Assembly: GCA_017517665.1 (NCBI GenBank)
Contig: JAFWYP010000045.1
Span: 1-45,440, forward strand
Source: Clostridia bacterium
GTDB lineage: Bacteria; Bacillota; Clostridia; Oscillospirales; Acutalibacteraceae
Length of the DNA: 45,440 bases
Reading direction: 5' to 3'
In this document: positions 1 to 45,440 of the stretch, in pieces
Numbering within the stretch: the first letter of the stretch is position 1
How the letters are laid out: each line of letters starts with the position of its first letter
Notes under the pieces: generated by a model
What the model was told of the DNA's origin: nothing
Seen by the model: the letters and a program-made list of their open reading frames with translations, nothing else
Databases searched by the model: none
Program-made: the position numbers and the translations under genes

Positions 1-267
1 GATTTTTCTGTAATAATCGTTTCCAACTCCTGCAATGCTAACCCGATGTCAGATGGTAAAGCTTTGCCTTTTACCACTAAAGCCAACAAGCAACTTCATG
101 GTTACGGATTAAAAAGTGTCAGAAATACCCTCAAAAAATATAACGGCGATATATCGTTTGATTATGATGAAAAAGAAAAAGTTTTTGTTGTGACGGTTAT
201 GGTTGGAAAACAACTCGGGGATATTCTTTATTTCAATTATTCCGACTCGACGGGTTTTATTATATGA
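1..267 (+). pseudogene. Sensor histidine kinase, C-terminal GHKL ATPase fragment (5' end outside window, 3' end probably replaced)
   Basis: The frame is open from base 1 and gives 88 residues. The G2-type ATP-binding motif HGYGLKSV followed by KKYNGDISFDYDE and an alternating hydrophobic strand (VFVVTVMV) is typical of the GHKL domain of AgrC/ComD-like peptide-sensing kinases. In that family the protein ends a few residues after this last strand. Here the frame continues for about 20 more residues (GKQLGD... to FII) that are simply the antisense of the neighbouring minus-strand gene, so the natural stop has probably been lost at a junction near base 205-215. Partner regulator and peptide genes are not in the window. 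Family assignment is fairly sure; specificity is unknown. Confidence 0.75.
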
Positions 268-810
268 ATATAATTCAATTATAGCCTTGTTACAATATTG
301 TTCAATAATAGGCTCAAGAGTTAAAAGCTCATTATTGTTTACAATGTGTTTTGAAAAACAATCCGGACAAAAACTGAAATGAGGTGGAATGATTTTAGCG
401 ATGTTTTTTTCGATCAGTCCAGAATATAAATATATCAAAGTATAGTCACTAATTAAATCACGTCTATAGAAAACTTCATCTTTTTCTATAATACTAATTG
501 GACGTGGATTTGCAATTGAATTTACAATAAAATAAACTGTATCACCATAAAGGCTAATAAATTTATTGAATCTATCGGCTCTTTCAATTTTGCAGTTCAG
601 TCCAGAACACCCTCCAAAACCAGATAAATCCATAGAGGGAGCAAATGAATATGGAGAATAATCTGCAATACACCAATCTTTATAAGCCAAATCTCGCATA
701 TACTTATCAAAAGACATAATTGTATCAAGATTATTTTTCATAAAATAACGCTTGATTTTTTCGGAACTTACAAGATCCAGTTCTCTCATATAATCAATTA
801 TTCTACTCAT
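109..810 (-). CDS. Hypothetical protein, C-terminus probably aberrant
   Basis: The ORF has 233 residues from ATG at 810, which follows AAAGGA at a suitable distance; an upstream in-frame TTG is less likely. I do not recognise the family. It is soluble, rich in Tyr, Ile and Asn, and contains a C-P-D-C pair (FSFCPDCFSKH) and a C-S-G-L-N-C pair that could bind metal. The last 35 or so residues are Asn/Phe/Ile-rich (for example NFFFFIIIKR) and are encoded by the antisense strand of the histidine kinase gene, so the true C-terminus was probably near residue 200 and has been replaced by read-through. A good promoter lies directly upstream, so the gene may be expressed alone. Confidence 0.55.
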   Translation of the reverse strand: MSRIIDYMRELDLVSSEKIKRYFMKNNLDTIMSFDKYMRDLAYKDWCIADYSPYSFAPSMDLSGFGGCSGLNCKIERADRFNKFISLYGDTVYFIVNSIANPRPISIIEKDEVFYRRDLISDYTLIYLYSGLIEKNIAKIIPPHFSFCPDCFSKHIVNNNELLTLEPIIEQYCNKAIIELYSYNKTRRVGIIEIKNIPELFSNHNRHNKNFFFFIIIKRYIAVIFFEGISDTF

Positions 811-840
811 AAACAAAAATCCTTTGTAATAATTTGCTAT

Positions 841-870
841 ATTATATCATTAATTGTATAAACAAAGCAA
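841..870 (-). promoter_or_regulatory. Sigma-A-type promoter of the 109-810 gene
   Basis: Reading the minus strand, a -35 element TTGCTT (865-870) is followed after 18 bases by a perfect -10 TATAAT (841-846), about 30 bases upstream of the start codon at 810. Confidence 0.6.
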
Positions 871-919
871 CTGTTTATCGTAAGACAGATTAATTTATAT
901 TTTAAAAGATAAAACAAGA

Positions 920-956
920 AGAAGCCGTCACACTAATCAAGCGAGACAGCTTCTTT
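920..956 (-). terminator. Rho-independent terminator-like hairpin downstream of the acetylation operon
   Basis: Arms 920-930 and 946-956 pair over 11 positions, with one C/A mismatch on the plus strand that becomes G-U in a minus-strand transcript. A T-rich stretch follows on the minus strand. It ends the operon finishing at 1141 and separates it from the promoter at 841-870. The rest of 957-1140 holds only the possible micro-ORF listed separately. Confidence 0.5.
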
Positions 957-1051
957 TACAATTTTTCCAACCCTGTTAGACAGATGCTTAAAACAAAATT
1001 TTTAAATTACTGTTTTATGAGCACCCGGCTAAAAGCAAAGGCGGTAAAAAG

Positions 1052-1138
1052 TTATTCAAATAAAAACGGCAATGAAACCCAATGCAATAATTTTGCAAAA
1101 GGTAAGAACTGAATCGTTTTTTATGCTGCCGCCAATCA
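1052..1138 (-). CDS. Possible 28-residue peptide, low support
   Basis: The start ATG lies 2 bases after the stop of the DHHW gene and is preceded by GGGAGG, which also encodes the last residues of that gene. The 28 codons give a peptide with a hydrophobic middle and end (TFCKIIAWVSLPFLFE). The good ribosome site is the only support. It could equally be the decayed start of a lost downstream gene, since the region after it is non-coding until a terminator. Confidence 0.2.
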
Positions 1139-1140
1139 TT

Positions 1141-2250
1141 TTATTTTCCTCCCATAAATTCAATTAGTGAGAAGTTTTGTTCCTGAGAAAACCCCGACAC
1201 GTTGAAAAGTGTAATTACCGCATCAAAATCTTCGACACAGATATCTTTGATCTGTGAATGGCTGCAGTATCTCGGGTCAACAACGGTTATTTCGGCATAG
1301 TGCTCCGCAAGGAAAGGGAGTATGCAGTTTGCATAGCTGTCTTTGATTACAAGCAGTTTTCCGTTTGCCGATTTATTTTCGATTCTGCAAACACCGTGGT
1401 TGCCGTTGAGAAAGAATGAATATTTATCCTTTTCTTTCAGCCAATCTTTAAAATAAAGAGAGCTGTAGGTTTCATCCTTGACTGTTAAAGTGAAATCGGT
1501 TGACGAACGGTAAAACTCAATGGAATCAGGGTCGATTTTTTCGTTCAGTGTTTTTGAATAAAGAGTGCCATTGAAATCATCTGCAACTGTTTCAATTGAG
1601 AAAAAGTCCTTTGATTTAGGAGTAAATCCCAAAGCGTCGGCAACAACGCAATATGAATTAAATGCACTTTCGGTTGTCCAATGATGGTCGGTGCGGTAGA
1701 ATGCATATTCGGTGGAGATAATGGCATCGGAAACATCAACCGAATTTATTTCTTTGAGTTTTCCGAAACAGTAATCAATATAATCTTTTTCGCTTTCAAC
1801 GGCAAGATATGAGGGAATTTCGGATTCCATTTTTTCCTGCGCCGTGATTACAGGAATAAAATAAAAGGGAGTGTCGGTATTCTTTGCTTTCAGCTTATTG
1901 AGAGCAATAAGATTTTTATCAGTGAGCTTATAATCAACATCACGGAATGTCTGGATAAGATTGCCGTTTATTTCAATAACGCCGTTGATTTCTGTTTTAC
2001 CTATAGCTTTTTCAATTGAGTTTTTTGCTTTTATGAAGGTCTCGCGGAGCACAAAATGATCCGAGAAAAAATCGCTTACTCCGTTCATAAAAGAACGGCT
2101 TTTATATCCTGCAAAGCTGAATTCCGGGAATTCGGCAAGCACTTTATTTTCGTTATAGCTGACCTTTTCTTTTTCTCCGAAAAGGGTGAAAAAAGGAATA
2201 ATCAGAACAACCGTAAAAAAGAGTATAACTCTTATCAACTTCGTTTTCAT
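1141..2250 (-). CDS. DHHW-family protein (AlgX/AlgJ-like, polymer O-acylation)
   Basis: The protein has 369 residues. An N-terminal membrane anchor (about residues 5-25, VILFFTVVLIIPFFTLFG) precedes an extracytoplasmic SGNH-like domain. The DHHW motif that names the family (YRTDHHWT) is near residue 189, and a DSYAN segment near residue 308 fits the family's serine block. DHHW proteins accompany MBOAT acyltransferases and are thought to pass acyl groups to exported polysaccharide or wall polymer. It is the last gene of the operon, 8 bases after the MBOAT gene, with ribosome site TTTAGGAG before ATG 2250. The substrate polymer cannot be read from the sequence. Confidence 0.85.
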   Translation of the reverse strand: MKTKLIRVILFFTVVLIIPFFTLFGEKEKVSYNENKVLAEFPEFSFAGYKSRSFMNGVSDFFSDHFVLRETFIKAKNSIEKAIGKTEINGVIEINGNLIQTFRDVDYKLTDKNLIALNKLKAKNTDTPFYFIPVITAQEKMESEIPSYLAVESEKDYIDYCFGKLKEINSVDVSDAIISTEYAFYRTDHHWTTESAFNSYCVVADALGFTPKSKDFFSIETVADDFNGTLYSKTLNEKIDPDSIEFYRSSTDFTLTVKDETYSSLYFKDWLKEKDKYSFFLNGNHGVCRIENKSANGKLLVIKDSYANCILPFLAEHYAEITVVDPRYCSHSQIKDICVEDFDAVITLFNVSGFSQEQNFSLIEFMGGK

Positions 2251-2258
2251 AGAAGCTC

Positions 2259-3656
2259 CTAAAAATTGAAATATAAGAACGGATTGTAGGATGCATCAAC
2301 AAGATATGCGATGCAGGTTGCCATGCCGACCGCTTCGCCTGCAATCTGAACTGCACCGAGTTTGTTGTTTGCAAAAAACTTCTTGCAGATTTTCATTGGT
2401 ATACCGCTTGCAACAACAGCCGCAACTATGATTATGACTGCATAATTGTGAAGCATATTGAGGGTTGAAATGTCAAAGAATGCACCCGATGCGCCGAACA
2501 TTGAACCGATGAATTCAAGCTCAGCGGCAGGGGAGGAGATTTCAAAAATAACCCATCCGATAACAACCATCAGCAGAGTATATGTTCTTGTGACCGCAGC
2601 AGGAAGTTTATCGATTACCTTTGCGAAAACAAACTTTTCAAGAATCAGGATGATTCCGTAATATACGCCCCAGATAATGAAGTTCCAGCTCGCACCGTGC
2701 CACATACCTGTAAGGAACCAAACAATAAGCAGGTTTCTGATTGTTCTGAATTTGCCGTTTCTGCTTCCGCCAAGCGGGAAGTAAACATAGCTCTTGAACC
2801 AGCCGCCGAGGGTCATATGCCATCTGCGCCAGAATTCGCTGACTGTTTTTGATATGTAAGGATAATCAAAGTTTTTCGGGAAATTGAATCCGAGCATTTT
2901 GCCCATACCGATTGCCATATCGCTGTAGCCCGAAAAATCAAAATAAATCTGAAGTGTGAATGCGATTATGCCGAGCCATGCCGTTGCGGCGGGGAGGGTC
3001 GAATAATCGCTTGCTTTGACTGTTGTCCACAGCTCGCCTACGGAGTTAGCGATAAGAACCTTTTTGCATAGACCGCAAATAAAAACCGAAATACCGTTGC
3101 TTATTGAATCAATATCGATTTTTCTGTTTTCGAGCTCTCGTGCAACATCATCATAAAGCACAATCGGTCCCGCAACAATCTGAGGAAACATCGTAACGAA
3201 TGCCGCAAAATTGATAAAGTTTTTCTGCACCTTGATATTGCGTCTGTAAAGGTCAATTGTGTAGGACATTGACTGGAAGGTGAAAAAGCTGATACCGATG
3301 GGAAGCGGAAGATTCGGATTGTTCATAACGTTGCCGAATACCGAGTTTATGCTTTCAACGAAGAAACCGCTGTATTTGAACACTCCAAGAAGCGAAAGAT
3401 TCATTACAACGGAAACTATCAATGCAACTTTTCTTATCGATTTGTTGCTGTCAAATTTGTCCATAACTCTGCCGGCACAGTAGTCAATGAGAGTAGACAA
3501 AATCATTATAAGCACATAAACCGGTTCGCCCCACGCATAGAAGAGCAGACCGGTTAAAAATAAAACTGCATTTTTGAACCTGAACGGTACCGCATAATAA
3601 AGCAGTAACGCAACAGGTAAAAACATAAATAAAAATACAGGCTCGGAAAAAACCAT
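2259..3656 (-). CDS. MBOAT family O-acyltransferase (AlgI/DltB-like)
   Basis: The protein has 465 residues with about ten or more hydrophobic segments, the usual length for AlgI-like MBOAT proteins. Family signatures include YFDFSGYSDMAIG, the segment EFWRRWHMTLGGWFKSYVY, PLGGSR, and MWHGASWNFIIWG, whose His is the expected active-site residue. MBOAT proteins move acyl groups across the membrane for acetylation of an exported polymer. It lies between the DUF4358 lipoprotein gene and the DHHW gene in one operon. Start ATG 3656 follows CACGGAG. Function class is sure; whether the target is exopolysaccharide, teichoic acid or peptidoglycan is not. Confidence 0.92.
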   Translation of the reverse strand: MVFSEPVFLFMFLPVALLLYYAVPFRFKNAVLFLTGLLFYAWGEPVYVLIMILSTLIDYCAGRVMDKFDSNKSIRKVALIVSVVMNLSLLGVFKYSGFFVESINSVFGNVMNNPNLPLPIGISFFTFQSMSYTIDLYRRNIKVQKNFINFAAFVTMFPQIVAGPIVLYDDVARELENRKIDIDSISNGISVFICGLCKKVLIANSVGELWTTVKASDYSTLPAATAWLGIIAFTLQIYFDFSGYSDMAIGMGKMLGFNFPKNFDYPYISKTVSEFWRRWHMTLGGWFKSYVYFPLGGSRNGKFRTIRNLLIVWFLTGMWHGASWNFIIWGVYYGIILILEKFVFAKVIDKLPAAVTRTYTLLMVVIGWVIFEISSPAAELEFIGSMFGASGAFFDISTLNMLHNYAVIIIVAAVVASGIPMKICKKFFANNKLGAVQIAGEAVGMATCIAYLVDASYNPFLYFNF

Positions 3657-3673
3657 AGTTAAACTCCGTGAAA

Positions 3674-4138
3674 TTAATCGGCAACAGAATCAGCAACAGC
3701 CTTAACGTTTTCCGCATTGTTGCAGATGCAGAGAATAACGGTGTTGCCTTCGGTAATTACAGCGGCGGATTCGATTTTCGGAATTTCCTGAGGGCCGTAG
3801 CTGCTGTAGCCTTCGTGAAGATAATCAAGTCTTGATTCAACGGCTTCTGCAACGCTGCTAACCGCATTTTCGTCAACGCAGTTAAAAACAGCGATTTCGT
3901 CAGCGGTTGCACCGCTTCCGCTGTAGAACGCGGCGTCTGTGCAAAGAGCAGAATCAATACCGTAGATGCTGTAGGCTATATCGGCAGTGCTTTTTTCAAG
4001 CTCTTCACCGAATTCGAGATTTGCATTGAGCGCATCTGCAACTGCGTTTGCTTCATAAAATTTTGCTTTGTTGTCAGCGCATCCCGCAAAAGAAAAAATA
4101 AGCGCAAATGCAATAAGGAAAGAAAAAATCTTTTTCAT
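3674..4138 (-). CDS. DUF4358 lipoprotein
   Basis: The protein has 154 residues. It starts with a lipoprotein signal (KKIFSFLIAFALIFSFAGC) with the acylated Cys at residue 20. The body matches my memory of DUF4358: a YGID segment, then ATADEIAVF, then a final GNTVILCICNN strand. These proteins recur beside SGNH/MBOAT genes in Clostridia, but their role is not known to me. It starts 4 bases after the SGNH hydrolase stop, with a GGTGG ribosome site, so translation is probably coupled. It probably sits on the outer face of the membrane with the acylation machinery. Confidence 0.75.
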   Translation of the reverse strand: MKKIFSFLIAFALIFSFAGCADNKAKFYEANAVADALNANLEFGEELEKSTADIAYSIYGIDSALCTDAAFYSGSGATADEIAVFNCVDENAVSSVAEAVESRLDYLHEGYSSYGPQEIPKIESAAVITEGNTVILCICNNAENVKAVADSVAD

Positions 4139-4141
4139 AAA

Positions 4142-5122
4142 TTAACCACCCGTTTTATAGATAATTTTATCGGCAAGTCTGATAATCCAGGCTTTTGCAT
4201 ATTTTTTGTTAAGATGAATGCCGTCGCTTGCGGCTTCGGGAATGAGAGTGCCGTCTTCAGCTTTGAGAACTTCGGGCTGAGCAATAAAGTGTATTCCCTC
4301 TTTTGCGGCAAGCTGTTCGATTCGGATGTTAAGTGCGTTGATGTTGGTGTTGTTGCAACCGAATTCGTTTGTTGCCGAAGCGTTCACACTGACAGGAAGA
4401 ACAGCGTGAAGATATATCTCCGCTTTGGGAAGTCTTTCTCTGACAGCGGCAATAACCTTTGAATACTTAACAACAAAAGAATCATAACTTGACCATCCGC
4501 ATTCGTTATCGCCAAACATCAGAACGACTTTTTCAAAATCCTTGCCGTTAAGCTCGTCAATAACCGTAACGGTGCTTCCCGCAACTGTTTTTGTAAATAC
4601 CGTATCAACATTAAGACCGACAACAGCGTAAACATTTTTTGCAAGACCGTAATTCTTGAAAGAAATGAATCTTGAATTGCCGATGAAAACAGTAGAATCA
4701 AAACAGCTTGAATCATATTCACCGTTAATCGGTTTTGTTATGGGCGCGGCGGTTGTTGTTTCAGGTCTGAAATCGGGAATTTGAATTGTAGGAACGGGAA
4801 TTGTGAATGGGAGAGTTCTGCCCTGAGTTGCAGCAACGGTTGTTTCCGAAGCTGTGGTCCTGACAGAAGTTTCTTTTGCGGCTGTTGATTTTTCTGTTGA
4901 TGAGAATATTGCTGTTGAAAGAGCTTCCGTAATCTTTTCCGTAAGATTTGTTGTAGTTGAGAGCGGCTGCCAAACCGTTTTTGTTGACTCTGCAGAAACA
5001 GTTGTTCCGCTGGTTACGGTTGTTTCGGAAACCGCTACGGGTAAAGAAATTTTCGAAGCGGCAAAGCCGAGTGCAGCTATTACCGCAACGGCTGAAATGA
5101 TATATATTAATTTGTTTTTCAT
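4142..5122 (-). CDS. Membrane-anchored SGNH/GDSL hydrolase with Thr/Ser-rich linker
   Basis: From the second ATG (MKNK, 5122) the protein has 326 residues; an upstream ATG at 5149 is an alternative, and neither ribosome site is ideal. A signal anchor (residues 4-22) is followed by about 100 residues rich in Thr, Ser and Val, likely a wall-spanning stalk. The C-terminal SGNH domain shows block I (IGNSRF, Ser near residue 149), block III (GDNECGW near 205) and block V (DGIHLN near 301). It is the first gene of a four-gene operon behind the promoter at 5165-5193. It probably acts as acetyl-esterase or acetyl-transferase on the same exported polymer as the MBOAT and DHHW proteins. Confidence 0.85.
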   Translation of the reverse strand: MKNKLIYIISAVAVIAALGFAASKISLPVAVSETTVTSGTTVSAESTKTVWQPLSTTTNLTEKITEALSTAIFSSTEKSTAAKETSVRTTASETTVAATQGRTLPFTIPVPTIQIPDFRPETTTAAPITKPINGEYDSSCFDSTVFIGNSRFISFKNYGLAKNVYAVVGLNVDTVFTKTVAGSTVTVIDELNGKDFEKVVLMFGDNECGWSSYDSFVVKYSKVIAAVRERLPKAEIYLHAVLPVSVNASATNEFGCNNTNINALNIRIEQLAAKEGIHFIAQPEVLKAEDGTLIPEAASDGIHLNKKYAKAWIIRLADKIIYKTGG

Positions 5123-5164
5123 TGTTAAATATTTCACCTTGAATCTCATAATAATCCAAAATGT

Positions 5165-5193
5165 ATTTTACAATATACTTTATAATAATTCAA
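5165..5193 (-). promoter_or_regulatory. Promoter of the SGNH-DUF4358-MBOAT-DHHW operon
   Basis: On the minus strand, TTGAAT (5188-5193) and TAAAAT (5165-5170) are separated by exactly 17 bases in an AT-rich tract, some 40 bases before the hydrolase start. Confidence 0.55.
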
Positions 5194-5249
5194 TGATTAT
5201 TTTGTTACAGATTTATAACAATTTATTACATTTTTCGTCAAAAAACAAT

Positions 5250-5281
5250 AAAACCTGCAAAGAACAATCTTTGCAGGTTTT
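5250..5281 (-). terminator. Rho-independent terminator after the DUF1667 gene
   Basis: Perfect 13-base arms (5250-5262 and 5269-5281) flank a 6-base loop, and the minus strand continues with a T-rich tract. It lies 6 bases past the DUF1667 stop. Confidence 0.85.
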
Positions 5282-5287
5282 AATCGG

Positions 5288-5653
5288 TTATTTTGTGGGG
5301 CAATGGTTGGTTGCAACGATGTTGATTCCCGTGCCGAGAATATTCTCAACAAGAACATCTCCGAGCTTGACGGGGGCATTCACTTCGGCCTTGTTGATAG
5401 CTTCCATGCACTCCATAATTTTATCCTTGGGAAGCGCACCTGCCGATTTGCAAGGCACAACATTATATATGCCGCCGTTAACCTTGACTGTTGTTGCAAG
5501 GCTTCTTACGGGATTTGTGATTTCCGTTCTGGCGTAGGCGTCGCCTCTTTTGCAGGTGTTGCCTTTAACAGAAAGAATTTCACCGTTATCTGCAATATCA
5601 ACTGTTACTCCGCAACCCATCGGGCAGGCTACACAAATAATATTTTTCTGCAT
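5288..5653 (-). CDS. DUF1667 protein, Cys-rich partner of an FAD/NAD oxidoreductase
   Basis: The protein has 121 residues with an N-terminal C-x2-C-x3-C group (VACPMGCGV) and a fourth Cys in GNTCKRGDAYA, then an ITNPVR...TTVKV segment. This is the DUF1667 pattern and suggests an Fe-S or metal site. In Clostridia the family is encoded directly after NAD/FAD-dependent oxidoreductases of the anaerobic glycerol-3-phosphate dehydrogenase type. It starts 3 bases after the oxidoreductase fragment with a GGAGGTG ribosome site. The gene itself looks intact, but its partner has lost its N-terminal two thirds, so its function here may be lost. Confidence 0.85.
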   Translation of the reverse strand: MQKNIICVACPMGCGVTVDIADNGEILSVKGNTCKRGDAYARTEITNPVRSLATTVKVNGGIYNVVPCKSAGALPKDKIMECMEAINKAEVNAPVKLGDVLVENILGTGINIVATNHCPTK

Positions 5654-5656
5654 AAT

Positions 5657-6259
5657 TTACACCTCCACCGAAATTTCGATAACTCCGCCTTCGGCAAAGT
5701 TCTTGAGCATATCGTTCTTGATGATAACGTTTTCCATTTCGCCTGGAGCGAGTCTCGGTCTCTTCTTGCTGATTATTTCTTCACCGTTATATTTAACAAC
5801 GGTTTTAGCATTTTTATAAACCTGACCTACTCTGAAATAGAGTTTAACGTCGCCGTCGTTCTTTATGTTGATTTTCTGAGGAACGATATATCTTACGCCG
5901 TTAACACCTTTGGTTGAAATGTATTCGGCATTTTCTGTTTTGCCGAGAACATATCTTGCAGCGCCTTCGCCTGCAGTCTGACTTTCGAGAGTAACATAGT
6001 CAACAAGGTCGTGAACGTGAAGAACGTTGCCACAAGCAAAAACACCCTTGTGAGAGGTTTCTCTGTATTCATCAACAACTGCGCCGCTTGTTACGGGGTC
6101 AAGGTCAATGCCGACTGCTCTTGTAAGCTCGTTTTCGGGAATAAGACCAACAGAAAGAAGAAGAGTGTCGCATTCGATGAAACGTTCGGAACCCTTGATA
6201 ACTCTGCGGTTTTCGTCAACATCGGCAATCGTTACGCCCTCAACTCTGTCTTTGCCGTG
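5657..6259 (-). pseudogene. NAD/FAD-dependent oxidoreductase, C-terminal fragment fused to a DNA polymerase fragment
   Basis: About 200 residues match the C-terminal part of the DUF1667-linked pyridine-nucleotide oxidoreductases: the CDTLLLSVGLIPENEL strand, then GVFACGNVLHVHDLVDYV (FAD-binding C-terminal motif), and a final beta-rich tail. The N-terminal FAD- and NAD-binding Rossmann motifs are absent. Instead the frame continues upstream, without a stop, into Y-family polymerase sequence up to codon ATG 6616. The join lies at an HGKD tetrapeptide (6248-6262), which could be native to either parent. Translated from 6616 the hybrid would be 319 residues. It cannot be a working oxidoreductase. 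Confidence 0.88.
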
Positions 6260-6966
6260 TGCATGGTCGATAAGGTGTTTTGCGTTAATTCCGAACTCCT
6301 TGTAAAGCTGTTCTTCGGAAAACTCTGCAACTCCTTTTAAATCAACAATTCCGTATTTCTCAAGACGGGCAGCAGTACCTCTGCCGATGTTCCATATATC
6401 GGTTATTGGTTGGTGTGTCCAAATAGTTTTTTTGAATTCTTCTTCATCAAGATAACCGATAAAATCTTTTGCGTGTTTTGCGGTAATATCAAGAGCAACT
6501 TTGCAAAGAAACATATTCGTTCCTATTCCCGCAGCCGAGCAAATTCCCGTTTTATCATAAACTGCGTTCATAAGCATAACGGCAATTTCTCTCGGAGTTT
6601 TTTGTAGAGCCGACAATAATCAGTAACATCAATAAAACACTCATCAATAGAATAAACATAAATGTCATCGGGACTTATATAGTTGAGATAAACAGAATAT
6701 ATCTCTGCTGATACTTTCATATATTTTCGCATTTGTGGCATTGCAGTAATATATTTAACATTCTTCGGAATCTCATAAACTCGGCAACGGTTTTTTATTC
6801 CGAGTGCTTTCATAGCCGGAGTAATTGCAAGACAAACAGAGCCATTCCCACGTGTCGGATCGGCAACAACAAGATTAACTTTGAAAGGGTCAAGACCTCG
6901 TTCAACACACTCAACAGAAGCATAAAAGCTCTTTAAGTCAATGCAAACATACCATTTATTTTTCAT
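6251..6966 (-). pseudogene. dinB: Y-family DNA polymerase (DinB/UmuC-like), frameshifted and truncated
   Basis: The start is ATG 6966 after GGAG. Residues 1-123 carry the palm motifs CIDLKSFYASVEC (metal ligand Asp10) and SIDECFID (Asp108, Glu109), so the catalytic residues are present. At a run of six A (minus strand, about 6599-6604) the frame breaks; reading continues in the -1 frame with finger and thumb sequence (KTPREIAVMLMNAV, AAGIGTNMFLCK, and the helix-hairpin-helix NIGRGTAARLEKYGI). The sequence ends at HGKD near 6251, where it joins the oxidoreductase fragment, so the C-terminal little-finger domain is missing. About 245 residues remain of a normal 400 or so. It may be a dead gene, or the break could be programmed slippage or a sequence error. 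Confidence 0.88.
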
Positions 6967-6985
6967 AGATCAGTCTGCTCCGTTT

Positions 6986-7228
6986 TTAACATTTGCCCTC
7001 AACAAACCACTTGCCTTCATCATCTTCATAGATGAAAGTTTCTATGCCGTTAATCTGAACTGTGTATCGGATTTCACCACCGCCAACGTTACGGGATTTT
7101 GCTTTGCAACGGTTAAGTAATCGTTCAACAACATAAACCGTTCCATCTTCCCATTGGATACGCAAAGGTCTTATTTTGCCGTCTTTGCTATGAAAAGCAA
7201 CTACATCAACATATACTTTTCTGACCAT
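6986..7228 (-). CDS. Small DUF6504-like protein upstream of the Y-family polymerase
   Basis: I chose ATG 7228 because AGAAAGGAG lies 8 bases before it; the longer frame up to 7447 runs through non-coding palindromes. The 80-residue protein (MVRKVYVDVVAF...) has a beta-rich pattern with IQWEDGTVYVVERLL, RYTVQINGIETFIYED and KWFVEG. This resembles the DUF6504 proteins found beside translesion polymerases, though I cannot confirm membership. It ends 19 bases before the polymerase start, so the two genes probably form one transcript. Confidence 0.6.
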   Translation of the reverse strand: MVRKVYVDVVAFHSKDGKIRPLRIQWEDGTVYVVERLLNRCKAKSRNVGGGEIRYTVQINGIETFIYEDDEGKWFVEGKC

Positions 7229-7348
7229 CTGCGATTTCTCCTTTCTTTGAAGTGTAGCGAACATTTGTTTGTTTTGCTTTAATATAATAACTCTGTTTGC
7301 ATCAAATGTCAATAGCAAATATTGGCTCTTACTAAATTGGCAAGCAAG

Positions 7349-7473
7349 GCAAATGTGAACACATTTGCATAAAATCGAAAAAAATAAATTTTCGATTTTC
7401 CGTGCTTGTTGGTGAATTATCTTCCCCAAACCCCTACATAAAATCAAATAAATTTGATTTGCTACGCTCCTGC
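7349..7473. other. Candidate origin of transfer (oriT): three inverted repeats and an RP4-like nic core
   Basis: Within 7229-7500, a gene-free stretch next to the relaxase gene, there are three perfect inverted repeats: 9-base arms at 7349-7357/7360-7368, 11-base arms at 7371-7381/7389-7399, and 9-base arms at 7441-7449/7452-7460. Twelve bases after the last repeat the plus strand reads GCTCCTGC (7466-7473), close to the TCCTG/C nic core cut by RP4- and R64-type MOBP relaxases, where a repeat also lies a few bases from nic. The rest of the stretch is AT-rich. This is an inference from structure and position, not proof of nicking. Confidence 0.45.
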
Positions 7474-7500
7474 GGGGCTAATAAAAAAGACAAAAAAATA

Positions 7501-7536
7501 AACTCCGAACTGTAACATTAATTACAATTCGGAGTT
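7501..7536 (-). terminator. Rho-independent terminator of the relaxase transcript
   Basis: Fifteen-base arms (7501-7515, 7522-7536) have one C/A mismatch on the plus strand, which is G-U in the minus-strand RNA. A run of T (complement of 7484-7499) follows on the minus strand. It lies 8 bases past the relaxase stop. Confidence 0.88.
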
Positions 7537-7544
7537 TTATATTT

Positions 7545-8957
7545 TTATGAAATTGTATCTTGTGTGAGCTTTTTGTCTTTTTCTTTGGTGCTTTCTGCAG
7601 AGCTGATGCCAAGAATCACTTCTGTATTTGATTTATGAATAAGCAACTCACGATGCTCGTCTTTGAGTGAGCGATACTCGGTATATGCTTTGTCTTTTTT
7701 ATCTGACAGTTCTGCATATTCTTTGTTAATTGATTTGATGTCGGGTAGTTTTTTTATACCAAGTTCATCAAACTTTTTCTTTGCTGCACGATGTAAAATG
7801 ATTTCAGATTCGTGTTCAGCAAGAAACTTTTTTGAATATCCCGAAGCCTTATATTGAGCAAAAATCTTACGAGTATTGTGATAATTTATTATATGTTCAC
7901 GAAGAACTTTCAATTCTTTTATTCTTTTTTCTGACGAGCGAATTTCTGTCATTAGTTCATTTATGCGAGAAGTCATATCGTCAGTTTTTTTAGCAAGTTC
8001 ATCGTAATCTGAAAAGCCGTTTTCCTGCAAATACAACACAGTCTTTGCCATTTGTTTCAGATTAAAGATCTTTGCCCAATTCTCGTAACCTTTGCCTTTT
8101 CCTTCGGCTATTTTCTGCTGAACATCAATAAGAAGATTTGTTTTTTGCTTTCCATTCTTCTTTTCTTTTTGTGATTTAGTCTTTCCATTTGTTCTTATTA
8201 TTGACTTGATTTCTTCCTCTGAGTATCCGGTGCCGAGAGAGCGTAATCTTATATTCTTCTTTTGCCTTGAGTGAGAGAATGAGATATGTTTACCAGATTT
8301 AATTGTGTAACCTTTTTCTATCATCTGTGAAATAAAATCGTCAAAATCTTTCGGCTTGTTTTCCAACACTTCATCAATATCTGCTCGGAGTAAATCACGA
8401 AGGGAGGAATACTTTTTGTATCCCTCCCAGTGATTATATGCTGTATTTCTTTTCTGTGGTTCTGTAACAACAGACAGTTGATGTTCAATGCAAATCAAAT
8501 CACTTAATCGTGCAATATGTTTTATTGAACGTATCTTATTCCGATACTTGCGTTTACAATCCAGCGACGTTGAGTTGAAATAAATATGATTGTGAATATG
8601 TGATTTATCAACGTGAGTTGCGACAACAAAAGCATAATTACCTTTAAGCAATCTTTCCGCAAGTTCATATCCGATTTTGTTGGCTTCTTCAGGTGTGATT
8701 TCTCCCGGTGCAAAAGACTGTCGGAGCTGATAAGCAATAACATTATTTTTTTGAGTTCGGCCCGTAAACTGTGCATACTGTTTTTTTGATAATGCAAATT
8801 GAGCAACAGCTGTTTCAGGCTCACAAGCGAACGAAGAAACAAATCTTCCTTCATCCGTTTTTAGAGGGTTCAATCCGTAATCAATTCGGTCTGAAAGGCT
8901 GCTTGAAATCTTATATCCTTTGGTTGCGTGAATAGGCATAATTCTTGTTACTGCCAT
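7545..8957 (-). CDS. MOBP-type relaxase / mobilization nuclease (Tn1549 type)
   Basis: The protein has 470 residues. It would nick oriT, bind the 5' end covalently and lead the strand into the recipient. The N-terminal nuclease domain shows an early Tyr segment (RIDYGLNP, near residue 25, a likely catalytic Tyr) and the histidine motif THVDKSHIHNHIYFN near residue 130, which binds the metal. The C-terminal half (from about residue 270) is Lys/Glu-rich and coiled-coil-like. It starts directly after the stop of the CD1845-like gene with GGAGAGG upstream, so the two are coupled. MobC, its usual neighbour, is 7 kb away. Length and motifs indicate an intact gene. Confidence 0.92.
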   Translation of the reverse strand: MAVTRIMPIHATKGYKISSSLSDRIDYGLNPLKTDEGRFVSSFACEPETAVAQFALSKKQYAQFTGRTQKNNVIAYQLRQSFAPGEITPEEANKIGYELAERLLKGNYAFVVATHVDKSHIHNHIYFNSTSLDCKRKYRNKIRSIKHIARLSDLICIEHQLSVVTEPQKRNTAYNHWEGYKKYSSLRDLLRADIDEVLENKPKDFDDFISQMIEKGYTIKSGKHISFSHSRQKKNIRLRSLGTGYSEEEIKSIIRTNGKTKSQKEKKNGKQKTNLLIDVQQKIAEGKGKGYENWAKIFNLKQMAKTVLYLQENGFSDYDELAKKTDDMTSRINELMTEIRSSEKRIKELKVLREHIINYHNTRKIFAQYKASGYSKKFLAEHESEIILHRAAKKKFDELGIKKLPDIKSINKEYAELSDKKDKAYTEYRSLKDEHRELLIHKSNTEVILGISSAESTKEKDKKLTQDTIS

Positions 8958-9254
8958 TTAATAAATCCTCTCCGTAAGCCATTCTTTGAGAATAATAAAT
9001 TTTGATAAAATCCAAGTGGCGAACATAGGAATTCCCCAAGGACTTAACAAATACGCAACAAGTAATACGAGTAAACCGTCTTTGATGGTTTCTGTAATCA
9101 AAAAGAAAATTGCAACAATCAAAAGGATAAAAGCGATTATGCAGAATACCCAAGATGCTATACTGATAACAAGAGAAAAGATTCCTATGAACACAGTGAG
9201 TAAAAGCCAAATGGGTGCAACCAAAATCATAAGAAAAAATTTAAGAATTTTCAT
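8958..9254 (-). CDS. CD1845-like small membrane protein
   Basis: I chose ATG 9254 (MKILKFF) because CGGAGG precedes it; upstream codons run through a terminator. The 98-residue protein is almost wholly hydrophobic, with about three membrane segments (FFLMILVAPIWLLLTVFIG; an Ile/Val-rich centre; GLLVLLVAYLLSPWG) and a charged end. It matches the small membrane protein normally found just before the relaxase in Tn1549-like elements. Its job in transfer is unknown. Its stop codon touches the relaxase start. Confidence 0.75.
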   Translation of the reverse strand: MKILKFFLMILVAPIWLLLTVFIGIFSLVISIASWVFCIIAFILLIVAIFFLITETIKDGLLVLLVAYLLSPWGIPMFATWILSKFIILKEWLTERIY

Positions 9255-9294
9255 AACATTAACCTCCGTTTCAAGATAATGATAGAATAAAAAA

Positions 9295-9322
9295 AGAGTT
9301 CTGACAAGGATGTCAAAACTCT
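9295..9322 (-). terminator. Rho-independent terminator after the 79-residue gene
   Basis: Arms 9295-9306 and 9311-9322 pair over 12 positions, with one G-U in the minus-strand RNA, and a T7 run follows on the minus strand. The right arm overlaps the last codons of the gene ending at 9313. Confidence 0.8.
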
Positions 9323-9552
9323 GTGTTCTTTTTTCGTTTTTCCGCTTCACAAAATATCTTTTTTATATTTTCATCAATTTGTTCCTGAGTAAGTCGAGGC
9401 AACTCCAGAATTTCGTAAAGCCAATCTACGCATTCGGTTATAAGACCGTCATCCATATCTGTATAAGGCTTTGCGCTTTCATAATATATGATAGCTTCAA
9501 GACGATCAACTAATTTAATTTCATCCGCAGTTAAATCATTTTTATTCCGCAT
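9313..9552 (-). CDS. Small acidic hypothetical protein
   Basis: From ATG 9552 (MRNKNDL; GGTGA lies before it) the protein has 79 residues. It is helical and acidic, with segments ADEIKLVDRLEAIIYYE, DWLYEILELPRLT and EQIDENIKKIF. I do not recognise a named family. It lies 50 bases after the SLOG protein gene and ends inside a terminator, so it is likely the last gene of that short transcript. Confidence 0.6.
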   Translation of the reverse strand: MRNKNDLTADEIKLVDRLEAIIYYESAKPYTDMDDGLITECVDWLYEILELPRLTQEQIDENIKKIFCEAEKRKKNTEF

Positions 9553-9602
9553 AAAATCACCATAGTTATTTTTATTAAGAATATAACAAAACTTAAAATA
9601 TT

Positions 9603-10082
9603 TCAACTGAAAACATCTGCTATGTTAATAATCCGCAAACCATTGTCTTTTGCATAGCTTACAGTATAAGCTGTGCCGCCTTGTTGCTCTGTCAAAAAAC
9701 AAATGCAAGCAGAACTGTTGTTTACAAGATGTCGGTTTCTTAGGTGCATACAGTCATTTGTATATTGCTTTGAAACATAAACAACTTTATCGGCAGAGTT
9801 TTTTATTTTTTCGTAAATTTGTTTATCTTCAAACTTCCAATTTCTCGTTTGTGATAAACAAGGCAAAACGAGTATTAGACGAATGAACGGGTATTTTTTT
9901 CGGAGCTTTATGACAGAGATTGCTGCTATTGTATCGAACCCCAATGCACCGCCTGAACCAAAATAGCAATAACCCTCTTTTATAAGAGTTTCTATTGCTT
10001 TTTCCGTTTCGATATAAATATCAGAAATGAAAGTCGAAGGTATTTTTCTGTGACCTGAAAAGCAACAAGTTTTTGATTTCAT
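9603..10082 (-). CDS. SLOG-domain protein (DUF1273/YpsA-like)
   Basis: The protein has 159 residues and is one complete SLOG domain. Evidence: the N-terminal CCFSGHRKIP segment, the glycine loop YCYFGSGGALGFDTIAA (nucleotide or ligand binding), LILVLPC, and a C-terminal GGTAYTVSYAKDNG. SLOG proteins bind nucleotide-derived ligands, and some work in defence signalling, but this stand-alone type has no proven role. The start follows GGGAGC. A perfect 9-base inverted repeat at 10096-10116 lies just upstream and may be an operator. Confidence 0.85.
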   Translation of the reverse strand: MKSKTCCFSGHRKIPSTFISDIYIETEKAIETLIKEGYCYFGSGGALGFDTIAAISVIKLRKKYPFIRLILVLPCLSQTRNWKFEDKQIYEKIKNSADKVVYVSKQYTNDCMHLRNRHLVNNSSACICFLTEQQGGTAYTVSYAKDNGLRIINIADVFS

Positions 10083-10095
10083 ATTTCTGCTCCCA

Positions 10096-10116
10096 AATAT
10101 CGCTATCAGCGATATT
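10096..10116. promoter_or_regulatory. Palindromic operator-like site upstream of the SLOG gene
   Basis: AATATCGCT and AGCGATATT are perfect arms around ATC. A further half-site ATATCGC lies at 10118-10124. The site is about 15 bases before the SLOG start, a position suited to repression. The binding protein is unknown; the sequence differs from the palindrome in front of the XRE gene. Confidence 0.45.
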
Positions 10117-10171
10117 ATATCGCCGACAGTTTGAGTATATCACATTTGAGTCAGAAAATAAAGATAGAAAA

Positions 10172-10200
10172 AGAGCCTGCAAGAAAAAATTGCAGACTCT
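10172..10200 (-). terminator. Rho-independent terminator of the XRE regulator gene
   Basis: Eleven-base arms (10172-10182, 10190-10200) with one G-U in the minus-strand RNA are followed by a T-rich tract on the minus strand. It begins 6 bases past the regulator's stop. Confidence 0.8.
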
Positions 10201-10205
10201 ATTTT

Positions 10206-10547
10206 TCACTTTGTACTTTTGCTTAAAAATGCTTCAAGAATAGCAAAGGCTTTTTCCTTTTCTTCTTTCGGTAATCCTTCAAGGAGATCAGATAAACGAG
10301 AAGATTTTACTTTATAACCGCTCTCAATAACATCGGCAAAAACATCATCTGCCGTACATCCCAATGTGTTAATAATTAAAACCAACTTATCAAGACGAGC
10401 AGAGCTTTTGCCTCTTTCAATATCAGAAATATAGTTTGTTGATAAGCCTATTTTTTCTGCGAATTGTTGTTGTGTAAAACCCTTGCTTTTTCTAATAATT
10501 TGAATACGTTTGCCGATAATCTGTTCAACAGTTTTGTTGTTCTTCAC
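10206..10547 (-). CDS. XRE-family transcriptional regulator
   Basis: I chose GTG 10547 (VKNNKTVEQ) because GGGGGTG lies 6 bases before it; an ATG at 10592 has no ribosome site and lies inside a palindrome. The 113-residue protein has an N-terminal Cro/C1 helix-turn-helix: IGKRIQIIRKSKGFTQQQFAEKIGLS, then TNYISDIERGKSSARLDKL. The C-terminal half is helical (GLPKEEKEKAFAILEAFL). The palindrome at 10582-10600 overlaps the -10 box of its own promoter, so self-repression is likely. It may control the ICE cargo or transfer genes, as such regulators often do. Confidence 0.85.
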   Translation of the reverse strand: MKNNKTVEQIIGKRIQIIRKSKGFTQQQFAEKIGLSTNYISDIERGKSSARLDKLVLIINTLGCTADDVFADVIESGYKVKSSRLSDLLEGLPKEEKEKAFAILEAFLSKSTK

Positions 10548-10581
10548 AGAAACACCCCCATTCATTCGATTATCGTAACCA

Positions 10582-10604
10582 CTAATGCTCATAGCATTAG
10601 TATA
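10582..10604 (-). promoter_or_regulatory. Promoter -10 box overlapped by a perfect palindrome (probable XRE operator)
   Basis: CTAATGCT and AGCATTAG (10582-10600) are perfect 8-base arms around a 3-base centre. On the minus strand the box TATACT (10599-10604) overlaps its edge by two bases. The -35 region is weak. A bound repressor would block this promoter of the XRE gene. Confidence 0.55.
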
Positions 10605-10709
10605 AATGGATGCTTCTATAAATTACACAAACCAACACCGACAAACTAACGATACTATACTGAATTATTCGATTTTTTTATAAATGTTATTGAACTGTTA
10701 TAATGTTTC

Positions 10710-10745
10710 AAGACCTCCAACCTCGATAAAATGGCTGAAGGTCTT
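10710..10745 (-). terminator. Terminator-like hairpin after the lipoprotein gene
   Basis: Thirteen-base arms (10710-10722, 10733-10745) carry two mismatches, both G-U in minus-strand RNA. The minus-strand T-tract after it is poor, so termination may be partial. It lies 13 bases past the stop at 10758. Confidence 0.55.
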
Positions 10746-10757
10746 TTTGTGTGGTTA

Positions 10758-11237
10758 TTATTTGTTTGTGACCGTAATACCGATAACCGCAACAGTATCG
10801 CTTTGAGAAATTGTAATGATGATGTTGTCTTTTGTGACTCCTTTAAAATTTAAAATAGGATAGTCATTTTTATCATACACATCATATAACTGTTTTGTTA
10901 TTCCATTTTCTTCAAGAGTAGATATATAATTCTGAGTTTCAACTAAATTTATATTCTTAACCTTGAAAGAATAGTGAGAATTCTTTTTGTTACTATCAAA
11001 AGAAACATAAATAGTTTCTTTTGATGTGGGTTTGGGAATATTTTTATACAAATACTCACTTTCGCAAAGTTCACCCTGTTGAAGCGAAAAAGAATAATCT
11101 TCTACATTGCTTTCGGTTGTTATGTTTCTTACAGTTAGATTACTTGTTGAACAAGATGCAGTACAGATTACAACAGCAAAAACTAAAAAGAAAATTTTAG
11201 AAAAGCTAACCGTATATTTAAGGAATTGTAATTTCAT
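10758..11237 (-). CDS. Putative lipoprotein of unknown function, end of the sigma/protease cassette
   Basis: I chose ATG 11237 (MKLQFLKY), because it gives a lipoprotein signal (FFLVFAVVICTASC) with the acylated Cys at residue 25. This start overlaps the end of the preceding gene by 20 bases. The mature part, of a 159-residue precursor, has Ser/Thr-rich N-terminal sequence and a beta-rich body ending in IIITISQSDTVAVIGITVTNK. I know no family for it. Its place after four secreted-protein genes suggests that it works at the outer membrane face, for instance as an immunity or chaperone partner of the secreted protease. Confidence 0.6.
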   Translation of the reverse strand: MKLQFLKYTVSFSKIFFLVFAVVICTASCSTSNLTVRNITTESNVEDYSFSLQQGELCESEYLYKNIPKPTSKETIYVSFDSNKKNSHYSFKVKNINLVETQNYISTLEENGITKQLYDVYDKNDYPILNFKGVTKDNIIITISQSDTVAVIGITVTNK

Positions 11238-11823
11238 ATGCACTTGCAAATTCTCCATAACCTGATTCAATATTTGCTCCTGTAGCCCATCCTGCAACGG
11301 ATACCTTACCTTCAGTTCCGCTTGCAGCTTTGTTTCCCATTTCGACATCGGTGGAAATGGTTTTAGCTTGGTTTGCCAATTTAGCAAACGCTTTAGTAGT
11401 TGTTTTTTGAGCTAAAGTAACTGATACAGCGCCTTCCATTGCTGTGAATTTGGGATTTGCGAAATAGTACCAAGGAACATATAATTCAACATGTACTGAA
11501 ACGCCATCGTCCTCGTCATATGTTGCATATGAACGACACCACACTCTTGCTGAGAATAAACCTCTTGCATTGCCGATAGAATTGGACAACTCCGACATTG
11601 GTGCATCAATTCCGCAAAGAATTATAGCACCATCTTCCGTAGCCGCTTCAAGTTCCTCTGCTGAGAAATAATCTCCATTATTAATTTCTTCAGCAGAAAG
11701 GTAATACTCACTATCGGGTGTAATAACATCCTCAGTTTCTGTTGTTGAAGCAAAAGAAGTCATAGATAATGACGAGAACATGCATAACATTATAAGGATA
11801 CACGAAGTTATTTTTTTAAACAT
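11218..11823 (-). CDS. Secreted protein of unknown function
   Basis: The protein has 201 residues with a clear signal peptide (KKITSCILIMLCMFSSLSMTSFAS, cleavage near residue 26). After an acidic stretch (about residues 28-70), which may be a propeptide, comes a region ARVWCRSYATY...VELYVPWYYF, then an Ala/Thr/Lys segment (TLAQKTTTKAFAKLANQAKT), and a Gly/Ala-rich end. I do not recognise it. The ribosome site is AGAGAGG, and a promoter-like pair lies upstream (11866-11894), so it may be expressed more strongly than its operon. It could be the protease's substrate, inhibitor or a secreted effector. Confidence 0.6.
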   Translation of the reverse strand: MFKKITSCILIMLCMFSSLSMTSFASTTETEDVITPDSEYYLSAEEINNGDYFSAEELEAATEDGAIILCGIDAPMSELSNSIGNARGLFSARVWCRSYATYDEDDGVSVHVELYVPWYYFANPKFTAMEGAVSVTLAQKTTTKAFAKLANQAKTISTDVEMGNKAASGTEGKVSVAGWATGANIESGYGEFASAYEITIP

Positions 11824-11865
11824 TTTAAAAACCTCTCTAGTAATATTTTAATAATTGATACCTAA

Positions 11866-11894
11866 AGTATAAAACAAATTTGCCCTAATTCTAA
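11866..11894 (-). promoter_or_regulatory. Possible internal promoter before the 201-residue secreted protein
   Basis: On the minus strand, TTAGAA (11889-11894) and TATACT (11866-11871) are 17 bases apart. The -10 is good and the -35 weak. Confidence 0.3.
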
Positions 11895-11907
11895 ATCAAA
11901 TCACAAT

Positions 11908-12072
11908 TTAATCAAGACAGGCGAATACCGCAAAGTTAAACATTAATACAAAAAAAACAGATGAAATTACCTTTGCTACTATTTTGGATGGTTTGTTATT
12001 TACAATGCAATCAATAGTCCAAAGCAGTGAAACTATAAAAAGCACAGAAAAAGGAATAAATAAAAATAGCAT
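11908..12072 (-). CDS. 54-residue two-helix membrane peptide, coupled to the upstream secreted-protein gene
   Basis: The start ATG (12070-12072) immediately follows the stop of the 271-residue gene, and AAGGAG lies 10 bases before it, within that gene's last codons. The peptide begins MLFLFIPFSVLFIVSLLW, has a short polar loop with NNKPSK, and then a second hydrophobic segment (VISSVFFVLMFNFAVFACL). The codon pattern, spacing and topology argue that it is real. It could be an immunity, holin-like or export-helper peptide for the secreted proteins around it; none of these is proven. Confidence 0.5.
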   Translation of the reverse strand: MLFLFIPFSVLFIVSLLWTIDCIVNNKPSKIVAKVISSVFFVLMFNFAVFACLD

Positions 12073-12888
12073 TTAATAATCATCTCCTTGGTAAGTACCA
12101 CACTGTAGCGGATACCTAGTAAATATATCCTCAAATGTAAGTGAAACTCCTCCTATATAGCTTACCCCAACGCTAATAGGAAGTGGTAAAAATTTATGGA
12201 AATACAATAATGTAATCGTATTTTCGTCGCTACTGTTTACAATACTGTATGAAACCAAAACAGAAATACTATCGACACTACTTGGTAAATCAAACTCAAA
12301 AACGCATGCGGTTTCTTCACCTTTGTAATTATCATCATTTTCGTCGAAATTTTCATACTCTACAGTTCCGTTTTTTTCATAATAAAGACACAGTTCTGGT
12401 GACTCTTCGTCTATGCTTCCGGCACCAAGATAAACAGAAATAATATCATCATCTCTTACTGTCGGTAAATCAAGCCATTCAGCACTTCCCAAAATTGTGT
12501 ATTCATTTCCGGTTTTTCCCCAAAGTATTCCTAAATGAATAACATCTCCATGATCCTTTCCTGCACTACCATTAGCTCTTGCCGAATTATTAAAAGCAGC
12601 ATTTTCCGAAACATCTGAACATCCAAATTCATCAGCATTTATAAGTTTATTGAGCAACTCATTGCTTATCATATTTACATTAACATTAGCTCCTATTGTT
12701 TCAAAGACATCATTCAGATATTCAATTTTTTCTTCCTGTAAGGCAAAATTGTAATTTTCTTTCATATTGACAATTTCTTCTTCGGAAAGGACAGTTATAT
12801 CATCTTTGGGTGTTGATGTGGCATTGGAATTAAAGTAACAGTTAAAGAACAACGAAACACATATTAATAACGAGATTAATTTTTTCAT
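12073..12888 (-). CDS. Secreted protein of unknown function
   Basis: The protein has 271 residues with a signal peptide (KKLISLLICVSLFFNCYFN, cleavage near residue 23). An acidic helical N-terminal part (about residues 30-90) may be a propeptide. The rest is beta-rich and acidic, with HGDVIHLGILWGK, GSAEWLDLPTVRDDDIISVYLG and a C-terminal CGTYQGDDY. No family is known to me. It lies between the secreted protease gene and a coupled 54-residue membrane peptide, an arrangement like that of an exported effector and its accessory protein. Confidence 0.6.
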   Translation of the reverse strand: MKKLISLLICVSLFFNCYFNSNATSTPKDDITVLSEEEIVNMKENYNFALQEEKIEYLNDVFETIGANVNVNMISNELLNKLINADEFGCSDVSENAAFNNSARANGSAGKDHGDVIHLGILWGKTGNEYTILGSAEWLDLPTVRDDDIISVYLGAGSIDEESPELCLYYEKNGTVEYENFDENDDNYKGEETACVFEFDLPSSVDSISVLVSYSIVNSSDENTITLLYFHKFLPLPISVGVSYIGGVSLTFEDIFTRYPLQCGTYQGDDY

Positions 12889-12955
12889 GTTGTTTTACTC
12901 CCATTTTAAAAAGTTTTGTTGAATTAGCGGTAATATTGTTCTCTGTTTCAAAAAA

Positions 12956-14095
12956 TCAAACATAATAATAAAGTCTTGTTGTATATACCCAATAGAAAGT
13001 GAAACTACCGATTCTATACTGACAACCATTCACAGAATCATAAGTCATAAGTTTGATTGTTTCCAGCATCGGACACATATATCTTACCTCAAAGGTTGAA
13101 CCGACAATTCTGTATCCGCAAAGAGCCGTACAGTGTTCTTCAATCATATGATGATCTGGAAGTGCAAACATACAAGCAGGGTCATTGTTTTGAATAACCG
13201 CTTTAACTTCATTTTGAGTTAAAGGAGCATAAATTGTAGTCGGTGCATAAATACTTGGAAGATAAGCTTCGAGTATGTCGATAACATCTTCCGGCTGACC
13301 CATTGTATAGGAATGACCTATTGTATTGCAAGCTGCTGTTGCATAAAGTTCGGGGTACTGAGAAGGCATTTCATACATAATCATTGATGCTGCAACCGCC
13401 GCCCAACATATGCTGTAGTTACCTTGAAATACAATAGGATAATCCAAGAAATTATATTCTCTTGTTGCAGGAAGAGTAGCAGAAGGAAGCGTATACTGTT
13501 CTGAATACATTTCATTGGCTGTTATTGTGTTGTTGGAACGACAAGCATCCGAATAAGTACGCTTGTTTTTTGAGGCAAATGCAACCGATTCACTCGGAGC
13601 ATCAAAGACAATCCTGCTTATTGATGATGAATCTACGGCAATAATATCCATATTTTCTGAAACAAGTGCAACGTTACCGTTTGAAGATTTCATAATCAAG
13701 TCAAGCTGTTCAGCAAAATCTATACCTGCTGTGCAATTAAAGCGACCATTTTCTTTGATGATTGTAAAAATGGCAATAATATCACCGCTTGAAATCAAAG
13801 GTATATACACAACATCTGATACTGATTCATATTCATTTTCTTCGTTCAATTCTGCAATCGAAAATGTTTTTCCAAGATATGCGTCAGATACTTCAGCTTG
13901 TGTAAGACCAATATCTTCAGGGAATGATTTTACAGAAAGCATCAAATCTCCCAAAGAGCCATCCATAAGATTTTCAATGTCCTGTACTGTAATTGTATTA
14001 GCATAGCCTACCGCATTCGCAGTGTAAGCCGGTATTGACATAATAACAGCTATGGCAAGAATAATCGAAAACAATTTACGAACGATATTTTTCAT
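12956..14095 (-). CDS. Secreted papain-like cysteine protease (staphopain/C39-like)
   Basis: I chose ATG 14095 (MKNIVRKL) because AAAGGG lies 8 bases before it. The 379-residue protein has a signal peptide (residues 4-28), a probable propeptide (about 30-180) and a C-terminal papain-fold domain. Active-site residues are visible: oxyanion Gln224 and Cys230 in FQGNYSICWAAVAASM, and His321 in EEHCTALCGYRI. This spacing matches staphopain-type and other bacterial papain-like peptidases. It is 47 bases after the anti-sigma gene and probably part of the sigma-controlled operon. The substrate is unknown; the secreted neighbours are candidates. Confidence 0.78.
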   Translation of the reverse strand: MKNIVRKLFSIILAIAVIMSIPAYTANAVGYANTITVQDIENLMDGSLGDLMLSVKSFPEDIGLTQAEVSDAYLGKTFSIAELNEENEYESVSDVVYIPLISSGDIIAIFTIIKENGRFNCTAGIDFAEQLDLIMKSSNGNVALVSENMDIIAVDSSSISRIVFDAPSESVAFASKNKRTYSDACRSNNTITANEMYSEQYTLPSATLPATREYNFLDYPIVFQGNYSICWAAVAASMIMYEMPSQYPELYATAACNTIGHSYTMGQPEDVIDILEAYLPSIYAPTTIYAPLTQNEVKAVIQNNDPACMFALPDHHMIEEHCTALCGYRIVGSTFEVRYMCPMLETIKLMTYDSVNGCQYRIGSFTFYWVYTTRLYYYV

Positions 14096-14142
14096 ATCTA
14101 TATCCCTTTCTATAGTCAAGCATCACACTATACAAGGTGTTG

Positions 14143-15405
14143 TCATAAAATTTGTTCAACGATATAATATATTAAGTTTTTAGTGTTTTCGGTTTTATCT
14201 GCATAAACCGTACTGTGCCCATCAGGACTGTAAATATAAAAATACTTGTCCATAAATACAATTTCAACAGAAGAACCGTCAGAATGATTTAACTTTACAC
14301 TATAATTACCCCCAAATCCTTTTTGATAATCAACAGCTTCGGTATAACTGATGCTTGAAATATATGTCAAAACTTTTTCTTTTTGTTCTTCGCTTGCCGT
14401 TATCGGCTTTTGACCAAGAAGTAAACGTGTTCCGCTGTTAATTTCAATTGAAGATATTTCTTTGTTTAATACATCCTCTAATTTTAAATCAATTATTTCT
14501 GAACTGTTCGTAATAGTGACAACATTTGAATTGTTGGTCATTGGTTCTTTTAGATTATCGGTTGTTTTGGTTGTACTGGTAGTATCGTTGTTTGACGTTT
14601 CAACATTTGCATCTAAATCTAATTTCGTCACATCAACAACAACATAGTTATTTTCGTCATTCAGAATTTTCCAAGAATAAACATTGTACTCTGTTTTGAA
14701 TTTGTTGTAATAATCAACATTTTTATCAAGCGGTAAAGTGACAGGGGATAAAAGTTGATATACTTTGTTATCGGGTGTTATGGCTATTTCTTTATTAAGT
14801 CCGACACAGAAAAATGCCAGTTCGCTGTCGGGGTTCTCTTTAAGGGCATTTGTCAATCTGTCCCATGTATCGCCGTGTGCTGAAGTTGTATACTTTATTT
14901 CACCGTCTACTTTGAACAATGAAACAGAACCGACAATTTTATCATCTATCATAATCGGAAGAGTAAGATTATCGAGTATTATCTTGTTTGTTTCGCCCAA
15001 ATAGACTGGACTGTAACCCTTTGTTGCGATTTTTATGGGTTTATCAAATATCTGATATTCTAAAGCTGTATTACCGGCAATTATATCTTTGTTTTCTTCG
15101 ATAAACACTCTTATTTCTTCATCGGTATAAGCTGAATTTTCAAAAACAATTTCACCGTCACTTATAGAATTAGAACTGTTATTTCCTCCAAACTGTATGC
15201 TTGGATTTGTGGTGGATTCGATAATGGGTCGGCTTGTTCCTTTTACACCGAGGATAACAGCGGTTAATACTATTGCAAACGCAGCAGCAACCGCCATATA
15301 TTTATAAATTGACAATGATTTTTTACTGCTGTTATTTGAATGAGCATTTGAAATCAAATCATCATCAATCAAGTTGATTGCTTCATTTAAAATGTTGTTA
15401 ATCAT
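14143..15405 (-). CDS. Membrane anti-sigma factor-like protein
   Basis: The protein has 420 residues: a cytoplasmic N-terminus of about 33 residues, one membrane segment (YMAVAAAFAIVLTAVILGV), and a 360-residue outer part. The outer part has an alpha/beta domain (about 90-265), a Thr/Asn/Ser-rich linker and a second beta-rich domain to the end (IEINSGTRLLLGQKP... to YYIVEQIL). It overlaps the ECF sigma gene by 4 bases, which is the usual coupling of a sigma/anti-sigma pair. It probably holds the sigma factor until an outside signal, perhaps proteolysis, releases it. The assignment rests on topology and position, not on a recognised domain. Confidence 0.7.
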   Translation of the reverse strand: MINNILNEAINLIDDDLISNAHSNNSSKKSLSIYKYMAVAAAFAIVLTAVILGVKGTSRPIIESTTNPSIQFGGNNSSNSISDGEIVFENSAYTDEEIRVFIEENKDIIAGNTALEYQIFDKPIKIATKGYSPVYLGETNKIILDNLTLPIMIDDKIVGSVSLFKVDGEIKYTTSAHGDTWDRLTNALKENPDSELAFFCVGLNKEIAITPDNKVYQLLSPVTLPLDKNVDYYNKFKTEYNVYSWKILNDENNYVVVDVTKLDLDANVETSNNDTTSTTKTTDNLKEPMTNNSNVVTITNSSEIIDLKLEDVLNKEISSIEINSGTRLLLGQKPITASEEQKEKVLTYISSISYTEAVDYQKGFGGNYSVKLNHSDGSSVEIVFMDKYFYIYSPDGHSTVYADKTENTKNLIYYIVEQIL

Positions 15406-15959
15406 AAATTGTATCCCTCCTGTTCAAGAAATCGCTTCAGCTTTTTTCTCATTTCAAACAGAATATTTGAAACCTTCTTCTCTTTAAAGCCATAATCGGC
15501 GGCTATGTCTTTTACAGATTCATAATACCAATAACGACGGACAAATATGTTTCTGTTGGTTTCACTCTGTTCTCTTAAAAATCTGCTGATAATTTTACCA
15601 AGTTCAGCTGTATCATAGTTTGTTTCTGTATCTGTTGATGAAGATAAGCAATCCTGCAATTCATTAAGAGAAACAAGCATTTCGGGTTTTCTTTTCTGTG
15701 CCGAAATATGTTCTAATTTTTTGAATGACAGATTTTTGACTATTCTGCATAAAAAGGCTGAAAAATTATTCGGTCTTTCATCGGGTATAGAGTTCCATAC
15801 CGTCAAATATGAATCATTTACACATTCCTCGGCATCGCAAACATTATTCAGAATGTTGTTTGCCAAGTGATTACAAAGCTTACCGTATTTTATATCAGTT
15901 TCTTTTATTGCGTTTTCGGAGCGTTCCCAATACAAACTGATTATTGATGCATCGTTCAT
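15402..15959 (-). CDS. ECF-type RNA polymerase sigma factor
   Basis: I chose ATG 15959 (MNDASII) because GAAAGGAG precedes it. The 185-residue protein has sigma-70 region 2 (NNVCDAEECVNDSYLTVWNSIP and FLCRIVKNLSFKKLE) and region 4 (FVRRYWYYESVKDIAADYGFKEKKVSNILFEMRKKL), with a variable acidic linker. It is first in the cassette that continues with the anti-sigma gene and the secreted protease, and a terminator separates it from mobC upstream. It likely drives its own operon; I could not identify its promoter motif with confidence. Confidence 0.9.
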   Translation of the reverse strand: MNDASIISLYWERSENAIKETDIKYGKLCNHLANNILNNVCDAEECVNDSYLTVWNSIPDERPNNFSAFLCRIVKNLSFKKLEHISAQKRKPEMLVSLNELQDCLSSSTDTETNYDTAELGKIISRFLREQSETNRNIFVRRYWYYESVKDIAADYGFKEKKVSNILFEMRKKLKRFLEQEGYNL

Positions 15960-16069
15960 TGCGTTCTCCTTTCTTTTCGAGGTCCTCAACTATATGTACG
16001 ATTATTTTGCCGAATTACTTAAAAGTTTTTTAAAAAAACTTTTATTTCATACTTAATAATAATAAAAAA

Positions 16070-16099
16070 GTAACGGTATTGCAAATGCAACACCGTTAC
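16070..16099 (-). terminator. Rho-independent terminator after mobC
   Basis: Thirteen-base arms (16070-16082, 16087-16099) contain one G-U in the minus-strand RNA and are followed by a T-rich run on the minus strand. It separates the transfer operon from the sigma-factor cassette. Confidence 0.85.
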
Positions 16100-16130
16100 A
16101 ATAAGAATTGTGCAAATCCGATAGCGAGAA

Positions 16131-16472
16131 TTAAGTTTTTAATTCCGTAATCAATAAAACTATCTGATTAATCTTTTCCCATAGCTTCGACTGACTGTAT
16201 TGAATTTCTTTGATTTCATTACCATAGATTTTGTCTGTGGAGTTAACTTTTTTTGCAATTTGGTTTATGTTGTTGCTTGTTTTGCGAAGTAATGATATGA
16301 GTTCATCGAGTTCGGGTATGTCAAAATTTATAACATACCCGTCAATAGCCATTTTGCGGATAAAAGCACTCATATTTTCACAGTTATGTAGCTGCATTTT
16401 TTCCTTTATCAGTTTAAGTTCATCATTACTGAGCCTAATATGAATATCACGAGATTTACTGCTTTTATCCAA
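16131..16472 (-). CDS. mobC: MobC relaxosome accessory protein
   Basis: I chose TTG 16472, which lies one base after the previous stop and 7 bases after AGGTG; the longer frame to 16541 only overlaps the upstream gene. The 113-residue protein has a ribbon-helix-helix-like N-terminus (RDIHIRLSNDELKLIKEKM), then the MobC signature NMSAFIRKMAIDGYVI and SLLRKTSNNINQIAKKVN. MobC proteins bind oriT and help the relaxase open the DNA. In related ICEs it directly precedes the relaxase; here a terminator and about 7 kb of cargo lie between them. Confidence 0.88.
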   Translation of the reverse strand: MDKSSKSRDIHIRLSNDELKLIKEKMQLHNCENMSAFIRKMAIDGYVINFDIPELDELISLLRKTSNNINQIAKKVNSTDKIYGNEIKEIQYSQSKLWEKINQIVLLITELKT

Positions 16473-16473
16473 A

Positions 16474-18102
16474 TCAAAGCACCTGGTCTTTCTTCTTCGG
16501 AGCAGTAGAAGCAGGTGCGATATTATCTTTTGCAGATTCAAGTTTTTTTAAAACAGAAGGTTTCTTTTCGGAACGTTCTGTTTCTATTCTTTTTACTTGT
16601 CTGACAAAAATATCTGTAAGTCCGGGATTAACACCGTCAACAACAAGAGATAAATCAATCTTATCTTTCACATCATTCGGGCGGACTGTTTTTGCCCAAG
16701 CTTTATTCTCAGGCGATATTCTTCCGTCATAATCTTTTACGATACAAGTAAGAGCAAGAATTTTCTTCACACGGTCAAGACCGAAATTTTCGACAACCTT
16801 TTTCGCTCCTTCGGGGTCAAGTCTGCACTCTGAATAGTTATCATTGATAGCAGCCTCAATAGCAGTTTTGCACATATTGTCTGCTCTTGAAGAAAGTCTG
16901 TAAGCTGAAATTTCTTCTCTATCTCTTGCTTCTGAAAAAGACTTTTCATAAAGTGGGAATTTACTCGGATCGTTATACGGAATCGCCTGAATTTCACCGT
17001 CGAGCATAAAGAACATTTCGGGTTCTGCGAAATGTTCCGAATATTTCTCAATCTGTTCGGGAGTAAGGGAGCAGAAATCTTCTTCACCAAGTCCCACAAC
17101 AAGGAATGTTCCCGAAACAATATCGTAGATGCTGTTTTCATCGTCACGCAAAGCACGGTTTAACTGCATACCGTTTATTTTTCCGTTGTCATTACAAACA
17201 ATACCAACTGGTTCCTCAAACGGGTAAATAGCTTGAATAGGTTCACCTACCTGATTATATAGACTGTCAAGACCAGCGGGTATAGTTACAACAGACGGTT
17301 TTTCTCCCGGCGCAACAACGAGAACCGTCAATGAGTTCTCTGTTTGCTTTTCAAAATTATGCTCTGCTGTTTCCGTTATTGTATCTCTTAAAGTCTGCAT
17401 ATAATCTGTTTCTTTGTCCGCAAACATTTCATAAACTTCCTGCAGCGGTGAAGGTGAATCCATCAATGCTTTCATAAGATTATCTGAAAGTTCAACTTGC
17501 TCGAGGGCAACAAGAATATCCTCACGAACTGTAAATTCGTAAGTGTGACTTAAAATTTCTTCGGGTTGCTGTTTCATAAGCCATTCTCTGTAATTCTGCT
17601 GTTCTGCGTGCATCATATCATACAGAGTGCTTTTCAGTTCTTCTGTACCCATATCTTTACCTCCTATTTCATTAAGATGTTTTTCAAACGTTTCACGAAC
17701 ATAAGCATAAACATAAAAGTTGTAATCGCCTTTGGTGGGATTGCATCTCAAAATGTAGCTGTGTTCATCGGTATCAACTCTGAAACCGTATTCTTTGGTA
17801 TAGTTACCTTCGATAACTCCATCGGGATTGTTGTGACAATAAGCAGAAAGAGAGCTTCTGTCTTTCAGAAGCTCTCCATAACCGAATCGCAAAGAATTGA
17901 TAACATCATCAAATTCTCTTTTGAATTCATCTGTTTTTAAAAACTTTACTTTATCTTCCCAAGTAGAGTAAAAACCTTTGCCGCTTGTGTCAAAATCCCC
18001 ACGGAGAAAACCGATACAACCGCTTTCTACATAGTCATTCTGCGACTGCTTATATGAAAACGGTATTTCTTCAAGCTTAATAGGTCTAATTGATAAATCC
18101 AT
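16474..18102 (-). CDS. Multidomain ICE protein with DUF3848, DUF3846 and DUF3849-like regions
   Basis: The protein has 542 residues and four parts. Residues about 1-150 contain YGELLKDRSSLSAYCHNN and a beta segment. About 155-245 resembles DUF3848 (AEQQNYREWL, EEILSHTYEFTVREDIL). About 255-370 is DUF3846 (VLVVAPGEKPSVVTIPAG, YPFEEPVGIVCND, NRALRDDENSIYDIVSGTF). About 385-470 resembles DUF3849 (YRLSSRADNMCKTAIEAAI, DGRISPENKAWA). The end is Lys/Pro-rich. None of these domains has a known function; they recur beside the methylase/helicase giant of Tn1549-like ICEs. It ends one base before the mobC TTG start, so translation is coupled. Confidence 0.75.
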   Translation of the reverse strand: MDLSIRPIKLEEIPFSYKQSQNDYVESGCIGFLRGDFDTSGKGFYSTWEDKVKFLKTDEFKREFDDVINSLRFGYGELLKDRSSLSAYCHNNPDGVIEGNYTKEYGFRVDTDEHSYILRCNPTKGDYNFYVYAYVRETFEKHLNEIGGKDMGTEELKSTLYDMMHAEQQNYREWLMKQQPEEILSHTYEFTVREDILVALEQVELSDNLMKALMDSPSPLQEVYEMFADKETDYMQTLRDTITETAEHNFEKQTENSLTVLVVAPGEKPSVVTIPAGLDSLYNQVGEPIQAIYPFEEPVGIVCNDNGKINGMQLNRALRDDENSIYDIVSGTFLVVGLGEEDFCSLTPEQIEKYSEHFAEPEMFFMLDGEIQAIPYNDPSKFPLYEKSFSEARDREEISAYRLSSRADNMCKTAIEAAINDNYSECRLDPEGAKKVVENFGLDRVKKILALTCIVKDYDGRISPENKAWAKTVRPNDVKDKIDLSLVVDGVNPGLTDIFVRQVKRIETERSEKKPSVLKKLESAKDNIAPASTAPKKKDQVL

Positions 18103-21100
18103 TTATAAAACTTCCTCCGTTTTCTTTTTTTCTGTTGTTTTTGGGATAGTTGTTTTGCTTTTTGCACTTGCCATCTGCAACTTATCCATAATTGACGGTC
18201 TGCTGCTTTTGGCAATAGCATTTTCCGCTGACGGAGCTTCAGGCTTATCCATATTCAGAGCGATATTCAGCTCTGTAAGTCTTGCAGACTTGATTTTCAG
18301 TTCTTCCTCTTGCGGGAAAGGTTTGCCGAGTTCAGCTTTCGCATTTTCCAACTGAGTTTTAACATTATCAAGCCTTAATTGAGTATCGTTCAATCTCTTT
18401 GTTATGGAATCAAGCACATTATCAATACGAATAAGATTACCTCTCGGATCTTTGCCGAGTTCTACTTTATGGGACATTTTGCCTTTGAGAGTAAGAACAT
18501 ACTTTTTGCCGAAATCTTCTACCGACAATGACATATCAAAACCTCTGTAAGAGCCGATTGGTGCTTCCATAAAGAATTTCGCATCTTTCATAGCATCAAT
18601 CAGAGCTGCACCCGCATTTTCTTTGTCGGTCAGGAAATCACCCCGAATGGTCATTCCGGCAAATCCTTCGGGCGGATGCGAATTGTCTTTTGCAGTCTGA
18701 ATATCGGCTTGGAATCCGTTTATGTATTCTTCGTATTGCCTTATCTGTTGCGGAAAGTTTTTGAGAATATTATCTTCAAGTCGGAATTGCTGATTCTGAT
18801 AGCTTGCTTTCATAAGCTTCAGCTTTGCCACATCGACATCCAAATCCATTTTCTCCTTAATGCGTTCATCTCCCGCACAAAGTGCTTTGATTTCTGCAAA
18901 GGAAAGAGTAGTTTCGTCAACATCTTCGCAGGAACGCACGGGAGATTTTGAGGTCATAATCTGCGATATGAACTTCTGCTTTTGTTCAAGTGTCTGCCAA
19001 AGGTAAGCATCAAATGTTGACTCGGTAACATATCGGTAAATATGTACTTTCTCATTCTGATTACCTTGTCGGACAATTCTGCCGCTTCGCTGTTCCAGAT
19101 CACCCGGACGCCACGGAGCATCCAAATCGTGAAGTGCAATCAGTCTGTCTTGCACGTTGGTACCCGCACCCATCTTTGATGTACTGCCCATAAGAACACG
19201 GACTTTACCGGAACGCACTTTTCCGAATAAATCTTTCTTCTTTTCTTCCGTATTTGCATCGTGAATAAAAGCGATTTCTTCGGGTTTAACACCTCTTGCA
19301 ATCAGCTTATCCCGTATATCTTCATAAACCGTAAAAGACTTTTCGGGGATAGGGTCAAGATTTGTAAGTGTCGGTTCAGCTTTCGCCGCTGTTTTGGTTT
19401 TCGGAGTGGATATATCACAGAACACAAGCTGTGTCAGTTTATCCGCATTTCCTTCTTCATAAATTCTGACAATGTTATCAACGCAAAGATTAACCTTTGT
19501 ACCTTCTTCATCTGCGAAATCGGGATTGATTATTCTTTGGTCAAGACCGAGCTTTCTGCCGTCAGAAGTTATTTTCAGCATATTATCTTCCGATGGGTCA
19601 ACACTACCTAAATGAACGGCGGCAGCTCTTTCGGATAATTCACTAACCAAGCCTTTTTGTGTTTCTGTCGGATGAGCAACAACATTGTGATATTCAGCTT
19701 CGGGTCTCGGCAGATTTAAAGTATCTGCCGTTTTTATGTCTGCCGCTTCCTTAAACATATTCATAAGTTCGGGCAGATTAAAGAATTTTGCGAAACGGGT
19801 TCTTGCTCTGTATCCCGTTCCTTCGGGTGCAAGTTCAATAGCCGTTGTTGTTTCGCCAAAGTTCGATGCCCAAGCATCAAAATGGGTAAGATTCTTTTTC
19901 TGAAGCATATCGTATTGAAGATAACGCATCATTGTATAAAGTTCTGTCATTGAGTTTGAAACTGGAGTTCCCGTAGCGAAAACAACACCTTTATTGCCCG
20001 TGACTTCATCAAGATAACGGCACTTCATAAACATATCGGAAGATTTCTGTGCTTCTGATGTGGAAAGACCTGCAACGTTTCTCATCTTCGTATAAAGAAA
20101 CAGGTTCTTGTAATTGTGAGCTTCGTCAACATACAGACGGTCAACACCGAGCTGTTCAAAATTTACAACATCATCTTTTCTTTCTGTTGACTGCAATTTT
20201 TCAAGTTTGGCTTCAAGACTTCTGCGTGTCTTTTCAAGCTGTTTAACAGTAAATTTTTCGCCTCTGTCATATTTCATCATAGCGATATTCTCGGTTATTT
20301 CATCAATCTGCTGTTGTATGAGCCGTTCTTGTCTTTCGAGCGAAACGGGTATCTTCTCAAACTGTGAATGACCGATAATAATAGCATCGTAATCGCCCGT
20401 AGCAATTCTCGCACAGAATTTCTTTCTGTTCTCAGGCTGAAAGTCTTTCTTCGTGGTAACAAGAATATTCGCAGAAGGATAAAGGCGAAGAAACTCCGAT
20501 GCCCATTGTTCGGTAAGATGATTGGGAACAGCAAACAACGGTTTTCGGCAAAGACCGAGCCTTTTGCTCTCCATGGCCGCCGCTACCATTTCAAATGTTT
20601 TACCTGCGCCGACTTCGTGAGCAAGCAAAGTGTTACCGCCGTAGAGAATGTGAGCCACCGCATTAAGCTGATGTTCACGCAGCTTTATTTCGGGGTTCAT
20701 TCCCGAAAAAACTATATGACTTCCGTCATATTCTCTCGGCTTTGTAGAATTGAACAATACATTGTATTTTTCAACAAGATAGTTACGTCTTTCGGGGTCA
20801 CGGAATATCCAATCTCTGAACTCGTCTTTTATAACCTGTTGTTTTTGCTGTGCAAGAGTTGTTTCCTTTGAGTTAAGAACTCTCTTGTCCTTACCGTTCT
20901 CTATAATGGTGTCATAAACTCTTACATCACGGAGATTGAGCGAATCTTCAAGAATTTCATAAGCACTTTTTCTTGTTGTACCGTATGTAACGTGAGCATT
21001 GACATCACTTCCCGAAATGAATGATTTGTTTTCAATTCTCCATTCAGCGGTATATTCCGAATATTTCACTTTCATATTGAACTGTGCATAATTCGGTGTT

Positions 21101-24100
21101 TTGAAAGTTTCAAACATAAACTGCTCAATAATCTCTTTATCTATCCAAGTTGCACCGAGCCTTACTTCAATTTCACTTGCATCGAGTTCTTTCGGCTGAG
21201 CCTTTGTCAGAGCCTCAACATTAACATTGAAAAAGGGATTTTTTTCGGCTTCGTACTCTGCATAGACAAGTTTCTCTCTGACATTACCCGAAAGGTATTC
21301 ATCGGCTGTCTGCCAACCGATATAGCTTCTGTCGGGATTGCTTTCCAAATCAAAAGGACCCGTTCTCGGGTCTTTGAAAATAATGCCTTGCAAATCTTCA
21401 ACGATTTTCTGCGGTGTTGCTCCTTCACCCATAAGTGAAGCCATAAATCCAAGGTCAACGCTGGCTCGTTCACCGATTGAAACGGCAAGAGCTTCTACTG
21501 CGGTATCAACCTTCGTTACGGAAGAATGTTGCTTGATTGTCCGTTTAGTAAACATATCTGCTTTTCTTTTGAGTTTCTTTTCTTCATCAAGAATCTCAAG
21601 AGAGCAAAGAAGATAATATGACGAATCGTTTGAGAAAGCACTTTTATTTACTTTATCGTTGATTAAACCGTATTTCTTCGTAAAGTTATCATACAGAGTA
21701 TTGAGTTCCGCTTGCTTTTCGCTGATTTCGCTGTCGGTAGTCAGCTCATCCAACTGTAAATCAATGAGTTCATTTACACAGTCACGCAAACCAACCATGC
21801 CTTTTATGCGTTCTTTGGCTGTTGCATTGACTTCGGTTTTAACCATAATACTGTTCTGACGGTAATAAACATCACCGTCAACAACTGCATAAGAATAGTT
21901 TTTAACGTTCGGGTCAGCAGGTATTGATACCTTTGAAACTTCCGTATTTTCTTCGAGTGTGGGAAGTTCGGCAGCTTTGTATGTGCCTTGTATATTCTTC
22001 ATCGCTTCGTGAAGAAGCTCACCCAAATCTGCACCCTCAATGGGTTTAACGGTAAAGGCATCTACTCCGAACTGTGTACTTTTTGATGATTGTTCGCCTA
22101 AAATCATTTCGGGATGTTCGGCGAAATATGAGTTAATCGGGAATCCGTTTTCACTCATTCCGAGATGAACCCAATCGGGTTCAATTTCCATCGGTTCTTC
22201 TCTTTTCTGCAAGAAGATAATATCCGATACAACATCCGTTCCCGCATTCGCTTTAAATGCATTGTTCGGCAAACGGACAGCGCCGAGCAGGTCGGCTCTT
22301 TGAGCAAGATATTTACGGACTTCGGGTGTTTTCGCATCCATCGTGTGATGTGATGTTACAAACGCTACAATGCCGCCCGGACGAACTTGATCGAGTGCTT
22401 TCGCAAAGAAATAGTTGTGAATGGAAAAACCGAGTTTATTGTATTCACGGTCATTTACTTTGGTCTGACCGAAAGGAACGTTACCTATTGCAATATCATA
22501 GAAATCTCTGCGACTTGTTTTTTCAAAGCCTGATATGGTTATATCGGCATTGGGATAAAGCTGTTTTGCTATTCTGCCTGAAATACTGTCAATTTCAACA
22601 CCGTAAAGCCTTGACGTTGACATTTCATCGGGGAGCATACCGAAGAAATTACCTATACCCATTGACGGCTCAAGAATGTTACCTTCTGTAAACCCCATAT
22701 TGCCGATTGCTTCATACATAGCATTTATGATTGTCGGACTTGTGTAGTGAGCATCAAGAACAGATGATTTTGCTGCTCTGTATTCATCGGGCGAAAGAGT
22801 AACATAAAGTTCTCTGTATTCATCGCCCCATTTTTCATTGGTATCATCAAAAGCATCTGCAAGACCGCCCCAACCGACATAACGGGATAATATTTCTTGT
22901 TCTTCGGGAGTAGCTTGTCTGCCTTCATGTTCAAGTTCTTTCAGAAGATTTATCGCAATGATATTGTTTTTGAACTTTTCCTTTGCACCGCCGATACCGA
23001 GGTTATAGTCGGTAATGTGAAAATTTTCCGGCTTTGCTTTTTCTTCTTCTTTGGTACTGAGTGTCTGAATTGTAATGTCGTAAGGAAGTCCGTAATCTTC
23101 CGCTTTGAATTCTTCAACGGTTTTTGCAGTAAACTTTGAATGTTCTTCCTGCGGATACCGGTCAAGCAGGTGCAGAAAATTCGCTCTGTTTTCGACACGG
23201 CTGATGGGATAGAGAAGTGTTGTATCTCTTATACGAACATCGTGACTGCCTATATCTTCAATAACATACGGTGTGTCATTTTCAAGATAAATAACATCAC
23301 CGACATTGTAAGGGATTTCAGGTTCTCTGATTTCTTCAGCTACGGTATTTGTGCCATAAACTATCCTTTTGATTTCTTCCAAATCCGCAAGAGCTTCTTC
23401 TTCGGTATCAAACCAATGAGTAAGGTTATCTTCTGCTATATAGAAATCGTTGATTTCATTATCATAGACGGCGAATTTATCATCCTCATAGGGTACGGAA
23501 ATTTCGTGAATTTCAAATCGTTCTGACGGAGAAAGAACAATATGCTCGGGTTCAACATCGTCAAAATCAGCAATTTCCGTTTTTCCAAACGTTTGTGATT
23601 CAAGTGCCTCATCGGGAATATACACCAACTCATCGAAATCCAAACTGTAAAGCTCACCGTTAATCAATGCTTCAAGACTGTCATAGCTTCGGCTGTCATA
23701 ATGATTATTGTCGATAAATCGGTCAATTCTGAAATCCACAAGATTTACAGAAACCTGAACGGGAATTTCAGCATCGGTTAAGGTGGTATATGCAATATCA
23801 ATGTTTTTCATATCGCTGAAATCAGCATCTTCACCGTATTCATCAAGACAAAACTTGTTAATCAATTCTTTTGCCTTTTCAAGTTCGCTGTTCTCACCAA
23901 TTCGGAGCATCTGAAATGTTTCCCTTTCGGTTTTGCCGTCGGGAACAGCAGAAATTACTACGCTGTTTTCTTCACGGATTTTTTCGAGGTATGCTTCAAG
24001 TCTGTGTCTTGGGAATCCGCACATTTCAACTCTGCCGATATTCGGAAACTCTCTGCTTGTTAATACCAAATCAAGCTGTTTTGATACTTTTATCGCATCT

Positions 24101-26760
24101 TCACCGAACATTTCAAAGAAATCTCCGACCTGATATAGAATGATACTGTCAGGATTGTGTTCTTTCAGATCGTTATATTCATCAGCGATAATGCTGTTTC
24201 GGGATTCAACGGATGTTTTCTGTTCAGACAATGAAGGCGGAGTATATCTGTCCATAACGCCCTTATCTAATGCCATAACAACAGTTTCAATGTTGTTTTC
24301 ATTAAGGCTTTTTGTTACATAGCTAAGGTTAAAATCAAGCACCTGACAAAAAGGTGTGAAAACATTACCGTAAAGATTTTTGCCCTCCGCAGTATAGTTT
24401 GTGTGTTTTGAAATAATTTCAGCATCCTTGCCAAAGGCATAATAAAAGCCTCCGACGTGCATAAGAACTATACTGTCGGGATTATCATTTTTCACTTGCT
24501 CATATTGAAGTAGGAAATCGGGTTTGTTGCTATCGTCAATCTCCGTTTCAGTTTCAGTATTAACCGCTGTTCTTTCAACCTCAACTTCTACTCTCAAATG
24601 ATTGTTCGCAGGGTTTTCCTTAACCTTTTTCTCAAATTCATCTTTTGAAAATTCTTCCGTGAACAAAGGAAATTGAATGTTACTGAGAACAACGGGTTCT
24701 TCAAGTGAAAGAATAGTGTATTCATCTGTACCGAGTTTTACGGTATCACCGACGTTATATTCATATCGGTATTCTTTGGGTGTTTCCTTTTCTTTTGCGG
24801 AATTACGAAGAATATCACTTATTTCACGTTCTCTTTTCCATTCAGCTTCTTTTAACAATCTGTTTTCAAGCCACTGCGGATACATTTCCGTTTCTTTGGG
24901 ATTTAAGTATCTGTCAGCCTTTATAAGTTCTGAAAGACGGCTTTCGACATAATTCCACGTTAATAAAACTCTTCTCTGTGGAACACTGTAATGGTCGGAT
25001 ATTTCAATGCCTTTTGCATCGTGACCTTCCCAAAATCCACTTGAAGGGATAGCATCTGAATGTCCGCCTGTTCCGTATTCGTTTTTAAGGAATTTTATAT
25101 TTTCTTCCTTTGAAAGACTTTCGGTAAACTGTCTGTAAATACGCATTTTACCTTCGCTGAAATCGCTTCCGCCGCAAAGTACATAATCGACAGCAGATTG
25201 CGGCAGATACAAAGGAGCTTCATTTTTTACTGCTGTACCGATAAGTTCTTGTTTTTCGGCATCGGACAAAAGTGATGCTTGCGGTTCTGTCCATTCTTCC
25301 ATAAGCATAAGACCGAAAACACTTCGTTCAATCTGAAACCATTTTTGCCACGCTTCACGGAGTTCTGTTCCGTCATTACGCCATAATCTGATGGCATCGG
25401 AATAGGCTTCAAAGCCTGCATTTATACCGTTGGAGAGTGTCATTTCATACGGTGTTGAGTTAAAGAAAGACATAATAAAATCGCTACGTTCATCTCTGTC
25501 AGAATGACTTTCATAGAACATAGCGATTTCTTCTTTATGCGGAGCCAAAAATGTTTTAATCAGCTCGTTTTTTTCTTTATTTTGGTGAAAATATTCGATA
25601 CCGTTCCATCGGGCATCGAAATCGTGATTGCTTAACTGTAAATCAGTTCCGTCAGAATTATCTCCTCTGCCTGAGCCTGAAGATTGTTCATCAGACCGAC
25701 CCATTTCATCGGGTCTGTCGCTTTCAGTTCTTCCGTCACTCCCGCTGATTTCATCAGTTCGGGCATCATCTGCTCCAAGCGATTGTTCGCTGCTTCGTCT
25801 ATCTCCAACAGATGACTGTAAAGAGTGTCCCTCAATACCATTCTGTTCCAAAGAGCCGGACGATGATTCTTGAGATATTCCTTCCTCATTCTGCCGTATT
25901 TCCCGAGGGGTTTCTTCTCGGTCTGAACGAGCGTTAAGTTCGGAATCAGATAATCTCCGTTCTGACTGTAAGTGATGTTGCTCATTGTTCTTGCTCCTTT
26001 CACGTTCATAATTTTTAACCGATATTTCTATCTGCCTTAACACCTGCTCACTTGTTTCGCTGACCGCAGTTGCAAGGAAATTAACAGTATCGGAAGTGTT
26101 GAAATCGAAGATACTTAAAAAATCTTCATCTTCAAAGTATTCATCAGCATTTATTCCGCAACGGGTCAGGAGAGTATAGGTTGTACTGACAACCGCCGCA
26201 TTTCTGAATGCCATACCGATGTTATCTTCATCATAACCCTCAAGGAACGAATCGTCAACGATGTCAAAAATATCCCGTTTGTAGTTTCCCCAATATTCAT
26301 CGACAAGCTGTGCAGCTATACTTTCAAGCTGATTTGCAATACCGTTTTTAGCGGAAACGTCATATTTGCTTTCAAGAGCTGATGTAACCGTGTTTTCGTG
26401 TTCATCTCTGTATTCCCATAAAAACGGAGTCTTTGAGCGTTCCGTTTTACCCGTATCGGAAACATCAAAAACATATTTAAGTGTTCTCGGTTCTGTATCA
26501 GTATCAATGAGTGCAATACCTTTTGAACCTCTGCGGATATATCTGTTCATCTGCTTATTCCATATATCATAATCGGCGCAAGCTGTCGCTTCGGGCCGTT
26601 GAGCGAAAATAAGCAACTGTTCGTTAAACGGATATTTATAGAGCCGTGCGGCAGTATGAAGGAACGAAGTCCAACTCTGTCTTGAACGGGTCAGATTTCT
26701 TTCTGTTTCTTCTGCAAGGAGAGCAATTTGCTGGACTTTTGATATATTTTCATTTTCCAT
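18103..26760 (-). CDS. Giant ICE protein: ArdC-like N-terminus, MutS-I-like repeats, N6 DNA methylase and SNF2-type helicase
   Basis: The protein has 2885 residues. Residues about 20-130 resemble the ArdC/LtrC N-terminal DNA-binding domain ([17 protein letters not shown]). A Ser/Glu/Asp/Gly-rich linker spans about 265-375. Two MutS domain-I-like copies follow, near 755-845 ([13 protein letters not shown]) and 865-950 ([14 protein letters not shown]). The methylase has a motif I ([13 protein letters not shown], near 1365) and a catalytic NVPF (near 1427), a variant of NPPF. The helicase has Walker A (AHEVGAGKT, near 2048), DEAH (near 2213) and motif VI ([10 protein letters not shown], near 2562). 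It probably protects or remodels incoming ICE DNA against restriction. Intact; ribosome site AGGAGG. Confidence 0.9.
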
Positions 26761-26785
26761 ATTTTTACCTCCTAAAAATAAATGA

Positions 26786-26846
26786 CGGGAGTGTTCTGCT
26801 GAACACCCCCGAATGGTTTAACTTGTAACCAAGTTGGTCACAAGTT
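26786..26846 (-). terminator. Two consecutive hairpins between the Ig-like protein gene and the giant gene
   Basis: The hairpin at 26820-26846 (11-base arms) and another at 26786-26811 (11-base arms) each have one G-U pair in the minus-strand RNA. The second is followed by a T-rich tract just before the AGGAGG of the giant gene. The pair may cause partial termination or attenuation. Confidence 0.5.
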
Positions 26847-26852
26847 AGATTT

Positions 26853-27248
26853 TTATGCTACTGATAAATCCATAATGAGATTTCGGATAAAGGCTATGAG
26901 ATTATCGAAAAACTTCCACCATAAAAGCTCTACCTTTACCGTACATTCTTCTTTGAGGTCAGTTCCTTCGACACCTGCGGTTATAACACATTCGCCGATA
27001 CCTTTTGATGTGACAACACCGTTTTCATCAACGGTTGCCACTTTCTCATTCGATGAAGTGAAATATACATCATCTGAATTTGTATAAATGGTAAGTTCAT
27101 CGGAGTATCCGTAATAGATGGTCATATAGCGGTTGGTCATACGGAAAGAAATATTTTCTTCCGTTGCAAATGCGGTTGTTGCACATACCGTAAACACGGT
27201 GACGATGCTTAAAATGAGGGCGATTGCTTTCTTAAGGTTGTTTTTCAT
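26853..27248 (-). CDS. Small secreted protein with one Ig-like (BIG2) domain
   Basis: The protein has 131 residues: a signal peptide (KKAIALILSIVTVFTVCATTAFA, cleavage near residue 29), then one BIG2-type fold with the typical VYFTSSNEKVATVDENGVVT and GIGECVITAG strands. After this the last 25 residues (LLWWKFFDNLIAFIRNLIMDL) form a Trp/Phe-rich amphipathic or membrane helix. The domain usually occurs in long cell-surface proteins; a single copy with a hydrophobic tail inside a transfer operon is unusual. It could anchor in the membrane and mediate donor-recipient contact. Confidence 0.75.
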   Translation of the reverse strand: MKNNLKKAIALILSIVTVFTVCATTAFATEENISFRMTNRYMTIYYGYSDELTIYTNSDDVYFTSSNEKVATVDENGVVTSKGIGECVITAGVEGTDLKEECTVKVELLWWKFFDNLIAFIRNLIMDLSVA

Positions 27249-27267
27249 AATTCATTTCTCCTTTGTC

Positions 27268-27483
27268 TTAATCAATAAAATCGGGTATCAGGTCGAGCTG
27301 TGCATATTCTTCATCGGTCATTTCTTCAAGACGGGAAATTGCCGAATCGGTAATAGCTTTGAGTTCGGTTTCTTCCTCAGAAATGTATTCTCTCATTTCT
27401 TTGAGTGCGGAGATTGTGTCCGTTATTGTTCCTGCATTGTGGATTGCGATGAGCTGCTGCTCATCATAGGTTACTGCGGTCAT
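27268..27483 (-). CDS. TTRAP-like transposon-transfer assisting protein
   Basis: The protein has 71 residues, small and acidic: DEQQLIAIHNAGTITDTISAL, then EEETELKAITDSAISRLEEMTDEEYAQLDL. This matches the pattern of the TTRAP family (PF14203), named for its place in conjugative transposons; the mechanism is unknown. It starts 1 base after the LtrC-like stop with AAAGGGG as ribosome site. Confidence 0.75.
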   Translation of the reverse strand: MTAVTYDEQQLIAIHNAGTITDTISALKEMREYISEEETELKAITDSAISRLEEMTDEEYAQLDLIPDFID

Positions 27484-27484
27484 A

Positions 27485-29596
27485 CTAAATGCCCCTTTCT
27501 GTCTTTTTTTTTGGTGCTGTTCTTTGCCTTTTCTGTTCAGGTGTTCTCTGCTTGAGCTTTTCAGCTATCGGTTTGCGTTCCTTTTTTTTATCATTAACAG
27601 CATTTGCAAGGTCTGAGAGTGAAATACTCTTGCCGGCTTTGACCTGTGCTTCAAGCTCTGCAACTGTCGGCTTTTTATCACCGTTGTTCAATATGCCATC
27701 AATCATTCCGTAATCATCTTCGGTTGCTATTTCAGCATTTTTGAGATAGTTGCTTTTGTTGAAATCGGGAAGCTCTCTGAAACCAAAGCTATCGCAGTAA
27801 TGATATGATACCTCACCGTTCTGTTTTATGGCAAGGATGTCGCTTACCGATAAACTGTGACCCGTGAAATCAAGCGGTCTGTCAACGTTATATTTCTGAT
27901 AAGCCGCTTCAAGTGTTGCTGATACCGTTTCTTTCGGCTCGATTGTTGCCGTGTAAACAGGTTCATAGTCATCACGGTTCGGTGCTTCAGAAAGGCTGTC
28001 ATATCTCATAAACATAAGATTTTTCGGGTCATCATTCGGAATCTGATAGATAAGAATGGCATTGTTGGGATTCTCATTGAATCTCTTTTCGATGTCACGG
28101 TCAGGAACGTCAGCTTTTATTCGTTCCCAATCTGCAACCTCAATACCGAACATTCCGTAATGGTCAAGCAAATCGCCTTCGCTTACAACCATTGCTTCGG
28201 TATTATCGGTATGCAGACAGTAAATCGTTACATCTCTGTCCATCAGTTCTCTTGCTCTGTCTTTTGAAAGCGGGAGCATATTGCTGTCGGTGTAACCGTA
28301 GTTTTCCATCATCTGAACCGTTATTGTCGGGTCGGGAAGCTCTGACATTGAGTTTTCTTCAATACCGGGTATTTCTGCCGTATCCTGCTGTTCGGCAATA
28401 GGCTCGTCTTTTACATACGGAGTGAGTCTGTCCAAAAGTGACTGTGCTGTTTGGCTGTATTCTGTATTATCATTGATAATACCACGAAGCCAATCGGCAA
28501 CACCTGAACAATTTCCGCTTGAAATCTCACCCACAAGGTTGTTGATATTATCTTTGGGATCACTTACACGGTCAGTATAATCGTATGTATCGTAGTCATA
28601 GGCAAAACGGTCAAGATCGGTAGCAAGTACCGTTATGGGGTCTGCTTTTGCAGAAAGGTCAATGCCTTGTTCTTTGCATACCTCTTTGAAATTGCGGTCT
28701 ATCGCAGTAATGAGTTCCGATGAAGTCTTATTTATCGTTTCAAGACTTGCTTTCAGTTCCTTCAGCTCTTTATCGCTCGACCAGGAAGCAAGATAGCCGA
28801 ATGAGTTATCGCTTGTTTCAATGCCGTAATATGCACATACAGCATAGGCAATACTTTCCGCTTCAACTTCTTCCGTGTGACGGTCTTTTCTTTCAACATC
28901 GGTTTCATCCTTATTCCTTCTTGAATAATTGTGAAGTGTTGCGTGTGCCATTTCGTGAATTGCAGCACAGACCGTCTGTGTTTCGCTCATTCCTTCTCGC
29001 AGAGTGATTCTCTGATTATCGTAACTGAAAAAGCCGTCAGCACCGTTTTCAATAGGCTTGAAATCAATAGGTACGGGAGAACTTCTCTTGATAGCTTCAA
29101 TAAAAGCATCATAGTGTTCCACATTTCCGGTTAAATCAGATGAAAGTTCGGGCAAGGGTTTACCTTCGGTTTGCGAAACATCAAAAACAGAAACAACCTT
29201 GAATGTTGATGTGCTGACCTCTGCAACTTCCTTTATCGGCTGTCCGTTTTCATCGAGCATAGGAAGCTTTGTATCGGGGTCGAGTTTTTCTTTTTCAATC
29301 TTCTTTTTAAATGGTGCAGGGGCAATAATCTTTATGCCTTTTTCGCCACGTTTGACATTTCTGTCGAATGAATCCTTCCACTTGTTAAATCCTGCAACAA
29401 GGGAAGCATCAGGCTTTTGCATAAAGATAAGCATTTGGTTATTTACGCTGTATCTGTGAAAACGGCTCATTGTCTGCAAATACTGTTTGTATTTATCTGA
29501 AGCAAACAATTCTTTTATGCCGTTTTCGATACTGTCGGTAATTTCTTTCAGCTTTTCTTTATCGCTCTTGAAAGCACCTTTTGTATTGTCAGCCAT
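27485..29596 (-). CDS. LtrC-like protein: ArdC domain, HEXXH metallopeptidase, YodL and DUF4316-like regions
   Basis: The protein has 703 residues. Residues about 15-110 form the ArdC N-terminal ssDNA-binding domain (FHRYSVNNQMLIFMQKPDASLVAG). An ImmA/IrrE-type metallopeptidase domain follows with the zinc motif HEMAHATLH near residue 213 and a downstream Glu-rich segment (EEVEAESIAYAV). After a linker comes a YodL-like region (TGHSLSVSDILAIKQNGEVSYHYCDSFGF, about 575-610) and a DUF4316-like end (TEDDYGMIDGILNNG). ArdC-type proteins protect incoming single strands from restriction. It is coupled to the TTRAP gene. Start ATG 29596 after AGGAGG. Confidence 0.85.
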   Translation of the reverse strand: MADNTKGAFKSDKEKLKEITDSIENGIKELFASDKYKQYLQTMSRFHRYSVNNQMLIFMQKPDASLVAGFNKWKDSFDRNVKRGEKGIKIIAPAPFKKKIEKEKLDPDTKLPMLDENGQPIKEVAEVSTSTFKVVSVFDVSQTEGKPLPELSSDLTGNVEHYDAFIEAIKRSSPVPIDFKPIENGADGFFSYDNQRITLREGMSETQTVCAAIHEMAHATLHNYSRRNKDETDVERKDRHTEEVEAESIAYAVCAYYGIETSDNSFGYLASWSSDKELKELKASLETINKTSSELITAIDRNFKEVCKEQGIDLSAKADPITVLATDLDRFAYDYDTYDYTDRVSDPKDNINNLVGEISSGNCSGVADWLRGIINDNTEYSQTAQSLLDRLTPYVKDEPIAEQQDTAEIPGIEENSMSELPDPTITVQMMENYGYTDSNMLPLSKDRARELMDRDVTIYCLHTDNTEAMVVSEGDLLDHYGMFGIEVADWERIKADVPDRDIEKRFNENPNNAILIYQIPNDDPKNLMFMRYDSLSEAPNRDDYEPVYTATIEPKETVSATLEAAYQKYNVDRPLDFTGHSLSVSDILAIKQNGEVSYHYCDSFGFRELPDFNKSNYLKNAEIATEDDYGMIDGILNNGDKKPTVAELEAQVKAGKSISLSDLANAVNDKKKERKPIAEKLKQRTPEQKRQRTAPKKKTERGI

Positions 29597-29606
29597 AATA
29601 TTCCTC

Positions 29607-30173
29607 CTATTCTATAATGGTTACTTCGTGATACTCACCGAACTCGTTTATCCACTCTCGAGCTTCTTTTGATGAGCCGTCATAAAAGATGTCAACAACA
29701 TTTCCGTTCACTTCGTTTCCCGTGTCAACAGCTTTGAGCTGTATTCCGTTCACTTCGATTATGCTTCCGAGAGGAATTACATCGGGGTCAACGGCACAAG
29801 TTTTGAGATGTTCAGATGTTGCACCCGTAGATGTTGCGTAACCCCATTTACCGCCGTCACTTGACGGAGTATATACGGTTATTCTGAAATCCTTGCCGTT
29901 TGTTTTTTGACTGACAGAACGGCTTGAAGGCTTTTCGGTTTTGGTTTTCTCTGTGATTTTTTCGGTGGTTATCTCTGCGGTTGTTTCGGGTACGGTAACG
30001 GTTGTTGTTTCAGTTGGTTTAACTGTTGTTATTTCAGTCGCTTCGACACTTGCATAGTACGGAACTGAAAAATCTTCGGGATTTATTTCGTGTACTGCAA
30101 GTTCAACGAATATGCCAAACAATAAAGTGAATATCCCGAGTCCGATAAGATATGGGGTATATTTCTTGTTCAA
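29607..30173 (-). CDS. Membrane-anchored 3D-domain protein (likely wall-active)
   Basis: I chose TTG 30173 because AAAGGAG lies 7 bases before it; the upstream part of the frame covers a terminator. The 188-residue protein has a membrane segment (LIGLGIFTLLFGIFVELAV), a Thr/Glu/Lys-rich stalk (about 45-95) and a C-terminal double-psi barrel '3D' domain: GYATSTGAT, DPDVIPLGSIIEVNG, AVDTGNEVNGNVVDIF with its three Asp. The fold is shared with MltA-type lytic transglycosylases, so local peptidoglycan cutting for the mating channel is plausible. It lies 10 bases before the LtrC-like gene. Confidence 0.82.
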   Translation of the reverse strand: MNKKYTPYLIGLGIFTLLFGIFVELAVHEINPEDFSVPYYASVEATEITTVKPTETTTVTVPETTAEITTEKITEKTKTEKPSSRSVSQKTNGKDFRITVYTPSSDGGKWGYATSTGATSEHLKTCAVDPDVIPLGSIIEVNGIQLKAVDTGNEVNGNVVDIFYDGSSKEAREWINEFGEYHEVTIIE

Positions 30174-30222
30174 AGTTGTACTCCTTTGTTTTTGTTGTCT
30201 TATTACGTTTTTCCAGAAAAAC

Positions 30223-30252
30223 AAGGGTAAAGGTCAAACTACCTTTACCCTT
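30223..30252 (-). terminator. Rho-independent terminator between the VLP and 3D-domain genes
   Basis: Perfect 12-base arms (30223-30234, 30241-30252), a 6-base loop and a following T5 run on the minus strand. Confidence 0.9.
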
Positions 30253-30299
30253 GAATTACCGAGCCTCAGAATCGTTATATATCAACGGTTTCAGAAGCT

Positions 30300-30674
30300 C
30301 TATTTTTCCAATTTTTTATCCTTTTGCCGTTCCATATACAATAGCTTTTGTCGCCTTAATATAACTTCGGAACAGTTATCACAATACTTGTGACTGTTTG
30401 AGTGTTTTACAAAAGATTTGCCACATTCGGTACACTTGATAACTGTTTTATTGGGATAATAAATTGATTCTTCAAGTTTTGGTTTCAACGGAAGAACGGC
30501 TCTGCGGAAATACTGACACAATAACGAATAAGAAATTAACTGAGGACAGCAATGAGTTTCACCGTCATCGAGAAGCAGACAGTTTCCTTCGTCATAATTG
30601 CAACACTCATTTTTAACAAGTGCGTTCACACTCACTCTTTGCTTGGGAGTGAGTCTTGGCAATTTTTCACTCAT
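30300..30674 (-). CDS. Cysteine-rich VLP-domain protein
   Basis: The protein has 124 residues with ten Cys: CCNYDEGNCLLLDDG, HCCPQ, the family signature CQYFRRAVLPLKP, then a zinc-ribbon-like C-x2-C...C-x2-C (CTECGKSFVKHSNSHKYCDNC). It matches the Cys_rich_VLP family of conjugative elements, probably a metal-binding, DNA-related protein. It overlaps the topoisomerase gene by 8 bases and ends the long transfer transcript before a strong terminator. Confidence 0.85.
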   Translation of the reverse strand: MSEKLPRLTPKQRVSVNALVKNECCNYDEGNCLLLDDGETHCCPQLISYSLLCQYFRRAVLPLKPKLEESIYYPNKTVIKCTECGKSFVKHSNSHKYCDNCSEVILRRQKLLYMERQKDKKLEK

Positions 30675-32700
30675 TCTTAACTCGGTATCTCACTTTTTCA
30701 CCGTTGTCAGTAAATGTCAGCGTTATTGACTTATTTCCGTTTTTGATTTCCGTATATCCTTTGGAAAGCAAATCAACCGCCATTTTCTTTGTAATTGAAA
30801 TATCCTGCGACTGCAAGAAAGTATTATCTTTCCAAAAAGCGAATTTGCATCCGTTCTTTTCACAATGGAAACCGTTTTTGCCTTCGGTAACATTACCGCC
30901 GCATCGGGGACACTTGCCGACAATCTCTCTGCCGGAAGGGAATAAGACATCGACATCGTGAACGGGAGCATACTCATCGATGATTTCAATAATCATTTCG
31001 CTGATTTCATTCATAAAATCTTCGGGTTCCATTTCGCCCTTTTCGATAAGTTTGAGCTTGTGTTCCCATTCTGCCGTAAGAAGCGGAGATTGGATTTGCT
31101 CGGGAAGAACGGTTATGAGTGACTTACCCGTAAAAGTGGGAACAAGAGAAACGGTCTTTTTGTTATTCTTTCGCTGAACAAATCCCGTAGCAATGAGTTT
31201 TTCAATCATTGCAGCTCTTGTTGCGGGAGTTCCGAGACCTTTTCTTTCAGCATCTTCGGGAGTTTCTTTTGCACCTGCGTTTTCCATTGCAGAAAGCAAA
31301 GTATCTTCGGTGTAATTCGGCTTGGATTTTGTGAAGTTCTCTTTCAAATCAATATTGTTGATTTCAAAAACGTCACCTTCCTCAATGTCAAACTGCATTT
31401 CGGGTTCTTCGGTATCTTCGCTTTCTTCTTCAATAAAAGTTTTCCATCCGTAGCTTTCTACATTACGGTAAGTAAAGGTGAATTCCGTATCTCCGCAACG
31501 GATAAATGCTTTTTCGAGGAAATAGTAGAAGGGTTCGGAAACTGCACATAAAAGCCTTGTTGCAATCATAGTGAGAATGTTAATCTCACCTGCGTCAAGT
31601 GAAGCAAGGTCAAGATTTGCAACATTCTTTGTGGGAATGATGGCGTGATGATCGGTTACTTTCTTATTGTTAATAACCTTCAGCTCGTCATATTCGGTTA
31701 TTGTTCTGTTAATCAGATTTGCAGAAGCATTGATAAGTTCGGGAATGGATTTCTCCATATCGCTTGTAAGGTATCGGGCATCTGTACGGGGGTAAGTGCA
31801 GAGCTTCTTTTCATAAAGCGACTGAACAAGATTCAAAGTCTGCTGTGCCGTATATCCGAGTTTCTTGTTTGCATCTCTCTGGAGAGAAGTAAGGTCATAG
31901 AGCAAAGGTGCTTTTTCTTCCTTTGCCTGACAAGCAACTCTGTAACAGGTTGCAAAATCATAGTTTTTACAATCTGCAAGGATGTTTTCTGCTTTTTCCT
32001 TGCTTTCGATTTTATCGGTTTTCGCCTTAAAGTTACCGCTTTCAAGCTCAATGTTGTAATACGGTGTCGGCTCAAAAGCATCAATTTCCGCCTGACGGGA
32101 AATGATGAGGGCAAGAGTGGGTGTAACCACTCTGCCAACATTAAGGGTGCGATGATAAATAACCGAAAAGAATCGGGTAAGATTTATGCCTACGAGCCAG
32201 TCAGCCTTTGCTCTGCAATCGGCGGCTAAATACAGATCATCGTAAAACTTTGAAGGCTTGAGATGCTTGAAGCCTTCAATAATGGCTTCATCTTCCATAG
32301 ATGAAATCCAAAGTCTTTTTACGGGTTTTCTGCATTCGGAAAGTTTAAACATATTTCTGAATATGAGTTCACCTTCACGGCCCGCATCGCAGGCGTTTAT
32401 GATTTCGGTTACATCTTTGCGATACATAAGGGATTTAAGGATTTTGAAGTGGTCATATTTGATTTTATCGGCTATCTTCAATCTCCACGGAGCAGGAAGA
32501 ATGGGTAAATCTTCCTTTCTCCATATTGCATATTTGCCGTCATAACTGTCGGCATTTGCGAGGGTGTCAAGATGACCGTAGCACCAAGTAATGATATATT
32601 TATCATTTTCCATATAACCGTCTTTTCTGTTTTTAACGGCGAGTGCGTTTGCGATGTTAATAGCAACAGAAGGCTTTTCGGTGATAATAAGCTGTTTCAA
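30667..32700 (-). CDS. topB: DNA topoisomerase III (type IA), ICE-encoded
   Basis: I chose TTG 32700 (LKQLIITEKPSVA), 10 bases after GGAGG; another TTG at 32709 is only one base from it. The 677-residue enzyme has the TOPRIM start (ITEKPSVA), the metal site INACDAGREGELIF, the catalytic Tyr in CTYPRTDARYL (near 306) and a single C-terminal zinc element (CPRCGGN...CEKNGCKFAFW). It unlinks DNA strands during transfer replication. It is a constant gene of Tn1549-like ICEs. It starts 5 bases after the DUF4366 stop. Confidence 0.95.
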   Translation of the reverse strand: MKQLIITEKPSVAINIANALAVKNRKDGYMENDKYIITWCYGHLDTLANADSYDGKYAIWRKEDLPILPAPWRLKIADKIKYDHFKILKSLMYRKDVTEIINACDAGREGELIFRNMFKLSECRKPVKRLWISSMEDEAIIEGFKHLKPSKFYDDLYLAADCRAKADWLVGINLTRFFSVIYHRTLNVGRVVTPTLALIISRQAEIDAFEPTPYYNIELESGNFKAKTDKIESKEKAENILADCKNYDFATCYRVACQAKEEKAPLLYDLTSLQRDANKKLGYTAQQTLNLVQSLYEKKLCTYPRTDARYLTSDMEKSIPELINASANLINRTITEYDELKVINNKKVTDHHAIIPTKNVANLDLASLDAGEINILTMIATRLLCAVSEPFYYFLEKAFIRCGDTEFTFTYRNVESYGWKTFIEEESEDTEEPEMQFDIEEGDVFEINNIDLKENFTKSKPNYTEDTLLSAMENAGAKETPEDAERKGLGTPATRAAMIEKLIATGFVQRKNNKKTVSLVPTFTGKSLITVLPEQIQSPLLTAEWEHKLKLIEKGEMEPEDFMNEISEMIIEIIDEYAPVHDVDVLFPSGREIVGKCPRCGGNVTEGKNGFHCEKNGCKFAFWKDNTFLQSQDISITKKMAVDLLSKGYTEIKNGNKSITLTFTDNGEKVRYRVKNE

Positions 32701-32705
32701 GATTA

Positions 32706-33512
32706 TCAAGCCTCCGTTTCATCGTCATCGGCTTCATCTACTACGTATTCTTCTTCCTCATAACCGCCGTCAAAATCATCATCGGTGTCGGGTTCTGAAA
32801 CGGGAGTATTGGTTTTCTTGCCGTTTTTAAACTTGAAATGATAAATAGCATAACCGCCGCCTGCAAGAGCGACTACTACAAGAAGAATAATACCGCTTTT
32901 ACCCTTTGATTCCTTTTCGTCAGGTTCTTCTTCGGTACTTGTTGTATCTTCTGTTGTCTGCTCGGTTGTCTGTTCTTCCACAGCACACTGAGCAAGATTT
33001 ACCTTGCAGAGTTCACATTCGGTATTAACCTTGCCGTCTTTGCACTTTTCCTTGCAGGAACAAGTTGCAACCTCTACTTCACCGTCATTGATAAGAGCCA
33101 TAAGGTCGGCTTCATCAACCAAGTTGAGCAAGTACACGTTCTCTTTATCACCGTCACGGTCAATTACAATGTAGAATGTATTACCGCTTTTACTTGTTAC
33201 GGTCAAAAACTGTTTGCTCTTGATTTCTTCATCCTCTTTGCCTGATGTGATATATCCGCCCATCTGCAAAAAATCGTCAATGAGTGACATATTGCCGTTG
33301 GGAGTAAGTTCATTTGTCTTATCACCCGTATAGGGAATATCAACATCAGTTTTTGAGATTGTAATACTGTCAATGGAAGAAGGAATAGAAGTGTTAACGC
33401 TTTCATCGGAAGCATAATAGCTTTCAGCAGCAAAAGCGGGTATAGAAAATGCCATTATGACAAGCATAACGGCTACAATGCTGAAAATCGCTTTGAGTTT
33501 AGTTTTCTTCAC
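32706..33512 (-). CDS. DUF4366 / CD1107-family membrane protein
   Basis: I chose GTG 33512 (VKKTKLK), 8 bases after AAAGGAG; a GTG at 33521 overlaps that ribosome site. The 268-residue protein has a signal peptide, an outer domain (about 45-150) with VTSKSGNTFYIVIDRDGDKENVYLLN, a Cys-rich patch (CSCKEKC...CELCKVNLAQC), a Thr/Glu linker, one membrane segment (GIILLVVVALAGGGYAIYHF) and a short, very acidic cytoplasmic tail. This is the DUF4366 layout of Tn1549-like ICEs; the role in the mating channel is unknown. It overlaps the DUF4315 gene by 14 bases. Confidence 0.88.
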   Translation of the reverse strand: MKKTKLKAIFSIVAVMLVIMAFSIPAFAAESYYASDESVNTSIPSSIDSITISKTDVDIPYTGDKTNELTPNGNMSLIDDFLQMGGYITSGKEDEEIKSKQFLTVTSKSGNTFYIVIDRDGDKENVYLLNLVDEADLMALINDGEVEVATCSCKEKCKDGKVNTECELCKVNLAQCAVEEQTTEQTTEDTTSTEEEPDEKESKGKSGIILLVVVALAGGGYAIYHFKFKNGKKTNTPVSEPDTDDDFDGGYEEEEYVVDEADDDETEA

Positions 33513-33717
33513 TCGCAGCACTCCTTTCTTTTATTCTCTTTAAGAGTTCGGGTAATTCGCTGATGTCGATATTTATTGCTCTTACCATACCTACGATTTC
33601 GATGTTTTCGAGCTTTTCAATCTCGTCATCAATTACCGAATTTCTCTGTTTGAGTTTATCAATTTTTTCGTTGTTTTTTGATTTCTCATCTTTGAGTTTT
33701 TGGATTTTGGGATTCAT
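33499..33717 (-). CDS. DUF4315 coiled-coil protein
   Basis: From ATG 33717 (MNPKIQKL; AAAGGCGG before it) the protein has 72 residues. Residues 1-40 form a Lys/Glu coiled coil (KDEKSKNNEKIDKLKQRNS), followed by NIEIVGMVRAINIDISELPELL. This is the DUF4315 pattern seen between the NlpC/P60 and DUF4366 genes in related ICEs. It overlaps the next gene by 14 bases. Confidence 0.82.
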   Translation of the reverse strand: MNPKIQKLKDEKSKNNEKIDKLKQRNSVIDDEIEKLENIEIVGMVRAINIDISELPELLKRIKERSAASEEN

Positions 33718-33730
33718 AATACCGCCTTTC

Positions 33731-35419
33731 TTATGGCAGTCTGCCGTAAGCATAAAAGTGTTCCTGCCAATATGATTTGGTTAGCGATTCATACTGTATC
33801 GGATCTCCGCAATGGAGCATCATATTGTTGCCGACATAAATGCCGACGTGCGTAACAGTTCTGCCCGCATCGTAAGTGTTTTTGAAAAACACCAAATCAC
33901 CGGGTTTGACATTAACGGAAGAAACGGTAGTGCAAAGGTCATAAAGACCTTGCGCTGTCGGTCTGCCGACACTCCATCCGCAATGGTTATACACCCACGA
34001 TACAAAGCCTGAGCAGTCAAATGATGTACTCGGAGAACTGCCGCCGAAAACATACGGATAACCAAGATATTTTTCGGCTTCGGCTATGATAGCCGCAAAC
34101 CGTTCATCAGTCAGAGCTGATGCAGGAATTTCATAGTCCTCATATTCCGTGTTGTAGTATCTGTCAACATATTCGGAATCGGGATAAAGATCGGGACGAT
34201 TGCCGAGAGTTGCCATATATACCGAATACAGTTCAAGTTCTTCTTCGGACATAATCTGCGAAGGAACGTGTGAAAGGTTATTATTCTTCAAAGTGACGTA
34301 ACAAATGTAATAGTTGTACGGCACTTGAACCGTATATGAAACAATCTGCGGAATGAGATTTCCTTCGTCATCTACATACCACTCAATTCTGTATCGTGTT
34401 TCTTCCCGGTATCTGACTTCGGTTATGACTTGCTCGGTAAGGGTGTATTGCTTATCAAAAAGTGTCTGAATATCTCCCTCAACTTGGTCGATTGTCCATT
34501 CACCTTGATGTAAAGCTGTGAGAGCCGATAAAAGAACATACGGGTCGTGATAGATTTCATCAACCGTGAAATGATATTCGTGATACCCGTGTGTGCTTTC
34601 GTAATTATCAATGGTATATTTCAGCGTATTTTCAAGTGCCGAATACTGTTCTTCAGCTTGTTTCATAGCTTCATCGGTACTCGGATAACTTGTAAGACCC
34701 ATTCCGCCTACACCTGATTGAACGAAAACGGTAGCTGACGAAAACATTGAAAAAATAAGCAGGACGGCGAGAACTACGCCGCCTGCTATAAGTACACCTT
34801 TCTTATGCTTAACAACAAAGTCTTTTACTTTCTTTGCCGCTTCCTTGCTTTTTTGAGCAGTTTTAGCGGATGCTGATGCAGACTGTGAAGCTGTCGCACC
34901 CTTATGTGCCGTTTTCATAGCTGCATACTCTTTCTTTATTGCCCGTTTCTGTTGCCATCTCGAATAGGGATTTGATGAAAACTGCGGATTCTGTTCCTGT
35001 GACTGTTTAAAGAGAGCATCCACATTGGCTTTGTCAGCCTTTTTCTCGGCTCTTGCTGTTTCACGGTACGGTTTCAGTTTACGGCTTCTTTCAATTCGGT
35101 TTCCCGTTCTGACCGCACCTTCAACACCTTGCTCAATCTTGTGAACGCTCTCTACACCTACATTTTCATCTTCCGTTTCGGAAATCTTTTTATGAACCGT
35201 CGCAGATGCAACATTTATCGGAGCTTTTTTGACTTCGCTTGTCAGCTTCGATGAGGGTTTGGGTTTATCCACATCCTCGTGGAATATCTTTTTGGGGATT
35301 TTCTTTTCAGCTTTTTCAAGTTTATCTACCGCTTTATCGGCTTTCTTGGCAGCTTTCTTTACTTTGGGAGCTTTCAGTTCTTCATCGGTAAATTGCAGTC
35401 TTGGTACTCGTTTACTCAT
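33731..35419 (-). CDS. NlpC/P60 peptidoglycan hydrolase of the mating channel (CD1108 type)
   Basis: The protein has 562 residues: a highly basic Lys/Ala-rich cytoplasmic part (1-200), one membrane segment (GVLIAGGVVLAVLLIFSMF, near 210-230), a central domain with HDPYVLLSALTALHQGEWT, and a C-terminal C40 peptidase. Catalytic Cys is in FDCSGFVSWVYNHCG, His in VTHVGIYVGNN, and the third residue in LHCGD. It would open the cell wall locally, as VirB1-like enzymes do. Ribosome site AAAGGGGGG. It is preceded by the BRO-N gene and followed closely by DUF4315. Confidence 0.9.
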   Translation of the reverse strand: MSKRVPRLQFTDEELKAPKVKKAAKKADKAVDKLEKAEKKIPKKIFHEDVDKPKPSSKLTSEVKKAPINVASATVHKKISETEDENVGVESVHKIEQGVEGAVRTGNRIERSRKLKPYRETARAEKKADKANVDALFKQSQEQNPQFSSNPYSRWQQKRAIKKEYAAMKTAHKGATASQSASASAKTAQKSKEAAKKVKDFVVKHKKGVLIAGGVVLAVLLIFSMFSSATVFVQSGVGGMGLTSYPSTDEAMKQAEEQYSALENTLKYTIDNYESTHGYHEYHFTVDEIYHDPYVLLSALTALHQGEWTIDQVEGDIQTLFDKQYTLTEQVITEVRYREETRYRIEWYVDDEGNLIPQIVSYTVQVPYNYYICYVTLKNNNLSHVPSQIMSEEELELYSVYMATLGNRPDLYPDSEYVDRYYNTEYEDYEIPASALTDERFAAIIAEAEKYLGYPYVFGGSSPSTSFDCSGFVSWVYNHCGWSVGRPTAQGLYDLCTTVSSVNVKPGDLVFFKNTYDAGRTVTHVGIYVGNNMMLHCGDPIQYESLTKSYWQEHFYAYGRLP

Positions 35420-35440
35420 AAAACGCCCCCCTTTATCGGG

Positions 35441-36163
35441 TCAAGCGATTTCGCTTTCTTCACTTTCAGAAGAATTCTGCAAAAGTTCTTCGACACTTTC
35501 AAGAATCATGCTTACCCCTTTGATGATTTTTGCTGCGGCTTTCTCCGTTGATTGATTTCTTTCATTAACGGGTACTTCACAATCATAATATTCATCACAA
35601 TTTTCGCAGTCGCCATCACATTCAAACTCATCATCAGAGTTGTCGCAGTTATCATCGCAATCGTGATTTTCTGTGTGGTCATCAACGTAATCAGAGCAAC
35701 CATCACAGCTCTCACCCTCACAGTCATCGCAGTTGTCACAGTCACCGTCACAATCACAAACGGCACGGTATTCACAATCGGAACAATAATCGTAATCATC
35801 GTCATCATCGTCATCAGTACAATTAAGCACATTCTCCATTATTATGATGAAAGATGTGATATTGTAAAGAAGATCAGTTGCATCTTCAAGTTTTGAGTGT
35901 TCAAAAATATGAAGAACATCCTGATAGTCGATGAAATTCAAAATCTGAACCCCACCGTTTGTATCGTGGTAAAAATGGTGAATATGCTGACAGTATTGAC
36001 TTACATATCTTTTATAGTCCCTCATACCGAATGCAAAGCATACATCTTTGGCGCAGAAGTACAGTTCTTTGTTTTGGATAACAACACGGATTTCTCCGAA
36101 TCTGCTATCCACAAGATTAACCTTGATTGCACCTTTGTTGCTGAGTGTAAATTCTTTAATCAT
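35441..36163 (-). CDS. BRO-N domain protein with Asp/Cys-rich tail
   Basis: The protein has 240 residues. The N-terminal 110 residues resemble the BRO-N/antirepressor domain (RFGEIRVVIQNKELYFCAKDVCFAFGMRDYKR). From about residue 115 to 195 it is made largely of Asp and Cys, with some 15 Cys in D-C-x2-C and D-G-D-C patterns and almost no other residue types; the last 40 residues are a helix (KAAAKIIKGVSMILESVEELL). The BRO-N part suggests DNA binding. The acidic Cys-rich part might bind metal or mimic DNA. It sits between VirB4 and the NlpC/P60 genes. Confidence 0.72.
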   Translation of the reverse strand: MIKEFTLSNKGAIKVNLVDSRFGEIRVVIQNKELYFCAKDVCFAFGMRDYKRYVSQYCQHIHHFYHDTNGGVQILNFIDYQDVLHIFEHSKLEDATDLLYNITSFIIIMENVLNCTDDDDDDDYDYCSDCEYRAVCDCDGDCDNCDDCEGESCDGCSDYVDDHTENHDCDDNCDNSDDEFECDGDCENCDEYYDCEVPVNERNQSTEKAAAKIIKGVSMILESVEELLQNSSESEESEIA

Positions 36164-36180
36164 ATCAAATATCTCCTTGT

Positions 36181-38562
36181 TTAGTCCGCTTTTTCCTGCG
36201 GCTTTGTTGTCATAATCGAATACAGTTCCGTATCCTTCGGGAAACGGTCTGTAAACGGCAATATGGTACTGCCGTAGAAGATAAGTCCTTCACCTTCGCC
36301 TGACTGAGTTACATAAGAAAGCTGATGAGGGGAAATATTGAGCTGCTTTGCAAGAATCTGTCTGTCGCCCGACGCCTGATTGAGCATATATATGTAGTCG
36401 GAGTTTTCAAAGATATTTTCGATTTCTCTCGATGAGAGCAAATCTTTGACATTTTGCGTTATGCCCGTCGGTATGCCGCCCCATTTTCGGAATCGCTTCC
36501 AAATTTCAACCGTGTATGCAGCCGTCTGTTCTTCTTTGAGCAGAAGGTGCATTTCGTCAATGTAATAACGGGTAGCTCTGTGAGCTTCACGGTTTACGGT
36601 AACACGATTCCATACCTGATCCTGAACGATAAGCATACCGATTTTTTTGAGCTGTTTTCCGAGTTCTTTAATGTCATAACTGACAACACGGCTGCGAATA
36701 TCTACATTCGTGCGGTGATTGAAAACATTGAGTGAACCCGTAACATAGATTTCGAGAGCAGTAGCGATATACTGCGCTTCTTTTTCTTCCTGCTTACGCA
36801 GTTCGTTATACAAATCTTCAAGAATGGGCATATTTTCGGGAACGGGATTTGCAAGATACTCCGTATATACACGGCGTACACAACGGTCAATGATTGTTTT
36901 TTCAACGGGCTGTAATCCGTCTTTGCCTGCAACGATAAGTTCACACAGAGAAAGAATGAAATCGGATTTAAGGGTCAGCGGGTTTTCATCGTCTGAATAG
37001 TTTAGATTCAAGTCCATAGGATTTATAAAGTCCTCGGAAGTGGGTGAAATCTTAATAACCTGACCGTCAAGCCTTTCAACCAATGCTCCGTACTCGGATT
37101 CGGGGTCGCATATAATAATGTCGTCATCTGTTACGAAGAAAACATTTGAAATCTCTCTCTTTGCCGAGAAAGATTTACCCGAACCGGGAGTACCGAGAAT
37201 AAGACCGTTGGGGTTTTTAAGCAGCTTACGGTCAACCATTATCAAGTTGTTCGACAATGCGTTAAGACCGCAATAAAGAGCTTCCTTACTCGTCTGGAAA
37301 AGTTCCTGCGTTGTGAAGGGTATAAAAATAGCGACGCTTGATGTGGTCAAGCCTCGCTGAATTTCTATTTGGTTGTATGCAAGGGGTAAACTGCTCATAA
37401 GTCCTTGTTCCTGTCGGAAATCAAGCCTTACAAGCTGACAGTTGTATTTTTGAGCAATCGAACTTGCCTGAAAAACATTGTTATCGAGCTTCTGTTTGTT
37501 GTCTGCAACATTGAGAACGATAAAGGTGAGCAGGAACATTCGCTCATTTCTGCTCTGCAAGTCCTGAAGGAGCTTTGTTGCTTCGTTGTTGTATGTGGCA
37601 AGGTCAGACGGAATAATATCCATATCGTAACCCGCACGAACTGCCTTTTTCTGTTCTTCAATCTTCATTTTCTGAAGGTCGGTAATCTTCCTTTTTACCG
37701 TTTTAATCGCATTTACTTGGTCAACAGACTGAACGTGCATTGATACCACAACGTTTGATTCCATATCGAGGAAATCTGCAAGCATTCGGTCATTGATTTC
37801 AGGTGCGAGAATCTGCAAAAATGAAGCGGCACCGACTTTCTTGCCGATACCGAATGTTTTGCCATTTGCAAACTCAAACGAGCTGGGAGCGATAAAGTCT
37901 TTTACGGAAAGTCCGGAAGAAGCAAGCCAGTCCCAAGAGAAATTGAAAGGTATCTTTTCATCGGTATGGAACATACCGTGCATTATTTTAAGTCTTTCCC
38001 TTCCGTTTACGGGAGTAGCAATAACACCTAACTTTTTAAAGTTGGTGATAATATCTGCTTCAAGTCGCTCAAGACGGGGTTTTGCCTGCTTTATTGACGG
38101 AGCTTCGATACCGAAAGAAAGATACTTTGTCTTTACAATACCGTTGTTACCCTTTGCAAGCTGTTCACGGAGGAAATTCTGATATTCAACGGCGATACCG
38201 TCAAACATATCTCCACGAACGGGAATTGTGATGTTATCGGAATAAACTTCTTTTGCCCCCGTAAGATTGATGAATGAAAGCTGAAATTTAACCGATGAAT
38301 CGAAATAGTTAAGGAAATCACACCAAGAATCGAAGATGGCGTTTTTGTCCTCATTGTTGTTAAGCTGATAGTTTATATCAAGAAACTTAACCGTTTTCGT
38401 GTAATAGTTATCTGTTACACGGCAGATGCCGTCTTTGAACATTCGCTGAAACGGAATACTGTCCTGAGCTGACATCTGCTTTTTATCTTTGCCTTTTGCT
38501 TTTGCAACAGCAGCATCAATCTGTTTCTGCTGTTCTTTAGTCATTTTTCTGTTTGCCGACAA
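36181..38562 (-). CDS. VirB4-like conjugation ATPase (CD1110 type)
   Basis: I chose TTG 38562, exactly 9 bases after GGAGG; the TTG at 38571 touches that site. The 793-residue protein has an N-terminal CagE/VirB4 domain and a C-terminal ATPase with Walker A (GTPGSGKSFSAKRE, near 461), DPESEYGALVERL, and Walker B (RYYIDEMHLLLKEEQ, near 667), then GGIPTGITQNVKDLL. It powers the type IV secretion channel. It follows the PrgI gene by 18 bases. All ATPase motifs are present. Confidence 0.95.
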   Translation of the reverse strand: MSANRKMTKEQQKQIDAAVAKAKGKDKKQMSAQDSIPFQRMFKDGICRVTDNYYTKTVKFLDINYQLNNNEDKNAIFDSWCDFLNYFDSSVKFQLSFINLTGAKEVYSDNITIPVRGDMFDGIAVEYQNFLREQLAKGNNGIVKTKYLSFGIEAPSIKQAKPRLERLEADIITNFKKLGVIATPVNGRERLKIMHGMFHTDEKIPFNFSWDWLASSGLSVKDFIAPSSFEFANGKTFGIGKKVGAASFLQILAPEINDRMLADFLDMESNVVVSMHVQSVDQVNAIKTVKRKITDLQKMKIEEQKKAVRAGYDMDIIPSDLATYNNEATKLLQDLQSRNERMFLLTFIVLNVADNKQKLDNNVFQASSIAQKYNCQLVRLDFRQEQGLMSSLPLAYNQIEIQRGLTTSSVAIFIPFTTQELFQTSKEALYCGLNALSNNLIMVDRKLLKNPNGLILGTPGSGKSFSAKREISNVFFVTDDDIIICDPESEYGALVERLDGQVIKISPTSEDFINPMDLNLNYSDDENPLTLKSDFILSLCELIVAGKDGLQPVEKTIIDRCVRRVYTEYLANPVPENMPILEDLYNELRKQEEKEAQYIATALEIYVTGSLNVFNHRTNVDIRSRVVSYDIKELGKQLKKIGMLIVQDQVWNRVTVNREAHRATRYYIDEMHLLLKEEQTAAYTVEIWKRFRKWGGIPTGITQNVKDLLSSREIENIFENSDYIYMLNQASGDRQILAKQLNISPHQLSYVTQSGEGEGLIFYGSTILPFTDRFPKDTELYSIMTTKPQEKAD

Positions 38563-38580
38563 TCGCTTCAACCTCCTTAT

Positions 38581-38913
38581 CTAACTTATCCTGCCTTTCG
38601 AGAAGGCATAATAGTTGTTAGTCATATAAGGTCGCTGTTTCGGTTTTATAAACAAAACCTCCGCCATATTCTTAACTACCTTTTCAAAAGGCTGTCCGTT
38701 CTTTTCATACATTCCGAGAAGAACAAACGGAACCATTACCAATATCATTACGATTGCAGCCGCACTGACATTGAGAAATGATTTCAAAAGGAAGAAAAGG
38801 GGTATAGCGATTACAGCACCGCTGCCAAAACAGATAAGCTGTCGCTTTGTAAGATTGAACATTGCCTTTGTTTTGACTGCGTTTAAATCTTTGGGTACGG
38901 GAACGTAAGCCAC
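38581..38913 (-). CDS. PrgI family protein
   Basis: The 110-residue protein starts at GTG 38913 after AAAGGAG. It has MAYVPVPKDLNAVKTKAMFNLTKRQ-type N-terminus, two membrane segments (LICFGSGAVIAIPLFFLL and AAAIVMILVMVPFVLLGMY) and a cytoplasmic KPQRPYMTNN end, the standard PrgI layout (VirB3-like). It sits between VirB6 and VirB4 genes as in related systems. Confidence 0.9.
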   Translation of the reverse strand: MAYVPVPKDLNAVKTKAMFNLTKRQLICFGSGAVIAIPLFFLLKSFLNVSAAAIVMILVMVPFVLLGMYEKNGQPFEKVVKNMAEVLFIKPKQRPYMTNNYYAFSKGRIS

Positions 38914-38930
38914 GAAATCTCTCCTTTCCG

Positions 38931-39803
38931 TTAATGAGCGTTAAAGATAGATTTTGCAAGTGACCCGGTTTTGAAAAGGCTGAAACAGAGAAGAACGGTA
39001 TATCCCATACAAGTCCATATTGCATAGGAAATATCATCGGTAACTGTGATGTTCTCAACAAGTGCCGCATAAATCGCAACACAAACGATGATAAGAAATG
39101 CTTGGAATGCAAGTGCAAACAGATTTCGCAGATAATTCTGTCCCATCTGTCCGCTTTCTTTGTTCATCATTGTTGCCATAGGAATGGGAGCAACGGAAGT
39201 AACAAGATATATTTCTATCATTCTTCCGAACACAACTACCAAAATACAGATTTGGAGTATGCCCATACAGATTTTTACGATACCTGACTGCATCCACAGT
39301 CCGATAAGTCCGCCTATGCTCATAGCTTCGAGTTTGCCTTCGAGATCGGTTATGAAATCGGTCATATCTATTGAAGTATCACCGATTACCACTCCCGCAG
39401 ATTCCACTATGATTTCGTGTCCGAGGTCGAATACCGCCATTACAATATCCCAAGTATTTGTCACTATGAGAACAGCTCCCGCCGTTTTAAATGCCCATTT
39501 GAAGAACTGAAATGTGTCAACATCGTTATGAAAGTTGTTTCTGTCAACAATCATCTGTATCAGTTCGAGGGTCATAACAATAGCGAGAATCACACCTGCA
39601 ATCGGAACCATTACGTTTTCCGAAAGATTGTGAACCATATTGAATATTGCAGTATTCCAATTCTGCGGGGTAGAGCCGACTTGTCCTGCTATTTCGCCGA
39701 CCTTTTCATTAACTTGGTCGAACAAGCCTGTAAGGTTGGTTGTAATTCCTTCGGTTAATATTTCCCGAAACCAATCCTCAATAGCCTGAATAATCGTATC
39801 CAT
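38931..39803 (-). CDS. VirB6/TrbL-like channel protein (CD1112 type)
   Basis: The protein has 290 residues and about five membrane segments (VMVPIAGVILAIVMTLELI; AFKTAGAVLIVTNTWDIVMA; ICMGILQICILVVVFG; FALAFQAFLIIVCVAIYAAL; CMGYTVLLCFSLF). An amphipathic N-terminus carries LTGLFDQVNEKVGEIAGQ. The mix of membrane segments and the place between Maff2 and PrgI genes match the VirB6-like protein of Tn1549-type ICEs, the inner-membrane channel core. Confidence 0.9.
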   Translation of the reverse strand: MDTIIQAIEDWFREILTEGITTNLTGLFDQVNEKVGEIAGQVGSTPQNWNTAIFNMVHNLSENVMVPIAGVILAIVMTLELIQMIVDRNNFHNDVDTFQFFKWAFKTAGAVLIVTNTWDIVMAVFDLGHEIIVESAGVVIGDTSIDMTDFITDLEGKLEAMSIGGLIGLWMQSGIVKICMGILQICILVVVFGRMIEIYLVTSVAPIPMATMMNKESGQMGQNYLRNLFALAFQAFLIIVCVAIYAALVENITVTDDISYAIWTCMGYTVLLCFSLFKTGSLAKSIFNAH

Positions 39804-39826
39804 AGCTCAAGTCACTCCTTTCGGTT

Positions 39827-39852
39827 GGCTCCCGTGCCGAAACACGAGAGCC
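39827..39852 (-). other. Intergenic hairpin between Maff2 and VirB6 genes
   Basis: Ten-base arms (39827-39836, 39843-39852) pair with one G-U in the minus-strand RNA. No T-tract follows; the VirB6 ribosome site comes directly after. It may act as a 3' stabiliser or processing site that lets the Maff2 mRNA accumulate above the rest. Confidence 0.45.
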
Positions 39853-39889
39853 GCTTGATATTACTCAATCAATTTCTATCCGTCTTTTA

Positions 39890-40105
39890 TTAACCGAACA
39901 GACCCGAAAGAAGGGGTACAAGAGTGATGCCGATGAGTGCAACGCCGCCGCCAGCCATAAGCTGCTTCATACCCTGCGACTTTGCACCGGGGTTATCGTT
40001 GCCGTAGCCTTCAAGAAGGTTGATTGCACCCCAGATGCCAAGACCTGCACCGAGTGCAATAACGAGTGTCTGCAGTACACCTACTGCTGAGTTGAAAAAT
40101 GCCAT
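39890..40105 (-). CDS. Maff2 family small membrane protein (pilin-like)
   Basis: The protein has 71 residues with two membrane segments (LQTLVIALGAGLGIWGAINLL and GGGVALIGITLVPLLSGLF) joined by the conserved EGYGNDNPGAKSQG loop. This is the Maff2 family, which takes the place of the VirB2 pilin in Tn1549-like systems. No canonical ribosome site precedes ATG 40105; a TAA stop lies directly before it, and a full ribosome site with an ATG-TAG pair is 44 bases further upstream. Confidence 0.9.
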   Translation of the reverse strand: MAFFNSAVGVLQTLVIALGAGLGIWGAINLLEGYGNDNPGAKSQGMKQLMAGGGVALIGITLVPLLSGLFG

Positions 40106-40143
40106 TTAAAAAATACGTATAGATTTTACGTGTCTTTAGTTCG

Positions 40144-40158
40144 CTACATAACGTTTCT
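40144..40158 (-). promoter_or_regulatory. Start-stop (ATG-TAG) element behind a perfect ribosome site, leader of the Maff2 gene
   Basis: On the minus strand, GAAAGGAG (ending at 40157) is followed after 7 bases by ATG (40149-40147) and at once by TAG (40146-40144). A ribosome would start and stop without elongation. The Maff2 start is 39 bases on, with only A/T-rich sequence before it. The pair could stall ribosomes and control or protect the Maff2 mRNA. Confidence 0.45.
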
Positions 40159-40215
40159 CCTTTCAATTTCTATAATTTTTTGTTGATACGAACATTTTGT
40201 CTTGATATATATAAA

Positions 40216-40237
40216 AGCCACCGTTATTACGGTGACT
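40216..40237 (-). terminator. Rho-independent terminator overlapping the VirD4 stop codon
   Basis: Nine-base arms (40216-40224, 40229-40237) around TATT have one G-U in the minus-strand RNA, followed by TTTTATATAT. It splits the coupling-protein transcript from the Maff2-VirB6-PrgI-VirB4 transcript. Confidence 0.7.
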
Positions 40238-42005
40238 GCTGTTGTTCGTCGGATACATCTATTTCATAAACTTCATAGACATCATCCGGCTTTGTTTTGA
40301 GTTTTGTTGACACGAATTTTTCAATGTCAAACTCATTTTTCTTATCATAGTCGGAAAGTTGCTTGTATTTCGGGTGTTTTGTTATGTCATATTTGTTTGA
40401 CATAAAGGGACGGACACCACGGAGCTGAAGAATACATTTTGAGCCATCCAAGACTGCGAGTTCATCAACCGATGCAAGTTCCTTTCCGAGTTTCTGATAG
40501 TTAAGGCTGTGCGAGGTTTCTCTGCCTCTGCTTTCGCCCGTGTTAAAGGTATCAATGGTTTCTTTACCGAGAGCCGTTGAAAGTTCTTTCAATGTTGTCG
40601 GCTCTGAACCACCGAGGAATATTCTGCTGTCACAGTTGCCGATAATTGTATCGGCATTATCCTTATACAAGGCTTTGAGCTGTGACTGTGCCTGCAAAAC
40701 AAGGCAAGCTGAAATCTCACGGCTTCGGATTGTTGCCATAAGTTTTTCGAGATTCGGTATCTGACCGATATTTGCCGCTTCGTCGATAAGACATCTGACG
40801 TGGATAGGCAATCTTCCGCCGTAAACATCGTCAGCTTTTTCGCAAAGCAGATTAAAAAGCTGAGTATAAATCATTGAGATGAGGAAATTAAATGTTGCAT
40901 CTGTATCTGACATTATGAGAAAAAGAGCCGTTTTTCTGTCACCCGTCATATCAAGCTCCAATTCATCATACATAGTAATTTCTCTTACTTCTGCAATATC
41001 GAAGGGAGCAAGGCGGGCGGCACAAGAAATCAGAACTGATTTAGCCGTTTTGCCTGCGGCAAGTTTGTATTTCTTGTATTGCCTTACAGCGAAATGTTCG
41101 GGGTCTTTTGCTTCAAGTTCGTCAAACAGATAGTCAACGGGATTTTTAAAACTTTCATCATCTTCTCTGACTTCCATTGCGTTAATCATAGAAATAAGCG
41201 TAGCAAAGTTCTTTTCTTCATCAAGACCTTCATACCACAAGTAACCGATTAAGGCACAGTAAAGCAATGTTTCTGCTTTAACCCAAAAATCATCACCTGC
41301 TTTTCCTTCGCCTTTGGTGTTGGCGATAAGAGTAGTAACGAGTTTCAATATATCCTTTTCTGAATGGATATATGAAAAGGGGTTATAGTTGAAGGACTTT
41401 TTGAAATTGATTGTATTGAAAATCTTGATTTTGTAGCCTTCCTTTTCAAGCATCTTTCCGCACTCAATAGCAACCGTACCTTTCGGGTCGGTTACAACAT
41501 ACGATGAATGGCATTGCATAAGGTTCGGTTTAATCCAAAACCTTGTTTTACCTGAACCCGAACCGCCTACGATAAGAACGTTCTTATTTCTTGCGTTTTT
41601 CGGTTCTTTCGGTCTGTTGCTCATCATCAGACTTTCTGTTTGAGTGAGGATTACATTGTTTTGAAATACAGGGTCTTGAAACGGAGCAATATCATCGTGA
41701 GTTCCCCAACGGGCAGAGCCGTATTCTTCATTCTTTCGATATTTCTTTGCGTTTTTACTCTTAACATAAACTGCAAGCCTTATGCCTGCAGCAATCGTTG
41801 CTCCTACAATAATATCGAAGATATGAAAGCTCGGAATAATATCCTCGAAGGCAAGAGTTAAGCCCTCCATTATATGGAGAGCTTTGCCTTGAAAATCAGT
41901 ACCCGGCGCAAGTCGGATAGCCTGACCTATTTTAGTTGCCATAATTCCGATTACAACATACGGAATGTTGGGAACGATGATTTTTTTGAGATTTATATTT
42001 CTCAA
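40227..42005 (-). CDS. VirD4/TraG-like coupling ATPase (CD1115 type)
   Basis: The protein has 592 residues and starts at TTG 42005, overlapping the PcfB stop by 4 bases. Two N-terminal membrane segments (about 10-30 and 55-80) precede the ATPase: Walker A VGGSGSGKTRFWIKPN (near 148), DPKGTVAIECGKML, Walker B CLIDEAANIGQIPN (near 413), and SREISACLVLQAQSQL. It links the relaxosome to the channel. The C-terminus is acidic (YEVYEIDVSDEQQQSP). All motifs are intact. Confidence 0.95.
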   Translation of the reverse strand: MRNINLKKIIVPNIPYVVIGIMATKIGQAIRLAPGTDFQGKALHIMEGLTLAFEDIIPSFHIFDIIVGATIAAGIRLAVYVKSKNAKKYRKNEEYGSARWGTHDDIAPFQDPVFQNNVILTQTESLMMSNRPKEPKNARNKNVLIVGGSGSGKTRFWIKPNLMQCHSSYVVTDPKGTVAIECGKMLEKEGYKIKIFNTINFKKSFNYNPFSYIHSEKDILKLVTTLIANTKGEGKAGDDFWVKAETLLYCALIGYLWYEGLDEEKNFATLISMINAMEVREDDESFKNPVDYLFDELEAKDPEHFAVRQYKKYKLAAGKTAKSVLISCAARLAPFDIAEVREITMYDELELDMTGDRKTALFLIMSDTDATFNFLISMIYTQLFNLLCEKADDVYGGRLPIHVRCLIDEAANIGQIPNLEKLMATIRSREISACLVLQAQSQLKALYKDNADTIIGNCDSRIFLGGSEPTTLKELSTALGKETIDTFNTGESRGRETSHSLNYQKLGKELASVDELAVLDGSKCILQLRGVRPFMSNKYDITKHPKYKQLSDYDKKNEFDIEKFVSTKLKTKPDDVYEVYEIDVSDEQQQSP

Positions 42006-42487
42006 CGTTCACCACGTTCCTTGTTTTTGATTTTGGTGGGAAGTGATTTAATCTTTTCCGCTATATTCTTTATTTTTACTGCAATGGGTTCTTTGTTTTT
42101 CTTTTTAATTGTATTTGCGGTGTATTCCTTAAATGCCGCAGTTAAGGCATCGGCATCTCTTGCTTTGAAGAAAACAAGATATTTCGGAGGACTAACTGTT
42201 TTGTCCTTTTTTACGGCATAGTCAACACCGTATTTTCTTGCAACACGGTCAAAGTCCTTGATGTTTTTATCGGTGATTTCGATATTTGTCAAACCCTGAT
42301 TCTGTGCTGCAAGCTGTTTTACGGTCTGCTTTCCGTGAGGAATAACATCTTTGTTTTGATTATGCTGAGCCGCTTTGTTTCTCTGATGTGCAAGGAACTT
42401 TTCCAATGCCTGCTTGAGTGTTCTTGCGGTGAGCTTTGTTGTATTAACGGATAGTGTGACCATTTTGCTTTCAACTTCTTCCTGCAA
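42002..42487 (-). CDS. PcfB family protein (DUF3801)
   Basis: The 161-residue protein starts at TTG 42487, 9 bases after AAGGAG. Motifs are TARTLKQALEKFLAHQR, HGKQTVKQLAAQNQGL, and DFDRVARKYGVDYAVKKDK. PcfB proteins accompany VirD4-type coupling proteins and are thought to help relaxosome loading. The C-terminus is very basic. It overlaps the VirD4 gene by 4 bases, so the two proteins are probably made in step. Confidence 0.88.
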   Translation of the reverse strand: MQEEVESKMVTLSVNTTKLTARTLKQALEKFLAHQRNKAAQHNQNKDVIPHGKQTVKQLAAQNQGLTNIEITDKNIKDFDRVARKYGVDYAVKKDKTVSPPKYLVFFKARDADALTAAFKEYTANTIKKKNKEPIAVKIKNIAEKIKSLPTKIKNKERGER

Positions 42488-42493
42488 ATGCTA

Positions 42494-44626
42494 TCACTCC
42501 TTCCAGTCAACAATATAGACGATTTCAATTACTTGCTCGTCAATGGGAGATGAAGTAGCGGAAACAACCGCATCGTAAACAACCGAAGAAGATGTATCTT
42601 TTTCGATTATCCAACTGTTATTGTATGAAAGACTGTCCGTTGTTCCGGAGCTATCTGTCTGAATACCGTTCATTTTAAAGCCGATCTTTTTAGAATCGAC
42701 TTTTTCATTTGCCATGTTCGTTGAATACGGCACGATATTCCAACCGTTTTGGGAATTTATATCAGCTTTCTTTACTGATACAGCCGCTGTTGAATTATTG
42801 ATAATTACAACATCTGAAGGGGCATAAACTTCACCGTCAGTTCCCATCGTGAGAACCATTGTTGTCGGTACGGTTACAGAGAACTTTGTCATAAGATAAC
42901 CGCACTTATCACAATAACAGTCCGAGTTTTGGTCAACGTGGTCTGCATAAGAGATATATTTTTCTCCGCATATACAGCTTTGTGTTACCTTATGTTGTGA
43001 TTCTGAAAACTGCGTATATACAGTTGAAGCCGTGAAGCTATGTGCTTCTAATGTTTCTTTTTCATAAACACATTCATCACAAGGATTAATCTTTATGTGT
43101 TCAGATTCATTAAGAAGATTATAATATGGTGCTGTTTTGTAATGGTGATAATCTGTATATCCCCAACCCATATCACATTGTTTGCATCTTTTAGTGCGAG
43201 TATGTCGTTCTTCATTACTGTAATTCCAAGATTCTGTTACCCAATACCACTCGTGTTCGCCGTGTTCGATTTTTATGTTACCACAATCTGAACAGACACT
43301 TTCTCTTTGGTGATATTTAGTATGGTTATATTCATCATCATAAAGATTATCAGAATCATACTTGTACCATTCGCCAGAAATGTGATTATGTTCAGCAGTT
43401 TCGGTTGTAGTATATCCACACTCTGCACAAGGTTTTATTACCGTATGTGTTCCGTCACCGTTATCTTCATAAATGTAGTCTGATTCAAGAAAATGGTGAT
43501 AATCTGTATGATTTACCGTGTAATTACATACCGTACAATGTTTTGACCTTTTGTGTCTTGTGTCGCTATAACTTGACCAATCGCTGAACTCGGTGAAAGT
43601 GTGAAGCTCAAAATCCATTCCGGAAGAGCCGCAGTTTGTACAAGTGGTGTCCCTTTTGTGATATTCCTGATAGCTGTAGTCAGTATCCACTTCGGTAAAA
43701 TAATATTCCCATTGTCCATTGGTGTTTGAATGTTTTTTTGTTTCGCTTCCATTGTATCCACACGTTGAGCAACTTTTTGTTCGGCTGCAAGTGCCGTTAC
43801 CGTTGTCTGTCCATTTGCCATAGCTGAACTGATGGTTGGCATATTCATTAGTAGAATATCCGCAAGTTGAACAAGATATTGTTCTTTTATGCTGTGTATC
43901 TGAACTGTTTGTCCACGACCCGGTTTTGGTACTGTGATTATCTGATTCTCTTGCTGAATATCCGCAATAGATACAGGTTTTGGTACGAGTATGATAACTG
44001 CTTGCGTTACTTTCCCAAGCACCATAACTCCATGTATGACCCTCCAGAACGGATGTTTCTACTCCGCAACCTGTTGTTGACTGGTATTTTTCGGCAATAG
44101 CATACAAATCTTCATCGGATAGATATGCATTTTCACCTGAAAGTCCTTGATAAAAACTTCTGATTGGAGAATCATCTCTGAGATCGGGTGCATAATCGCA
44201 AATCTTATTTGCATAGTGATAAACCGAGCTGTATTGTGTATAACTTTTGGTTGTGAATCCGTGGTCAGCACACATCAAAACCATTGTGTGTCTTAATAAA
44301 CTGCCGTCTGAATTATCATACTTCGGGCAATAGATAACATACATATGCTCATTCTGATAACCGTTGGATGTGTTTACATAGGGCAATTGATATGCATCTT
44401 TATATTTCATACCCCCGACATAAGGAACACTACTGTTTATTAACTCATCTGGGTTTCCATATGGACCTGAAATCATAACATCTTTAAAGCAAAGGGTCTT
44501 TCCGCATCCATATTCGGTGGTTAAAATTGTGTTTGCTGCAACAACATCCATTCTTACACCAACACCGCAAATAATCAAACATAACAGCAAGGTCAAAACC
44601 TTAAAAACTTTAGAGTGCTTTTTCAT
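42494..44626 (-). CDS. Large secreted protein with about ten Cys/His repeats and a WxL-like C-terminal domain
   Basis: The protein has 710 residues. A signal peptide (residues 8-31) precedes a domain with CGKTLCFKDVMISGP. From about residue 190 to 580 there are nine repeats of 33-44 residues, each with His, then C-x2-C (CIYCGY, CSTCGY, CTNCG, CAECGY), then His about 9-10 residues on; a tenth copy is degenerate. A C-terminal beta domain (about 590-710; FSVTVPTTMVLTMGTDG ... VIEIVYIVDWKE) resembles the two small secreted proteins encoded next to it. Such repeats occur in gut Clostridia surface proteins. A contact or adhesin role in mating is plausible. First gene before PcfB; ribosome site CGGAGG. 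Confidence 0.8.
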   Translation of the reverse strand: MKKHSKVFKVLTLLLCLIICGVGVRMDVVAANTILTTEYGCGKTLCFKDVMISGPYGNPDELINSSVPYVGGMKYKDAYQLPYVNTSNGYQNEHMYVIYCPKYDNSDGSLLRHTMVLMCADHGFTTKSYTQYSSVYHYANKICDYAPDLRDDSPIRSFYQGLSGENAYLSDEDLYAIAEKYQSTTGCGVETSVLEGHTWSYGAWESNASSYHTRTKTCIYCGYSARESDNHSTKTGSWTNSSDTQHKRTISCSTCGYSTNEYANHQFSYGKWTDNGNGTCSRTKSCSTCGYNGSETKKHSNTNGQWEYYFTEVDTDYSYQEYHKRDTTCTNCGSSGMDFELHTFTEFSDWSSYSDTRHKRSKHCTVCNYTVNHTDYHHFLESDYIYEDNGDGTHTVIKPCAECGYTTTETAEHNHISGEWYKYDSDNLYDDEYNHTKYHQRESVCSDCGNIKIEHGEHEWYWVTESWNYSNEERHTRTKRCKQCDMGWGYTDYHHYKTAPYYNLLNESEHIKINPCDECVYEKETLEAHSFTASTVYTQFSESQHKVTQSCICGEKYISYADHVDQNSDCYCDKCGYLMTKFSVTVPTTMVLTMGTDGEVYAPSDVVIINNSTAAVSVKKADINSQNGWNIVPYSTNMANEKVDSKKIGFKMNGIQTDSSGTTDSLSYNNSWIIEKDTSSSVVYDAVVSATSSPIDEQVIEIVYIVDWKE

Positions 44627-44641
44627 TTTGCACCTCCGCCC

Positions 44642-45151
44642 TTAATCTGCGATTGCAATAGTAAATACCACCTTTGCGATTTCAGCATCTTTTTCCGTTG
44701 ATGCGTCTTTCGATACTTTGGCGAAATATTTGAGATTCAGGCTTTCCTGCGGAGCAATAACGGGAAATGCCGTTGAGCTGATAAGCATTGAGCCATCATC
44801 TTTTGTGGGAATGCCGTTGATTTTGAGGGCAACTGTTTTCTTGCCCGAAAAGTTTTCGTAATTGCCGATTTTGTATGAACCATCCGTAACTGTTACATCG
44901 GTAACTTTGATACTTCCGTATTTTGCATTGTTCGTGATTTTTGCATTATCGGCTGTGATAACCGTTCCGTTTACAATCTCAATCGGAAATGAAGCGGGAA
45001 CAGTAACACTCACGGCTCTGTATTCATTTGATACCGTCAGCTTGACGGGTACTGATGCTTTGGCATAAGATGCCGCAAAAGCATTTACAGATGTGAGTGA
45101 GAAAACGAGAGCGATGGCAAGAATAATTGCCGTTATTTTCTTATGTTTCAT
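44642..45151 (-). CDS. Small secreted protein, same C-terminal fold as its neighbours
   Basis: The protein has 169 residues with a signal peptide (KKITAIILAIALVFSLTSVNAFA). The mature part is a beta-rich domain: VSVTVPASFPIEIVNGTV, ITNNAKYGSIKVTDVTV, FSGKKTVALKINGIPT and a final AKVVFTIAIAD strand. The order of strands matches the C-terminal domain of the 710-residue protein and the partial protein at 45228. It is probably an extracellular subunit of a shared surface structure. It lies 15 bases before the large gene, with AAAGGCAGG as ribosome site. Confidence 0.72.
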   Translation of the reverse strand: MKHKKITAIILAIALVFSLTSVNAFAASYAKASVPVKLTVSNEYRAVSVTVPASFPIEIVNGTVITADNAKITNNAKYGSIKVTDVTVTDGSYKIGNYENFSGKKTVALKINGIPTKDDGSMLISSTAFPVIAPQESLNLKYFAKVSKDASTEKDAEIAKVVFTIAIAD

Positions 45152-45176
45152 TGATTATCCTGCCTTTCTTAATAGT

Positions 45177-45207
45177 AAAGCGGCAACCGTTTATTGGTCG
45201 CCGCTTT
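45177..45207 (-). terminator. Intergenic hairpin between the secreted-protein genes
   Basis: Twelve-base arms (45177-45188, 45196-45207) with one G-U pair in the minus-strand RNA. The following T-tract is short (TTTACTATT), so it may be partial termination or an mRNA stabiliser. Confidence 0.5.
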
Positions 45208-45227
45208 GTTAATTGGTTTTGCTTTAA

Positions 45228-45440
45228 TTAAGCAGCTGTATCCCATTCAACAACGAATACAACGCTTGCGATTGTTGCTTCAGTAGCAGCAACTGAAAGA
45301 GGAGTAACGATTGCATCATAATTAACTGCAACGCTGTTGTTTGCTGTGTCGCCGACACCGGTCATATAGCAACCTTCAACGGGAGCAGAAATGAGAGTCT
45401 GTGAATTAACATCTGACTTATCCGTTGCAACCTGAGCACC
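45228..45440 (-). CDS. Secreted-protein C-terminal part (start outside window)
   Basis: Seventy codons are visible before the TAA stop. The sequence contains VATDKSDVNSQTLISAPVEG, NSVAVNYDAIVTPLSV and ends IASVVFVVEWDTAA. The end matches the last strands of the 710-residue protein (YDAVVSATSS ... IVYIVDWKE), so it is a third member of the same family. A hairpin follows. Confidence 0.75.
   Translation of the reverse strand, partial: GAQVATDKSDVNSQTLISAPVEGCYMTGVGDTANNSVAVNYDAIVTPLSVAATEATIASVVFVVEWDTAA

Follow-up and report, generated by a model that had tools for sequence, protein, structure and literature searches.

The window analysed here, a 45,440-nucleotide stretch of DNA from a member of the Acutalibacteraceae (Clostridia), carries seven genes in a row on its minus strand, running from 15959 to 10758, which encode an ECF sigma factor, a predicted membrane anti-sigma factor, a staphopain-like cysteine protease zymogen, two secreted proteins with the gene for a small membrane peptide between theirs, and a lipoprotein (Table 1). 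An earlier reading, made from the letters alone (the sequence-only reading), had described a conjugative element with a sigma/anti-sigma pair heading a secreted protease, its secreted neighbours and a lipoprotein, and this description holds for all seven genes and their positions. The intergenic gaps, in gene order from the sigma factor to the lipoprotein, are -4, 47, 67, 0, 84 and -20 nt, the 54-aa peptide gene is preceded by a ribosome site (AAGGAG), and a terminator scan found no terminator within the run on its own strand; the seven genes are likely to form a single operon. In two diverged metagenome versions the longest contigs of the protease and anti-sigma clusters are equal in length (5738 bases for P0002/P0018 and 9093 bases for P0003/P0017), which we read as linkage of the two genes and which argues that the gene chain is more than chance.

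The module is placed between the mobC and relaxase genes of a conjugative element, and the window also encodes a coupling protein (T4SS-DNA_transf), a P-loop TraG-like ATPase, TrbL, a topoisomerase and an NlpC/P60 protein; the three hallmarks of such an element, namely relaxase, coupling protein and type IV secretion ATPase, are thus all found in the window. The same element carries, at 1141-5149 on the minus strand, DHHW, MBOAT acyltransferase and GDSL-type genes that look like cell-surface acylation cargo.

Table 1. Features of the seven-gene module and of the surrounding element (positions in the window).
Feature	Position	Strand	Remarks
MobC/NikA	16131-16541		conjugative element
Terminator-like site, upstream of module	16070-16099	minus	weak: shuffles of the region average 3.1 such sites
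Predicted autoregulatory ECF promoter element TCGTACATATAGTTGA	15986-16001	minus	CGTAC core; function predicted
ECF sigma factor, 185 aa	15402-15959	minus	Sigma70_r2 and TIGR02937 above cut-off
Predicted membrane anti-sigma factor, 420 aa	14143-15405	minus	4-nt overlap with sigma gene
Predicted transmembrane helix, anti-sigma residues 34-54	15244-15306	minus	helical in the model, though at low confidence; sequence hydrophobic
Anti-sigma ectodomain 1, residues 80-262	14620-15168	minus	propeptide-like sensor
Anti-sigma ectodomain 2, residues 303-420	14146-14499	minus	
Staphopain-like cysteine protease zymogen, 379 aa	12956-14095	minus	predicted secreted
Protease propeptide	13463-14002	minus	from alignment with prostaphopain B proregion, and from secondary structure
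Protease catalytic domain	12959-13462	minus	Gln, Cys and His kept
Third catalytic position of protease	13073-13075	minus	Cys
Secreted protein, 271 aa	12073-12888	minus	no family found
Hydrophobic membrane peptide, 54 aa	11908-12072	minus	start directly after 271-aa stop codon
Secreted protein, 201 aa	11218-11823	minus	acidic N-terminal region
Lipoprotein, 159 aa	10758-11237	minus	20-nt overlap with 201-aa gene
HTH gene	10206-10592		behind module
YpsA SLOG-family gene	9603-10082	minus	behind module
DUF5699 gene	8958-9350		behind module
Relaxase	7545-8957		conjugative element

The first protein of the run contains sigma-70 regions 2 and 4 only, the composition of an ECF sigma factor: it scores 32.8 bits with Sigma70_r2 (PF04542, cut-off 24) and 62 with TIGR02937 (cut-off 42.9), region 4 being sub-threshold (PF04545, 19.7, under the cut-off of 24.1). 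Ahead of its gene lies a CGTAC core, and in all six close sigma relatives (window, L027, L043 and L028-L030) this core stands at a distance of 43-46 nt, counted from the start codon's end; it is absent before four more distant sigma genes (L037, L038, L039 and L042), two of which have CGTATAAT instead. Genome-wide, YCGTACWWATNGTTGA has only two exact matches, one ahead of this sigma gene and one ahead of the paralogous gene on contig 37; the pattern was itself derived from these genes. A search for shared promoter motifs had been suggested; the CGTAC element is not found on the coding strand before the protease or secreted genes. Because no minus-strand sites, even with up to 3 mismatches, precede the protease, 271-aa and 201-aa genes, we predict that the sigma, protease and secreted genes would be read on one autoregulated transcript. 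Sites with up to 3 mismatches number 14 in the window against 7.6 expected, a count reached by 4 of 100 shuffles. A wider regulon was considered and set aside, as genome sites with up to 2 mismatches (57, against 41 for a reversed control) are not far above chance and, by eye, none of seven inspected sites resembled a promoter before a credible gene. The paralogous pair on contig 37 (L043, 9240-10936), a second sigma copy in the same genome, has an anti-sigma factor that shares only its first ~68 residues with that of the window, the remainder being different; ectodomains may therefore have been swapped between the paralogous pairs.

The structural model of the protease comprises the whole staphopain zymogen fold, propeptide and catalytic domain, as seen by comparison with prostaphopain B (1x9y), from which it differs in its low identity (13-15%) and in its third catalytic residue; the propeptide alignment starts at residue 35 of the model and residue 50 of the prostaphopain B chain. 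The sequence-only reading was right that Gln, Cys and His are all present, and these residues are invariant in 15 of 15 close relatives (in a wider set, Cys and His in all 14), but it missed that the third catalytic position is a Cys. The third catalytic residue in this clan is Asn or Asp, and Asn in family C47. The window protease and P0001-P0003 have Cys there (MCP), and the other 11 relatives have Asp (MDP, 10 cases) or Glu (one case); the activity of the protease is uncertain because of this Cys. As regards C47, the model thus has the zymogen fold, and in place of a Cys/His/Asn triad the protein has Cys as the third residue. Pfam PF05543 matches neither the window protease (at E up to 1) nor the 14 rows of profile A3, though it is reached by one relative, L129 (22.9 against a cut-off of 22.6). 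We accordingly term the window protein staphopain-like, and not C47, since PF05543 does not match it.

The 420-aa protein is predicted to be an anti-sigma factor from its sigma-coupled gene, its single membrane helix and the conservation of the pair at L027-L030. Its AlphaFold2 model is of moderate quality (pLDDT 71.3), with long low-confidence stretches at residues 46-78 and 265-302. The strongest clue at the locus, which the sequence-only reading missed, is that ectodomain 1 and the propeptide of the neighbouring protease are homologous, as found by hhalign with shuffles and by HMMER. The relation is visible by profiles only, plain BLASTP of the anti-sigma factor against the protease being non-significant (E 0.15), and it is uneven: the sensor HMM misses 7 of 12 zymogens at E < 0.05, and the propeptide profile leaves the window's own anti-sigma unmatched whereas it matches its relatives. 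Pfam Staphopain_pro matches none of 28 anti-sigma proteins, the anti-sigma model has no Foldseek match below 0.001, the 1x9y match on that model (92..366) extends past the sensor domain, and a PDB sequence search with the protease and the anti-sigma profile gave nothing worth using (best E 0.25). A proposed relation of ectodomain 2 to the lipoproteins beside the protease at L070 was too weak to retain (hhalign 18.7, best of 60 shuffles 17.6).

The remaining members are less readily placed. Profile searches of the 271-, 201-, 159- and 54-residue proteins, which had been suggested as a means of identifying them, were run and returned nothing above Pfam or NCBIfam curated cut-offs, a result shared by the protease and the anti-sigma factor; the neighbours of the protease resemble secreted, lipo- or membrane proteins, none at a Pfam cut-off. 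The sole PADLOC match, of the 271-aa protein to Cas6b, is weak (E 0.004) and was taken as chance. Among 5.8 billion proteins the 271-aa protein is represented by 4 clusters, of which one is 99% identical to the window protein, and among 300 family genomes it occurs in one, its own; homologues of the 54-aa peptide, sought in the fetched relative loci, were not found there. The lipoprotein is present in 3 of 45 genus genomes and the 201-aa family in 3 of 300 family genomes, each count including the window's own genome. A kinship of the 201-aa family with the small secreted proteins of L069, L128 and L131 was rejected (prob 0.2), and a weak match to the family at L055 (8091-8408, minus), opposite a 1368-aa frame, may be spurious.

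How far the layout recurs was assessed at 12 inspected loci whose protease is as long as a zymogen or nearly so (window, L003, L069-L073 and L126-L130); short propeptide-less proteases (L131-L134) and broken or partial matches (L002, L065, L067 and L074) were excluded. At three of the 12, genes for an ECF sigma and an anti-sigma factor precede the protease gene on its own strand, within ~0.7 kb: the window, L069 and L128, the latter two belonging to distant genomes whose sigma and anti-sigma factors are of other types. At L069 the sigma factor scores above Pfam cut-offs, the anti-sigma factor contains DUF4367, and the gene for a 147-aa secreted protein stands between the pair and the protease; at L128 DUF4367 is again present and each of the two regulatory genes is split between reading frames. 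At L003 there is a sigma fragment on the opposite strand, and the sigma profile finds nothing at L131-L134. The recurrence at three of 12 loci is suggestive only, because no background rate is available for random loci and two of the contigs (L070 and L073) are short. The idea of a signal-gated exported protease is partly supported. L069 and L128 share a small secreted family (E 4e-6), to which L131 may also belong (E 0.008), and L069 shares a repeat-bearing C-terminal part with the same-genome locus L073. L069 (6127-10323), an independent locus, has a zymogen followed by a secreted protein with weak choline-binding-repeat matches, and L131 (5093-8075) has a short staphopain-like, propeptide-less protease among four other predicted secreted proteins.

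We propose, at somewhat less than an even chance, that the anti-sigma factor acts as a receptor: its propeptide-homologous domain would bind the mature staphopain-like protease, whereupon the sigma factor would be freed. The anti-sigma factor would sense the protease directly because its outer domain is homologous to the protease's own propeptide. The circuit would run as follows: 1) The zymogen is presumably exported and loses its propeptide. 2) The free catalytic domain would dock on the anti-sigma factor's propeptide-like sensor. 3) Docking or cutting would expose the anti-sigma factor to regulated intramembrane proteolysis. 4) The freed sigma factor would fire the CGTAC promoter before its own gene and read through the operon. 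5) Propeptide from new zymogen would compete with the sensor, giving a self-limiting loop. 6) The two secreted proteins (271 and 201 aa) and the lipoprotein would serve as the protease's outputs or partners. The scheme is built on the gene order, the sigma family, the fold of the protease model, the sensor/propeptide homology and the element before close sigma genes. The binding of the protease to the sensor, its activity and the direction of the feedback are predictions of the scheme.

The chief doubt about the receptor is that its sensor, unlike the protease, is common across the genus. Anti-sigma matches occur in 19 of 45 genus genomes including the window's own, all 18 others covering the sensor region, against one genome (its own) with the protease, once sensor-domain and signal-region matches are set aside. 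Across the whole genus, profile A1 finds no other match to the catalytic domain, its three matches outside the window (two anti-sigma sensor domains and the start of an 845-aa frame) being uncounted. Profile A3, with up to 44 candidates scored per genome, matched 37 of the 45 genomes at 69 places, all within its positions 1-133, the uncounted signal and early propeptide part, except for the window (full length), L150 (74-202, an anti-sigma sensor) and G336 (167-249), the only other match touching the catalytic domain. No protease was found near the sensor-bearing anti-sigmas in the wide stretches fetched for 16 of the 18 genomes (G323 and G338 were left out), many of the genus genomes being incomplete. 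Further afield, the protease was found in 2 of 300 family genomes (one of these hits being weak and lying in a reading frame that stop codons interrupt) and at least 8 of 394 order genomes including its own, and profile A3 matched at least 50 of 391 class genomes including its own, many weaker matches covering the N-terminal signal region only; the order and class tallies are lower bounds from 4-5 candidates scored per genome. Viral contigs yielded no relative, GTDB contigs one distant relative (L003), and plasmids no protease or anti-sigma match at E 1e-5.

Nor is the suggestion that the genes make up one fixed system supported. Sigma/anti-sigma pairs without the protease occur at L027-L030; at L027 (454-2756, close to a contig end) sigma, anti-sigma and a lipoprotein 66% identical to the window's stand in a row, adjoining genes that by eye resemble those of a serine pathway; and the 201-aa family has a 44% relative in G119 with no sigma, anti-sigma or protease match within the surrounding 16 kb. 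Since L027 has the sigma, anti-sigma and lipoprotein genes without the middle four, those four (protease, 271-, 54- and 201-aa) resemble a cassette inserted between the anti-sigma and lipoprotein genes.

As the same domain is present in 18 other genus genomes in which no protease was detected, the sensor is not tied to this protease, and it is a serious possibility, if one we hold to be on the doubtful side, that the propeptide-like domain is a general anti-sigma sensor fold in the genus with another ligand, the protease being cargo under the regulator. The 19 to 1 disparity among the 45 genomes and the pairs of L027-L030 speak for such a general fold; it leaves unexplained why a homologous domain sits on the adjacent protease, though shared descent of a common fold would do. 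The protease might alternatively be the site-1 protease of its own anti-sigma factor, cutting the ectodomain, with the sensor domain as substrate or brake, as the operon order and the two low-confidence stretches of the anti-sigma model would allow; we consider this improbable, given that related pairs exist without a protease gene. Equally slim are the prospects of the antagonism, surface-remodelling or mating-support module first envisaged, in which the secreted proteins would be matured by the protease and immunity would come from the membrane members: by eye, a secreted, lipo- or membrane-anchored protein does adjoin the protease at 10 of the 12 loci (L129 has none and L003 is ambiguous), but by BLASTP these partners are mostly unrelated from locus to locus, the 201-aa family also occurs alone, and neither PADLOC (all seven proteins, no defence match of weight) nor PHROG (five tried, the sigma factor and 54-aa peptide left out, no match) offers it support.

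The proposed protease receptor has parallels in several known systems. RsiV of Bacillus subtilis binds and inhibits lysozyme, and binding triggers sigma-V (PMC5014341); as would be the case here, the ectodomain of a membrane anti-sigma factor binds an enzyme and sigma is freed. RsiV differs in sensing lysozyme and in having DUF4163 and DUF3298, neither of which matches any of the 28 anti-sigma members at E up to 5, whereas the candidate ligand of the window's anti-sigma factor belongs to its own gene run. In RsgI6 of Clostridium thermocellum a GH10 module is close to Xyn10D, whose promoter sigma-I6 activates (PMC4711584), so that there too ectodomain and enzyme are related and belong to one regulatory circuit; the RsgI module is the enzyme part and binds polysaccharide, whereas the window's module corresponds to the inhibitory propeptide of a protease. 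Spi is a separate propeptide analogue of SpeB encoded beside this papain-fold protease (PMC2873492), and staphostatins inhibit staphopains (PMC7863939). Both pairs resemble the locus in having an inhibitor encoded beside a papain-fold protease, here a propeptide-like domain with predicted inhibition which, like Spi, shares its homology with the propeptide of the protease next to it. Unlike that domain, Spi and staphostatins are separate proteins and not parts of a sigma regulator. By sequence, no staphostatin-like gene was recognised among the neighbours of the window protease.

We saw no description of a zymogen propeptide on an anti-sigma factor in the open-access literature that we searched, which says little of subscription journals. 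To our knowledge, the signals of most ECF/anti-sigma systems have yet to be identified. A broader reading, which we consider unlikely, is that this anti-sigma lineage consists of transmembrane receptors that sense papain-fold proteases through a staphopain-type propeptide, the element packaging receptor and protease as a self-sensing, spreadable circuit with the enzyme as a signal between neighbouring cells. If a propeptide-like ectodomain does mark a protease receptor, the signal of many orphan anti-sigmas in the genus would become directly testable. It would then be a general rule that a membrane regulator can acquire an enzyme's inhibitor domain and use it to sense that enzyme, and the present locus would be a case of a secreted protease that regulates its own operon and is carried on a mobile element.
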